A stretch of DNA of 46,316 bases from assembly GCA_014859275.1 (NCBI GenBank), contig JACUUO010000005.1, positions 1-46,316 of the forward strand, given 5' to 3'. Shown here in pieces: positions 1 to 46,316 of the stretch. The notes under the pieces were generated by a model. That model saw only the letters and a list, made by a program, of their open reading frames with translations. It was not told where the DNA came from and ran no database searches. The stretch's first letter is position 1, and the number at the start of each line of letters is the position of its first letter. This DNA is from Actinomycetota bacterium. Lineage in GTDB: Bacteria; Actinomycetota; Aquicultoria; Aquicultorales; Aquicultoraceae. A program made the translations under genes and the position numbers.

Positions 1-1
1 C

Positions 2-2368
2 GGGAACCAGGTAACTGCAGAGTATGATGAAGAGTCAAATAATCTCTCAACTGCCAACCCGGCTAGAAAAGAAGCTGATGCAAACACCTATGATCAATAC
101 GGCAACGTGACCGCTTCTACTGAGCCCGGTGCACCAACGTACAACATGTTACAAAACGGCAGCTTTGAGTGGAAGGATGCTGCTGGAAGGCCGGAATTTT
201 GGTACCTAGGGGGTGACACCAACGCCATCAGCATAGATGGCTCAGTATCCCTATACGGGAAGTTCTCGGCCAAGGTCAGCAGCAAAAAAGCAACGACAGC
301 TTATCTCACCAGCCATTCGCAAGGCGTAACCCCTGGGCAGAAATTAACGCTAAACGTGCCTGTGAGGATGGATAACGTCGCAGGGACCCCAGGATCAAGC
401 GGCGTAGGCATCGGCCTTGAATACTACGATGCCAATGGCAACTACCTGGGGAGCTCGTACTCCCCCGCCTCCGTAGGCTCTGGAAACCTCGATCTGCAGG
501 TCACCTCAGATGCCCCCGCTAATGCAAGCCGCATGTTTACCGGTTTGATACTATGGAATGCAAAGGGCACCGTCTGGTTTGACGGAGCCCAGCTTGAGAG
601 CCCGGTAAAAAGCGATGAGGGCCATATCCTAACCAGGTTTGACTACGTTGAAAACTCAAGCTTTGAGATGGCAAGCAGCTACTGGTACGCCGGTGGTGAT
701 GGAGAAACCACTGTAAGCAATGAATCCCCATGGGCGGGAGCATATAGCGCAAAGATCAACCTAACCACATCGGGTACTGCCTGGATAAGAAGCTCAGATA
801 TCTCGGTAAGAGCTGGAGAGCCACTTACCCTTTCAGGCTTTGTAAAGACGGTAGATATAGCAGGCACAGGGGCTCGTGTGCAGGTGCAGTACTACGATGT
901 CAACAACAACTACCTGGGATTTCAAGCAACCGAGTATCAGACGGGAACCAAGGATTACACCCGCTACGCTATCGCCGCTACCCCACCGGCTGGGACAAAT
1001 CGTGCGATAGTTTTTGGGGCCGTGTTCTCATCTACCGGAATCGCCTACTTTGACAATCTCAAACTTGTTCCAAGATCAACCACAAGATATGAATATGATG
1101 CCAATGCAAATTACATAACTGGCATTACTAACTCCCTTGGTAATCGAACCACCTTTGCCTATGATACAGTGGGGGACCGCACTCAGGCAACGGATCCTAA
1201 GGGGAATGTGACTTCCTTTTCCTATGATGCGTTAAACAACCTAACATCGGTTACCGATGCTTTAGGCAAGGTGTCAAGATACGAGTATGACCCGGTATCT
1301 ATGCAGGTGGTCTACCGGGATGCAAGAAGCAGCGGCCCGGAAGATAACACCTACAAGACCTCACTTAGGTATAACGAGCTAAATCAGCTCATCGGCATAA
1401 CCGATCCTCGGGGAAGAGAGATGACTAACACCTACGATGATGCGGCAAACCTGGCTTCTACCACCTTCCCGAACGGAAAGCAGGTGCTACATACTTATGA
1501 TGCGGCAAATAGGTTAAGCCAAAAGAGCTACTCTTCTGATCCAACAACGTACTCTTTCTCATATGACTCAGCCGGTAATATAAGTCAAGTCCAGGATAAT
1601 AGCTCAAGAAGCTATCAGTATACGTATGATAAGGCAAATCGCCTCACTAGCGCAACTGACATCTTTAGCTATCTGCTAAATTACACTATGGATAGTGCAG
1701 GCAATATAACCACCGTTACCGACTCCAACAACAAAACCGTCTCATACGCTTATGGCTCTGCTAACCAGCTTCTTGCTTTAACCGATCCTTCCGGAAGGCA
1801 GACCAGATTCCGCTATGATGAGGCTGGTCGCCTCTTTCAGACCATCAAAGGCAACGGATATAAAGCCTCTAATTCCTACGATGAAGTTGGCAGGGTAAAG
1901 CAGATTTCAGATCCCGGCAACCCCAATGGAAAAGGCCTAAGTTACATCTATGATGCCAATGGCAACATCACCATTGCCTCAGGAGCAGGTGGTGTAGAGC
2001 GCTTTGCCTATGATGCTATAAATCGCTTAACCAGCTGGACGAGTGATACAGGAACCGTTACCACCTACACCTATGATGCAGTAGGAAACTTAACAAAGAA
2101 GGGCAGCAAGACCTATACTTACAATGCCGCAAACGAAATCACCAACGCCGGCTTTACCTACGATGCCAACGGCAACTTAACCAGTGATGGTACCTTCAAC
2201 TATCAATATAACAGCGAAAATCAGCTCACAAGGGTCACCAGGGTATCCGATGGCACAGAGGTTGCCACCTACGAATATGATTACCGGGGGTTAAGAGTGG
2301 CCAAGACCACCCCAAGTGGCACAGTTACCGAGATTGGTACAAAGTATATCCATTTGGTGAAATTGTAA
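2..2368 (+). CDS. RHS/YD-repeat surface protein, 5' end outside window
   Basis: The frame is open from the left edge, so the N-terminus is missing; the GTG at 107 is internal. A YD repeat (NTYDQYGNVTAS) precedes two related beta-sandwich modules, each opening with an N-G/S-SFE motif (around 150-600 and 640-1075), which resemble carbohydrate-binding CBM4/9-like domains. From about 1085 to 2340 the protein is a chain of YDxxGN/YDAxNRL repeats typical of RHS/wapA cages. Such proteins are usually exported, large, and carry a variable C-terminal toxin or adhesin tip. This one ends abruptly after GTKYIHLVKL, just where the cage normally closes, and the next frame is open through 2727, which points to a frameshift. 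Role at the cell surface is inferred from the family. Confidence 0.85.
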   Translation, partial: GNQVTAEYDEESNNLSTANPARKEADANTYDQYGNVTASTEPGAPTYNMLQNGSFEWKDAAGRPEFWYLGGDTNAISIDGSVSLYGKFSAKVSSKKATTAYLTSHSQGVTPGQKLTLNVPVRMDNVAGTPGSSGVGIGLEYYDANGNYLGSSYSPASVGSGNLDLQVTSDAPANASRMFTGLILWNAKGTVWFDGAQLESPVKSDEGHILTRFDYVENSSFEMASSYWYAGGDGETTVSNESPWAGAYSAKINLTTSGTAWIRSSDISVRAGEPLTLSGFVKTVDIAGTGARVQVQYYDVNNNYLGFQATEYQTGTKDYTRYAIAATPPAGTNRAIVFGAVFSSTGIAYFDNLKLVPRSTTRYEYDANANYITGITNSLGNRTTFAYDTVGDRTQATDPKGNVTSFSYDALNNLTSVTDALGKVSRYEYDPVSMQVVYRDARSSGPEDNTYKTSLRYNELNQLIGITDPRGREMTNTYDDAANLASTTFPNGKQVLHTYDAANRLSQKSYSSDPTTYSFSYDSAGNISQVQDNSSRSYQYTYDKANRLTSATDIFSYLLNYTMDSAGNITTVTDSNNKTVSYAYGSANQLLALTDPSGRQTRFRYDEAGRLFQTIKGNGYKASNSYDEVGRVKQISDPGNPNGKGLSYIYDANGNITIASGAGGVERFAYDAINRLTSWTSDTGTVTTYTYDAVGNLTKKGSKTYTYNAANEITNAGFTYDANGNLTSDGTFNYQYNSENQLTRVTRVSDGTEVATYEYDYRGLRVAKTTPSGTVTEIGTKYIHLVKL

Positions 2369-2727
2369 TCGCAGCTTTTACAGAGTTTGCGATTTCATTA
2401 AAAAACGACTTGACAGTATGGTGGATTGTCGTCTCCAGAGGCTATGGGGGCGCTTATGAAATTGCCTATCAACTGAAAAAAACGTGGAATAGTATGTTTC
2501 ATGGCAACTTCGCCGTAACGCAGAAATCAATGGCGTTAGAAATAATCGGGCACGTGGATGCGGGTATCTTGGCTAGTATACTTGGACTCTTCGAGTGGGA
2601 CTCGTATATTCAGCGCGTGTTGGATTGGACACGAGATCATGCTGATCCGATTGATATTGGGGTGTCAGGATACGACTGGAATAGGCAGGTATGGGACATA
2701 TATGCTAGATTGATGTGGTTGCTCTAA
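2281..2727 (+). pseudogene. C-terminal tip of the RHS protein in the +2 frame
   Basis: Right after an in-frame stop at 2278-2280 this frame stays open to 2727 and overlaps the end of the RHS gene by 88 nt. Translated from about 2341 it reads KVYPFGEIVIAAF and continues into a Trp-rich segment of about 125 residues. The only nearby start (TTG 2410) has no ribosome binding site, so I read this as the continuation of the RHS protein after a single-base indel between 2281 and 2366, or as a displaced tip. I do not recognise the domain. It sits where polymorphic toxins carry their effector, but no catalytic motif is evident. Confidence 0.5.
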
Positions 2728-2779
2728 TTTATGCGCGAGCGGTGCTCATACCGCACCTAATGTGCTAACAAAAGCTTTA

Positions 2780-2815
2780 AGCCAGTACTAGGGACCTTTC
2801 TCCCTAGTACTGGCT
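2780..2815. terminator. Perfect 15-bp inverted repeat after the RHS locus
   Basis: Arms AGCCAGTACTAGGGA (2780-2794) and its exact complement (2801-2815) enclose a 6-nt loop CCTTTC. There is no T-tract on either side, so termination is plausible but not certain; it could be a factor-dependent terminator or an mRNA 3'-end stabiliser. Confidence 0.5.
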
Positions 2816-3009
2816 ATAGCGTTGCTAGCAAGACCAGAGAGATCAAATCGTAAATTGTGGCCACTACCAGTGGTATTTCTTATAATAATCTAGCGCAGAG
2901 CGTATTATAACAGTAGCACACTGACATGTATTAGCAGGCACCGATATTTTACACTTTGCAAGCATCATCATTGGCAACTTTAATATAAGCAGGAGGGATA
3001 TGTTTAAAG

Positions 3010-3459
3010 ATGACAGATGAGAAAACGATGGCAGATGAGAAATCTGTTGTAAATGCAGCAATAAGCATAGTTATAGCATTTGGATTGGTTGTTCAATTTA
3101 GCTATGACGTAATTCTCGGCATGGGTTTCCCGGCTCCTATTTCTTGGGGTGAATTCTTAGTATTTGGAATCATTTCGATAACACTCTGGGCTGCTATCAT
3201 CGCTTTTATTAAGCTATCTGCTGCAAGAGGCTCATTAATCTTTTTATTGGCTTTTGGATTATTCTTTTTATTCTGGTGGTCTGTTCAGCTTATAGGTGCA
3301 CTTGCAGTTAATCCTAGTGCAGCAAGTTATGAACTGCATGTGTTAAATCGAGTCATTGGTTTTGCAACAACTATGTTACTGGTTTTATATGCATTCTATA
3401 GATTAACCAAAGGCCTAAGACGTGGGGGAAAGGGGGACATAGCTCAACAGCTATTGTAG
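3010..3459 (+). CDS. Small four-helix membrane protein, unknown function
   Basis: The 149-residue product has a short charged N-terminus (MTDEKTMADEKS), then about four hydrophobic segments (roughly residues 15-35, 45-70, 75-100 and 115-137) and a basic tail ending in RRGGKGD. AGGAGGG at 2991-2997 lies 12 nt before the ATG; an ATG at 3000 in another frame stops after six codons. I do not recognise the family. It follows the RHS tip on the same strand with 280 nt between, the usual place for an immunity gene, and many immunity proteins to pore-forming or membrane toxins are small membrane proteins; that role is inference only. Base composition is A+T richer than the housekeeping genes. Confidence 0.6.
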   Translation: MTDEKTMADEKSVVNAAISIVIAFGLVVQFSYDVILGMGFPAPISWGEFLVFGIISITLWAAIIAFIKLSAARGSLIFLLAFGLFFLFWWSVQLIGALAVNPSAASYELHVLNRVIGFATTMLLVLYAFYRLTKGLRRGGKGDIAQQLL

Positions 3460-3843
3460 CCCATATGATCATTAGCACAACGGTGCAAACTGTTGACAGG
3501 TCTTCTATCTACCGCTTAAGCTTTATATATGCCAAGGCAGCTAAGACTTGATACCCCCCAGTTTACTGCATCATGTAATTTGCCGGGGGACAGAAAGAAA
3601 AGAGATAGTCAAAGACGAGAAGGATTACTAGTACTTCCTTGAGAAACTCCCTTACATAAACTTGCAAGTGGATATGAGCCACCAACTTGAACCAGTGGTT
3701 AAGGGTGAACGGTAGTCTATCTATTAGTTAACGTATTGGGTATTAGTTGAAATCGAGCCAAGTTTAATTTTCTTCGACGTAACCTAATAACTTGACAAAA
3801 CTTCAAACAACCGCTTAAAATTCAATATAACTAGAAATATCGA
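3460..3843. other. Gene-free stretch with a twice-used promoter-like motif
   Basis: No convincing gene. Two copies of a motif are present: TTGACA at 3493 and at 3792, each followed after exactly 13 nt by CCGCTTAA (3512 and 3811) and then an A+T-rich stretch with ATAT. TTGACA is a perfect -35 box, and CTTAAG/CTTAAA falls where a weak -10 would lie. A short pyrimidine-rich and purine-rich stretch lies between them. Confidence 0.4.
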
Positions 3844-3870
3844 AAGAGCCGGCAAGGCTCTTTTTTATTG
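3844..3870 (+). terminator. Rho-independent terminator, first of a tandem pair
   Basis: AAGAGCC (3844-3850) pairs with GGCTCTT (3856-3862) and runs straight into TTTTTTATT. Strong short stem plus T-tract. Confidence 0.7.
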
Positions 3871-3895
3871 CCATCCGAAGGGGCGGCTTTTTTTA
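3869..3895 (+). terminator. Second tandem terminator, repeated again at 4716
   Basis: GCCATCC pairs imperfectly with GGGCGGC around a GAAG loop and is followed by a run of seven T. The whole unit, including the TTTTATT in front, recurs at 4709-4738 with two or three changes. Confidence 0.6.
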
Positions 3896-4042
3896 GCTAG
3901 CATGCACTCATTCTAGTAGTAACTGTCTGTAAAAGTTACCTCTTACGATGCCGATATACTGTGTATTGGCGCTAAATGTCCGGTCTGTCAATAACAACTG
4001 AAATAATAATTTTCTTTAGAAAGTTTACTTAAGGGGTGGGCT

Positions 4043-4630
4043 ATGGAAACAACAAAAGCTGCTATAGGGACAGCTGTTCCTATCATTTTATTGCTCGCAG
4101 TAGCGGCAATTGCTTACATAAGTTTTAATGAAAGTGATAACTCAGACAAAATTGTTGCGAAGGTGAACGGGATACCGATTACAAAGGAACAATTTGCTAA
4201 ACATGAAGCGTTACTTAAGGCTAACTGCGAAGATGCGGGTAAGCCAGCCCCAATAAAAGAGGAGGTAGTTATAGCACTTGCTAAGGAAATGCTCTTAGTA
4301 GTAGAGGCCAACGAACGAGGGATTATAGTGTCAGAGCAGGAAATAGACCAAGAGGTAGAGAGGGACCGCCAAAAATTTGAGGGTGCATCACCAGAGGAGC
4401 AGCAAAAGCTTAGAGAATATTACGAGAAACGAGACATAGATCTTGATAAGTACTGGCTGAGTAGCGATCACAGAACTATATGTAAGGATCGTCTCGCGAT
4501 TAGAAAACTTTTCGCTGATAGGCTGAGTCAAGCACAAACAGAGGAAGAGAGAGGCAAGGTTCTCCGAGAAGCTAAAGAAGAATTGAAAGAAGATCTGTAC
4601 AGACAAGCAACAATTAGATATTGTCAATAG
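4043..4630 (+). CDS. SurA-N-like membrane-anchored chaperone-type protein
   Basis: The product is 195 residues with one N-terminal hydrophobic segment (about 8-28), a signal anchor, then the pattern IVAKVNGIPITKEQF that opens SurA/PrsA-type N-terminal domains, followed by charged helices with EQEIDQEVERD-like spacing. Family members use this region to hold unfolded exported proteins. A parvulin PPIase domain, which would add about 100 residues, is absent. Two cysteines (about residues 61 and 147) and one near the end (RYCQ) are outside the membrane. GGGGTGG at 4033-4039 is the likely ribosome binding site. The gene sits between two copies of the same tandem terminator, suggesting it came as a cassette or that the terminators were duplicated around it. 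Confidence 0.7.
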   Translation: METTKAAIGTAVPIILLLAVAAIAYISFNESDNSDKIVAKVNGIPITKEQFAKHEALLKANCEDAGKPAPIKEEVVIALAKEMLLVVEANERGIIVSEQEIDQEVERDRQKFEGASPEEQQKLREYYEKRDIDLDKYWLSSDHRTICKDRLAIRKLFADRLSQAQTEEERGKVLREAKEELKEDLYRQATIRYCQ

Positions 4631-4678
4631 TTGCTTGCAAACACATTAAAAGGGCCTATGGCGCTAACATCTCAGCGA

Positions 4679-4715
4679 GACCCTACGGTAAATCTACTGT
4701 AGGGTCTGTTTTTAT
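4679..4715 (+). terminator. Terminator of the SurA-N-like gene
   Basis: GACCCTAC (4679-4686) pairs exactly with GTAGGGTC (4699-4706), then TGTTTTTATT. Confidence 0.7.
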
Positions 4716-4740
4716 TGCCGTCCGAAGGGGCGGCTTCTTT
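4716..4740 (+). terminator. Copy of the 3869 terminator unit
   Basis: GCCGTCC pairs fully (one G-T) with GGGCGGC around GAAG, followed by TTCTTTATTTTT. Same unit as at 3869-3895. It lies directly upstream of the terminase fragment, so it may originally be a phage element. Confidence 0.6.
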
Positions 4741-4766
4741 ATTTTTATTACTTTGCGGGTGGTTTT

Positions 4767-4835
4767 ATGGCAAAGCTAACACCGAAACAAAGACTTTTCT
4801 GCAAGGAATATCTCATCGATCTCAACGAGGAATGA
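4767..4835 (+). pseudogene. Phage terminase small subunit, first 22 codons only
   Basis: ATG at 4767 after GGGTGG opens a frame reading MAKLTPKQRLFCKEYLIDLN followed by EE and TGA (4833-4835). The motif LTPKQ-x2-F-x2-EYLIDLN is the conserved start of the terminase small subunit (DNA-recognition subunit of the phage packaging motor), which normally runs on for 130-170 residues. What follows (GAGGGACGTAG) begins the RAYT-associated sequence, so the gene was cut by that insertion. It is the only clear phage packaging remnant here. Confidence 0.7.
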
Positions 4836-4931
4836 GGGACGTAGTTCACATACGCAAAATTCTCTATAGACACAAAAGCATCTATGTGCAAATACTTGAC
4901 AAGGATAATGTGCAAGCGATAGCCTTATCCT

Positions 4932-5105
4932 ATGCCACGGTTAGCTCGTCTTGCAATCCCTGGGATGATGCACCACGTTATCTGCCGAGGGATAGAGCGA
5001 AGAGAAATCTTTACCGATGAAAAAGACTACGAAGAATTCCTGGGGAGGCTCTCGGCTCTTGCCGGCAGTAAGACAGTTGCCATCTCTTGCGATACTTTTC
5101 AATGA
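4932..5105 (+). pseudogene. REP-associated (Y1, IS200-like) transposase, N-terminal fragment
   Basis: From ATG 4932 the translation begins MPRLARLAIPGMMHHVICRG and continues IERREIFTDEKDYEEFLGRL before drifting and ending at TGA 5103-5105 (57 residues). The HHVICRG and REIFTDEKDYEEFL pattern is the standard N-terminus of RAYT transposases, tyrosine nucleases related to IS200/IS605 TnpA of about 200-300 residues. The catalytic HUH motif (usually near MPNHFHLL) and the tyrosine helix are missing. The leader contains AATGAGGGACGT, which recurs at 6323. Confidence 0.75.
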
Positions 5106-5248
5106 TCTGCGCCGCTTCATCTACTGGGCTGTTCGTTAAGAATTCAAAGACCTTGTCTTTACCACAGTCCTCTTTTGGGCAGAACTTAAAGATAAGGCGA
5201 AGGCAAAGCTTTGATTTCTTCAGCGCGTAGGTGGTCTCAACCACGTTT

Positions 5249-5356
5249 GATCCAAATCTATCAATACAAGCTTTAATGGCGGGATATTTGGAGAAAAAAT
5301 CGATAATCGATGAGGCTACTGCAAGAAGGGCTGTAGCCGAGATTGAAAGCGAGTGA
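5249..5356 (+). pseudogene. Possible ExeA/TniB-like AAA ATPase C-terminal fragment
   Basis: The frame through 5249-5353 ends in LMAGYLEKKSIIDEATARRA followed by VAEIESE and TGA at 5354. This resembles the C-terminal lid of ExeA-like AAA ATPases carried by transposons, where an ALLAGY-x-KK-x-IDE-x-AR-AVAE pattern follows the ATPase core. No Walker motifs remain. The similarity is from memory of the family, so the call is tentative. Confidence 0.35.
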
Positions 5357-5450
5357 TGATTTTTTGTGCATTAGGCGGTCATTTAATTTGGCCGAACTTG
5401 TGCCAAATAAAGTGGCCGCCTACAGTTAAATAACTAATAGTGAGCTTTTT

Positions 5451-5771
5451 ATGAGTCAGGATTTAAGAGTTCAAATAACTAAAGAAAAAATGCCAAAAGG
5501 TACAGGCGAGGTCATGATGGATGAAGCAGCAGGAATGGACTTGGCCATCCTGATAGTACTTTCACCTTTTTATGCACTATGGCGGCTTTATCGACGGCTT
5601 GTTCTTGGTGAGCGGAATCGATATACGGTTAAAGTTGTAGCAGTTTTTGAGGACGCCTTTGAGGATGAAAAGGTGATCTACGAAGAATCACTAGAATCCC
5701 TTAGAGAAGCTAAAAGACGACGAACTCAATTAGCCAAACAGATTAGAGAAGGTAAGAGAACTTTTTCATAA
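5451..5771 (+). CDS. Small hypothetical protein with one membrane segment
   Basis: A 106-residue product with one hydrophobic stretch (about residues 28-45, DLAILIVLSPFYALWRLY), a beta-like segment RYTVKVVAVFED and a charged helical tail rich in Glu, Arg and Lys. The start at 5451 follows AATAGTGAGCTTTTT, a poor ribosome binding site; ATG 5487 and the pair at 5514-5519 are alternatives. Family not recognised. It is the only intact frame between transposase debris at 5.1 and 6.4 kb, so it may be a passenger of the accessory region. Confidence 0.45.
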   Translation: MSQDLRVQITKEKMPKGTGEVMMDEAAGMDLAILIVLSPFYALWRLYRRLVLGERNRYTVKVVAVFEDAFEDEKVIYEESLESLREAKRRRTQLAKQIREGKRTFS

Positions 5772-5802
5772 CTGCCTAGGCCAAGAAGAGGAGAAGAGCA
5801 GG

Positions 5803-5853
5803 GACGTTGGTTGCGTGGGTTGCGGTTATAGTTACAACCCACGCAACCACGTC
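5803..5853. repeat. Long stem-loop (14 bp perfect plus 5 bp beyond a bulge)
   Basis: GGTTGCGTGGGTTG (5809-5822) and its exact complement (5835-5848) flank a 12-nt loop; GACGT and ACGTC extend the stem past one unpaired T. No T-tract follows. It begins with GGGACGT, a string also seen in the RAYT leader at 4835-4841 and at 6327, so it may be a REP-type target or end of those transposases. Confidence 0.55.
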
Positions 5854-6380
5854 ATCTGTGTGAAAAGAGCGCCAAAATTGAGCACAAGGCATATTCTGAC
5901 GCTCTAGCCTGGCAAAAAGAAGCCCTATAATTAGAGGGGACGGCGATCAGACCCGGCATCTCCACTGTGTTGATGCGTTGCTTTATGGCGAAAGGCGGGA
6001 TGGTTTTCTTCGTAACTTAGCTATGATAAGGGATAAAAGGACAACAAACCGACACGTTTTTTGAGGTCTTTAGCGACTCCTTTAGTTTTATCAAAAGGCA
6101 TTGGCGAAATCTCCTGATTGCAACTGCAATAGCAGGGGAAGTGCTCAATTTCTTTCATTTGCCCATGTAAAGCTGCTAACTTTGCTAACTAACAGGCCTC
6201 CTCCGCGAGCCTGCAGATCTCGTCCTTGGGTTAGCGTCCGCGCTACCCTGGTTTGCTCTCAATAGTGTCATTGTCTGGATGGTAATCGCCGACCAGCGAG
6301 GCAAAAGAGGGACGCTTCGGAAATGAGGGACGTCAGAATGTGTGAAAACCCCCCCTCATTTTACTGCTTTTTAAGCTAGT
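5854..6380. other. Degraded coding debris, no intact gene
   Basis: One short frame (5936-6064) reads HLHCVDALLYGERRDGFLRN and continues to RDKRTTNRHVF before a stop, and the same frame later gives IKRHWRNLLIATAIAGEVLN. These look like protein but I cannot assign them. AATGAGGGACGT recurs at 6323-6334. Confidence 0.35.
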
Positions 6381-6383
6381 TAT

Positions 6384-6392
6384 TGGTATAAT
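6384..6392 (+). promoter_or_regulatory. Extended -10 promoter of the IS1182-type gene
   Basis: TGGTATAAT matches an extended -10 element (TGN before TATAAT) 34 nt before the ATG at 6426; AAGGGGG at 6413-6419 is the ribosome binding site. Confidence 0.5.
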
Positions 6393-6425
6393 ATTACCAG
6401 GTAAACCGGCCTAAAGGGGGTAAAT

Positions 6426-6538
6426 ATGGCATATATCAAAGGAGTACCAAAAGAGCAAATAATACTGTTTCCTGATGCAATTGATGACTACATTGAAGAA
6501 GGTAACACAGCTAGATTTATCGATGCATTTGTTTTTTT
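6426..6538 (+). pseudogene. IS1182-family transposase, N-terminal 36 codons
   Basis: ATG 6426 opens MAYIKGVPKEQIILFPDAID and goes on to DYIEEGNTARFIDAFV, the hallmark N-terminus of IS1182-type DDE transposases (usual length about 450-550 residues). It breaks after the GTT codon at 6531-6533 in a run of T, where group II intron-like sequence starts. No downstream exon of the transposase is present in the window, so the 3' part of both elements has been lost. Confidence 0.7.
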
Positions 6539-7012
6539 GTGTAAGCGAGTACGCGGGCCGCAACGAAAGTGAACGCACAGGTGACCCCAAAAGCTCTGAA
6601 CCCCGGCAGGCCGAGTTTTTCGGACGTAAAACGAAGGCAGTATAGGCAATCGAAATGTGGATGAAACGGCTAGACCTACTCCGGTGGGGCGGTAGCGGTG
6701 GCACGTGGAGGGCGACATGCAAAGCAACTGGAGAAACCCTCCTTGTCAAAGGGGCGAAATCCCCGGAAAAAGGTAGACCCTATAACCGACAAACCGGGAA
6801 GTGGGTCGAAAATGGCAAGAGGGTGGCGGAGGGGCTTGTAGTAGCAAGAGACGGTACTTATCTACCCACCAAAAGCACCGCCATGTCCAAATCCCCAAGG
6901 AAGGCGGCAAATTCCGTACTCTATCATACTGACATGGTTGAAATATTGTGGCACCACCGGGAAACTAGGCGGAAACGGAGAAAACAAACATCAACCTAAA
7001 GAGGCGCGCCAG
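6539..7012 (+). mobile_element. Group II intron, 5' (domain I) fragment
   Basis: GTGTAAG at 6539 fits a relaxed GUGYG intron start. What follows resembles domain I of bacterial group II introns: CTCTGAACCCCGGCAGGCCG (6595-6614), the stretch around CTAGACCTACTCCGGTGGGG (6670-6689), and GGAGGG (6707-6712) pairing with CCCTCC (6738-6743). Near the end a frame reads TEKTNINLK (about 6979-7005), which I recall at the start of some intron-encoded proteins. The reverse transcriptase and domain V are absent, so it cannot splice or move. A 114-codon frame at 6655-6999 is best seen as structured RNA sequence, not a gene. Confidence 0.55.
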
Positions 7013-7134
7013 CCTTCGACCCTACCGCTCCACTGCGCTCTCAGCTCTACGTACCTCAAAGTCTAAAGCTATTCTTTATGCTACAAGTAAGAATGGGGAA
7101 GATAAAAATTATCGCTAGTAGGATAAATTACGGC

Positions 7135-7140
7135 TATAAT
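7135..7140 (+). promoter_or_regulatory. -10 box upstream of the HEPN/MNT genes
   Basis: A perfect TATAAT lies 27 nt before the HEPN ATG. No convincing -35 box at 17 nt. Confidence 0.35.
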
Positions 7141-7167
7141 TAATAATGGTTAAAGGCTTGGTAAAGA

Positions 7168-7548
7168 ATGAGACCAGAGACTGAGCTATGGTGGAAACAA
7201 GCAATTGAAGATCTGGAAACAGCGCGGGTTAATTTAAATGCCCAGCGCTATTATGCTTGTGTATTCTTTGCTCATCAGGCAGCGGAGAAATCACTAAAAG
7301 CGCTCTTCATCTAAACTATGCGTGAAATGCCTACCAAAACGCATAACCTTATAGCGTTGGGAAAGTCTCTGGAGGCTCCCGATCAAATCATGACAGCAAT
7401 AAGAGATTTGGGGCCTGAATATATTACAAGCAGATACCCTGATGCTGCTTATGGGGTACCAGCTGAACTTTATGACGAAAAGCTTGCCAGTAAGCATCTT
7501 GCCCAAGCTGAGGAGATTATTGAATGGGTAAAGGGAAATTTGAAGTAG
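7168..7548 (+). pseudogene. HEPN-domain protein with an internal stop codon
   Basis: ATG 7168 gives MRPETELWWKQAIEDLETAR and then RYYACVFFAHQAAEKSLKAL, the classic HEPN helix pair. TAA at 7312-7314 interrupts it after 48 codons, and the same frame resumes at ATG 7318 (MREMPTKTHNLIAL) through 7548. Joined, the protein would be about 126 residues, normal for the family, so one sense codon has become TAA. HEPN partners of MNT proteins act as RNases or as regulated toxins. The second half alone (76 residues) has a start but lacks the first helices. The gene overlaps MNT by 25 nt. A sequencing error is possible. Confidence 0.75.
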
Positions 7549-7853
7549 ATGCACGTATCTTGGAATTTGTGCACGAAATAAAGGCACATTTAAGCATCGA
7601 TAAGATAATTCTTTTCGGCTCAAGAGCTAGAGGGGACGCTCTCAAGGATAGCGATTATGACTTTATAGTTGTTTCGTCCGATTTCGAAGGAGTCTTTTTT
7701 ACCGATCGCATTAAAATGCTCTATAGCTACTGGCATCAACCTCAGGCATTGGAAGCGCTATGCTACACACCGGCAGAATTTAAAGAAAAGCTTAATCAGA
7801 TAACAATTGTTCGCGAAGCTGTTCACGAAGGCATCGATCTGACCGCTGCGTAA
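7524..7853 (+). CDS. MNT-type nucleotidyltransferase (HEPN/MNT antitoxin)
   Basis: A 109-residue minimal nucleotidyltransferase. The signature GSRARGDALKDSDYDFIVV (about residues 33-51) supplies the GS and DxD residues that bind Mg-ATP. In HEPN/MNT modules this enzyme neutralises its HEPN partner, in characterised cases by transferring AMP groups to it. ATG 7524 lies inside the HEPN gene (25-nt overlap), the usual coupled arrangement. Because the upstream HEPN frame is broken, this may now be an orphan antitoxin. Confidence 0.85.
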   Translation: MGKGKFEVDARILEFVHEIKAHLSIDKIILFGSRARGDALKDSDYDFIVVSSDFEGVFFTDRIKMLYSYWHQPQALEALCYTPAEFKEKLNQITIVREAVHEGIDLTAA

Positions 7854-7960
7854 CTAATATGGTAGCAAGCGCAGGTCACACAGCGTCACAGGCCTGGTCG
7901 CTTTCTTTGGATAAAGCTATCCTCTCCTCTTAAAAGTAGCCTTATATGGTATATTGCCGT

Positions 7961-7994
7961 GCTTCCCAGGCAATCTTTCCTATGACCATCCCGA
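7961..7994 (+). repeat. 34-bp direct repeat, copy 1 (copy 2 at 9037-9070)
   Basis: The string beginning GCTTCCCAGGCAATCTTTCC is identical over 34 nt at both places. A second, weaker pair (8131-8163 and 8987-9019, TAGCTTGTGCGGT... versus AAGCTTGTGCGGT...) accompanies it. The copies bracket the DUF433/DUF5615 genes. Confidence 0.7.
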
Positions 7995-8110
7995 CCGGAT
8001 CTTTAAAGATGAAAAAGACTACCAGCGGCTACTTGAGTAGCTATCCTGTCTTGCCAGGGGAGAGGGCATCCATATCTATGGAGTTTGCAAGTGTACACTT
8101 TCTCACCGAT
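7963..8110 (+). pseudogene. Second RAYT-type transposase fragment
   Basis: The frame starting in the 34-bp repeat reads DHPDRIFKDEKDYQRLLE, stops at TAG 8038-8040, and continues in frame as LSCLARGEGIHIYGVCKC. RIF-x-DEKDYQR-x-LE, about 15 residues and then GIHIY-A-x-C is the N-terminal half of RAYT transposases. The MPNHxH catalytic motif that should follow is absent. The other frame here (from 7946) is a shadow. Confidence 0.6.
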
Positions 8111-8253
8111 GTTGTATTGAGTAGTTGGTATCTAGCTTGTGCGGTAATAGTCGTCTGTTTTCATACGAGAAGAGTTTAAAGATCAGCATTCAGAACCAGT
8201 CAACCGCCAGAGTTCCTGCCTCAAATAAATTTCCGCTTGAGGATTTTAATTGA

Positions 8254-8583
<330 letters not shown>

Positions 8584-8589
8584 GTAAAT

Positions 8590-8940
8590 ATGCAGTTCAA
8601 GATAGATGAAAATTTACCGATTGAAATTGCAGAGCTAATTGTTAATGCTGGATATGATGCAAAAACTGTTAATGATCAACAGCTAAAAGGTACAAAAGAC
8701 GCTATTCTTATCGATATGTGCAGCAGCGAAGACCGTGTTCTTGTTACCCTGGATATCGATTTTTCTAATATTAGAGCATATCCACCAGAAGATTTTCCGG
8801 GCATCATTGTTGTAAGGGCTAATCACCAGGCAAAGCAGCATCTTATAAAGATTTTTAAGCGTATCATGCCTCTTATTGGCCGCGAATCACTTAAGCATCA
8901 TTTATGGATTGTAGAGGAAACTAGAGTCCGCATTCGCTGA
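8590..8940 (+). CDS. DUF5615 PIN-like protein (candidate RNase toxin)
   Basis: A 116-residue protein of the Mut7-C/PIN-like group: an acidic DENLP motif at residues 6-10 and a second acidic cluster TLDIDFSNI at about 53-61, both typical metal-binding sites in DUF5615 nucleases. The remaining core (GIIVVRANHQ) fits the family. ATG 8590 comes 6 nt after the DUF433 stop with GTAAAT between, so translation is probably coupled. All expected acidic residues are present, so the toxin looks intact. Confidence 0.8.
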   Translation: MQFKIDENLPIEIAELIVNAGYDAKTVNDQQLKGTKDAILIDMCSSEDRVLVTLDIDFSNIRAYPPEDFPGIIVVRANHQAKQHLIKIFKRIMPLIGRESLKHHLWIVEETRVRIR

Positions 8941-9317
8941 CCAATACAGGCTTACTCTAATATGCTGTGTTAAGTTAGCTGGTGGCAAGCTTGTGCGGTG
9001 ATAGGTACCCGTTTTCAGCACCTGTTTTCCTGCAAGGCTTCCCAGGCAATCTTTCCTATGACCATCCCGAGAAAAATGTTAAAATACATCTGGTTGTTCA
9101 TATTAGAAAGAAGTAAATAAGGGCGTGCAGGGGCCAGAATAGAGAGGCCAGGATTACAGGGTTTACAACGAATGTTTAGAACTAGTTGCACACAATCGCC
9201 CGGTAGTAGTAATTCGACCTCAAGGGATTTGTGAGCTGATAACCGCAATCCCCCTTCTGGATTCTGATCTCCGACTGCTGTATTCTAAATGAGATATCAA
9301 ATTTGGAGTTGAATGAC
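8941..9317. other. Gene-free stretch with repeat copy 2 and a heptad array
   Basis: Holds copy 2 of the 34-bp repeat (9037-9070). From 9255 to 9295 the sequence CTTCTGG ATTCTGA TCTCCGA CTGCTGT ATTCTAA shows a 7-nt period. A short frame (9143-9291) has no start and no recognisable family. Confidence 0.5.
9037..9070 (+). repeat. 34-bp direct repeat, copy 2
   Basis: Identical to 7961-7994. After the repeat the two loci diverge at once, so this copy retains only the joint of the RAYT-derived element. Confidence 0.7.
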
Positions 9318-11849
9318 TTGTTTAGCTTACTTGAGCGAGTTCTCCGTATGGGAGAGGGCAGAAAGCTGAAGATACTCGAAGATAAAGTGGCGATGGTGAA
9401 CGCATGGGAGCCCGAGATGGCTAAGCTCAGCGACACCGAGCTTAAGGCAAAGACCGCGGAGTTTAAGCAGAGGCTGGCAGATGGAGAGACCCTGGATGAT
9501 CTTCTCCCTGAGGCGTTTGCGACCGTTCGTGAGGCCTCCAAGCGAGTTTTATCGATGCGCCATTTCGATGTTCAGATAATGGGCGGCATCGTTCTTCACG
9601 AGGGCAAGATCGCTGAGATGAGGACCGGCGAGGGTAAGACTCTCGTGGCGACGCTTCCCGTCTACCTGAATGCACTTGAAGGCAATGGTGTACATGTTGT
9701 AACCGTAAATGATTACCTCGCCAAACGAGATAGCGAGTGGATGGGCAAGGTCTATGAATTCCTGGGGCTTAGCACTGGCCTCATTCAGGCGGAGATGCCT
9801 TTGGAAATGAGATACGATGCTTACCAGGCGGATGTTACGTACGGCACAAACAATGAATTTGGCTTCGATTACCTGCGCGACAATATGGTAACTCATATTA
9901 GTCAGCGAACCCAGATGGGCCATCATTACGCTATCGTAGACGAGGTCGACAGCATCCTCATCGACGAGGCAAGGACGCCGCTTATCATCTCCGGGCAGCC
10001 TGAGCAATCGGCCGATACCTACTACGCGTTTGCAAGGATCGTGCCCAAGCTGAAGAAGGGGAGCGACTACGAGGTTGATGAGAAGCATAGAACGGTCGCG
10101 GTGACCGAAGAGGGCGTAGCGCGCGTAGAGGAATCTCTTGGTATTGATAACATGTACGATCATGTAAATAGCCAGCTGGTAAATCACCTGCAGCAGGCGC
10201 TAAAGGCCCACGCATTATTCAAAAAGGACGTAGATTACCTCGTTAAGGACGGCGAGGTCATCATCGTTGATGAGTTTACCGGTCGTTTGATGGAGGGCAG
10301 AAGATATAGCGAAGGTCTGCACCAGGCAATTGAAGCTAAAGAAGGGGTAAGGATCCGGGAAGAAAACCAGACGCTTGCCACCATCACCCTTCAGAACTAC
10401 TTCCGCATGTATGAAAAGCTCGCGGGCATGACCGGTACCGCGGCAACCGAAGCCGATGAGTTCATGCACATATATAAGCTTGAGACGGTCGTTATACCAA
10501 CGAATATGCCCATGGTCAGGGATGATATGGCGGATGTCATCTATAAAACCGAGGATATTAAGTTCAAGGCGGTAATAGATGACATCGTCGAGCGTCACCA
10601 TCGTGGTCAGCCAGTTCTCGTTGGAACGGTCTCAATTGAAAGGAGCGAGCGTTTCTCTAAGATGCTAAAAAGGCGGGGAGTACCGCATGAGGTGTTAAAT
10701 GCCAAGCACCACGAGAGAGAGGCTGAGATTATCGCCCAGGCAGGTAAGAGAGGTGCGGTAACTATTGCAACCAATATGGCCGGTCGAGGCGTTGACATAA
10801 TCTTGGGCGGAAGTCCCCCTGATGCTCAAAGGGCGGAAGAGGTAAAATCGGCCGGTGGCCTGCATGTCCTCGGTACCGAGCGCCATGAAGCAAGAAGAAT
10901 TGATAACCAGCTAAGAGGTCGATCGGGTCGCCAGGGCGATCCCGGTTCAAGCCAGTTCTACCTCTCGCTTGAGGATGACCTGATGAGGCTCTTCGGTTCG
11001 GCGAGAATCGGCGGTGTGATGGAGCGTCTCGGTGTGCCGGATGACCAACCTATCGAGCACAATCTAATCTCAAAATCGATAGAAACTGCCCAGAAGCAGG
11101 TTGAAGCGCAGAACTTCAGCATACGAAAGCATGTTCTCCAGTATGACGACGTGATGAACAAGCAGCGCGAAGTTATATATGAGGAACGACGTAGGGTTCT
11201 CGAAGGAGAAGACCTGCGGGATCGCGTGCTTGCTATGATTGATGACGTAATGAGAGGCGCTGTCATGATGTTTACAAGCGAAGCTACCTACCCTGAGCAG
11301 TGGGATTGGGATGGCCTATTCTCCTATGTTAATCAGCTCTTTCCACTGGGATGGGGTAAAGAATCTATCGATATCACCAAAATAACGCAGGAAGAGCTTG
11401 AGCAAAGGCTCATTGAAGCGGCGACGAATAAATATATAGAGCGTGAAGAAGAACTCAGCCCGGAGGTTGTGAGGGATATTGAGCGCCTGGTTATGCTCGA
11501 GGTAATAGACAATAAATGGCGGGAGCATCTCTATGAGATGGATTACCTGAAAGAGGGTATAGGCCTCAGGGCAATTGGACAGCGGGATCCACTTGTAGAG
11601 TATAAATCCGAGGCCTATGATATGTTTCAGGCGATGACTGAAAATATCAAAGAAGATGTTTTAAAGTATATGTTCCACGTTCAGGTAGTCCGCGAGGAAT
11701 TAGCCAGGCCGAGACAGAGGGTTATGGTTGCGGATGCGGGCTCAAGTGTGGAGCCGCCTAAGCCCAGGGTAAATAGCAATAAGGTTGGGCGAAATGATCC
11801 TTGCCCATGCGGGAGTGGTAAAAAGTATAAGAAATGCTGCGGGATGTGA
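9318..11849 (+). CDS. secA: Preprotein translocase ATPase SecA
   Basis: SecA is the motor that pushes unfolded preproteins through SecYEG. The 843-residue product has MRTGEGKT (Walker A, about residue 101), the [11 protein letters not shown] box, the [10 protein letters not shown] helicase motif VI region, and a C-terminal zinc tail [13 protein letters not shown] used for SecB or ribosome contacts. TTG 9318 is chosen because [17 protein letters not shown] then aligns with normal SecA N-termini and GGAG at 9305-9308 is 9 nt upstream; TTG 9303 or 9309 would add a few residues. Length is within the usual 830-960. prfB follows after a probable terminator. Confidence 0.96.
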
Positions 11850-11881
11850 GACAGTTACGCGTAAGCTAGGTTCGGAAATGC

Positions 11882-11942
11882 GGTCCGGGATGGGGAGCAA
11901 CCAGGCCAGGATCTGCATTGTTCCGGACCCATTTTTGTTTTG
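11882..11942 (+). terminator. Probable terminator between secA and prfB
   Basis: GGTCCGG (11882-11888) pairs with CCGGACC (11923-11929), followed by CATTTTTGTTTT. The loop is long (34 nt) and may fold further. Confidence 0.45.
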
Positions 11943-11959
11943 AGAATAGGGGAGCGACA

Positions 11960-13073
11960 TTGATTACTGATTACGGTGAAGAAATCAGCGTTTTAAGAGA
12001 GAGAATTGAGCGGATAAGGGATTATCTTTGACATAGGTGGCAAAAGGGGTGAGTTGGCCAAGCTCGAAAAAGAAGCCAGCAAACCCGGATTTTGGGATGA
12101 TCAGGAGACCGCTCAAAATATAATGGCAAAGATCAGCGATATAAAAGATGATATAAAGGCGTTGGAGCGCGCCGAGGGTGAGTCCGAGGACCTTGAGATC
12201 ATGAATGGGCTTGCGGTCTCGGAGAATGATGAATCCCTCAGCCTTGAGGTCGGCAAGTCCCTGGGGCGTTTAAAAAGATATATTGATGAATTGGAGCTAA
12301 GAAGCTGGTTTTCTGATCCCCTGGATAGCCATAACGCGATAGTGACCATTCACCCAGGGGCAGGTGGTACGGAATCACAGGACTGGGCAGAGATGCTGAT
12401 GCGGATGGTAATCCAATGGGCTAGGGATAAAGATTTTCAGATCAGCATTAATGAGCTTGTACCCGGCGAGGAAGCGGGCGTAAAGACGGCTACGTTCACA
12501 GTCCAAGGTAAATATGCCTACGGTTTCCTGCAGGCGGAAAGGGGAGTCCACCGCTTAGTAAGAATCTCTCCATTTGATTACGGTAGCAGGAGGCATACTT
12601 CGTTTGCATCGGTTGATGTCATCCCGGAGGTTGAGAGGGATGTCGAGATAATCATCGATCCAGCAGACCTGCGTATTGAGACCTTCAGAGCGACAGGTGC
12701 CGGGGGGCAGCACGTAAATGTGACTGACTCAGCCGTACGAATCACCCATATTCCAACTGGGGTGGTGGCCCAATGCCAGAATGAACGGTCGCAATCGAAA
12801 AATAGGGATACGGCTATGGTAATCCTTAGGGCAAGGTTGTTCGAGCGTATCCAGGAAGAGAAGGCCAGAGAAGAAGCAGAGCGGCACAAGCAGAAGAAGG
12901 AGATTGCCTGGGGAAGCCAGATTAGATCTTACGTTATACACCCCTATCAACTCGTAAAGGATCACCGCACGGGTTTAGAGAAGGGCAACGTCCAGGCAGT
13001 TCTTGATGGGGAGATAGATGATTTTATCGTAGAGTATCATAGGAAGAGAATTTTAGAGGCGGCGGATGGATAA
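11960..13073 (+). CDS. prfB: Peptide chain release factor 2, with programmed +1 frameshift
   Basis: RF2 ends translation at UGA and UAA. TTG 11960 (after AGGGGAG) starts MITDYGEEISVLRERIERIR, then DYL, and reaches TGA at 12029-12031; the main frame resumes with GAC at 12030. The full product is about 370 residues, the normal size. It carries the anticodon-like SPF tripeptide (RISPFD, about residue 203) specific to RF2 and the GGQ catalytic motif (GAGGQHVNVTDSA, about residue 248). Starting at TTG 12054 would lose the first helix. The PHP gene starts at the base after its stop, so they are coupled. Confidence 0.95.
12017..12032 (+). promoter_or_regulatory. RF2 autoregulatory frameshift site
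   Basis: AGGGATTATCTTTGAC matches the RF2 slippery site (CTT TGA C, with tRNA-Leu slipping to TTT and UGA read poorly when RF2 is low). The stimulatory Shine-Dalgarno-like AAGGGA lies just upstream at 12016-12021. Confidence 0.92.
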
Positions 13074-13802
13074 ATGAAAATAGAAGCAGACTTACATGTT
13101 CATACTGTTGCGAGTGGCCATGCCTATAGCACCGTTGAGGAAATTACCAAGGAGGCCGCAAAAAAAGGCCTCAAAATGGTTGCCATAACAGACCATGGTC
13201 CTGGTCTACCTGGCGGTGCGCACCTGTATCACTTCTGGAATCTTAGGATCATGCCACAAGAGTTGAATAGCGTGCGCATTTTAAAGGGCGTGGAGGCAAA
13301 CATCGTGAGTTCTGACGGTGAGCTTGATCTTACAGATGAGTACCTTGAGCCGCTGGAACTGGTCCATGCGGGTTTTCATCCGAGCTGCGGCTATGAGAGC
13401 GGTTCAGCAGCGCTGAACACGAAAGTTTTAATCAAAGTTATGGACAACCCACTCGTCGATTTTATAGTGCATCCCGGAAACTGGAAATTTCCGATTGATC
13501 CGGAGACTCTGGTTGATGCGGCCCTTGAGAAGGGTATGGCGTTGGAAATAAACAATAGCTCATTTTTGCCAACCAGCAGCCGTAATTCTGCACGTTCTTT
13601 CGATCTTCCGATTGCAAACCTTGCCTATAAGAAAAGACTGCAAGTAATAATAAGCAGCGATGCTCACATATATACCCATGTCGGCGTAGTTGATAAGGCG
13701 GTCGAACTTGCCGTGAGCGCAGGTTTAGATGAAGAGCAGATCATAAATACATCGGTTCGAAAGGTGCTGGATTACTTAACTACAAGAAGAGCCCAGCGTT
13801 AG
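13074..13802 (+). CDS. PHP-domain phosphatase (YcdX-like)
   Basis: A 242-residue polymerase-and-histidinol-phosphatase fold enzyme, predicted to hydrolyse a phosphoester with a trinuclear metal centre. Metal ligands visible: DLHVHT (residues 5-10), ITDHGPG (about 39-45), E at KGVEAN, H at LVHAGFHPS, H at FIVHPGN and SSDAH near residue 195. Length and motif order match the YcdX family. ATG 13074 follows the prfB TAA with no gap, so expression is coupled. Substrate unknown. Confidence 0.85.
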   Translation: MKIEADLHVHTVASGHAYSTVEEITKEAAKKGLKMVAITDHGPGLPGGAHLYHFWNLRIMPQELNSVRILKGVEANIVSSDGELDLTDEYLEPLELVHAGFHPSCGYESGSAALNTKVLIKVMDNPLVDFIVHPGNWKFPIDPETLVDAALEKGMALEINNSSFLPTSSRNSARSFDLPIANLAYKKRLQVIISSDAHIYTHVGVVDKAVELAVSAGLDEEQIINTSVRKVLDYLTTRRAQR

Positions 13803-14007
13803 GAGCTTTACATGAAGCGCTGGATATCGACTTAGTCTAATTGCGTGTCCACGAGAAATAAACCGAGAAATGTGCTAATTTCTAATAACAGGGGAGTAAT
13901 TTCCAAGTTAATTCATGGCTCTGGTCGTGCGTCGTGGTGACCCTACCAGGGTCGAGCTTATTCTGCGGCAGAAGATGAAGGTTACTTTTACAGGGGTGAT
14001 ATAGGTG

Positions 14008-14946
14008 ATGGATAAGGAGAACCCTCTCACGCCCAATCGGGCTACTAATAACCGGTCGGTGGGCCCGGCGACTGGGATAGCCCGCATCTTGAAGCCTTCC
14101 CTCAATCGGATACTTCGTGAATATATCGGGATAACTATCGGTGTCCTCATCACTGCATTGGCGCTGGACATGTTTCTTATACCGAACAGACTTGCGGCTG
14201 GCGGAGTTAGCGGGCTCTCAACCGTATTACATTATAAGCTTGGGTTTCCAGTCGGTGCGACCATGGCTGTTTTAAACCTGTTGCTTTTTGCTATAGGAAC
14301 AAAGGTTCATGGTTGGAAATACGGGATGAAGACGGTTTATGGAGCATTCGGCCTTGCGCTCGCTGTTGACCTGATGGTGCCTTTGACAAAGTATTTTATG
14401 ATAACCAACGATGCGATTCTGGGTACGCTTTATGGCGGGATTTTATCCGGCATTGGGATGGGAATCGTCTTTCGAAACGGGGGTAATACCGGAGGAACCG
14501 ATATCGTCGCCCAGATCTTCCAGAAGTATAGTAATTTAGGTTTAGGTCAGCTCTTCTTACTTGTTGATGGTTTTGTTATGCTAGTGGCAGCTGGTGCCTT
14601 CGGTCTCAGGTTGGCGCTCTACGGCATGATAGCGGTTATCGTAATGGGCCGTGTAATAGATTATGTGCAGGAAGGTTTGAGCATCGAGAAGGCGGCCTTC
14701 ATCATGTCCGAGCATACCGAAGAGATCACATCCGCAATATTATTTGAATTAAGGCGCGGAGCGACGGCCATCGCGAGCAGAGGTTGCTATTCCGGTAAGC
14801 AGCGTGATACGATATTCTGCGTTGTCGAGAGACGGCAGGTCGAGCACTTAAAGAGGATTGTACATTCTATTGATCCTAAAGCATTTGTAATCGTCTCGGA
14901 TGTTCGTGAAGTTGTCGGCGAAGGATTCAAGCAATTCGCTGCATGA
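14008..14946 (+). CDS. YitT/DUF161-family membrane protein
   Basis: About 312 residues: a 40-residue polar N-terminus, five or six hydrophobic segments (about 40-200) with the family pattern FLIPNRLAAGGVSGLSTVL and NGGNTGGTDIVAQ, then a soluble C-terminal DUF2179 domain (IASRGCYSGKQRDTIFCVV and DPKAFVIVSDVREVVGEGF). The family is widespread in Gram-positive bacteria and its transport role is not settled. AGGGG at 13992-13996 serves either ATG 14008 or the adjacent GTG 14005. Confidence 0.85.
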   Translation: MDKENPLTPNRATNNRSVGPATGIARILKPSLNRILREYIGITIGVLITALALDMFLIPNRLAAGGVSGLSTVLHYKLGFPVGATMAVLNLLLFAIGTKVHGWKYGMKTVYGAFGLALAVDLMVPLTKYFMITNDAILGTLYGGILSGIGMGIVFRNGGNTGGTDIVAQIFQKYSNLGLGQLFLLVDGFVMLVAAGAFGLRLALYGMIAVIVMGRVIDYVQEGLSIEKAAFIMSEHTEEITSAILFELRRGATAIASRGCYSGKQRDTIFCVVERRQVEHLKRIVHSIDPKAFVIVSDVREVVGEGFKQFAA

Positions 14947-15028
14947 TGTAAACATTAAAAGCACCGCGTTTTAATGCGATATGGATCTGATAGCGATTGA
15001 CAGCTGTTGGCTCCTGGAAGGAGTAAAC

Positions 15029-15883
15029 TTGGCTACCCCTACGGTGGATAAGCAAGCCACGATTGCTTATCTTGAGGCGAAGGCTAGAAGCATAAGGTGG
15101 GATGTTATTAAGATGATCGGGACAGCTGGCTCTGGCCATCCGGGCGGCTCCCTTTCTGCGGCCGATATAGTCGCTACACTCTATTTTCATGAACTCGATC
15201 ATCGACCGGACGATCCAGGCTGGCCTGATCGCGACCGCTTTGTCTTAAGCAAGGGGCATGCAGCGCCAGTGCTCTATGCCGCGCTTGCTGAGAGCGGTTA
15301 TTTCCCGCGGGAGGATTTATGGACCCTTAGGAAGATCGATAGCCACCTGCAGGGACATCCCGATATGAGAAAAACACCTGGCGTTGAGATCTCAACCGGA
15401 TCTTTAGGGATGGGTTTTTCGGCTGCGGTTGGAATGGCGCTCGGACTAAGGATCGATAAGCGGCAATCAAGGGTATACACTCTTATTGGAGACGGTGAGT
15501 CCCAGGAAGGTATAATCTGGGAAGCAAGTATGTTTGCTGCCCAGCAGAAATTAGATAACATAGTAGGAGTACTCGATTATAATAATATGCAGATAGACGG
15601 GTTGGTAAGTGAAATAGTCGACATCTATCCAGCTACATCAAAGTGGTCTGCGTTTGGCTGGCATGTGATTGAGATCGATGGCCACAAGATCGGCGAGATT
15701 TTAGATGCTTTTAGGGCAGCTAGGGTGGTTAAGGGAAGGCCTACAATGATCATTGCCAATACCATAAAGGGCAAGTGTGTCTCATTTATGGAAAAGGCAG
15801 TCGATTTTCATGGTAAAGCTCCGACTAGCGAAGAAGTTGATAGGGCCTTGGTGGAGATAGAGGCCTTAGGCCCGTTGGGGTAG
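15029..15883 (+). CDS. Transketolase, N-terminal (TPP-binding) subunit
   Basis: Transketolase moves two-carbon units between sugars in the pentose phosphate pathway using thiamine diphosphate. This 284-residue subunit has GTAGSGHPGGSLSAADI near the start and the TPP/Mg motif GDGESQEGIIWEA with NN about 27 residues later (LDYNNMQIDG). TTG 15029 is preceded at 5 nt by AAGGAG; starting at 14981 would add 16 unlikely residues with no ribosome binding site. The other half of the enzyme is the next gene, 134 nt downstream. Split transketolases are common in archaea, Thermotogae and many Gram-positives. Confidence 0.93.
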   Translation: MATPTVDKQATIAYLEAKARSIRWDVIKMIGTAGSGHPGGSLSAADIVATLYFHELDHRPDDPGWPDRDRFVLSKGHAAPVLYAALAESGYFPREDLWTLRKIDSHLQGHPDMRKTPGVEISTGSLGMGFSAAVGMALGLRIDKRQSRVYTLIGDGESQEGIIWEASMFAAQQKLDNIVGVLDYNNMQIDGLVSEIVDIYPATSKWSAFGWHVIEIDGHKIGEILDAFRAARVVKGRPTMIIANTIKGKCVSFMEKAVDFHGKAPTSEEVDRALVEIEALGPLG

Positions 15884-15885
15884 GT

Positions 15886-15960
15886 AGTTAGGGTAAGAGT
15901 TTGGGTAATCTACAGTTATCGGTTACCAATTATTATTACCCGTTATCAGGTAAGGTATAA
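15886..15960. repeat. Degenerate 7-bp-period array between transketolase halves
   Basis: From about 15920 the units CAGTTAT CGGTTAC CAATTAT TATTACC CGTTATC AGGTAAG keep a 7-nt phase. Related units (CAGTTAC CAGTTAA) recur near 46246. Confidence 0.5.
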
Positions 15961-16017
15961 GCAAGAGATATAGCCAGCAGGCAGCAAGAAGCTTTGAATT
16001 ACATAGCAAGGAGTAGC

Positions 16018-16953
16018 ATGGCATATAAAAGAGCGACACGGGAAGCATATGGTGACGCCTTATTGGAATTAGGTCGTGAATATCCAGATCTAGTGGTGCT
16101 AGAAGCCGATCTTGCTAAATCGACTACAACCATAAAGTTTAAGGAGGAATTTCCCGATAGGTTTTTTGATTGCGGTGTTGCTGAGCAAAATATGATGGCG
16201 ATGGCAGCTGGTCTTGCAACCACCGGGAAGGTGTGCTATACGGGATCGTTTGCAATGTTTGCCACCGGTCGAGCTTTTGAGCAGATTCGCAACATTGTCT
16301 CGTATCCCAGGCTGAATGTAAAAATCTGCCCCACACATGCAGGCATTACAGTCGGAGCCGATGGTGCCTCACACCAGACCCTCGAGGATATAGCGCTTAT
16401 GAGGGTTATTCCTGGCATGATGGTTATTGTGCCCGCCGATTACTATGAGGCAAAAAAGGCGATTAAGAAAGTAGCGGAGATCGAAGGACCGGTTTTTATA
16501 CGGCTAGGTAAGGCACCGGTTCCGGTGCTATTCGATGATACCTACGAATTCGTACCAGGCAGGGCAGTAAATCTTAGAGAGGGCTCAAATGTAACCATAT
16601 GTGCGACCGGAATCATGGTCGACAGCAGCCTAAAAGCTGCGGATAATCTCGCACAGCAGGGGATCAGTGTCGAAGTTATCAATATTTCCACTATAAAACC
16701 GCTCGATGAAGGGGCGATAATTGGGTCGGCATCCAAAACCGGCAGGGTTATCGTTGCGGAAGAGCACAGTATTATCGGAGGTTTGGGGAGCGCAGTAGCA
16801 GAGCTCCTAAGTGATAAATACCCTGTACCGGTGACAAGAATTGGCATAAATGACCTATTTGGGCGCTCGGGGGGACCGGCTGAGTTGCTCGAGTATTATG
16901 GGTTGACCGACGAAGATATTTCCCAAGCGGCAAAAAGCTTACTCGATAAATAA
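16018..16953 (+). CDS. Transketolase, C-terminal subunit
   Basis: This 311-residue subunit carries the pyrimidine-binding and C-terminal domains: the FDCGVAEQNMMAMAAGLA motif, whose Glu activates TPP, then THAGITVGADGASHQTLED, and a C-terminal Rossmann-like regulatory domain (VIVAEEHSIIGGLGSAVAE). It completes the enzyme made by the preceding gene. ATG 16018 is used because AAGGAG (16006-16011) is 6 nt upstream; TTG 15994 would add eight residues. Both halves are close to the expected 280 and 310 residues. Confidence 0.93.
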   Translation: MAYKRATREAYGDALLELGREYPDLVVLEADLAKSTTTIKFKEEFPDRFFDCGVAEQNMMAMAAGLATTGKVCYTGSFAMFATGRAFEQIRNIVSYPRLNVKICPTHAGITVGADGASHQTLEDIALMRVIPGMMVIVPADYYEAKKAIKKVAEIEGPVFIRLGKAPVPVLFDDTYEFVPGRAVNLREGSNVTICATGIMVDSSLKAADNLAQQGISVEVINISTIKPLDEGAIIGSASKTGRVIVAEEHSIIGGLGSAVAELLSDKYPVPVTRIGINDLFGRSGGPAELLEYYGLTDEDISQAAKSLLDK

Positions 16954-17040
16954 TCCCATCTACTTACAAGGCGAACTACCACAATTTTGATTTATGCCCG
17001 GTCTTCTGGTAGGATACCGATTTTGGGAGTGATTAACGCC

Positions 17041-17730
17041 ATGATCAAGGTAAAGAATGTAACTATGAATTATAAAGGTGCCCACCGTTCGGCATTAAAG
17101 GACATCAGTGTGGACATCGATAGGGGTGAGTTTGTTTTCTTGGTTGGCCCTTCCGGTTGTGGTAAATCTACATTCATACGCCTGCTTCTCAGAGAGCTTA
17201 TTCCAACAAAAGGGGACATATTTATTGCTGGGCACGATTTAATAAATATGCGCCGCTGGCGGGTTCCACAGCTTCGCAGAAATATCGGCTGTGTCTTTCA
17301 GGATTTTAAGCTTCTCCCCAATAAGACGGTGTATGAAAACGTCGCGTTTGCGCTTGAGGTCATAGGTAGCCCGACCAAGGCAATACGTGCACAGGTACCG
17401 GAAGTTCTAAAATTAGTCGGTCTAGAGGATAAGCTACAAGACTACCCGGACGAGTTATCCGGTGGTGAGCAGCAGAGAGTATCAATCGCCAGGGCTTTTG
17501 CTAACCGCCCGTCAATTATTCTTGCGGATGAGCCAACCGGAAACTTGGACCCCACGACTTCAAGCGGTATCATGGCATTGCTGAATAAGATCAACAGGAC
17601 CGGGACGACGGTTCTCGTGGCTACCCATGATCGCGAGATGGTCGATAGCATGAGGAAGCGGGTCATCGCCCTCGAAGAAGGAACTCTTATCAGAGATCAG
17701 CAGCGTGGTGTTTATGGTTATGAAGAGTAA
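17041..17730 (+). CDS. ftsE: Cell division ATP-binding protein FtsE
   Basis: FtsE is the ATPase of the FtsEX complex, which links ATP hydrolysis in the cytoplasm to cell-wall hydrolase activation at the septum. The 229-residue protein has Walker [10 protein letters not shown], signature LSGGEQQR, Walker [12 protein letters not shown] and the H-loop ATHD; the spacing [15 protein letters not shown] is typical of FtsE. ATG 17041 gives [11 protein letters not shown], the usual FtsE start; ATT/TTG codons further up lack support. FtsX follows 112 nt downstream. Confidence 0.95.
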
Positions 17731-17842
17731 GAAGCGTTGTTTGCAATCCCCGACCTGGAAATGCTTATTTAGCCGACTTAATCGCTTACCAGGTAGAACT
17801 CTAGGGCGATTTGGGTCGCCAATATAGATAAGGAGCCGAACT

Positions 17843-18724
17843 ATGTCTTTTCGTCCTTTTTATTTCTTAAAGGAATCGCTGGTCAGCTTTAAAAAGAACT
17901 GGGTCATAAGTATGGCCGGTGTCACTACTGTGGCCCTATCGCTGCTTCTGGTGGGGTCTTTTATGCTTTTCGCGTTTGCCATGAACAGCCTAATTAAATC
18001 CACCGAGCAGAAGGTCGAGGTCGTTCTTTTCCTTGACCAGGGAGTCCCGGGCGAGTCGGTCGAAGCTTTACAGGCCGAGCTTATGTCTTGGGAAGAGATT
18101 AAAAATGTCCTCTACGTCTCAAAGGATCAGGCGCTCGAGCGTCTTAAGAAAGACTTTAAGGGTTCGGAGATAGTCGATAATATAACAGGAAACCCGCTTC
18201 CAGCATCGCTTGAGATCACCCTAAAAGATCCGCAAAAAGCCAATAATGTCGTTGATAGATTAAAGGATCGCCCCGAAATTGACGATATAATGCATGACAG
18301 AGAGATTGTTGAGAAGCTATTTGCGGTAACTAGGGTTGCCAGGTGGTTTATCGCAATCTTCGTGGGCCTTTTGGCATTTGCATCGTTGTTGTTAATTGCA
18401 AACGCTATTCGTCTTGCCATCTATGCGAGGCGCAAGGAAGTTACGATTATGCGCCTCGTTGGGGCATCGAGCTGGTTTATCAGATGGCCATTTTTGCTTG
18501 AGGGCATCTTACAGGGCTTCATAGGAGCCTTGATAGCGATTACGTTGCTCTACATAGCTAAGGTGACCCTTATTGATAAGATTAAGAATAGCATCCTGAT
18601 GTTTTTGCCAATCGGTCTAAGTCAACAGGAATTTTATCAGCTTGTGTTTGGATTGATTGTCGCCGGGGTCGTGATCGGTGCGGCTGGAAGTGTTGTTGCT
18701 CTAAGGCGTTTCTTAAGAGTCTAG
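17843..18724 (+). CDS. ftsX: Cell division protein FtsX
   Basis: The membrane partner of FtsE, 293 residues. One transmembrane segment near residues 22-48 is followed by an extracellular domain (EQKVEVVLFLDQG, then DPQKANNVVDRLKDRPEID), then three C-terminal segments (about 172-195, 220-245 and 262-285). The cytoplasmic loop ARRKEVTIMRLVGASSWFIR between segments is the family hallmark. AGGAGCCG at 17830-17837 is the ribosome binding site. Next comes the probable hydrolase regulated by FtsEX. Confidence 0.95.
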   Translation: MSFRPFYFLKESLVSFKKNWVISMAGVTTVALSLLLVGSFMLFAFAMNSLIKSTEQKVEVVLFLDQGVPGESVEALQAELMSWEEIKNVLYVSKDQALERLKKDFKGSEIVDNITGNPLPASLEITLKDPQKANNVVDRLKDRPEIDDIMHDREIVEKLFAVTRVARWFIAIFVGLLAFASLLLIANAIRLAIYARRKEVTIMRLVGASSWFIRWPFLLEGILQGFIGALIAITLLYIAKVTLIDKIKNSILMFLPIGLSQQEFYQLVFGLIVAGVVIGAAGSVVALRRFLRV

Positions 18725-18885
18725 AGCTAAACTGTTGGTACGGCTACTCAATTAACCTATTTAGGAAAGTTTTTGCCGTATATTTTTGCACAATTTAGCC
18801 TTGGTCCCCGAGCGCATGTCTTCTAACAGGCGTACTTACAAGTAAGGTATATCTGCTAGCCAGGTAACGCAATGGAAGGTATCTG

Positions 18886-18914
18886 TTGACTTGCTTTACT
18901 GCCAATGTTTAACT
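18886..18914 (+). promoter_or_regulatory. Candidate promoter for the EnvC-like gene
   Basis: TTGACT and TTAACT are spaced by 17 nt, ending 14 nt before the ATG. The -35 is near consensus; the -10 is weaker. Confidence 0.35.
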
Positions 18915-18928
18915 AGTTAAAGGTGGCC

Positions 18929-20182
18929 ATGGTTGTAATCACTGCATTGCGGCAAAAATTAACGGTAATAATTTTAGTACTTATCCTAAGTTCTCAAATT
19001 AATCCTGCCCTCTCTTCTGAAATATCCGATAACAGAAATAAACTAAAAAATATTAATTCCCAGCTTGATCAGACCCGCCAAAAAATAAAAGAGGTCAGAA
19101 CTCAGGAAGCCAACCTGGTAGCCGAGATAGAATCGGTAGACGGTAGGACCATCGTCGTTCAAAAAGAAATCGATTCTCTTGATAAAGAGCTGAAAAAGAT
19201 TAGCCTGCAGCGCGGTGTGACTGAGCAGCAGCTCGCGGCCCTTCAAATTGAACTCTGGAGAACACAGCAAGAGCTTAGTCGCACAGAAGCACAGCTGCTC
19301 GAGCAAGAGACCATTCTTAATGATCGGGTTGAGAATATCTACAAGCGCGGCAAATCCGGTTTTCTCGAGGTTATCCTCAATTCGAGCGATTTTGTGAACT
19401 TCCTTAACCGACTGCAACTTCTTGAGTATATCGTTAAGCAAGATATCGAAATCGTTGAGCGAATAGAGAGAGCAAAGGCGCTCGTTGAGGATAAGAAGCA
19501 TGATGTAGAGAAGAATAGATCAGCCGTTAACGGCGAGCGAATCAAGCTAATTAGCAAAGAGAAGCGTATCAAGGAATTGACGGAAACCCAGTTTGTCAAG
19601 AAGAAGACACTTCAGACGGAGATCAATAAAAAACAGGCACTTCTTGAACGAATTAAGAAAAACAGGGCTGCCTATGAGTTGGCTGAGGATCAACTTCTTA
19701 ATTCTTCTGGAAGTTTAGTATCGAGGATCAGGGAACTCGAGCAGCGAACAGGTGGACGTGGAGGCAAATCATCTACAATACCGGCTGATCTTCAGATTGG
19801 AGACGGGTTCGCCTGGCCGACAAATGGCGAGGTGACATCATCATTTGGGATGCGGAAGCACCCAATACTCGGCGGTACGCGCATGCATACCGGTATTGAT
19901 ATTGGTGCGCCTTATGGCCAATCGGTAATCTCAGTCCAGGATGGCACAGTTATCCAGGCTGGTTGGATAAGAGGCTACGGTCAGACGGTAATCATAAGCC
20001 ATGGAAATGGTGTAAGCTCGCTCTACGCACATCTCTCATCAATTCTCATATCGGTAGGGGAGAGCGTTTCTAAGGGTACAACGATCGCTCGGATCGGCTC
20101 AACAGGGCTTTCCACCGGCCCTCACCTTCACTTCGAAGTTAGGGTAAACGGTGAACCTCGGGATCCTATGGATTGGTACTAA
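18929..20182 (+). CDS. EnvC/PcsB-like coiled-coil M23 peptidase-domain protein
   Basis: About 417 residues: signal peptide (to roughly residue 30, ending PALSSE), a long coiled coil (about 32-260, with LDKELKKIS and [15 protein letters not shown]), and a C-terminal M23 (LytM) domain with [12 protein letters not shown] and GPHLHFEV holding the zinc ligands H, D and H. Because HxxxD and HxH are intact it may be an active endopeptidase and not only an activator. FtsX in many bacteria contacts the coiled coil of just such a protein; its position after ftsEX supports this. ATG 18929 or GTG 18923 may be used; AAAGG lies 5 nt before the former. Confidence 0.88.
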
Positions 20183-20227
20183 TTTCTAATATCTTATAGG
20201 TCAAATAATGTGTGATGGAGTCTAGGC

Positions 20228-20306
20228 TATTTCAGTTTACTCCCTTTATTCTAAATTCTTGCTCCTGGCTTCTGTTCTGTATTCTTGCGGATTCTGAATT
20301 CTGCCC
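20228..20306. repeat. Degenerate ATTCTGx heptad array upstream of ctpA
   Basis: ATTCTAA ATTCTTG CTCCTGG CTTCTGT, then after short breaks ATTCTTG and ATTCTGA ATTCTGC. No gene in 20183-20374. Units resemble those at 9255 and at 25510. Confidence 0.5.
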
Positions 20307-20374
20307 TTGAGTATGGAAGTGATCCTTGTTTTTGCTTATACTGAATCAAAAACTATAGATGATGGGGTGAAGTT

Positions 20375-21577
20375 TTGGATAGAAGGATTCTCATTGCCAC
20401 CAGTTCGATTCTCGCAGTTTTAGTACTTCTTTTAATCTTTGTCGGGGGAATGTTCCTCGGTAGGGAGTTGGAGGTGCTCAGGGCTGAGAAGTTCGCGCAA
20501 GAGCTGCCTTCGGTCCAAAAAGTTCAGGAAGTTCTGCAAATCATCGATCATGCATATGTTGATAATGTCTCCGATAAGAAACTTATCGATGGCGCTGTTA
20601 AGGGTATGCTTGAAGCCCTGGATGACCCCTATACTCATTACCTTGACGCCAAGCATTTCGATATGTTTAAAGAGCACACCACCGGGCATTTTGTTGGGGT
20701 AGGCATAATCATAAGCGAATCTAAAAATAAGGAATTAATTGTTGTATCCCCAATAAAAGGAACACCTGCAGACGAGGCTGGAATAAAAGAAAATGATGTT
20801 ATTACTAAGATTGATGACAAGCCGACTAAGGGCATGAATAGCGATCAAGCCGTAAGGCTGATCAGGGGCAAGCGTGGCACAAAAGTAACCCTTACCATGC
20901 GGCGTGAGAACGTGAAGGAGCCGCTGGTATTTAGTTTAATTAGGGACAAGATTACCATACCAAACGTGGACTCAAAGGTACTTGAGAGCAATATAGGGTA
21001 TCTTCACCTGCATGAATTTAATGGGCGAACTGGCAAAGACCTGAGAGAGCATTATAATAAACTAAAATCTAATGGTGTAAAAGGCGTGATTCTTGATCTG
21101 AGAAACAACCCCGGCGGAATCCTGGAAGAAGCTGTCGGTGTGGCGAGCATGTGGATACCGTCCGGCCCAATAGTTAAGATTAAATCAAGGACTGGAGAGA
21201 TTAAGTCAGAGAATGCAGTCGGGGGCGCGGATAAGGATATGCCCCTCGTCGTGCTCGTGAATAAGCATAGTGCAAGTGCCTCCGAGATCGTCTCCGGGGC
21301 CCTTCAGGATTACGGGCGTGCGATAATAGTTGGTGAAACTACCTTTGGAAAGGCCTCTGTCCAGACGGTGGTAGACCTCCCCGATGGTTCGGGAATATTG
21401 CTGACGACCGATAAGTATCTCACGCCGAAGGGCAGGATGATTCATAAAACGGGTGTTAAGCCAGATATCAAGGTTGAGGTTGATAGTAAAGCTAAAGATG
21501 ATGTACAGCAGAAAAAAGCGATCGAAGTTCTTCAAGAGTTGATCTCGGGTAAGAGGAAGCTGAAGGCAGCTGCGTAA
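20375..21577 (+). CDS. C-terminal processing peptidase (S41, CtpA-like)
   Basis: A 400-residue serine protease at the cell envelope: N-terminal membrane anchor (about 6-28), a PDZ domain (VGVGIIISESKNKELIVVSP, then GIKENDVITKIDD) and the S41 core with RNNPGGILEEAV, the catalytic Ser in NKHSASASEIVSGAL and the Lys in TTFGKASVQTV. Such enzymes trim or remove membrane and wall-associated proteins, often in step with wall hydrolases. TTG 20375 has GGGGTGA 4 nt upstream. It lies after the EnvC-like gene, an order seen in other Gram-positives. Confidence 0.92.
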   Translation: MDRRILIATSSILAVLVLLLIFVGGMFLGRELEVLRAEKFAQELPSVQKVQEVLQIIDHAYVDNVSDKKLIDGAVKGMLEALDDPYTHYLDAKHFDMFKEHTTGHFVGVGIIISESKNKELIVVSPIKGTPADEAGIKENDVITKIDDKPTKGMNSDQAVRLIRGKRGTKVTLTMRRENVKEPLVFSLIRDKITIPNVDSKVLESNIGYLHLHEFNGRTGKDLREHYNKLKSNGVKGVILDLRNNPGGILEEAVGVASMWIPSGPIVKIKSRTGEIKSENAVGGADKDMPLVVLVNKHSASASEIVSGALQDYGRAIIVGETTFGKASVQTVVDLPDGSGILLTTDKYLTPKGRMIHKTGVKPDIKVEVDSKAKDDVQQKKAIEVLQELISGKRKLKAAA

Positions 21578-21655
21578 ATCTTCTGGTCCGACTGATGTTA
21601 AGTAGAAAAATTGGAATCCGGATCCAGATTTTAATACCAGCGCTATAGCTGATGG

Positions 21656-22096
21656 TTAGAACCGGTCGTCATCGTCGCTCTCATCGAAAAGTTCGGCTGG
21701 TGTCTCTTCACCATAGCGACCGGTGGCGAAAATCTCCCGATTAATCCTGTTTACTCTTCTATCATCCTCCTCTATGGGCGTAAGTTGTAGGATTTTTGAA
21801 TCCTCGACCAGCTCTATTGTGGTTGAGTTATTATTGTGCGGGAAAAAACGCAAGTAATTAAAACTAAGGATATTTAGAAACAGGCAGCCGTTAACAACAA
21901 GGGTCGAGGTTTCCGGGCTTGAAAATACCTTAACCACGATTCCCTCACCCTGGTTGATCACATTGCCATCGACAAGATATGTGTATTTTACACTCTCGAG
22001 TGTTTCGAGAGCGCGCAGCATATCTTTTTTGTTAATAAGGGTACCTTCATTAACGATACAGGGAGCAGGTGCTTCATGACGAAAATTGTGCATAGC
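21656..22096 (-). CDS. Hypothetical protein, unknown family
   Basis: A 146-residue soluble protein, divergent from rnr. It starts MHNFRHEAPAPCIVNEGTLI, has a beta-rich middle (KYTYLVDGNVINQGEGIVVK, then SPETSTLVVNGCLFLNI) and an acidic tail ending FDESDDDDRF. ATG 22096 is preferred to ATG 22120 because GGAGG is then 10 nt upstream. I do not recognise the family. It is the only minus-strand gene in the 9-34 kb block and shares a short A+T-rich divergent promoter region with rnr. Confidence 0.65.
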   Translation of the reverse strand, partial: AMHNFRHEAPAPCIVNEGTLINKKDMLRALETLESVKYTYLVDGNVINQGEGIVVKVFSSPETSTLVVNGCLFLNILSFNYLRFFPHNNNSTTIELVEDSKILQLTPIEEDDRRVNRINREIFATGRYGEETPAELFDESDDDDRF

Positions 22097-22203
22097 CTTA
22101 GGACCTCCGGGGTATTGCAAATTATTTGATAATATTATAACAGATGCGTGAAGCCGTAAATACCATCAATGGAATTTAGTGATGATGCTTGGAGTGAATG
22201 AAG

Positions 22204-24303
22204 ATGCAATTAACTAAACGGATTGTTAAGTTAATGAGTAAAAAAGATTACGTACCTCAGGGGGTGGAGGGGCTAGCTATTGCTCTTGGTTTACCCGGCG
22301 TAGATAAGCTTGAAATAAAGAGAGCGTTGGATGTGCTTGAGGCTGAGGGCAAGGTATTACAGACCAAAAAGGGCAAGTATGCACTCCCGGCGCAGCTCGA
22401 TATGGTTGTCGGTGAACTGCTGGCGAACAAAGCCGGTTATGGTTTTGCACGGACAGCTATAGGCGATATTTTTATCCCCGGAAGTAGGATTAACGGCGCA
22501 ATGCATGGAGATAAGGTTGCCATACGGGTCAGTCGCAGGAGGACGCGGCAGGGCCCGCGAAGTGAAGGTGAGGTTGTGAGGATAATCGAGAGGGCCCATG
22601 AAACCGTGATCGGTCGTTACGAGAGGCACGGGAAGATAAGTATCGTCGTCCCCGCAGATAAACGCATCTTTTACCACATATTTGTTCACCGCAACGATGC
22701 CATGGGGGCAAAGGATGGCGATATGGTAGTAGCGAAGATATTTGAGTATCCCGATAGAGAGCGTGCAGCCAGGGGTCAGATAGTTGAGATCATAGGCGAT
22801 GAAACTTCCCCGACAATCGAGATCGATGTAATTGTAAGGGAGCATAATTTAAGTACGGAATTCTCATCTAGAGCTGTCGCCGAGGCCGAAGCCGTCCCAG
22901 ATCAAATTGCCGAGGCCGAAATCGATGGTCGCAAGGATTATAGAGGTACGTTCACGGTGACGATCGATGGTCTCGATGCCAAGGATTTCGATGATGCCGT
23001 AAGTATCGAGCGTGAGGAGAACGGTCACTTCCATCTCGGGGTTCACATTGCCGACGTCTCCCATTATGTCCCCATCGGCGGTGTCCTTGATGAGGATGCA
23101 TATAATAGGGGAACGAGCGTGTACCTTGCTGATAGGGTCCTCCCGATGCTTCCGCGTAAGCTCTCAAATAATATCTGCAGCCTAAACCCTCAGGTTGATA
23201 GGCTAAGCCTTTCCGTTGAGATGGTCATAGATGATAGGGGAGAGATTATCGACTTTGGAATCCACCGGGGCGTCATAAATAGCAATTTTCGGCTGACCTA
23301 CGAGCAGGTAGACGAGGCCTTTAATACAGGAATATACCCCGACCCTGATGTGCGCGATCTGTTGGTAAATATGCGCGATCTAAGCGATATACTAGAAAAA
23401 AAGCGCCTTAAGAGAGGAAGCTTGAATTTTGAGACCATAGAGCCAAAGGTTATTCTCGATGAGAAGCTTAAACCCATCGACGTCATAATACGCGAGCGCA
23501 CCACTGCCACAAAGATTATTGAGGAGGCCATGATCGTAACAAACGAGACGATCGCGAACTTTATGTATTGGCAGGATGTGCCAATGATCTATCGCGTCCA
23601 CGATAAGCCGAGCGAGGAGAGTTTGATTCAGATTGAAGAGCTGATCGAGAACCTTCGCTACCCGGTAAGGAAGCTAAAGGGAGCACACCCCAGGGTAATC
23701 CAGCAGATTATATCCTATGCCCATGATCGCCCGGAGAAGTTGCTCATCAACAACCTGCTTTTACGGGCCATGAAGAGGGCCAAGTATGCCCCTTCAAGCA
23801 TGCTTCATTTCGGTCTGGCATCACAGCATTACACGCATTTCACATCACCAATTAGGCGCTATCCCGATCTAATCGTTCACAGGCTGGTCAAGGGAGCTCT
23901 CGACCAGAATCTCTCAGAGCCGGGTATAGTAAATATGGTTGATAACCTCACAGATATCTGTGAGCAAAGTTCTTATACCGAGCGCGAGGCAGATGATGCC
24001 GAGCGCGAATCCATCGATGTCAAGCTTTGCGAGCTCATGAAAGCTCATGTAGGTGAAGTTTTTAGCGGAACTATTACCGGCGTCTCGGGATACGGCTTCT
24101 TCGTCCAGCTCCCAAACACCGCAGAGGGGTTGGTGCACGTACGTGACCTGAGAGGCGATTATTATGAATATGATGAGGGCACGTTTACACTCCTTGGGAG
24201 ACGAACCGGACGGATGTTCCAGATAGGTCAACCAGTAAAGGTCCAGATAACGAATGTCATCATCGGCGAGCGAAGAATAGATTTCGTGCTAGCGGAGGAG
24301 TAG
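22204..24303 (+). CDS. rnr: Ribonuclease R
   Basis: A 3'-5' processive exoribonuclease that can unwind structured RNA and works with tmRNA-SmpB to destroy defective messages. Domains in order: N-terminal winged helix (LTKRIVKLMSKKDY), two cold-shock domains (VVGELLANKAGYGFARTA region), the RNB core with DGLDAKDFDDAVSIER (metal-binding aspartates) and TSPIRRYPDLIVHR, and a C-terminal S1 domain (GEVFSGTITGVSGYGFFVQL). It is 699 residues from ATG 22204, which has GGAG 9 nt upstream; ATG 22198 would be too close to it. smpB begins 24 nt downstream and ssrA follows, a conserved functional trio. Confidence 0.95.
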   Translation: MQLTKRIVKLMSKKDYVPQGVEGLAIALGLPGVDKLEIKRALDVLEAEGKVLQTKKGKYALPAQLDMVVGELLANKAGYGFARTAIGDIFIPGSRINGAMHGDKVAIRVSRRRTRQGPRSEGEVVRIIERAHETVIGRYERHGKISIVVPADKRIFYHIFVHRNDAMGAKDGDMVVAKIFEYPDRERAARGQIVEIIGDETSPTIEIDVIVREHNLSTEFSSRAVAEAEAVPDQIAEAEIDGRKDYRGTFTVTIDGLDAKDFDDAVSIEREENGHFHLGVHIADVSHYVPIGGVLDEDAYNRGTSVYLADRVLPMLPRKLSNNICSLNPQVDRLSLSVEMVIDDRGEIIDFGIHRGVINSNFRLTYEQVDEAFNTGIYPDPDVRDLLVNMRDLSDILEKKRLKRGSLNFETIEPKVILDEKLKPIDVIIRERTTATKIIEEAMIVTNETIANFMYWQDVPMIYRVHDKPSEESLIQIEELIENLRYPVRKLKGAHPRVIQQIISYAHDRPEKLLINNLLLRAMKRAKYAPSSMLHFGLASQHYTHFTSPIRRYPDLIVHRLVKGALDQNLSEPGIVNMVDNLTDICEQSSYTEREADDAERESIDVKLCELMKAHVGEVFSGTITGVSGYGFFVQLPNTAEGLVHVRDLRGDYYEYDEGTFTLLGRRTGRMFQIGQPVKVQITNVIIGERRIDFVLAEE

Positions 24304-24312
24304 ATAAAAAAA

Positions 24313-24321
24313 TGGTATAAT
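24313..24321 (+). promoter_or_regulatory. Extended -10 promoter giving a leaderless smpB transcript
   Basis: TGGTATAAT is a perfect extended -10 element. Only 6 nt separate it from the smpB ATG, so transcription would start at or next to the A of ATG. No ribosome binding site lies in those 6 nt, in line with leaderless translation. GGAGGAG at 24294-24300 is too far (27 nt) to serve. Readthrough from rnr is also possible. Confidence 0.55.
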
Positions 24322-24327
24322 TACCGT

Positions 24328-24798
24328 ATGGGAATCGAAAAAGTTGTAACGGTAAACAGAAAAGCATATCACGATTTTTATATAGACGAGACTTATGAGG
24401 CGGGGATTGAGCTAAAGGGCGCTGAGGTAAAATCCATCCGTGCGGGTAGAATTAATTTGAAGGATAGCTACGCCCGGGTAGAAGATGGTGAGCTATGGGT
24501 CTTTAATATGCACATAAGCCCATACAGCCACGCGGACAGATATACTCAGCCCGAGCCGGACAGGCCGCGCAAATTGCTCCTTCATAAGAGGGAGATAATG
24601 CGGCTCCTTGGTAAGACGAAAGAGAAAGGGTACACTCTGGTTCCCCTTAAGGTGTACTTCAATGGTCGCGGCAAGGTGAAGGTTGAGATTGGGCTTGCCA
24701 GGGGTAAGCAGCTCTTCGATAAGCGGAAGGTTATAGCGGAGCGTGCCGCAAAGCGTGAGGTGGAGCGGGCCCTTCGTGAGCGCCAGAAGGGCGAATAG
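24328..24798 (+). CDS. smpB: SsrA-binding protein SmpB
   Basis: SmpB binds the tRNA-like end of tmRNA and brings it to stalled ribosomes. The 156-residue product has the standard core: RKAYHDFYIDETYEAGIELK, GAEVKSIRAGRINLKDSYA, HISPYSHADRYTQPEPDRPR, KLLLHKREI and LARGKQLFDKRKVIAERAA, with the basic C-terminal tail (KREVERALRERQKGE) that enters the mRNA channel. ssrA lies 104 nt downstream on the same strand. Confidence 0.96.
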   Translation: MGIEKVVTVNRKAYHDFYIDETYEAGIELKGAEVKSIRAGRINLKDSYARVEDGELWVFNMHISPYSHADRYTQPEPDRPRKLLLHKREIMRLLGKTKEKGYTLVPLKVYFNGRGKVKVEIGLARGKQLFDKRKVIAERAAKREVERALRERQKGE

Positions 24799-24820
24799 GA
24801 GCGCATACCAGGCTAAGCAT

Positions 24821-24860
24821 AAATCCGGAGGCTCATTTACAAAGGGCGCCGGATTTTCTA
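24821..24860 (+). terminator. Probable smpB terminator
   Basis: AAATCCGG (24821-24828) pairs with CCGGATTT (24849-24856) and is followed by TTCTATA; 20-nt loop and weak T-tract. Confidence 0.4.
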
Positions 24861-24888
24861 TACTAATAGTTCCGAACGATGTGAACCT

Positions 24889-24894
24889 TAAAAT
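24889..24894 (+). promoter_or_regulatory. -10 box of ssrA
   Basis: TAAAAT lies 8 nt before the first G of tmRNA (24903). No clear -35. Confidence 0.35.
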
Positions 24895-25231
24895 TTAAAT
24901 ATGGGGGCGACAGGTTTCGACTGAGGTCTGTTTCGGCAGGAGAAGCGGGTCGAGTTCAGGTAACTCGTTAAACTATCTGGAAAAAATAAACGCAGAAGAA
25001 AACTACGCACTAGCCGCTTAATTGCGGCTACGCCAAACTAGAGATCGCCCACATCTCTAGCACGGCGTCATCTTAGTGGGCTGACCTCACCCGGACGCCC
25101 ATAAGGGTAGAGGAAAAACTAATGGGCTAGCGAGCGGTCTATCCAGCCTGTGTGGATGCCAATCGCGAATCTTTAACACAGGATACGCTCGTAGATGCTC
25201 CTGTGGAGATGCCTGAGGACGTGGGTTCGAT

Positions 25232-25666
25232 TCAGAAGAGTCGCCAGTAGCGGTAACGTTACTTGGAAAACAAGGCTTACATCGGTGAAACCTATGTTCG
25301 GAAGAATATGGTAACGCCGAGGGGTGGATCAGAGACAAGAAACAAGAAACAAGAAACAAGAAACAAGAAACAAGAAACAAGAAACAAGATATGAAGGTCT
25401 AGATTGTAAGCAAATTGTCATTGTGAGGTAAGGCCCGATAGGGCTGTAAGTTCTTAAGGCGAAGGAACTCAAAGAAGCAATCTTGTTTCTGAAAGGTGCG
25501 GAGCACCGGTCTGATTTCTGGTATCTGAATTGCCCTGTAGAGACTTATGTGGGAGTCTTACCGATATGGTAAATCTACGGCTCTTACTATACGCCTTGCA
25601 ACCGCTAAGCACTTGCAAAGCGGTTGAAGACATAGTCCAGTCCTTATGGAAACGTAAGGGTAGCTG
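25232..25666 (+). ncRNA. Group I self-splicing intron in the tmRNA T-loop
   Basis: The 435-nt insert ends in G and follows a U, as group I introns do. P1: exon CGAT pairs with GTCG at 25240-25243, placing a U-G pair at the splice site. P4: TCGGTG with CGCCGA. P5/P6: CCTATGTTC with GAATATGG around GGAA. P8: CAACCGCT (25599-25606) with AGCGGTTG (25619-25626), directly followed by AAGACATAGTCC (25627-25638), the S element whose AGTC pairs with GACT at 25542-25545 (P7). P9: CCTTATG with CGTAAGG around a GAAA tetraloop (25642-25659). Between P6 and P7 lies a peripheral region with seven copies of AGAAACA. No protein is encoded inside. Core elements are complete, so splicing is expected. Confidence 0.9.
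25331..25389 (+). repeat. AGAAACA heptamer microsatellite inside the intron
   Basis: AGAGACA, then seven perfect AGAAACA units (25338-25386). The last unit with following bases (AGAAACAAGAT, 25380-25390) is exactly complementary to ATCTTGTTTCT at 25480-25490, so the array can close a peripheral stem. A second, diverged heptad run TCTGATT TCTGGTA TCTGAAT lies at 25510-25530. Confidence 0.85.
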
Positions 25667-25683
25667 TCCCACCGCCTCCACAC

Positions 25684-25717
25684 AAATAAAGGCCACCGAT
25701 GCAGGTGGCCTTTATTT
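25684..25717 (+). terminator. Terminator of ssrA
   Basis: AAATAAAGGCCACC (25684-25697) pairs over 14 bp with its complement (25704-25717) around GATGCA, with TTTATTTTTA at the 3' side. Confidence 0.85.
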
Positions 25718-25745
25718 TTAGATACTAAGTGTTATCAGGGATTTC

Positions 25746-26216
25746 GTGGAAGGGCACGGACGCATTCCGATCCAAGTGGACTTTTCTTCAAAGAAGGGCT
25801 GGTTAAATCCAAGTACGGTTGTGGATCATTTTGGCTCATGGAATAATGCTATCATAGCAGCAGGCTTTGCGCCTAATTCTGCATCGATAGGGTATGTTTG
25901 CTATGCTAAAGATGGTCATCTCTGTAGATCATATAGCGAGTTAATAATAGATGATTGGCTAACAGATAATGGGATAGAGCATGAAAAAGAAGTCAATTAT
26001 CCAGGCAGTAAATTAATCGCTGATTGGAGGATAGGTAGAGAATTTGTTGAATACCTTGGCATTGATATGGAGCGGGATAATAAGATTAGCCAGAATTATA
26101 TTAAAACGCTTGAGCGAAAGCGGCGGATATGCGCAGAGCATGGCTTAATTCTCACAGAATTAACGTTGGCTAAGCCTGATACCCTTAGAAGGAAGATTTT
26201 AGACCGTTTAGGCTAA
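25746..26216 (+). CDS. Homing-endonuclease-like protein (HNH-repeat plus PD-(D/E)XK-type domain)
   Basis: The frame is open from 25722; GTG 25746 is the first plausible start. N-terminal part: GHGRIPIQVDFSSKKGWLNP and STVVDHFGSWNNAIIAAGF, the homing-endonuclease-associated repeat, a DNA-binding unit found in intron and intein nucleases. C-terminal part: DGHLCRSYSELIIDDWLTDN, then the acidic pair ADWRIG...FVEYLG and a Lys/Arg-rich helix (NYIKTLERKRR), matching a Vsr/EDxHD or PD-(D/E)XK-like nuclease fold. The repeat begins almost at the start codon, so an N-terminal portion may be lost. It starts 28 nt after the ssrA terminator and has no obvious ribosome binding site. Next to an intron-bearing tmRNA gene it is the natural candidate for the intron's homing enzyme, but this is inference. 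Confidence 0.7.
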   Translation: MEGHGRIPIQVDFSSKKGWLNPSTVVDHFGSWNNAIIAAGFAPNSASIGYVCYAKDGHLCRSYSELIIDDWLTDNGIEHEKEVNYPGSKLIADWRIGREFVEYLGIDMERDNKISQNYIKTLERKRRICAEHGLILTELTLAKPDTLRRKILDRLG

Positions 26217-26243
26217 TATAAGGTTATAAACCCATTTTATAGA

Positions 26244-26723
26244 GTGGTGTCGGTTGCTATAGGAATCAAAATAAGGCGGGCCAGCACCGCCGATTTTGGG
26301 AGTCTGGCTCGGTTGATATCCGAAGATGAAGCATGGATGCGCTATGGGATTGATTTTAAGGCCGCCTTACAGCTAATTGAGGCGGCGGAAGATGAGTTTT
26401 ACCTGGCGCAAGATGGCGAATCCATTGTGGGTTTTTATGCTCTGAGGTTAAATGGGGTGGGCAACATCGGAGCCTACATGCGCATGATAGTAGTCGCCGA
26501 GCCCCATCGTAATCGAGGGATAGGTAAACTATTACTCGATCATATATGGCAATTGACTATACAACACGTCCCTAATCTGTTCCTCATTTGTTCCACGGAT
26601 AATATTAGAGCTCAAAGATTTTATGAGCGAGAAGGGTTTAAACCAGTCGGCATCTTGGATGGGCTGGTACTGGCCGGCCACCGTGAAGTCCTATATTGGA
26701 GATCGAACGGTCCATTGAGATAA
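26244..26723 (+). CDS. GNAT-family N-acetyltransferase
   Basis: A 159-residue GNAT enzyme that would move an acetyl group from acetyl-CoA to an amine of unknown substrate. The acetyl-CoA loop motif A is RMIVVAEPHRNRGIGKLLLD (R-x2-G-x-G/A pattern, about residues 81-100), followed by LICSTDNIRAQRFYEREGFK (motif B). GTG 26244 or GTG 26247 begins it, without a good ribosome binding site; the next ATG is too far in. It lies 27 nt after the nuclease ORF. Confidence 0.85.
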   Translation: MVSVAIGIKIRRASTADFGSLARLISEDEAWMRYGIDFKAALQLIEAAEDEFYLAQDGESIVGFYALRLNGVGNIGAYMRMIVVAEPHRNRGIGKLLLDHIWQLTIQHVPNLFLICSTDNIRAQRFYEREGFKPVGILDGLVLAGHREVLYWRSNGPLR

Positions 26724-26893
26724 GTATGCTACTATATGGTGCCTAGAAATGATTATTATATCCCTTAAGCCCTAAAGTAGTACTTTAAATAATACGATAG
26801 TACTGTTACATTGACTGATAACACTATATACTGTTAGCGAAAGGTTAGTATCCATACACCATGGGCTGATACTACCGGCTGTAAGGAGGCGAC
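26724..26893. other. A+T-rich intergenic stretch with no feature recognised
   Basis: Contains several TATA-like strings (TATATACTG at 26824) that could be promoters for the LURP-one gene; nothing decisive. Confidence 0.3.
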
Positions 26894-27521
26894 ATGATGC
26901 AAGAAACACTTGAAAACCAGACCAAGACACCGAAACCATTAGCTAGTTCGTTCCAGTACTCAAATTATGTAATTCGTAGGAAAGTTCTAAAACTATTTGG
27001 GGAGAATTTAATATCTACACCCACGTGGTGAACTTGTTTTTTATTCTAAGATGAAGGCGTTTAAGCTAAGAGAAGATATCCGTCTTTATACCGACAAAGA
27101 TATGCAAACCGAGGTTTTGACAATTGAAGCTCGCCAGATTCTCGACATTTCCGCTGCTTATGACGTGGTCGATCCTACAACAGGCGAGAAGGTCGGCATG
27201 TTAAAGAGAAAAGGGCTAAAGTCTGTAGTAAAAGATGAATGGATTATCGCGGATGCAAACGACAATGAGATCGGCTTGATAAAAGAGGACAGCATGGCTC
27301 TTGCTTTAATAAGGCGCTTCTTAATTAATTTGATTCTCCAGCGATATGCCGGCGAAATTAATGGAAGGCCTGTCTGTTCTTTTAAGCAGAATTTCAATCC
27401 ATTTGTTATGAAGATAATGGTCGATTTTTCGCAGGATCCAAGCAGATTATTGGATCGCAGGCTAGGAATAGCGGCAGCGATCCTTTTATGCGCAATCGAG
27501 GGAAAACAAAAGGACAGATAA
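26894..27521 (+). pseudogene. LURP-one/scramblase-like family protein, frame broken near the N-terminus
   Basis: AAGGAGG (26883-26889) and ATG 26894 start a frame reading YVIRRKVLKLFGENLIS, which ends at TGA 27029. The family sequence resumes in the next frame at CGT 27024 as RGELVFYSKMKAFKLREDIR and runs intact to 27521 (DVVDPTTGEKVG, VKDEWIIADANDNEIGLIKE, KQNFNPFVMKIMVDFS). Removing one base (A at 27023) restores LISTPRGELVFYSK, the expected order for this 200-residue family. The internal ATG 27051 could make a shortened 156-residue protein. LURP-one relatives form a beta-barrel with a central helix, and their bacterial function is unknown. A sequencing indel is possible. Confidence 0.75.
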
Positions 27522-27525
27522 GAGT

Positions 27526-28353
27526 ATGCCAAAAGTAAAAACCAACGACATAATGACCTACTATGAGATTCACGGTGAAGGAAATCCCCTCGTTTTTATA
27601 CACGGGGCCTGGGTAGACCACGAGATGTGGTATTCCCAGGTTGAGCACTTTTCCAAATATTACAGGGTAATCACATACGATGTGAGGGGTCATGGTCAGA
27701 CTGGTGGCTCGGCCAGAGAAAAATATTCAGTTGATCTATGGGCAGATGATCTCAAGTCCCTTCTTGATGCTCTCTCCATTAACAAACCTACTATATGCGG
27801 GCTCTCTCTTGGTGGGATGATAGCCCAGGCTTATACTGTAAAATACCCAGATGGCCTTAAAGCGCTGGTACTAGCTGATACGGCGGTCTCTACCTCCCTT
27901 ACGCTAAGCGACAAAATCCAGAAATATGTGGTGGCACCAAAGTTTATTTTTCTTTCTATAGTCCACCTACTGGGCACAAAGAGATATACCGATTTCGCTT
28001 TTTGGCTTGCCCAAGTAACTCGTGGGGAGAAATGGTTTGGCCTAAGCCAGGAAGTGCGGGCGTATGTGAGAAGAAAAATGAGCAATTTTGATGTAGAGGA
28101 GTTCAACAAGATATTTGCAGCTATTTACGATTTCACTCTGCTCGATCTTTCGAGAATTAAGGTGCGAACCCTCGTAATCAATGGCGAGTTTGAATCAAAA
28201 GCGGTTTTTAGACACACGGAAACGATGAAGAAGATGATTAAAAATTCTTCGGTAGTCGTGATATCTGATGCAGGGCATACTTCGAATATGGAGAATCCTA
28301 TAGGGTTTAATAGGGCGCTGGAAAAATTCTTAGATGGTTTGAATTATGGTTAA
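27526..28353 (+). CDS. Alpha/beta hydrolase
   Basis: A 275-residue alpha/beta-hydrolase fold protein. Oxyanion segment HGAWVDHEMW (residues 26-35), nucleophile elbow GLSLGG (Ser about residue 95), Asp/Glu strand RTLVINGEFE, and catalytic His in SDAGHTSNME near residue 249. Length and spacing resemble BioH/3-oxoadipate enol-lactonase-like members; substrate cannot be told. It starts 4 nt after the LURP-one gene, so both are one transcription unit. Confidence 0.88.
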   Translation: MPKVKTNDIMTYYEIHGEGNPLVFIHGAWVDHEMWYSQVEHFSKYYRVITYDVRGHGQTGGSAREKYSVDLWADDLKSLLDALSINKPTICGLSLGGMIAQAYTVKYPDGLKALVLADTAVSTSLTLSDKIQKYVVAPKFIFLSIVHLLGTKRYTDFAFWLAQVTRGEKWFGLSQEVRAYVRRKMSNFDVEEFNKIFAAIYDFTLLDLSRIKVRTLVINGEFESKAVFRHTETMKKMIKNSSVVVISDAGHTSNMENPIGFNRALEKFLDGLNYG

Positions 28354-28484
28354 TCTAATCGCAATGCTGAGTAGTCCTCGGTTTAATGCTCTCACCTGGG
28401 TATATCATTGAGTAGAGTGGTAGATTAAGACCGATCTGAAAGCAGCATTACTGAGACGTTGCTTGAGATCGAGGGAATGCGCAG

Positions 28485-28827
28485 GTGGGACACAGGAAAG
28501 CGGAGGTCATTCGCAAATACAGGCTAATTGCTCGAATTTATGACGTAGCGGAATCATTTCCGCCAAATCTGCGTCGAATAGCTGTGCAGCGACTTGATAT
28601 CTCATTTAAAGAACGGTGCGCGGGTCGTCGCAGCTGGTGGCAAGCTTATACAAGGTCGCTGGGGATGGCTTCTGAATCCGGTGATACGGTTACTGTTTCG
28701 GCTATTCACCGTATCGGAGCAAGACATGGATCGACCGTGGCGCCTACTGGAAGAGCGCGTCGGGCAGCTGCATATAAAGGAGTACGCCTTCGGCGCGGTG
28801 TACCTTGCATGGGGACGATTAAAATAA
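28485..28827 (+). pseudogene. SAM-dependent methyltransferase with its centre deleted
   Basis: One frame (28485-28610) reads GHRKAEVIRKYRLIARIYDV, the entry helix of a class I methyltransferase. Another frame (28594-28827) reads GARVVAAGGKLIQGRWGWLL and ends EEYAFGAVYLAWGRLK-like (here KEYAFGAVYLAWGRLK), the C-terminal part of the same family. The middle, including the glycine-rich SAM-binding motif (VLEVGCGTG type) of about 90 residues, is gone. The two halves meet near 28600. No function is expected. Confidence 0.7.
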
Positions 28828-28959
28828 CGCTCCAGCCAGTGCTCCTTTAATTAGATGGGTTGGATTTTGATCTGTCCTGATAGGCTCTCTTTTAATTATG
28901 GTAAGCTATAGATAGGGAATATACGGAAGAAGCGGGCAGACGGTTGCACAGAAAGGTGA

Positions 28960-30180
28960 ATGATGCCAGTAGGTGTAAAGGGCGTGCATAAAGATGGAAT
29001 TTATAAATTACTTCTATTGCTGGTAATTCTGCTTTATTTATTCATGAGCATTAACTTTGTGCTTGGATACAGCAATACAGTATTTAAGGAGCTTCAAGGC
29101 GATGCTAAATATTATGAAATTACGGTTAAGCAACTCTTGCAGAAAGGCATTTACGGTTACAAGTCGGAAGTACCTAACGCCTATATGACTCCGGGCTACC
29201 CGCTTTTTTTAGCTCTTAATTATTGGATATTCGGATATGCGGATGAGCCAGGCGGGCCTCATGTTGAGATACGCATAATTCAAGCTATAATTGGTGCCCT
29301 TACGCTTTACTATATTTTCTTAATAGGGAGTAGGATTTCAGGGAACAATACAGGTATTTTAGCGGCTTTTTTATTGGCGATTTATCCGACCTTCGTAAAG
29401 GCTCCTATGTATCTGCTTACCGAAGTCTTGGCCACCTTCTTTCTCGTTGTATTTATCTACTACCAGATAACAGCCCTTGAAGGGAAGAGCCCCATACATT
29501 CGCTTGTCTCTGGAGCACTTATCGGTTTAAGCGTGCTAACAAGGCCAACTGGATTTGTACTTTTGTTCGTCCCTTTTATTTACTCTTATATAATCGGGAA
29601 TAGGGATCGGCTATTAAGGCTGTTTTCTTTTACGCTTATCGGTTTCATTTTAATAATGACGCCCTGGGTGGCGAGGAATGTAGTTGCGATTGGTTCACCA
29701 GTACCCTTTTCTACCCATAGTGGGGACCCTCTCTTAGCAGGGGTTGATCCCTACTATTATAAGCTTGGACCAGAGTATAGATATCACGGTCCTACATACG
29801 AGAAAGTTGTTACCGAGAAATTAGGGGATAAGCTTAGCTATGGGCTGTATGCTATAAAAGAGGGATTTAGGGAGAAACCATTACTTTATTTGAAATGGTT
29901 TACAATCGGTAAATTCACGAGGTCATTTGGCATCCCATGGGTCTCTTCAGAAGGTTATCTGGCCGCACTTTATCCGATTCACTATATTGTAGTTGTCCTT
30001 GGTTGGATGGGAGCGATTATTTCAATACGCGCAAGGTCCATCCAAATGACCTCATCTATCGTTGTTGTTGCTACTGCGCTTCTTCTGGTGTTCGTTCCTG
30101 AGCCGAGGTACGCATTTCCCATATTGCCCCTATTATCTATAAATGCAGCCGAAGTCATGGTTCGTTCCTGGAGAGGCTAA
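28960..30180 (+). CDS. ArnT/PMT-like (GT39/GT83) membrane glycosyltransferase
   Basis: A 406-residue polytopic membrane protein with about ten hydrophobic segments. After the first one comes the acidic loop ELQGDAKYYEITVKQLLQKG, then KSEVPNAYMTPGYPLFLALN; the D-x-x-Y and PGYP features mark PMT_2 type enzymes that use a polyprenyl-phosphate sugar to glycosylate lipids or proteins on the outer face of the membrane. An RPTG and a PWVARN motif follow in loops, and VPEPRYAFPILP near the end is also typical. ATG 28960 follows AAAGGTGA. It is shorter than full ArnT enzymes (about 550), so the soluble C-terminal domain is missing. Confidence 0.8.
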   Translation: MMPVGVKGVHKDGIYKLLLLLVILLYLFMSINFVLGYSNTVFKELQGDAKYYEITVKQLLQKGIYGYKSEVPNAYMTPGYPLFLALNYWIFGYADEPGGPHVEIRIIQAIIGALTLYYIFLIGSRISGNNTGILAAFLLAIYPTFVKAPMYLLTEVLATFFLVVFIYYQITALEGKSPIHSLVSGALIGLSVLTRPTGFVLLFVPFIYSYIIGNRDRLLRLFSFTLIGFILIMTPWVARNVVAIGSPVPFSTHSGDPLLAGVDPYYYKLGPEYRYHGPTYEKVVTEKLGDKLSYGLYAIKEGFREKPLLYLKWFTIGKFTRSFGIPWVSSEGYLAALYPIHYIVVVLGWMGAIISIRARSIQMTSSIVVVATALLLVFVPEPRYAFPILPLLSINAAEVMVRSWRG

Positions 30181-30378
30181 TATGGATAAGGAGGCTAGGG
30201 ATAGCGGTTACTGCTTATAATTAGAGAGGTTGCGGCTAATCAGCTAAGATTGGTAAGCGCTAATAGCATGTACTAAATTGCAGGCAGCATTTGTAGTTAA
30301 GCGCTGTTTTGAAGAGATAAGCGCCGGTTTGAGGTAGGAAAATAGTTAGTACGAAATAGTATGAAAATTGGAGGCTTA

Positions 30379-31212
30379 ATGGACAACAGACCGATCGGTA
30401 TATTTGATTCAGGGCTCGGCGGCCTGACCGTAGTAAAGGAGATAGCAAATCAACTGCCTAATGAGGAAATCATCTATTTTGGTGATACCGCCAGGTTCCC
30501 CTATGGGCCGAGAAGCTCGGTCGAGATTCGAGGTTTCGTCTTTGAGATTATTGATTTTCTGCTTCTACACGACGTAAAGTTCATCGTTATAGCCTGCAAT
30601 AGCGCATCCGCTGCAGCACTGGAGGTGGTTCAGCAATACTATAATGTGCCGATAATCGGTGTTATCGAGCCCGGGGCTAGAGCCGCGGTCCAGGCAACGC
30701 GGTCCAGGCGCGTCGGCGTAATCGGAACCCAAGCTACTATATCGAGCGGTTCTTACATTGGGGCTATAAAGGTTGTAGATGCGGGGGTCCAGGTTCATTC
30801 GCTGGCCTGCCCTGATCTTGCGGATTTTGTAGAGAGGAACGAGATTACCGGACCCCGGGTTGAGAGGGCTATACAATGGTATCTTGATCCTCTCATTAGG
30901 GCTGGTATCGATAGCTTGATTCTTGGCTGCACACATTATCCACTCCTATCAGAGACGATATCGAAAGTTGCTGGCGATGGTGTAAAGCTTATAAGTTCAG
31001 CTAAAGAGACAGCCCGGGAACTAAAAGAATTTCTAATAAGGAAGGATAACTTGCGCCAGGAGAAAGTACCGCCGATCTCTAGGTTTGTCTCAAGCGGAGA
31101 TGAGGATGTCTTTCGTGAACTGGGCGCGAGGTTTCTTGGACGGGAAATTGAATCGGTCGATAGGATAAGCTTTCCATTACAGGAAAGGGTTGCGGGAATT
31201 GAAAAAGGATAA
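30379..31212 (+). CDS. murI: Glutamate racemase
   Basis: Makes D-glutamate for peptidoglycan. The 277-residue product has MDNRPIGIFDSGLGGLTVVK at the start (catalytic Asp in FDSG), IACNSASAAA with the first catalytic Cys, and LILGCTHYPLL with the second Cys. TTGGAGG at 30367-30373 supports ATG 30379 over ATG 30361. It heads a murI - MBL hydrolase - rph - rdgB run, the order familiar from Actinobacteria. Confidence 0.95.
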   Translation: MDNRPIGIFDSGLGGLTVVKEIANQLPNEEIIYFGDTARFPYGPRSSVEIRGFVFEIIDFLLLHDVKFIVIACNSASAAALEVVQQYYNVPIIGVIEPGARAAVQATRSRRVGVIGTQATISSGSYIGAIKVVDAGVQVHSLACPDLADFVERNEITGPRVERAIQWYLDPLIRAGIDSLILGCTHYPLLSETISKVAGDGVKLISSAKETARELKEFLIRKDNLRQEKVPPISRFVSSGDEDVFRELGARFLGREIESVDRISFPLQERVAGIEKG

Positions 31213-31224
31213 TAAGGGAGTAGC

Positions 31225-31965
31225 GTGGAACTTATAACGCTTGGAACCTCTGCGGCGTATCCAACTGTAAACCGTGCCTGTAGCGGATATCTCATACGCA
31301 ATAATGGAACAGGTATTTTAGTTGATGCCGGCAGCGGGGTTACCCGCAACCTCATGCGTTGGATCAGCCCACTATTGCTGGATGCAATAATAATTAGCCA
31401 TCTTCACCAGGATCATTTTATCGATCTCTATCCGCTTTATTACTTCTTAGTATTTCACCGGGCTTGGAATTTACCGCTGGATGTGTATGCGCCAGAAGGA
31501 GCCCAGGATTTTATACTGCGGATATTTTCGCCAGGGTCGGAAAATGGTTTGGATGCTGTGTATAACTTTAAGCCATTGAAACACCGGGGGTTCTTCAAGA
31601 TTGGCGATATTGAGTGCCAAAGCATCGGTGTTAGGCATGGTCTACCCGGGTTCGGTGTCAGGATTTCCGGTCGGCGCCTGATTTCCTACTCATCGGATAC
31701 CGGTTTCGATGAGGTCCTTTATGATATCGCGTCAGGCAGCGATGTTTTTATTTGTGAGGCGACCATGCAGCAAGAGCAGAAGGACCTGCTTCACCTAACA
31801 GCGGCGCAGGCGGGGAGTATCGCACGTGAGGCTGGGGTTAAGAAATTGGTTCTAACCCACATCTGGCCCGATTTTGAGCCCGTTGAATCATTGCGTATGG
31901 CAGCAGAGCAATACGATGGACCGATCATAATAGCTGAAGATAATATGCAGATATTGCTTGAATAG
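31225..31965 (+). CDS. MBL-fold metal-dependent hydrolase (RNase Z-like)
   Basis: A 246-residue metallo-beta-lactamase-fold enzyme. LGTSAAYPTVNRACSGYLI opens it; the metal motif is SHLHQDHFIDLYP (HxHxDH), with further ligands H at VRHGLPGFG, D at SYSSDTGF and H at VLTHIWPDF. It resembles RNase Z and the actinobacterial Rv1339-type phosphodiesterases that lie between murI and rph. The flexible exosite of true tRNase Z is not seen, so a cyclic nucleotide or RNA substrate is equally possible. GTG start after AAGGGAG. Confidence 0.85.
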   Translation: MELITLGTSAAYPTVNRACSGYLIRNNGTGILVDAGSGVTRNLMRWISPLLLDAIIISHLHQDHFIDLYPLYYFLVFHRAWNLPLDVYAPEGAQDFILRIFSPGSENGLDAVYNFKPLKHRGFFKIGDIECQSIGVRHGLPGFGVRISGRRLISYSSDTGFDEVLYDIASGSDVFICEATMQQEQKDLLHLTAAQAGSIAREAGVKKLVLTHIWPDFEPVESLRMAAEQYDGPIIIAEDNMQILLE

Positions 31966-32056
31966 TAATGAGAGTCCCGTGTTCCTACCTAGTAACGCGA
32001 GCATTCCGCAATTAAAGATGATAAACTTAATCTCAATAACGCGAAGGAGAAGGTAG

Positions 32057-32812
32057 ATGCAACGCATTGATGGACGAGAGCCCGATGAGGTCAGAGAGGT
32101 GGGCATCAAAAGGCATTATCTCTCGCATGCTGAGGGCTCGGTTCTTATCAAGATGGGTAACACGAAGGTGATATGCACGGCCACGGTTGAGGATAGGGTC
32201 CCAAATTGGTTGCGCGGCGCCGGCCAGGGTTGGGTAACCGCCGAATATGGGATGCTTCCGAGGTCAACCGAGATTAGGATGATGCGAGAAGCGAGCCAAG
32301 GTCGGGTTGGAGGGCGTACTCATGAGATACAACGGCTTATAGGGCGCTCACTGCGCTCGGTCGTAGACCTTAAAGCCCTTCCTGAGCTAACGATATGGGT
32401 TGATTGTGACGTTATACAGGCGGATGGTGGAACGCGAACAGCCTCGATTACGGGATCGTTTATCGCACTCTATGATGCACTCAGATGGCTTGTAGGGAAA
32501 GGAAAAGTAACCGAACTTCCTCTCTCCGAATTTGTGGCCGGGATAAGTGTCGGAATTGTCGATGGCGTACCCATGCTTGATCTATGCTACGAGGAAGACT
32601 GCAAGGCTCAGGTAGACATGAATGTTGTCATGACCGGATCGGGTAAACTCATCGAGATTCAAGGAACGGCCGAATCGCATCCGTTTAAGAGGTCCGAATT
32701 AAGTGAGCTGCTTAATTTAGCTGAAAAGGGCATATCAGAGCTTATATTGATTCAGCGCCAGATTATAGGAGAGGAATTGTCGGTAAGTGTTAGAGCTCGT
32801 AATAGCCAGTAA
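32057..32812 (+). CDS. rph: Ribonuclease PH
   Basis: A phosphorolytic 3' exonuclease that trims tRNA precursors. The 251-residue product has [40 protein letters not shown] and [20 protein letters not shown] (phosphate and RNA-binding arginines), [20 protein letters not shown] and [29 protein letters not shown] precedes the ATG. Its end overlaps the start of rdgB by 26 nt. Confidence 0.95.
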
Positions 32813-33398
32813 GAATGAGGGCAAGATCAGGGAGATCATAGACATCCTCGATCTGCACGATGTAAGAATTTATACATATAAAGACTTCCCGAGTTGGCCA
32901 GAGGTCGACGAGGTGGGGACGACTTTCTATGAAAATGCGTTGTTAAAAGCGCGTGCTCTCGTGGAGACTTTCGGTAAAGCCGCTGTGGCCGATGATTCCG
33001 GCCTTGAGGTTGATGCTCTCAATGGGGCACCGGGAATATACTCGGCAAGGTATGCTGGCGAGGAAGGCGATCCTGAAAAAAATAATGAAAAACTTCTCCG
33101 CGAGCTTAAAGACGTTGAGATGAGGAGAAGAACCGCAAGATTTCGCTGTGTCGCAGTGCTTGCAACCCCTGATGGATGGAGCGTATCGGCAGAGGGTACC
33201 CTTGAGGGGCGGATAGCATTTGAACCCCATGGGGAACGGGGTTTTGGGTACGATCCCATTTTTATCCCGGAGGGGGAGTCGCGCACGGTTGCCGAGATGC
33301 CACTCGATGATAAGAACAAGATCAGCCACCGAAGCAAAGCTTTTGGGAAACTTAAAGAAAGGATGGCAGAATTCAAAGAGCATGCCGCCGATTGCTAG
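32787..33398 (+). CDS. rdgB: XTP/dITP diphosphatase (RdgB/HAM1)
   Basis: Removes non-canonical purine triphosphates (ITP, XTP, dITP) from the nucleotide pool. The 203-residue product has the substrate loop [12 protein letters not shown] near the N-terminus, [18 protein letters not shown], the metal-binding [20 protein letters not shown], and FGYDPIFIP followed by [17 protein letters not shown] 32787 lies inside rph, with AGGAGAGG at 32768-32775 upstream, so the two are coupled. tRNA-Pro follows about 107 nt later. Confidence 0.95.
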
Positions 33399-33505
33399 GT
33401 GTGAAACCGCCCTGCAATAAACACCGCTGCAGTAGGTACTGCACTTTACGGGAAATTATGATAAAATACCATCTGGCGCATCTGCCAGGTGGTGCGATAG
33501 ATCCA

Positions 33506-33580
33506 CGGGGTGTGGCTCAGCTTGGTTAGAGCACCGGTTTTGGGAACCGGGGGTCGGAGGTTCAAATCCTCTCACCCCGA
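33506..33580 (+). tRNA. tRNA-Pro (TGG)
   Basis: Acceptor CGGGGTG/CACCCCG pairs fully; D-arm GCTC/GAGC; anticodon loop TTTGGGA (TGG); T-arm GGAGG TTCAAAT CCTCT; discriminator A. CCA is not encoded. Confidence 0.95.
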
Positions 33581-33581
33581 C

Positions 33582-33609
33582 AGAAAAACTGCCAAGAGGC
33601 GGTTTTTCT
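33582..33609 (+). terminator. Hairpin after tRNA-Pro (AGAAAAACTGCC family)
   Basis: AGAAAAACTGCC (33582-33593) pairs over 12 bp (one G-T) with GGCGGTTTTTCT (33598-33609). The same arms follow tRNA-Lys and tRNA-Leu. Confidence 0.75.
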
Positions 33610-33622
33610 CGAGAATCGAAAA

Positions 33623-33666
33623 TAGACATTCATGCCACAAAGCATGGCACCATCAGAGGATGAAAA
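33623..33666 (+). repeat. 44-bp dispersed repeat, copy 1 (copy 2 at 39189)
   Basis: Begins TAGACATTCATGCCACAAAG; contains a small palindrome ATGCCACAAAGCATGGCA-like. Copy 2 at 39189-39232 has about five substitutions. Confidence 0.7.
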
Positions 33667-33704
33667 CAGCGAATTTTCAGACGGGAGGGTAAATCCCAGT
33701 TTAT

Positions 33705-33777
33705 GCGGACGTAACTCAGTTGGTAGAGTCACAGCCTTCCAAGCTGTTGGTCGCGGGTTCGAGTCCCGTCGTCCGCT
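33705..33777 (+). tRNA. tRNA-Gly (TCC)
   Basis: Acceptor GCGGACG/CGTCCGC; anticodon loop CTTCCAA (TCC); T-loop GGTTCGAGTCC; discriminator T, as in Gly tRNAs. No encoded CCA. Confidence 0.95.
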
Positions 33778-33780
33778 CGA

Positions 33781-33808
33781 AGGTGAACTATCCATGGATA
33801 GTTCACCT
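33781..33808. terminator. Perfect 28-bp palindrome after tRNA-Gly
   Basis: AGGTGAACTATCCA (33781-33794) followed at once by its reverse complement. It starts three bases after the tRNA. Without a T-tract it may act as a bidirectional 3'-end hairpin. Confidence 0.55.
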
Positions 33809-33886
33809 AGAGATTAGAGATTAGAAAGTAGGATAAATCTGTTTTCTGAAGGGCCGTTAGGCCCGGTCTGATTTCTGGTATCTGAC
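33809..33886. repeat. Heptad arrays between tRNA-Gly and tRNA-Arg
   Basis: AGATTAG AGATTAG AAAGTAG at 33811-33831, then TCTGTTT TCTGAAG (33838-33851) and TCTGATT TCTGGTA TCTGACA (33867-33887), all in a 7-nt rhythm. Confidence 0.6.
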
Positions 33887-33888
33887 AT

Positions 33889-33962
33889 GCGCCCGTAGCT
33901 CAGCTGGACAGAGCATCGGACTTCTAATCCGAGAGTCACAGGTTCGAATCCTGTCGGGCGTG
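33889..33962 (+). tRNA. tRNA-Arg (TCT)
   Basis: Acceptor GCGCCCG/CGGGCGT (first pair G-T); anticodon loop CTTCTAA (TCT); T-arm CACAG GTTCGAATC CTGT; discriminator G. Confidence 0.93.
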
Positions 33963-33966
33963 CATG

Positions 33967-34000
33967 ATTAAGTACCATAGTTATAGCTAAGGTACTTAAT
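33967..34000 (+). terminator. Hairpin after tRNA-Arg
   Basis: ATTAAGTACC (33967-33976) and GGTACTTAAT (33991-34000) pair perfectly; TTATTTA follows. Confidence 0.6.
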
Positions 34001-34035
34001 TTATTTACAGGCTAAAACCTGTGACCGAGGGGGCA

Positions 34036-34068
34036 TTAATCATGGGGGAGAGGCTCCCCCATGATTAA
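34036..34068. terminator. 15-bp perfect hairpin downstream of the SLH gene
   Basis: TTAATCATGGGGGAG (34036-34050), loop AGG, and its exact complement (34054-34068). Placed between the rightward tRNA-Arg and the leftward SLH gene, it can serve both. No T-tract. Confidence 0.55.
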
Positions 34069-34127
34069 ACAACTACTGAAATCAAAGTAGTCTAGCGCGG
34101 ATGTAGGGGCGGAAAAACTTACCTTTC

Positions 34128-35285
34128 TTAATTAACCAATACCTGCACCATCTTGCAGGCCTCGACTCTTGAAGCAGGGCTTGTCGGGCGGAATGTGCTA
34201 TCGGGGTAGCCGTCAATGACGGCGGAGTCCTTGGCAGTTAAGATATACGGCCAGCTCCAAAGAGTTGAAGGCACATCGGTGAAATCTGCTCTATAAGTAG
34301 TTACTGCAGTGAATTTACCGGCCATTACCACCATCTTGGCTATCTCCTGCCTGGTCACATTATTATTCGGCCTAAACGAGCTATCCGGATAACCGCCTAT
34401 AATGTTTAGCTCCCTTGCCCGCTGGATGTATGCTTTTGCCCAATGGGAGTTAAGAACATCCGTAAATGAGGATGGGGCGGTGGATGGATTCTCTCCGATT
34501 GCAAGTATGATCACCTTTGCGAATTCCGCTCTTGTTATGTTGGCAAGTGGTCTAAAAGTTTTATCCGGGTATCCGCTAATTATATCTTTTACCACTAAAG
34601 TATCGACATAAGGTTTGTACCATGCATTGCTCGGTATATCAACAAACTCTATTGTTGGCTGCAGAGTTGGATCATTTATCGGCTGTGTTGTTGTCGGTGC
34701 CTTGTAGGTATAGTATCCATTGTCAGGAACGTAATCAAAATAGGGATTGCCAGAACTGATTGCTTTAACCCAGAGGTCCCAGTCAATGCCACTAAAACTG
34801 GGCAGATATGATAGTGGGATCCTGGTAGCCACCTTATCGCCACTATCGGCAATGACCACTGGAAAAGCACCGATTGCAGTATAATCACCTGGTCCTGGCA
34901 GTTTATACAATATAGCATAAAGGGAGCCAGTCGTTGTTGGATCATAGCTGATTTCAAGGGCAAAATCGGGGCCTAGACTATCTATATTGTTAAAATCCGT
35001 GTCGCCGGTTGCCGGGTTCTGGTCAACATCTAAAAAGAAAACCGCATATCCATCCCCTAGTAAGCTACCATTAAATAGGTCGTAGGTTCCAAAGCCGAAA
35101 TATAAAAACTTATCATCCTGGTCAATGGCAACGCTATCGATATCTACTGGAACGGATTCCCGTGGATCGGTCCATACCTGAATATTCTGAGCATTAAACA
35201 GATTAGGCAAGGCTGCCATAGATATATTAGTTGCTGCGAAGAGAAAAACTAGTACTAGTGCGGCTAAAATGGTTAATTTTTTCAT
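34128..35285 (-). CDS. Secreted protein with three S-layer homology (SLH) domains
   Basis: About 385 residues. Signal peptide MKKLTILAALVLVFLFAATN ending near SMA-A. Residues 30-190 form a beta-rich domain (VWTDPRESVPVDIDSVAID, FFLDVDQNPATGDTDFNNID) resembling a CBM9/DOMON-like fold that may bind a sugar or Ca2+. Three SLH repeats follow, each with the FTDV/FVDI...AKPYI and ITRAEFAKVI/GGYPDSSFRPN signature, which anchor proteins to pyruvylated wall polymers. ATG 35285 is preferred over TTG 35291. It is likely exported by Sec. Function of the N-terminal domain unknown. Confidence 0.88.
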   Translation of the reverse strand: MKKLTILAALVLVFLFAATNISMAALPNLFNAQNIQVWTDPRESVPVDIDSVAIDQDDKFLYFGFGTYDLFNGSLLGDGYAVFFLDVDQNPATGDTDFNNIDSLGPDFALEISYDPTTTGSLYAILYKLPGPGDYTAIGAFPVVIADSGDKVATRIPLSYLPSFSGIDWDLWVKAISSGNPYFDYVPDNGYYTYKAPTTTQPINDPTLQPTIEFVDIPSNAWYKPYVDTLVVKDIISGYPDKTFRPLANITRAEFAKVIILAIGENPSTAPSSFTDVLNSHWAKAYIQRARELNIIGGYPDSSFRPNNNVTRQEIAKMVVMAGKFTAVTTYRADFTDVPSTLWSWPYILTAKDSAVIDGYPDSTFRPTSPASRVEACKMVQVLVN

Positions 35286-35516
35286 AATCAACCCCTTACT
35301 CCTATATCGGAACCATCCTGGGAAAGCTTTACAGCCAAGAGTATGTATTCTTTAATAAACATAAGCACCAGGGAGAAGAAGCTTTAGATAGTGCAGGACC
35401 GAGGTCGCTTAAGGCACCTCAACAGGAGGATGTCAGCAATCGGTTTTCGATTTTTTGTGGTGGGTAAATATAGGTGCGCGATTAGGTTATTATGAAGTGC
35501 TTTGGGGTTGTTTAAT
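35286..35516. other. Divergent control region between SLH and DUF4190 genes
   Basis: Contains CAATCGGTTTTCGATTTTTTG (35439-35459), a 5-bp stem with a T-run on the plus strand, which may be a weak terminator or attenuator ahead of the DUF4190 gene. I see no known riboswitch consensus. Confidence 0.3.
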
Positions 35517-35885
35517 ATGGCTGAAGCTAAGAGAAAACCTGAAGAGAGAAGGCCCCCACTAAGAGAGGTCAAGCCTGGCGAGGAGGAAAGAAGGGAACGT
35601 CTAGAGGAAGCCAGGCCCCCGACAAGTGGGCTAGCCATGGCTGGGTTAGCGTTGGCGGTAATCTCGGTGTTTCTGCCGGTAATTATCGCTGTGATTGCGG
35701 CCTTTACGGGGGCCGCACTGGGCGGAGTAGCTCTCTCTCAGATTAGAAGGGGAGAGCGCTCCGGAAGTGGTCTCGCTTGGGGTGCGATAATAATAGGTGC
35801 GATCGTTGGTATACTTGCGCTTATCTTTTTAGCCCAGGTCCTTACCGGAACGGCAGGCTCTTCGAGCAGCTTATTTAATCTTTAG
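35517..35885 (+). CDS. DUF4190-type small membrane protein
   Basis: A 122-residue protein: a charged Arg/Glu/Pro-rich cytoplasmic N-terminus (about residues 1-38), then two membrane segments (SGLAMAGLALAVISVFLPVI and GSGLAWGAIIIGAIVGILAL) joined by GGVALSQIRRGERSG, the DUF4190 signature G-x2-LG-x-ALSQIRR. Function unknown; common in Actinobacteria. ATG 35517 chosen; TTG 35502 would add five residues. Divergent from the SLH gene. Confidence 0.75.
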   Translation: MAEAKRKPEERRPPLREVKPGEEERRERLEEARPPTSGLAMAGLALAVISVFLPVIIAVIAAFTGAALGGVALSQIRRGERSGSGLAWGAIIIGAIVGILALIFLAQVLTGTAGSSSSLFNL

Positions 35886-35915
35886 GATGTTGCATAATTT
35901 TCTGGCATAAGAATT

Positions 35916-35979
35916 AAAGCCTGATACAAGTTGTAGCTGTCTGATTCAAAGCCTGATACAAGTTGTAGCTGTCTGATTC
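35916..35979 (+). repeat. Perfect 32-bp tandem duplication
   Basis: Two adjacent identical 32-nt units (35916-35947, 35948-35979), each starting AAAGCCTGATACAAGTTGTA. They lie between the 3' ends of DUF4190 (+) and Yip1 (-). Confidence 0.85.
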
Positions 35980-36045
35980 ATCGGGCTTATTGGCTTTGTC
36001 CTTAAAAAGCGTCCTAAAAATAGCAACCACATGTAGTTATTAAAG

Positions 36046-36080
36046 GGCTGATTGCTGAAAGCTGATAGCTGGCGGCTAAA
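36046..36080. repeat. Degenerate GCTGATA heptad array
   Basis: GCTGATT GCTGAAA GCTGATA GCTGGCG GCTAAAT keep a 7-nt phase. Related to the arrays at 38915 and 39293. Confidence 0.6.
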
Positions 36081-36155
36081 TACAGGTAATCTATATCGAT
36101 AAGATATGGTTTTGCAGTTTGCAAGATCGTGTTGCAAGGTTCTGTGTACTATCTA

Positions 36156-36953
36156 TCAGCCCGAGAAGGTGAAAATTAAGATAAATATTCCTATGATCGG
36201 TATAAGGATAAGGGCAAGAAGTACAAGCGGTGGGATAAAGAAAGTTACTACCGCCCGGCCCGTTGAGAATTTGTAGTTCTCACGGATGGCTATGATCTCG
36301 AGTACAATCACCCAGATTGCAAACGGAAAGGAGGCCAGCATAGGGAGTTTTCTGCCAGCCCAACCATCTACGAACCCAAGAAGGCCAAATGGTACCGTGA
36401 GAATGAATGGAAAATTTGCAAATCCAAGCGCGCCTAACAAACCTGTAAAATTGCCTTTGCCCTTAAGCAATAAAGCGATGCCGTGATACAAGCCACTCCT
36501 AATGAAAAATGAGACAAAGGTGATGAGGAAGGTGATGATAACTGTGAAAATAGCCGCTGAGCGGGAGGTTTTAAACAAAGGCAACCGGCGTATCTCCGGT
36601 GCTTGATTAAGCTCGTTTAACATGCTAGGCAGGGCTGAGATGGCGTTAAGCCAGACCACAGCAACGAATATAAGAATACCTGCGAGCACCAGCTTGTTAT
36701 CAGCGATATGACGTAGGCTATCAACGGGCTTTGCTATCACACCATAGAGCAGATCAGCAGCAGCAGCAGTAGTGCTTTTTCCCTGTCCAACAGTGTGCTG
36801 AGGAGCGTTCACCCCAGCCACAGGCTCAGTGAAACCCATCCTTCCTATAGCTCTATCTCTTTGGCTCTCACTTTGCTTGTCGAAGCCCTTGCTCTCGCCA
36901 ACTGCTTCCGGCGAATCCCCGTGGCCAAATCCCTCGTTTTCGTAGTCATGCAT
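36156..36953 (-). CDS. Yip1-domain integral membrane protein
   Basis: A 265-residue protein with a 60-residue polar N-terminus, then LLYGVIAKPVDSLRHIADNK, which is the entry motif of Yip1-like (DUF1282) proteins, and five hydrophobic segments (about 88-106, 130-155, 170-190, 200-222, 235-262). Function in bacteria is unsettled. The start overlaps nothing and is 2 nt from the sppA stop on the same strand, so it is the second gene of a sppA-yip1 operon. Confidence 0.8.
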   Translation of the reverse strand: MHDYENEGFGHGDSPEAVGESKGFDKQSESQRDRAIGRMGFTEPVAGVNAPQHTVGQGKSTTAAAADLLYGVIAKPVDSLRHIADNKLVLAGILIFVAVVWLNAISALPSMLNELNQAPEIRRLPLFKTSRSAAIFTVIITFLITFVSFFIRSGLYHGIALLLKGKGNFTGLLGALGFANFPFILTVPFGLLGFVDGWAGRKLPMLASFPFAIWVIVLEIIAIRENYKFSTGRAVVTFFIPPLVLLALILIPIIGIFILIFTFSG

Positions 36954-36955
36954 TT

Positions 36956-37903
36956 CTATTGTCCTCCATAGTATCGATATTGTGGAGCTGCGTATGTGTT
37001 TTGTATTCTTTCGAGCAACAGGAAGTCACGGCCTAACGCCTGCATCCGTATAAGATCGCGGATCTGTATCCCGGGGCCGCCAAAGAGTTCGTCGAGGAAC
37101 GTCGGCGGCCTATATTCCTCGACGAAAGGATCTTCAATATTTGCAAGGTCCGCCGCGACGTCGACGGCGGCCTGATAGCCACCGAGCTCATCAATGAGGC
37201 CGAGCTTTTTCGCCCTCGAAGCGGAGAAGACCTCGCCCGTTGCAAGCTCCTTCACCTTATTTTTGCTTAATTTACGCCCCTTGGCGACGTCGTTTATGAA
37301 TTGCCTATATGTTTCATCTGAGAGCGCCTGCAGCTTTTTTCTTTCCTCCGGGATAAGGGTGCGGTCGGTCATATCCTTATTCTTACCGGATTTGATCGTC
37401 TGAACTTTTATCCCAAGCTTAGCGTAGAGGCCTGAGAGATCCGCTACCTTAATTATAACGCCAATGCTGCCGATGAGGCTTCCGGGTTTGGCCACTATCT
37501 TATCAGCCTGCGATGCGATATAGTAAGCGCCCGAGGCGACGATATCGCCTGCGAACACGATCACCGGTTTCTCGGAATCCCGGACCAGCTCGGCGATTTC
37601 TTGTGATGCGCCGACTACTCCGCCGGGGCTGTCAATTTTTAGTATGATGGCTCCCACTCTCGGGTCATCATTGGCCCTTTCGAGCTGATGACGCACGAAT
37701 GTAGGGGTGATACCTGCGCCCGATGAAAAGAAAGATGCATCTTTGCTTTCGGCAATCAAGCCGCTGAGCGGGATGAATGCGATTACACCACTATCGCCAG
37801 TAATAATTTTACCCGGTTTAAGGATCACTGCGACAACGATAATTACCGTAGAAATAAAAACAATCCCTAGAATTATTGATATAACGAGCGTGCTTCTTTT
37901 CAA
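36956..37903 (-). CDS. sppA: Signal peptide peptidase SppA, short form
   Basis: A 315-residue membrane-anchored protease that degrades leftover signal peptides. N-terminal anchor (about 5-30); S49 core with ILKIDSPGGVVGASQEIAEL, catalytic Ser in GDIVASGAYYIASQADKI, GSIGVI, and the catalytic Lys in SGKNKDMTDRTL. The single-domain length matches Gram-positive/archaeal SppA and not the double E. coli form. GGAGGAAC lies upstream of the ATG. Works after Sec export, for which secA is also here. Confidence 0.93.
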   Translation of the reverse strand: MKRSTLVISIILGIVFISTVIIVVAVILKPGKIITGDSGVIAFIPLSGLIAESKDASFFSSGAGITPTFVRHQLERANDDPRVGAIILKIDSPGGVVGASQEIAELVRDSEKPVIVFAGDIVASGAYYIASQADKIVAKPGSLIGSIGVIIKVADLSGLYAKLGIKVQTIKSGKNKDMTDRTLIPEERKKLQALSDETYRQFINDVAKGRKLSKNKVKELATGEVFSASRAKKLGLIDELGGYQAAVDVAADLANIEDPFVEEYRPPTFLDELFGGPGIQIRDLIRMQALGRDFLLLERIQNTYAAPQYRYYGGQ

Positions 37904-38371
37904 GCTGTTCCTCCTTATACTTATGCCTTAAATGCATCCTTACTAGAAGTTATACATAAATGCTATATGGTTGTAAATCATCTTTTTGTGAGGGAGAACC
38001 GCTGTGCGCCGGCTGCGGTTGTCCTTATGCTTCTCGGAAGGAAGATGTGACCGAGCACAAACTCACGCTCAACCAGGGGGTTATGAACCTAATCGTCCGT
38101 TCTTTGGTGGTATGCCGATGTGTCATAGATCGGGTGGTCTTGCCGGGTAGTACTTCTCACTAGCAACACGGTAACGGTCAAGGAGGCGAAACTGAAACCC
38201 AAGCATCGGTTTCTTGATAATCTATCGATCGTTTCTGGGATCGTACAGGAGAATTCTGTAAAGTGTACCTGCACAGTTTTCAAGACGGACCCGCAGATAT
38301 GCATACCTTGAATATTGTTCCAAATAGTTTTAAAATGGAGAGGTTGCAGATGTCTTACATCTGCATAATAT
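37904..38371. other. Gene-poor stretch before tRNA-His
   Basis: A 67-codon plus-strand frame (37960-38163) is Cys-rich at its start (CEGEPLCAGCGCPY) but has no ribosome binding site and its second half looks random. A 9-bp hairpin lies at 38345-38365. Confidence 0.3.
38345..38365. repeat. Hairpin just upstream of tRNA-His
   Basis: TGCAGATGT (38345-38353), CTT, ACATCTGCA (38357-38365); ends 6 nt before the tRNA. It could be a processing signal or a terminator protecting the tRNA gene. Confidence 0.45.
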
Positions 38372-38446
38372 GGTGATCGTAGCTCAATCGGTTAGAGCGT
38401 CGGACTGTGGCTCCGAAGGCTGAGGGTTCAAGTCCCTTCGGTCACC
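38372..38446 (+). tRNA. tRNA-His (GTG)
   Basis: Encoded G-1 (38372) faces C73 (38446), the histidine identity pair. Acceptor GTGATCG/CGGTCAC; anticodon loop CTGTGGC (GTG). Confidence 0.95.
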
Positions 38447-38465
38447 CAAAGATAGGACCGAGGTC

Positions 38466-38556
38466 TTTAATTAGAGATTAGAGATTAGAGATTGGATTTG
38501 CCGGATACAGAGGCATCAAGGGGTCTAATCTCTGGTTTCAAGTCTCTAATTTCTTT
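38466..38556. repeat. Inverted pair of heptad arrays between tRNA-His and tRNA-Lys
   Basis: AGATTAG AGATTAG AGATTGG (about 38473-38494) is complementary to the phased run TCTAATC TCTGGTT TCAAGTC TCTAATT (38524-38551), so both arms share a 7-nt period and can fold together. Confidence 0.65.
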
Positions 38557-38559
38557 TTC

Positions 38560-38633
38560 GGGCACTTAGCTCAATTAGGCAGAGCGGCGGACTCTTAATC
38601 CGTAGGTTACAGGTTCGATTCCTGTAGTGCCCA
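38560..38633 (+). tRNA. tRNA-Lys (CTT)
   Basis: Acceptor GGGCACT/AGTGCCC; anticodon loop CTCTTAA (CTT); T-arm ACAGG TTCGATT CCTGT; discriminator A. Confidence 0.95.
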
Positions 38634-38634
38634 C

Positions 38635-38664
38635 AGAAAAACTGCACTTAAGTGCAGTTTTTCT
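38635..38664 (+). terminator. 30-bp perfect palindrome after tRNA-Lys
   Basis: AGAAAAACTGCACTT followed at once by its reverse complement ending in TTTTTCT. Starts two bases after the tRNA. Same outer arms as at 33582 and 39139. Confidence 0.8.
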
Positions 38665-38667
38665 AGG

Positions 38668-38944
38668 AAATAGAGAACAGAATCTAGAAAATAGAAAATA
38701 GATTGAATTATTGTGGGAGATAAGTGAAGGGTGAGGGTTTAAATAACCGCAGACCTTTTCTACTCGGTCTAATCTAAGTAGGGGCGGACCCTGTGTCCAA
38801 ATGTAGGGGCGGACCCTGTGTCCGCCAGTAGTTGCCCGATTTATCGGGCGTATTTATCTCCCTCTGGGAGAGGGTGTAGGGTGAGGGTAAATACGCCCGT
38901 TTCATACCCACATGCTGATAGCTGATAGCTGATAGCTGATAGCT
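38668..38944. repeat. Repeat-rich stretch between tRNA-Lys and tRNA-Leu
   Basis: GAAATAG AGAACAG AATCTAG AAAATAG AAAATAG (38669-38703, 7-nt period); two copies of GTAGGGGCGGACCCTGTGTC (38779, 38802); a CTCCCTCTGGGAGAGGG hairpin unit (38858-38920) repeated at 39240; then GCTGATA four times (38915-38942). Confidence 0.7.
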
Positions 38945-39009
38945 ACATTAAAGTAGATTGTACTGTAAGAAAGTTTACATGGGAAACAGCGTCCCTAGCA
39001 CTGACTAAC

Positions 39010-39055
39010 TGATTTCTGAAGTGGGAAGCGCCGTTCTTGTCCTGGTTTCTGGTTT
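39010..39055. repeat. Short GTTTCTG heptads before tRNA-Leu
   Basis: TGTCCTG GTTTCTG GTTTGCG runs in phase into the first bases of the tRNA. Confidence 0.4.
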
Positions 39056-39137
39056 GCGAGGGTGGCGGAATTGGCAGACGCGCTAGACTTAGGATCTAGT
39101 AGGGCAACCTGTGGGGGTTCGAGTCCCCCCTCTCGCA
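39056..39137 (+). tRNA. tRNA-Leu (TAG)
   Basis: Acceptor GCGAGGG/CTCTCGC; anticodon loop CTTAGGA (TAG); long variable arm TAGGGCAACCTG-type, as in class II tRNAs; discriminator A. 82 nt. Confidence 0.95.
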
Positions 39138-39138
39138 C

Positions 39139-39169
39139 AGAAAAACTGCCCTTTGGGGGCAGTTTTTCT
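39139..39169 (+). terminator. Hairpin after tRNA-Leu (AGAAAAACTGCC family)
   Basis: AGAAAAACTGCC (39139-39150) pairs with GGCAGTTTTTCT (39158-39169). Confidence 0.8.
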
Positions 39170-39188
39170 AGAGAGTAGGAATTAGAAG

Positions 39189-39330
39189 TAGACATCCATG
39201 CCACAAAGCGTGGTACCATCGGGGGATGAAAATTTCCCTCTCCCTCTGGGAGAGGGCGTAGGTGAGGGTGAATACCCTCGTTTTATACCCACATGCTAAC
39301 AGCTGGTGGCTGATAGCTGATTTAGGCTGT
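39189..39330. repeat. Copies of dispersed repeats and a GCTGATA array
   Basis: 44-bp repeat copy 2 (39189-39232), second copy of the CTCCCTCTGGGAGAGGG unit (39240-39297), then GCTAACA GCTGGTG GCTGATA GCTGATT (39294-39321). The same order (CCTCTGGGAG unit, ACCCACATGCT, heptads) occurs at 38858-38944. Confidence 0.7.
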
Positions 39331-39435
39331 ATGCTATTAATCCATACTCTTCCCGTTTATAGGAAGTACTTGTTTGGCCCATAACCGGCAGTACAGCAAA
39401 TATATGAATTATGGTTGATTTAGGGGAGGCTTATA

Positions 39436-40776
39436 TTGAAAACAGAAATTGAGAGGTTAGAAGAGAAAAATACCGTGCTTCTAAGGGTAGAAGTTCCGGC
39501 CGATACGTTTGGCAAAGCGATTGATGAGGCATATAAAAAGATATCTAACCAACTTGTCATTCCCGGTTTTAGGAAGGGCAAGGTTCCAAAACCCGTGATA
39601 GATAGCAGGGTAGGCAAGCAGTCTGTTCAGGAGGAGGCGCTTCAAAGCGCTTTACCTTCGTATTATATTGATGCCTTAAAGGATGTCGATATCGAACCTA
39701 TCGATCAGCCTGAGGTCGATATCGTCCAGATTGAAGAAAGTAAGCCACTTATATTCACCGCTAAGGTAAAGGTTAAACCTGAGGTGAAGCTCGGTGACTA
39801 TAAAGGCACTGAGATTGAGAAACCCTCAGCAGAAGTCACCGAGGAAGAGATTGACGAGCAGATAGAGACATTAAGAGATAACTTTGCTAATCTGGAACCT
39901 GTAGAGGACAGGTCGGTGAAAGAAGGGGACTTTGTTCTTATAGATTTCGAAGGCTTCATAGATGATGAGCCGTTTGAAGGTGGCTCGGCTGAGGATTATC
40001 TACTTGAGGTGGGCTCAAAGACGTTTATTCCCGGGTTTGAGGAACAACTCATCGGGATGAGTAAGGGTGAGTCCAAGGAGATTGAGGTAGCGTTTCCGGA
40101 CGACTATGGGAGCGAACAGCTTGCAGGCAAAGAGGCCAGATTTAAAGTCTCCCTAAAGGAGATTAAAGAGAAAAAGCTACAAGAGCTGGATGATGATTTT
40201 GCGAAGCAAGTAGGCTTTGATACGGTTGATGAATTACGATCAGATATAAGAGAAAAGGTACGTGAAGCAAAACGGAAATACGCCAATACCGAAGTAAGGC
40301 GGATTATAGTTGATAAGGTGACCGATGCTGCCGAGGTGGAGGTCCATGATGTCATGGTTGAGCGAGAGCTCGATGAGATGTTGAAGGATTTTTCGAGCGA
40401 TGTCAAAAGGCAAGGACTAGAACTTAACCAGTATCTCGAAATGACGGGGACAACCGTTGAAGACCTGCACAATGAATGGCGAGATAGAGCTGAGGACAGG
40501 GTTAAGAGCCGTCTGGTATTAGAAGCTATCTCAGAGGCAGAGAATGTTGAAGTCTCACCCGAAGACGTCGATAATGAGATTAAGAAGGCCGCCGAGGCGA
40601 CTGGCCGGGACTTTGATGAAGTAAAGCAGATCTTTCAGATGAAAGGCACTATCAATAGCCTCGGAAAGAGGCTATTGATAGGCAAGGCTATCGATTGGCT
40701 AATAGAAAATGCAAATATAAAGATAAAAGAAGAAATGGAAGAGAAAGAAAATCAAGAGGGCAAGGGGATGGAGTGA
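39436..40776 (+). CDS. tig: Trigger factor
   Basis: Ribosome-bound chaperone for nascent chains. The 446-residue product has the ribosome-binding loop [13 protein letters not shown] (residues 45-57; GFRxGKxP motif), a PPIase FKBP-type domain ([20 protein letters not shown], then [16 protein letters not shown]), and the C-terminal chaperone arms (helical from about residue 245). TTG 39436 has GGGGAGG 7 nt upstream. Its TGA overlaps the clpP ATG (TGATG), so tig-clpP are translationally coupled. Confidence 0.96.
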
Positions 40777-41381
40777 TGAGTGAGATTATCAGAAACCAGC
40801 TAGTTCCTATGGTTGTTGAGCAGACGGCGAGGGGTGAAAGGGCATATGATATCTACTCTAGGCTTTTGACCGATAGAGTTATTTTTCTTGGAACGCCCAT
40901 AGACGACAACGTTGCGAATCTTATAATCGCCCAGCTCCTTCACTTGGAATCTGAGGACCCTGATAAAGATATCAATATTTATCTAAATAGTCCGGGGGGA
41001 GTTGTTACCGCCGCGCTTGCCATTTATGATACAATGCAATATGTAAAGCCTGATGTATCGACTATCTGTATAGGGCAGGCTGCAAGCGCCGCGGCGCTAC
41101 TATTAACATCTGGTGCCGCGGGGAAGAGATATGCGCTTCCGAATGCGAGAGTATTGGTTCATCAGCCGCACGGCGGCGCAACAGGCCAGGCAGTCGATAT
41201 CGATATCCAGGCGAGAGAAATCTTGCGCACCAGGAAGGTATTGGATGAGATCCTGGCTAGGCATACGGGTCAACCGATAGAGAGGGTGCATAACGACACA
41301 GACAGGGACTACATCATGACTGCCGTTGAAGCTAAAAATTACGGTATCGTTGATGAAGTCATCACGCAACGCAAGAAGTAA
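40776..41381 (+). CDS. clpP: ATP-dependent Clp protease proteolytic subunit
   Basis: The 201-residue serine peptidase chamber of Clp[22 protein letters not shown] is followed by the standard [40 protein letters not shown], the catalytic Ser in [16 protein letters not shown], and His in [20 protein letters not shown] 40776 is used because it aligns with family N-termini; a longer frame from 40695 overlaps tig. With ClpX it degrades proteins that carry the LAA tag added by the tmRNA encoded here. Confidence 0.96.
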
Positions 41382-41392
41382 GGGAGGTAGTA

Positions 41393-42670
41393 ATGGCCAA
41401 ATTCAGCGAGAATGAGCAGCTCAAGTGCTCTTTTTGTGGAAAGAGCCAGCGACAGGTTAAGAAGTTAATTGCGGGTCCTGGCGTTTACATCTGCGATGAG
41501 TGCATTGATCTGTGCAACGAAATAATAGAAGAAGAGCTAACTGAAGAGGTTGAGTTTAAATTAGAAGACCTCCCGAAGCCGAAGGAGATCTATGGCGTAC
41601 TCAACGATTATGTCATAGGTCAGGAGATTGCTAAGAGGATCCTTTCAGTGGCCGTTTACAACCACTATAAGAGGATTCAGGTCGGTCCGCAGGGAGACGA
41701 TGATGTTGAACTGCAAAAGAGCAATATCTTGCTGCTGGGGCCAACCGGTTGCGGTAAGACCCTATTGGCGCAGACTTTGGCCAAGATTCTTAACGTACCG
41801 TTTGCTATAGCTGATGCAACGGCGTTAACAGAAGCTGGATACGTAGGAGAGGATGTCGAGAACATCCTGCTCAAGCTGATCCAGGCAGCTGATTACGATG
41901 TTAAGAGGGCAGAGACAGGTATTATCTACATTGATGAGATTGATAAGATTGCTCGTAAGAGTGAAAATCCGTCAATCACCCGAGATGTTTCGGGTGAGGG
42001 CGTTCAACAGGCGCTTCTAAAGATTCTGGAAGGTACTGAGGCGAGTGTGCCGCCGCAGGGCGGGAGGAAGCATCCGCATCAGGAATTTATCCAGATCGAC
42101 ACCACCAACGTACTGTTTGTAGTCGGTGGTGCATTTGCGGGCCTCGATAAGATAATACAGAATCGTATTGGCAAGAAAGGCCTTGGCTTCGGCGCTGAAA
42201 TCAGGAGCAAGGGTGAGAAAGATATCGGTGCGATTATGAGTCAGGTCCTGCCGGAAGACCTACTTAGGTTCGGTATGATACCGGAGTTTGTAGGAAGATT
42301 GCCGGTTATAGCGACTGTGAATAACCTGACGGAAGATGATCTTGTAAAGATACTAACGGAGCCTAAGAACGCACTTGTTAAACAGTACAAGAAGTTCTTT
42401 GAGTACGATGGCGTAGAGCTGGTATTCACCGAGGAGGCGCTTCGGGCCGTAGCTCGTAAGGCCATGGACCGCGGTACTGGTGCCCGCGGCTTAAGGGCTA
42501 TACTCGAGAACGTATTGCTCGATGTCATGTACGACCTGCCATCCCGCACAAACATTAGGAAGTGCGTGATTACAAAAGAAGTCATTGAACAGAACATCGA
42601 GCCGACGCTTCTGACTGAAGGCATGGAGGACGTAATTGTTTCGAACGATGAGACGGAAGTCTCGGCGTAA
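41393..42670 (+). CDS. clpX: ATP-dependent Clp protease ATP-binding subunit ClpX
   Basis: AAA+ unfoldase, 425 residues. Four-Cys zinc domain (CSFCGKSQ, then [10 protein letters not shown]), Walker [13 protein letters not shown], pore-loop [11 protein letters not shown], Walker [11 protein letters not shown], the IGF-like ClpP-docking loop region KKGLGFGAE, and sensor [13 protein letters not shown]. All match the family. AGGGAGG precedes the ATG, 11 nt after clpP. A strong terminator closes the tig-clpP-clpX unit. Confidence 0.97.
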
Positions 42671-42685
42671 AATTAAGATAATGTA

Positions 42686-42713
42686 AAAAGGCAGCTTCTA
42701 GAAGCTGCCTTTT
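42686..42713 (+). terminator. Terminator of tig-clpP-clpX
   Basis: AAAAGGCAGCTTCT (42686-42699) and its exact complement (42700-42713), then ATTATT. Confidence 0.85.
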
Positions 42714-42790
42714 ATTATTGTGATCAGAGATTTTGCATCTTATAACAGGCCATTAACTTGATTTTCAATAAGTTCAGTTCATTATGAGCA

Positions 42791-43396
42791 ATGCTTATGG
42801 ACAATTATGACTTAGTGTTAAATAGGCTCATCGAACAGCTTGCCAAATTTAATTACGCAATCGTGAGCGGTAGGACAGGTGCTCAATTTGATATTGACAA
42901 CGAGGTGTTGAAGTTACGCTTTTTGGGGCAGGACTATATGGTCTCAAAGAAGGAGTGCCGGCCGCTATGCGACAGCGGTGGGATTAATACGAAAGATATG
43001 ATCCTCATCATGGACTATCTGTTATCCTTCGGAGGTCTGGATGCTGGTGATGGCTGGGTTGATTTCCGTGATCTACCCGGCTCTATGCCTTACGATGGCG
43101 CTTTTAGGGCAAATGTTGAGTCGGTGCTCGAGCAAAATGTATCTGAAATTATCCGGCGCAAGGATGAATTAGTGAGTAAGTTTGATGGCTATGATGCGAT
43201 CGGATTCTCCTCCTCTGACTTTGCGGTCGTATTCCAAATCTTTCCCAGGGTTGACTGCCTGGTTCTCCTTTGCGAGGGAGATGATGAGATTGGTCCCGGG
43301 GCAAAGCTTCTCTTCTCATCAAAGGCACATCATTATCTATCGACTGAAAGCCTAGCGGCAATTGGTGAGGCGCTAACCAGGAGGCTTGTCGGTTAG
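42791..43396 (+). CDS. DUF3786 domain protein
   Basis: A 201-residue soluble protein. The family pattern is visible in ILIMDYLLSFGG, GWVDFRDLPGSMPYDGAFRA and the end GPGAKLLFSSKAHHYLSTES followed by LAAIGEALTRRL. DUF3786 is found in anaerobes and often near corrinoid or Fe-S metabolism, but its biochemical role is unknown. ATG 42791 or 42797 may be used; neither has a strong ribosome binding site. It sits alone between clpX and valS. Confidence 0.75.
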   Translation: MLMDNYDLVLNRLIEQLAKFNYAIVSGRTGAQFDIDNEVLKLRFLGQDYMVSKKECRPLCDSGGINTKDMILIMDYLLSFGGLDAGDGWVDFRDLPGSMPYDGAFRANVESVLEQNVSEIIRRKDELVSKFDGYDAIGFSSSDFAVVFQIFPRVDCLVLLCEGDDEIGPGAKLLFSSKAHHYLSTESLAAIGEALTRRLVG

Positions 43397-43488
43397 CGCT
43401 CTTTTTTCGGATGGGAGTGGGTAGGTACGCTCACCCGCTTACACGGTGATAGACCCTGTGGTATCATATGTCATATGAAGGGAGACGC

Positions 43489-46218
43489 ATGATTCAAGAG
43501 ACCCTGCCAAAAGTTTATAATCCCCATGAAGTTGAGGCCAAGTGGTATAAATATTGGGAGGAAAATAATTATTTTCGTGCAAAAATCGAGCGAGGCAAAC
43601 GGCCTTTTACGATTGTGATTCCACCGCCGAATATAACTGGCTCGCTCCATATGGGACATGCCCTGAATAACACCCTTCAGGATATCGTTATCCGTAAACA
43701 CAGGATGCAGGGCGATCCTACGCTCTGGCTTCCGGGTACGGATCATGCCGGCATCGCAACCCAAAATGTTGTCGAGCGTCAATTGGCACAGGAGGGGCTT
43801 ACGCGTCAGGATATAGGCCGACAGGAGTTCATAATACGTACCTGGAAATGGAAGGAACAGTATGGCAATCGCATTATTGACCAGCTAAAGCGCCTGGGGG
43901 CATCCTGCGATTGGTCGCGGGAGCGTTTTACGATGGATGAGAGCTACTCCAAGGCCGTTCGCAGGGATTTCGTTCAGCTTTACCATGAGGGCTTGATTTA
44001 CAGGGACAAGTATATCGTTAACTGGTGCCCGCGTTGCTTCACCGCGCTTGCCGACATCGAAGTTGAGTATAAGGAGCAAGAGGGCAATCTCTACTATGTA
44101 AAGTACATGGTTAAGGATTCAAATGATTATATAACGGTTGCAACCACAAGGCCCGAGACGATCCTCGGCGATACCGCAGTTGCTGTTCATCCGGAGGATG
44201 CCCGTTATAAGGATTACGTCGGGCAGACCGTAATATTGCCCATTCTGGGCCGTGAGATACCAGTTATCGCCGATGATTACGTGAGTCCGGAGTTCGGTAC
44301 CGGTGCGCTAAAGGTTACCCCGGCCCATGACCCGCACGATTTTGAAATCGGCCAGCGCCATGATCTTGAACGGGTCAGTGTTTTTACACCAGAGGGCAGG
44401 ATGAACAAGGAGGCTGGGCCTTATAATGGCATGGATCGCTATGAGGCCCGCAAGGCGATCATAAAGGATTTGGAAGAGCGAGGCCTTTTGGTAAAGGTTG
44501 AACCGATGACCCATTCGGTTGGTCACTGCTACCGCTGCGATACTACTACTGAGCCCTACTTATCAACACAGTGGTTTATGCTAATGCAACCGTTCGTCGG
44601 TCCGGCTATAAAAGCGGTCGAGGAGGGGTTGATCTCCTTCACTCCAGCGCAGTGGACGAAGACCTACTTTGATTGGATGTATAACATAAGGGATTGGTGT
44701 ATCTCCAGGCAGATATGGTGGGGGCACCAGATTCCGGCCTGGTACTGCAAGGATTGCGATGAGATAATCGTCGCCGAAGAGGTGCCATCCAGGTGCACGA
44801 AGTGCGATAGCACCAACCTCGAGCAGGAGAGCGATGTTTTAGATACCTGGTTCAGCTCGGCGCTCTGGCCGTTTGCAACCCTCGGGTGGCCGGAGGAGAC
44901 GGATGATCTCAAATACTTCTATCCGACGAGCCTCCTCGTGACCAGTCACGACATCATCTTCTTCTGGGTTGCGCGAATGATAATGATGGGCCTGCATTTC
45001 ATGCACGATATACCGTTTAGCGATGTCTATATACATGCGCTCGTACGGGATGAGTTCGGCCGCAAGATGAGTAAATCCAGGGGAAACGTAATAGATCCTC
45101 TTGATATTATAGAAGAGTTTGGGACGGATGCGCTGCGCTTTACGCTCTCGAGCATGGCAACGCCGGGTAGGGATATCTTCCTCTCAAGGGAGCGCATAGA
45201 GGGCTACAGGAACTTTGCCAATAAGCTATGGAATGCCTCTCGCTTCGTCCTGATGAACCTCTCTGATTTCACCGAGAACCTGGCGGCTGATCTTACGAAA
45301 CTTGAGGCGTCCGGGGAACTCGGTAAGCTCGGTAAGCTTACAAGAGAGGCCGATGAATTTACACGGGCTGACCTAGAGCTTGCCGACCGCTGGATACTGT
45401 CCAGGTTAAACCGCATCACCATGCAGGTCGATGACGCGATCGAAGCACGTAATTTCGCTGAGGCGAGCCGCCTTATTTATGACTTTTTATGGAGCGATTT
45501 TGCCGATTGGTACATCGAGCTTGCCAAGCCACGACTTTACCAGAAGGAAGATCTTCGCACGCGGCTCCTCGCGCAGAGCTTGCTGGTAAATGTCCTGGAT
45601 CATACGCTAAGGCTCCTGCATCCATTCATGCCGTTCATAACGGAGGAGATATGGCAGAGGATTACGACGATCAGCGGGAGCATGATCCGTGAGAGCATCG
45701 TTGTTGCACCATGGCCGAAGGCCAATACTGCGATGATTGATGCTGCCGCCGAGTCCGATATGGGCCTGATCCAGAGCGTTACCTCTTCAATCCGGTCGAT
45801 TAAATCAGTTCTCGGGATAGCGCTCACCAGGCCGGTAAAGGTTCTGCTTAACACACCGGATGAGAATAAGCGGGATGTTCTTAATAGGGATAGTTCGTAT
45901 ATTAAGGAACTCGCATGGGTTGAGAACCTGGTTATCGGCGCAAATATCACCAAGCCGGAGCATTCGGCTGTCGACGTGGAGCAGGGCATCGAGATATTTA
46001 TGCCTCTTGAGGGCCTAGTTGATATCGAAGAGGAGAGGAGACGCCTTGAAAAGGAGCTGGCAAAGACGGAGGCGGATGCGGAAAAGTCAAGGCGCAAGCT
46101 GGCAAACCCTCAGTTCTTAGAGAAGGCCGCGCCGCAAGTTGTCGATAAAGAAAAGGCGAAACTTGCGGAATTCGATGATAAGATAGCCAAACTTAAGAGA
46201 CAGCTTGAAAGCTTATAG
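43489..46218 (+). CDS. valS: Valyl-tRNA synthetase
   Basis: Charges tRNA-Val. About 909 residues. Class I signature PPPNITGSLHMGHALNN (HMGH), editing domain (TTRPETILGDTAVAVHP), KMSKSRGNVIDPLDII (KMSKS), zinc-knuckle-like cysteines (CKDCDEI, CTKCDS), anticodon-binding domain, and a C-terminal coiled coil (EERRRLEKELAKTEADAEKS) typical of ValS. ATG 43489 follows AAGGGAG at 43477-43483; ATG 43468 would add seven residues. TGGTATCAT at 43460-43468 could be the -10. No T-box leader is seen. Confidence 0.96.
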   Translation: MIQETLPKVYNPHEVEAKWYKYWEENNYFRAKIERGKRPFTIVIPPPNITGSLHMGHALNNTLQDIVIRKHRMQGDPTLWLPGTDHAGIATQNVVERQLAQEGLTRQDIGRQEFIIRTWKWKEQYGNRIIDQLKRLGASCDWSRERFTMDESYSKAVRRDFVQLYHEGLIYRDKYIVNWCPRCFTALADIEVEYKEQEGNLYYVKYMVKDSNDYITVATTRPETILGDTAVAVHPEDARYKDYVGQTVILPILGREIPVIADDYVSPEFGTGALKVTPAHDPHDFEIGQRHDLERVSVFTPEGRMNKEAGPYNGMDRYEARKAIIKDLEERGLLVKVEPMTHSVGHCYRCDTTTEPYLSTQWFMLMQPFVGPAIKAVEEGLISFTPAQWTKTYFDWMYNIRDWCISRQIWWGHQIPAWYCKDCDEIIVAEEVPSRCTKCDSTNLEQESDVLDTWFSSALWPFATLGWPEETDDLKYFYPTSLLVTSHDIIFFWVARMIMMGLHFMHDIPFSDVYIHALVRDEFGRKMSKSRGNVIDPLDIIEEFGTDALRFTLSSMATPGRDIFLSRERIEGYRNFANKLWNASRFVLMNLSDFTENLAADLTKLEASGELGKLGKLTREADEFTRADLELADRWILSRLNRITMQVDDAIEARNFAEASRLIYDFLWSDFADWYIELAKPRLYQKEDLRTRLLAQSLLVNVLDHTLRLLHPFMPFITEEIWQRITTISGSMIRESIVVAPWPKANTAMIDAAAESDMGLIQSVTSSIRSIKSVLGIALTRPVKVLLNTPDENKRDVLNRDSSYIKELAWVENLVIGANITKPEHSAVDVEQGIEIFMPLEGLVDIEEERRRLEKELAKTEADAEKSRRKLANPQFLEKAAPQVVDKEKAKLAEFDDKIAKLKRQLESL

Positions 46219-46229
46219 GTAAGTTACCC

Positions 46230-46314
46230 AGTGCTGCAGTGCTGCAGTTACCAGTTAACGTGGGTAAGAGATGTGGGTATGGTTACCGGTACTACAGTGC
46301 TGCGGTGCTGCAGA
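46230..46314. repeat. Short 8-bp and 7-bp tandem repeats after valS
   Basis: CAGTGCTG CAGTGCTG CAGTT (46231-46251) and CAGTGCTG CGGTGCTG CAGAG (near 46295-46316) are 8-nt repeats; CAGTTAC CAGTTAA between them has a 7-nt period. Confidence 0.5.
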
Positions 46315-46316
46315 GT

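Follow-up and report, generated by a model that had tools for sequence, protein, structure and literature searches.

A group I intron in the tmRNA T-loop of an uncultured Aquicultor-type bacterium carries a dispersed hairpin repeat

The window, that is, the whole stretch of 46,316 nucleotides analysed here, is contig C161 of a 2.83-Mb draft MAG (299 contigs, 98.2% complete; G000 below). On its plus strand, which carries all features described here unless otherwise stated, an intact smpB gene (24328-24798) for the tmRNA partner protein (156 amino acids) lies immediately 5' of ssrA (24903-25680), which is followed by a terminator-like GGCCACC...GGTGGCC-T run. The best relatives of this SmpB, at 84-87% identity, are from Candidatus Aquicultor and related MAGs labelled Actinomycetota or Actinomycetes, and the smpB loci retrieved with the window protein (Ca. 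Aquicultor and others) have ssrA downstream. The host is an uncultured Aquicultor-type bacterium.

The tmRNA model RF00023 matches 24910-25234 with 137.7 bits (gathering cut-off 47), and its alignment stops in the T-loop, at the proposed 5' border of an insert. Exon 1 (24903-25231) extends through the 5' side of the T-arm (GTGGG TTCGAT) and contains, at 24989-25021 and inside the tag region of RF00023, the tag reading frame (A)NAEENYALAA followed by a stop; exon 2 (25667-25680) reads T CCCAC CGCCTCC A. The acceptor stem, assigned from the sequence, pairs GGGGGCG (24903-24909) with CGCCUCC (25673-25679), with one G.U. The gene therefore has the tRNA-like domain, tag frame and model score expected of a tmRNA. 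A second intact ssrA, which according to the preliminary description would have spoken against its reading, is not found by RF00023 in the 98.2% complete genome, where the remaining matches are below the cut-off and mostly tRNA-sized. The tail of the window gene is ACAC; as CCA is not encoded, it must be added after processing. Comparison of tails (window 25681; L138, L136, L137, L116, L139 and L140) indicates that, of the seven intron-bearing family members, only G009 encodes CCA in ssrA; the other six lack it, as does intron-less G004, and the intron-less genes of G008 and G010 do encode it.

Between the exons, 435 nucleotides (25232-25666) interrupt the T-loop at position 7, between loop bases 6 and 7. 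The preliminary description had proposed a group I intron here, with U and G at the borders, the removal of which restores GTGGG-TTCGATT-CCCAC, and these points stand. The base preceding the insert is U25231 and its terminal base G25666; GUGGG UUCGAU (25221-25231) joined to U CCCAC (25667-25672) forms a perfect T-arm, and the joined exons are identical to the empty site of a relative, G004 (L022). The ssrA exons of G004 are in turn 98% identical to those of G003 (L021), which has a 236-nt intron at the exact site where G004 has none. Owing to a repeated T at the junction, the empty site by itself fits positions 7 and 8 equally; an insertion at position 8 was rejected because it would give the intron a terminal T in place of G. 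Insertion at position 2, as in Anaerolineae, is ruled out by the sequence, and a permuted tmRNA was likewise discarded, RF04321 scoring just 29.4 bits and the normal order being intact.

The intron can be folded from P1 to P9. P1 (25228-25243), evident in both sequence and alignment, pairs CGAU/UC, with the splice site after U, to GAGUCG, and its splice-site wobble U25231.G25240 is kept in all eight aligned introns. P2 (25244-25266) is capped by a GUAA tetraloop and shows both-side changes in four of its eight pairs, while P3 joins CAAGGC (25271-25276) to GCCUUG (25593-25598), with one double change, A-U to G-C, in G028. P4 (25282-25287/25315-25320) and P5 (25291-25311), which together occupy 25282-25320, are given by our alignment and by that of Rfam; P6 (25321-25535) pairs GGG (25321-25323) with CCC (25533-25535) and encloses a 207-nt L6. 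The 5' strand of P7, GACU(U)AU (25542-25548), pairs with AUAGUC (25632-25637) in 47 of 48 cells; the Rfam placing of this strand near 25328-25337 was dropped for 25542-25548, which is paired in all relatives. P7.1 (25552-25557/25579-25584), with both-side changes in three of six pairs, and P7.2 (25558-25562/25568-25572) span 25552-25584, and in having them the intron appears IA-like. P8 (25599-25626), formed by CAACCGCU and AGCGGUUG, is drawn from the eight-core alignment, and P9 (25642-25659), with a GAAA tetraloop, has both-side changes in five of seven pairs. The helices listed in the preliminary description were right, but P2, P3, P7.1/P7.2 and the 207-nt L6 were missing from it. No long sense frame that could encode a homing endonuclease exists within 25232-25666; the sole listed frame touching the intron (25087-25380, 97 aa) is antisense and overlaps exon 1.

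Covariation was assessed in an alignment (A1) of eight intron cores, from which the L6 inserts of G000 and G006 had been excised. Across P1-P9, 93% of cells are paired, a percentage inflated by the fact that the structure was drawn from the same eight sequences; this does not inflate the double-change count, in which 19 pairs are changed on both sides where 6.5 are expected, a number reached in none of 500 shuffles. Sliding the partners by one to three columns lowers pairing to 32-43%. By helix, the eight sequences have 100% of cells paired in P3 and P4, 97.9% in P7 and 96% in P8. The covariance search suggested by the preliminary description thus succeeds for the tmRNA but falls short for the intron: over 25217-25659, RF00028 (Intron_gpI) scores 32.2 bits (E = 2.9e-6, 841 bases searched), less than the 50 required by its gathering score. 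The alignment nonetheless spans the intron end to end, with P3-P8, P7/J8-7 and P9 in common, the model differing in that it lacks P7.1/P7.2 and a large L6. Since the compact 236-nt homologue of G003 is likewise below the cut-off (39.1 bits, E = 8.9e-9), the size of L6 is not the only factor in the score, which reflects how well RF00028 fits this subtype; the gathering score is a curated threshold of one model and no defining biological feature. Borders, core, covariation and empty-site relatives together confirm, at the level of comparative sequence analysis, a group I intron in the tmRNA T-loop.

The intron is present in ssrA of 8 of the 36 genomes of the class: seven of the 11 genomes in the window's family (G000-G003, G005, G006 and G009), and G028. 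The sister genomes G004, G007, G008 and G010 lack it. Exons and intron cores have similar identities for most family pairs (84.1 and 84.0% respectively between G000 and G005; 82.9 and 84.1% between G000 and G001), and such divergence in step is as expected for an old, mostly inherited and maintained intron. As G004 falls inside the intron-bearing genus in the exon tree and has the CCA-less tail in common with it, the simplest reading of what is a small tree is a precise loss of the intron in G004. Sister genomes with and without the intron constitute a well-resolved family that should be useful for studying intron gain and loss in a quality-control RNA.

Introns of this kind had been described to us as rare, reported in a few bacteria and phages, a view that can no longer be upheld. 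In its main text, a 2025 survey reports 883 unique intron-bearing tmRNA genes from 21 phyla, with four T-loop subsites of which position 7 is used in most, and with a homing endonuclease lacking in 95.9% of the set (PMC11915505); that main text names neither Actinomycetota nor Aquicultor. On these counts the window intron is of a known kind, less rare than thought. As far as the survey text describes them, its introns share with ours the site, the -1 U, the terminal G, the P1-P9 layout, the lack of a homing endonuclease and a single ssrA, and ours differs in having nested repeats that make up a 207-nt L6 (PMC11915505).

Comparison of L6 across relatives gives lengths of 5 nt in G001-G003, 19 in G028, 26 in G009, 34 in G005, 116 in G006 and 207 in the window, and the extra sequence in the last two is one repeat in the same loop. 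Almost half of the window intron is a copy of this dispersed hairpin repeat, a point that the preliminary description had overlooked. The copy, including its expanded 5' arm, occupies 25331-25526 (covariance model R1, match at 25355-25526, 96.8 bits; also supported by BLAST copies). The expansion is a tandem array of AGAAACA x 8.4 (25331-25389), identified by tandem-repeat analysis, and nested within the copy, at 25412-25478, is a second repeat of the TTGTCATTGTGAGG...GAAGCAATCTT type, with matches in C89, C48 and others, which belongs to a different family and is missing from the copy in the G006 intron (L020). The first repeat has an architecture of three helices, with AGAAACNAG-type arms, an inner hairpin around GAAGGTCTAGA, a variable GC-rich hairpin and a 3' arm GGTCTGATTTCTGGTTTCTGA; pairing in helix 2 is kept through substitutions (e.g. 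CG/AT/TG and AT/GC/GT). The L6 region is predicted to fold as an extension of P6 (-56.5 kcal/mol, z = -2.96). Other short tandem repeats in the window lie at 35916-35980 and 38662-38944, the last three near a tRNA cluster.

Searching with a strict pattern for the L6 hairpin recovers the window copy alone, so a covariance model was needed; R1 was built from seven copies, the seeds of which were found by similarity to the intron. At E <= 0.01 it identifies 14 places in the window's genome. The 23S rRNA holds three of them and the 23S-5S spacer a fourth; four separate neighbouring tRNAs, and another directly abuts a tRNA. Spacers of ribosomal-protein operons account for three (rpsL-rpsG, rplX-rplE and before rpsQ), and the remaining two lie upstream of a gene for a CooC-like ATPase and in the tmRNA intron, the gene names at the ribosomal-protein and CooC-like sites being read from sequence and not from a database. 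Apart from the intron copy, the places that fall within the window itself are one between tRNA-Gly and tRNA-Arg (33798-33890, 49.5 bits) and a weak copy between tRNA-His and tRNA-Lys (38462-38561, 36.8 bits, E = 1e-4). All 14 are in sense orientation as read from local context. The 23S rRNA gene (G000:C225, 13354-14960) has three repeat-derived insertions, which align to E. coli positions 130-157, 534-559 and 1158-1181, that is, to helices 9, 25 and 45.

Among relatives, R1 gives 34 hits in G006, 23 in G008, 15 in G007, 11 in G010, five in G011, three in G021 and one each in G005 and G029, some of them being one site called on both strands; since the first-look filter leaves many weak candidates unscored (103-150 were scored per genome), copy numbers are lower bounds. 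In the remaining relatives, among them G001-G004 and G009, R1 gave no hit. The 23S rRNA of G008 (G008:C32, 19900-21866) has four repeat-derived insertions, at helices 9, 25 and 45 and between E. coli 1399 and 1600; in G009, without R1 matches, the 23S alignment is free of such gaps at helices 9 and 25 and has about 120 extra nucleotides at helix 45. Sites in G006 include the S10-L3, S19-L22, L29-S17, S8-L6 and S7-EF-G spacers and a position right before L5 (names again from sequence), as well as places between tRNAs and one within an FMN riboswitch; the copy in this riboswitch (L197:628-899, G006:C12) apparently sits in a variable hairpin. Where the direction of transcription is clear, 49 copies in relatives are sense and two antisense (p = 6e-13), a value that assumes independence, which orthologous copies lack, and that includes some crude ORF-based directions. 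Copies often stop about 10 nt 5' of the next start codon.

The repeat is palindromic and dispersed, and is likely a MITE-like hairpin that transcripts tolerate or from which it is processed. No Rfam family matches it at gathering thresholds, and a limited search of the open-access literature produced no description joining it with RNase III, intervening sequences (IVS) or ERIC/Correia-type palindromes, so that, within Rfam and that search, it is apparently undescribed.

The origin of 23S rRNA IVS is unsettled. Helices 9, 25 and 45 are the most common IVS sites, and the insertions seen here resemble IVS in being long stem-loops at these helices (PMC4990558); they differ in belonging to a family also found in tRNA, mRNA, riboswitch and intron loops. 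ERIC and Correia (NEMIS) elements are palindromic MITEs, with RNase III cutting reported for the latter, and the review text makes no mention of rRNA or tRNA sites (PMC10969869). Our repeat is like them a short palindrome in tens of copies at transcribed intergenic places, yet it is almost solely sense, occurs within rRNA and a group I intron as well, and has shown no sequence link to them. Because the three classical IVS sites hold one dispersed, nearly always sense repeat family, the idea that IVS come from a mobile hairpin becomes directly testable, and it is the repeat, more than the intron, that could change views on the origin of 23S IVS.

Taken together, we consider it very probable that what interrupts the main tmRNA T-loop site is a group I intron that owes its length to a passenger repeat in L6. 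Splicing would follow the standard two-step group I pathway: the pre-tmRNA would fold the intron core, exogenous guanosine bound in P7 would attack after U25231, held as U.G in P1, and the freed exon would attack after G25666, so that GUGGGUUCGAU becomes linked to UCCCAC and the T-arm is restored, whereupon tRNA nucleotidyltransferase would add CCA. With one ssrA in the genome, functional tmRNA should need this splicing. L6 may have grown by insertion of the sense palindromic repeat, expansion of its AGAAACA array and insertion of the second repeat; as the repeat continues P6 outward, the catalytic core is spared. The same family supplies the insertions in 23S helices 9, 25 and 45 and fills tRNA and ribosomal-protein operon spacers. 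Its persistence most likely stems from insertion into, or replacement of, terminal loops and spacers, in which it folds on itself. RNase III, the gene for which (rnc) is present in the window's genome, may cut the self-folded repeat, and cutting of L6 might slow splicing.

Other readings of the intron are far less attractive. The nested repeats of the 207-nt L6 and the sub-threshold RF00028 score could be signs of decay, with folding broken, the T-loop permanently interrupted and the tmRNA dead, but this is improbable given that every core helix and the P1 U.G are intact and covarying, that intron and exon evolve at similar rates, that neighbouring smpB is intact, and that tmRNA is, according to the survey text, conserved in nearly all bacteria (PMC11915505). 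A draft MAG and an internal tandem repeat invite suspicion that the 435 bases are an assembly artefact or chimaera; with a homologous core at the same base in seven related genomes, and the same repeat in the same loop of the G006 intron, we find this scarcely credible. Group I chemistry requires guanosine and Mg2+, and the preliminary description had suggested that ribosome rescue could be coupled to the levels of either. Such a regulatory switch is a guess, and a very improbable one: the intron is missing from the sister genomes G004, G007, G008 and G010, and cellular GTP would normally be saturating for such introns.

With respect to the repeat, the L6 hairpin might be an RNA-processing site, for example one where RNase III enters, that has been domesticated throughout stable-RNA and ribosomal operons and helps the intron or the pre-tmRNA to mature. 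The orientation bias (49 to two in relatives, 14 of 14 in the window's genome), the copies flush between tRNAs or about 10 nt ahead of start codons, the substitutions that keep pairs in helix 2 and the variable hairpin, and the presence of RNase III all fit such a role. Genomes without a match to the repeat include G001-G004 and G009, however, of which G001-G003 and G009 keep the same intron with a short L6, and sister genomes differ in copies as they would for mobile repeats; we regard domestication as possible but on the unlikely side. Tentatively, and with a probability that we put well below even, a single sense hairpin family spreads through abundant transcripts by settling in their terminal loops and spacers (in 23S helices 9/25/45, tRNA clusters, ribosomal-protein operons, an FMN riboswitch and the tmRNA intron), either by movement at the RNA level, meaning insertion into RNA followed by reverse transcription and recombination, or as a domesticated processing signal. 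If true, this would tie the origin of 23S IVS directly to a dispersed genomic repeat.

Further introns were observed outside the family. The same T-loop site holds a group I intron in a tmRNA gene on the minus strand of L238 (about 7322-6654), a 66.5-kb viral contig (IMGVR_UViG_3300042387_002461). Matches from a pattern scan of viral contigs mostly resemble chance hits in coding sequence; at L229:505, an intron-like 3' end precedes AATCCCGTCATCTCC, which may mark a tRNA gene split within its T-loop. Additional tmRNA-type introns, with CCTCCACCA tails, occur elsewhere in the phylum (L253 and L254, from G066 and G037), and another member of the class (L255, G018:C87) carries two group I intron S-elements in an apparent 23S rRNA gene.
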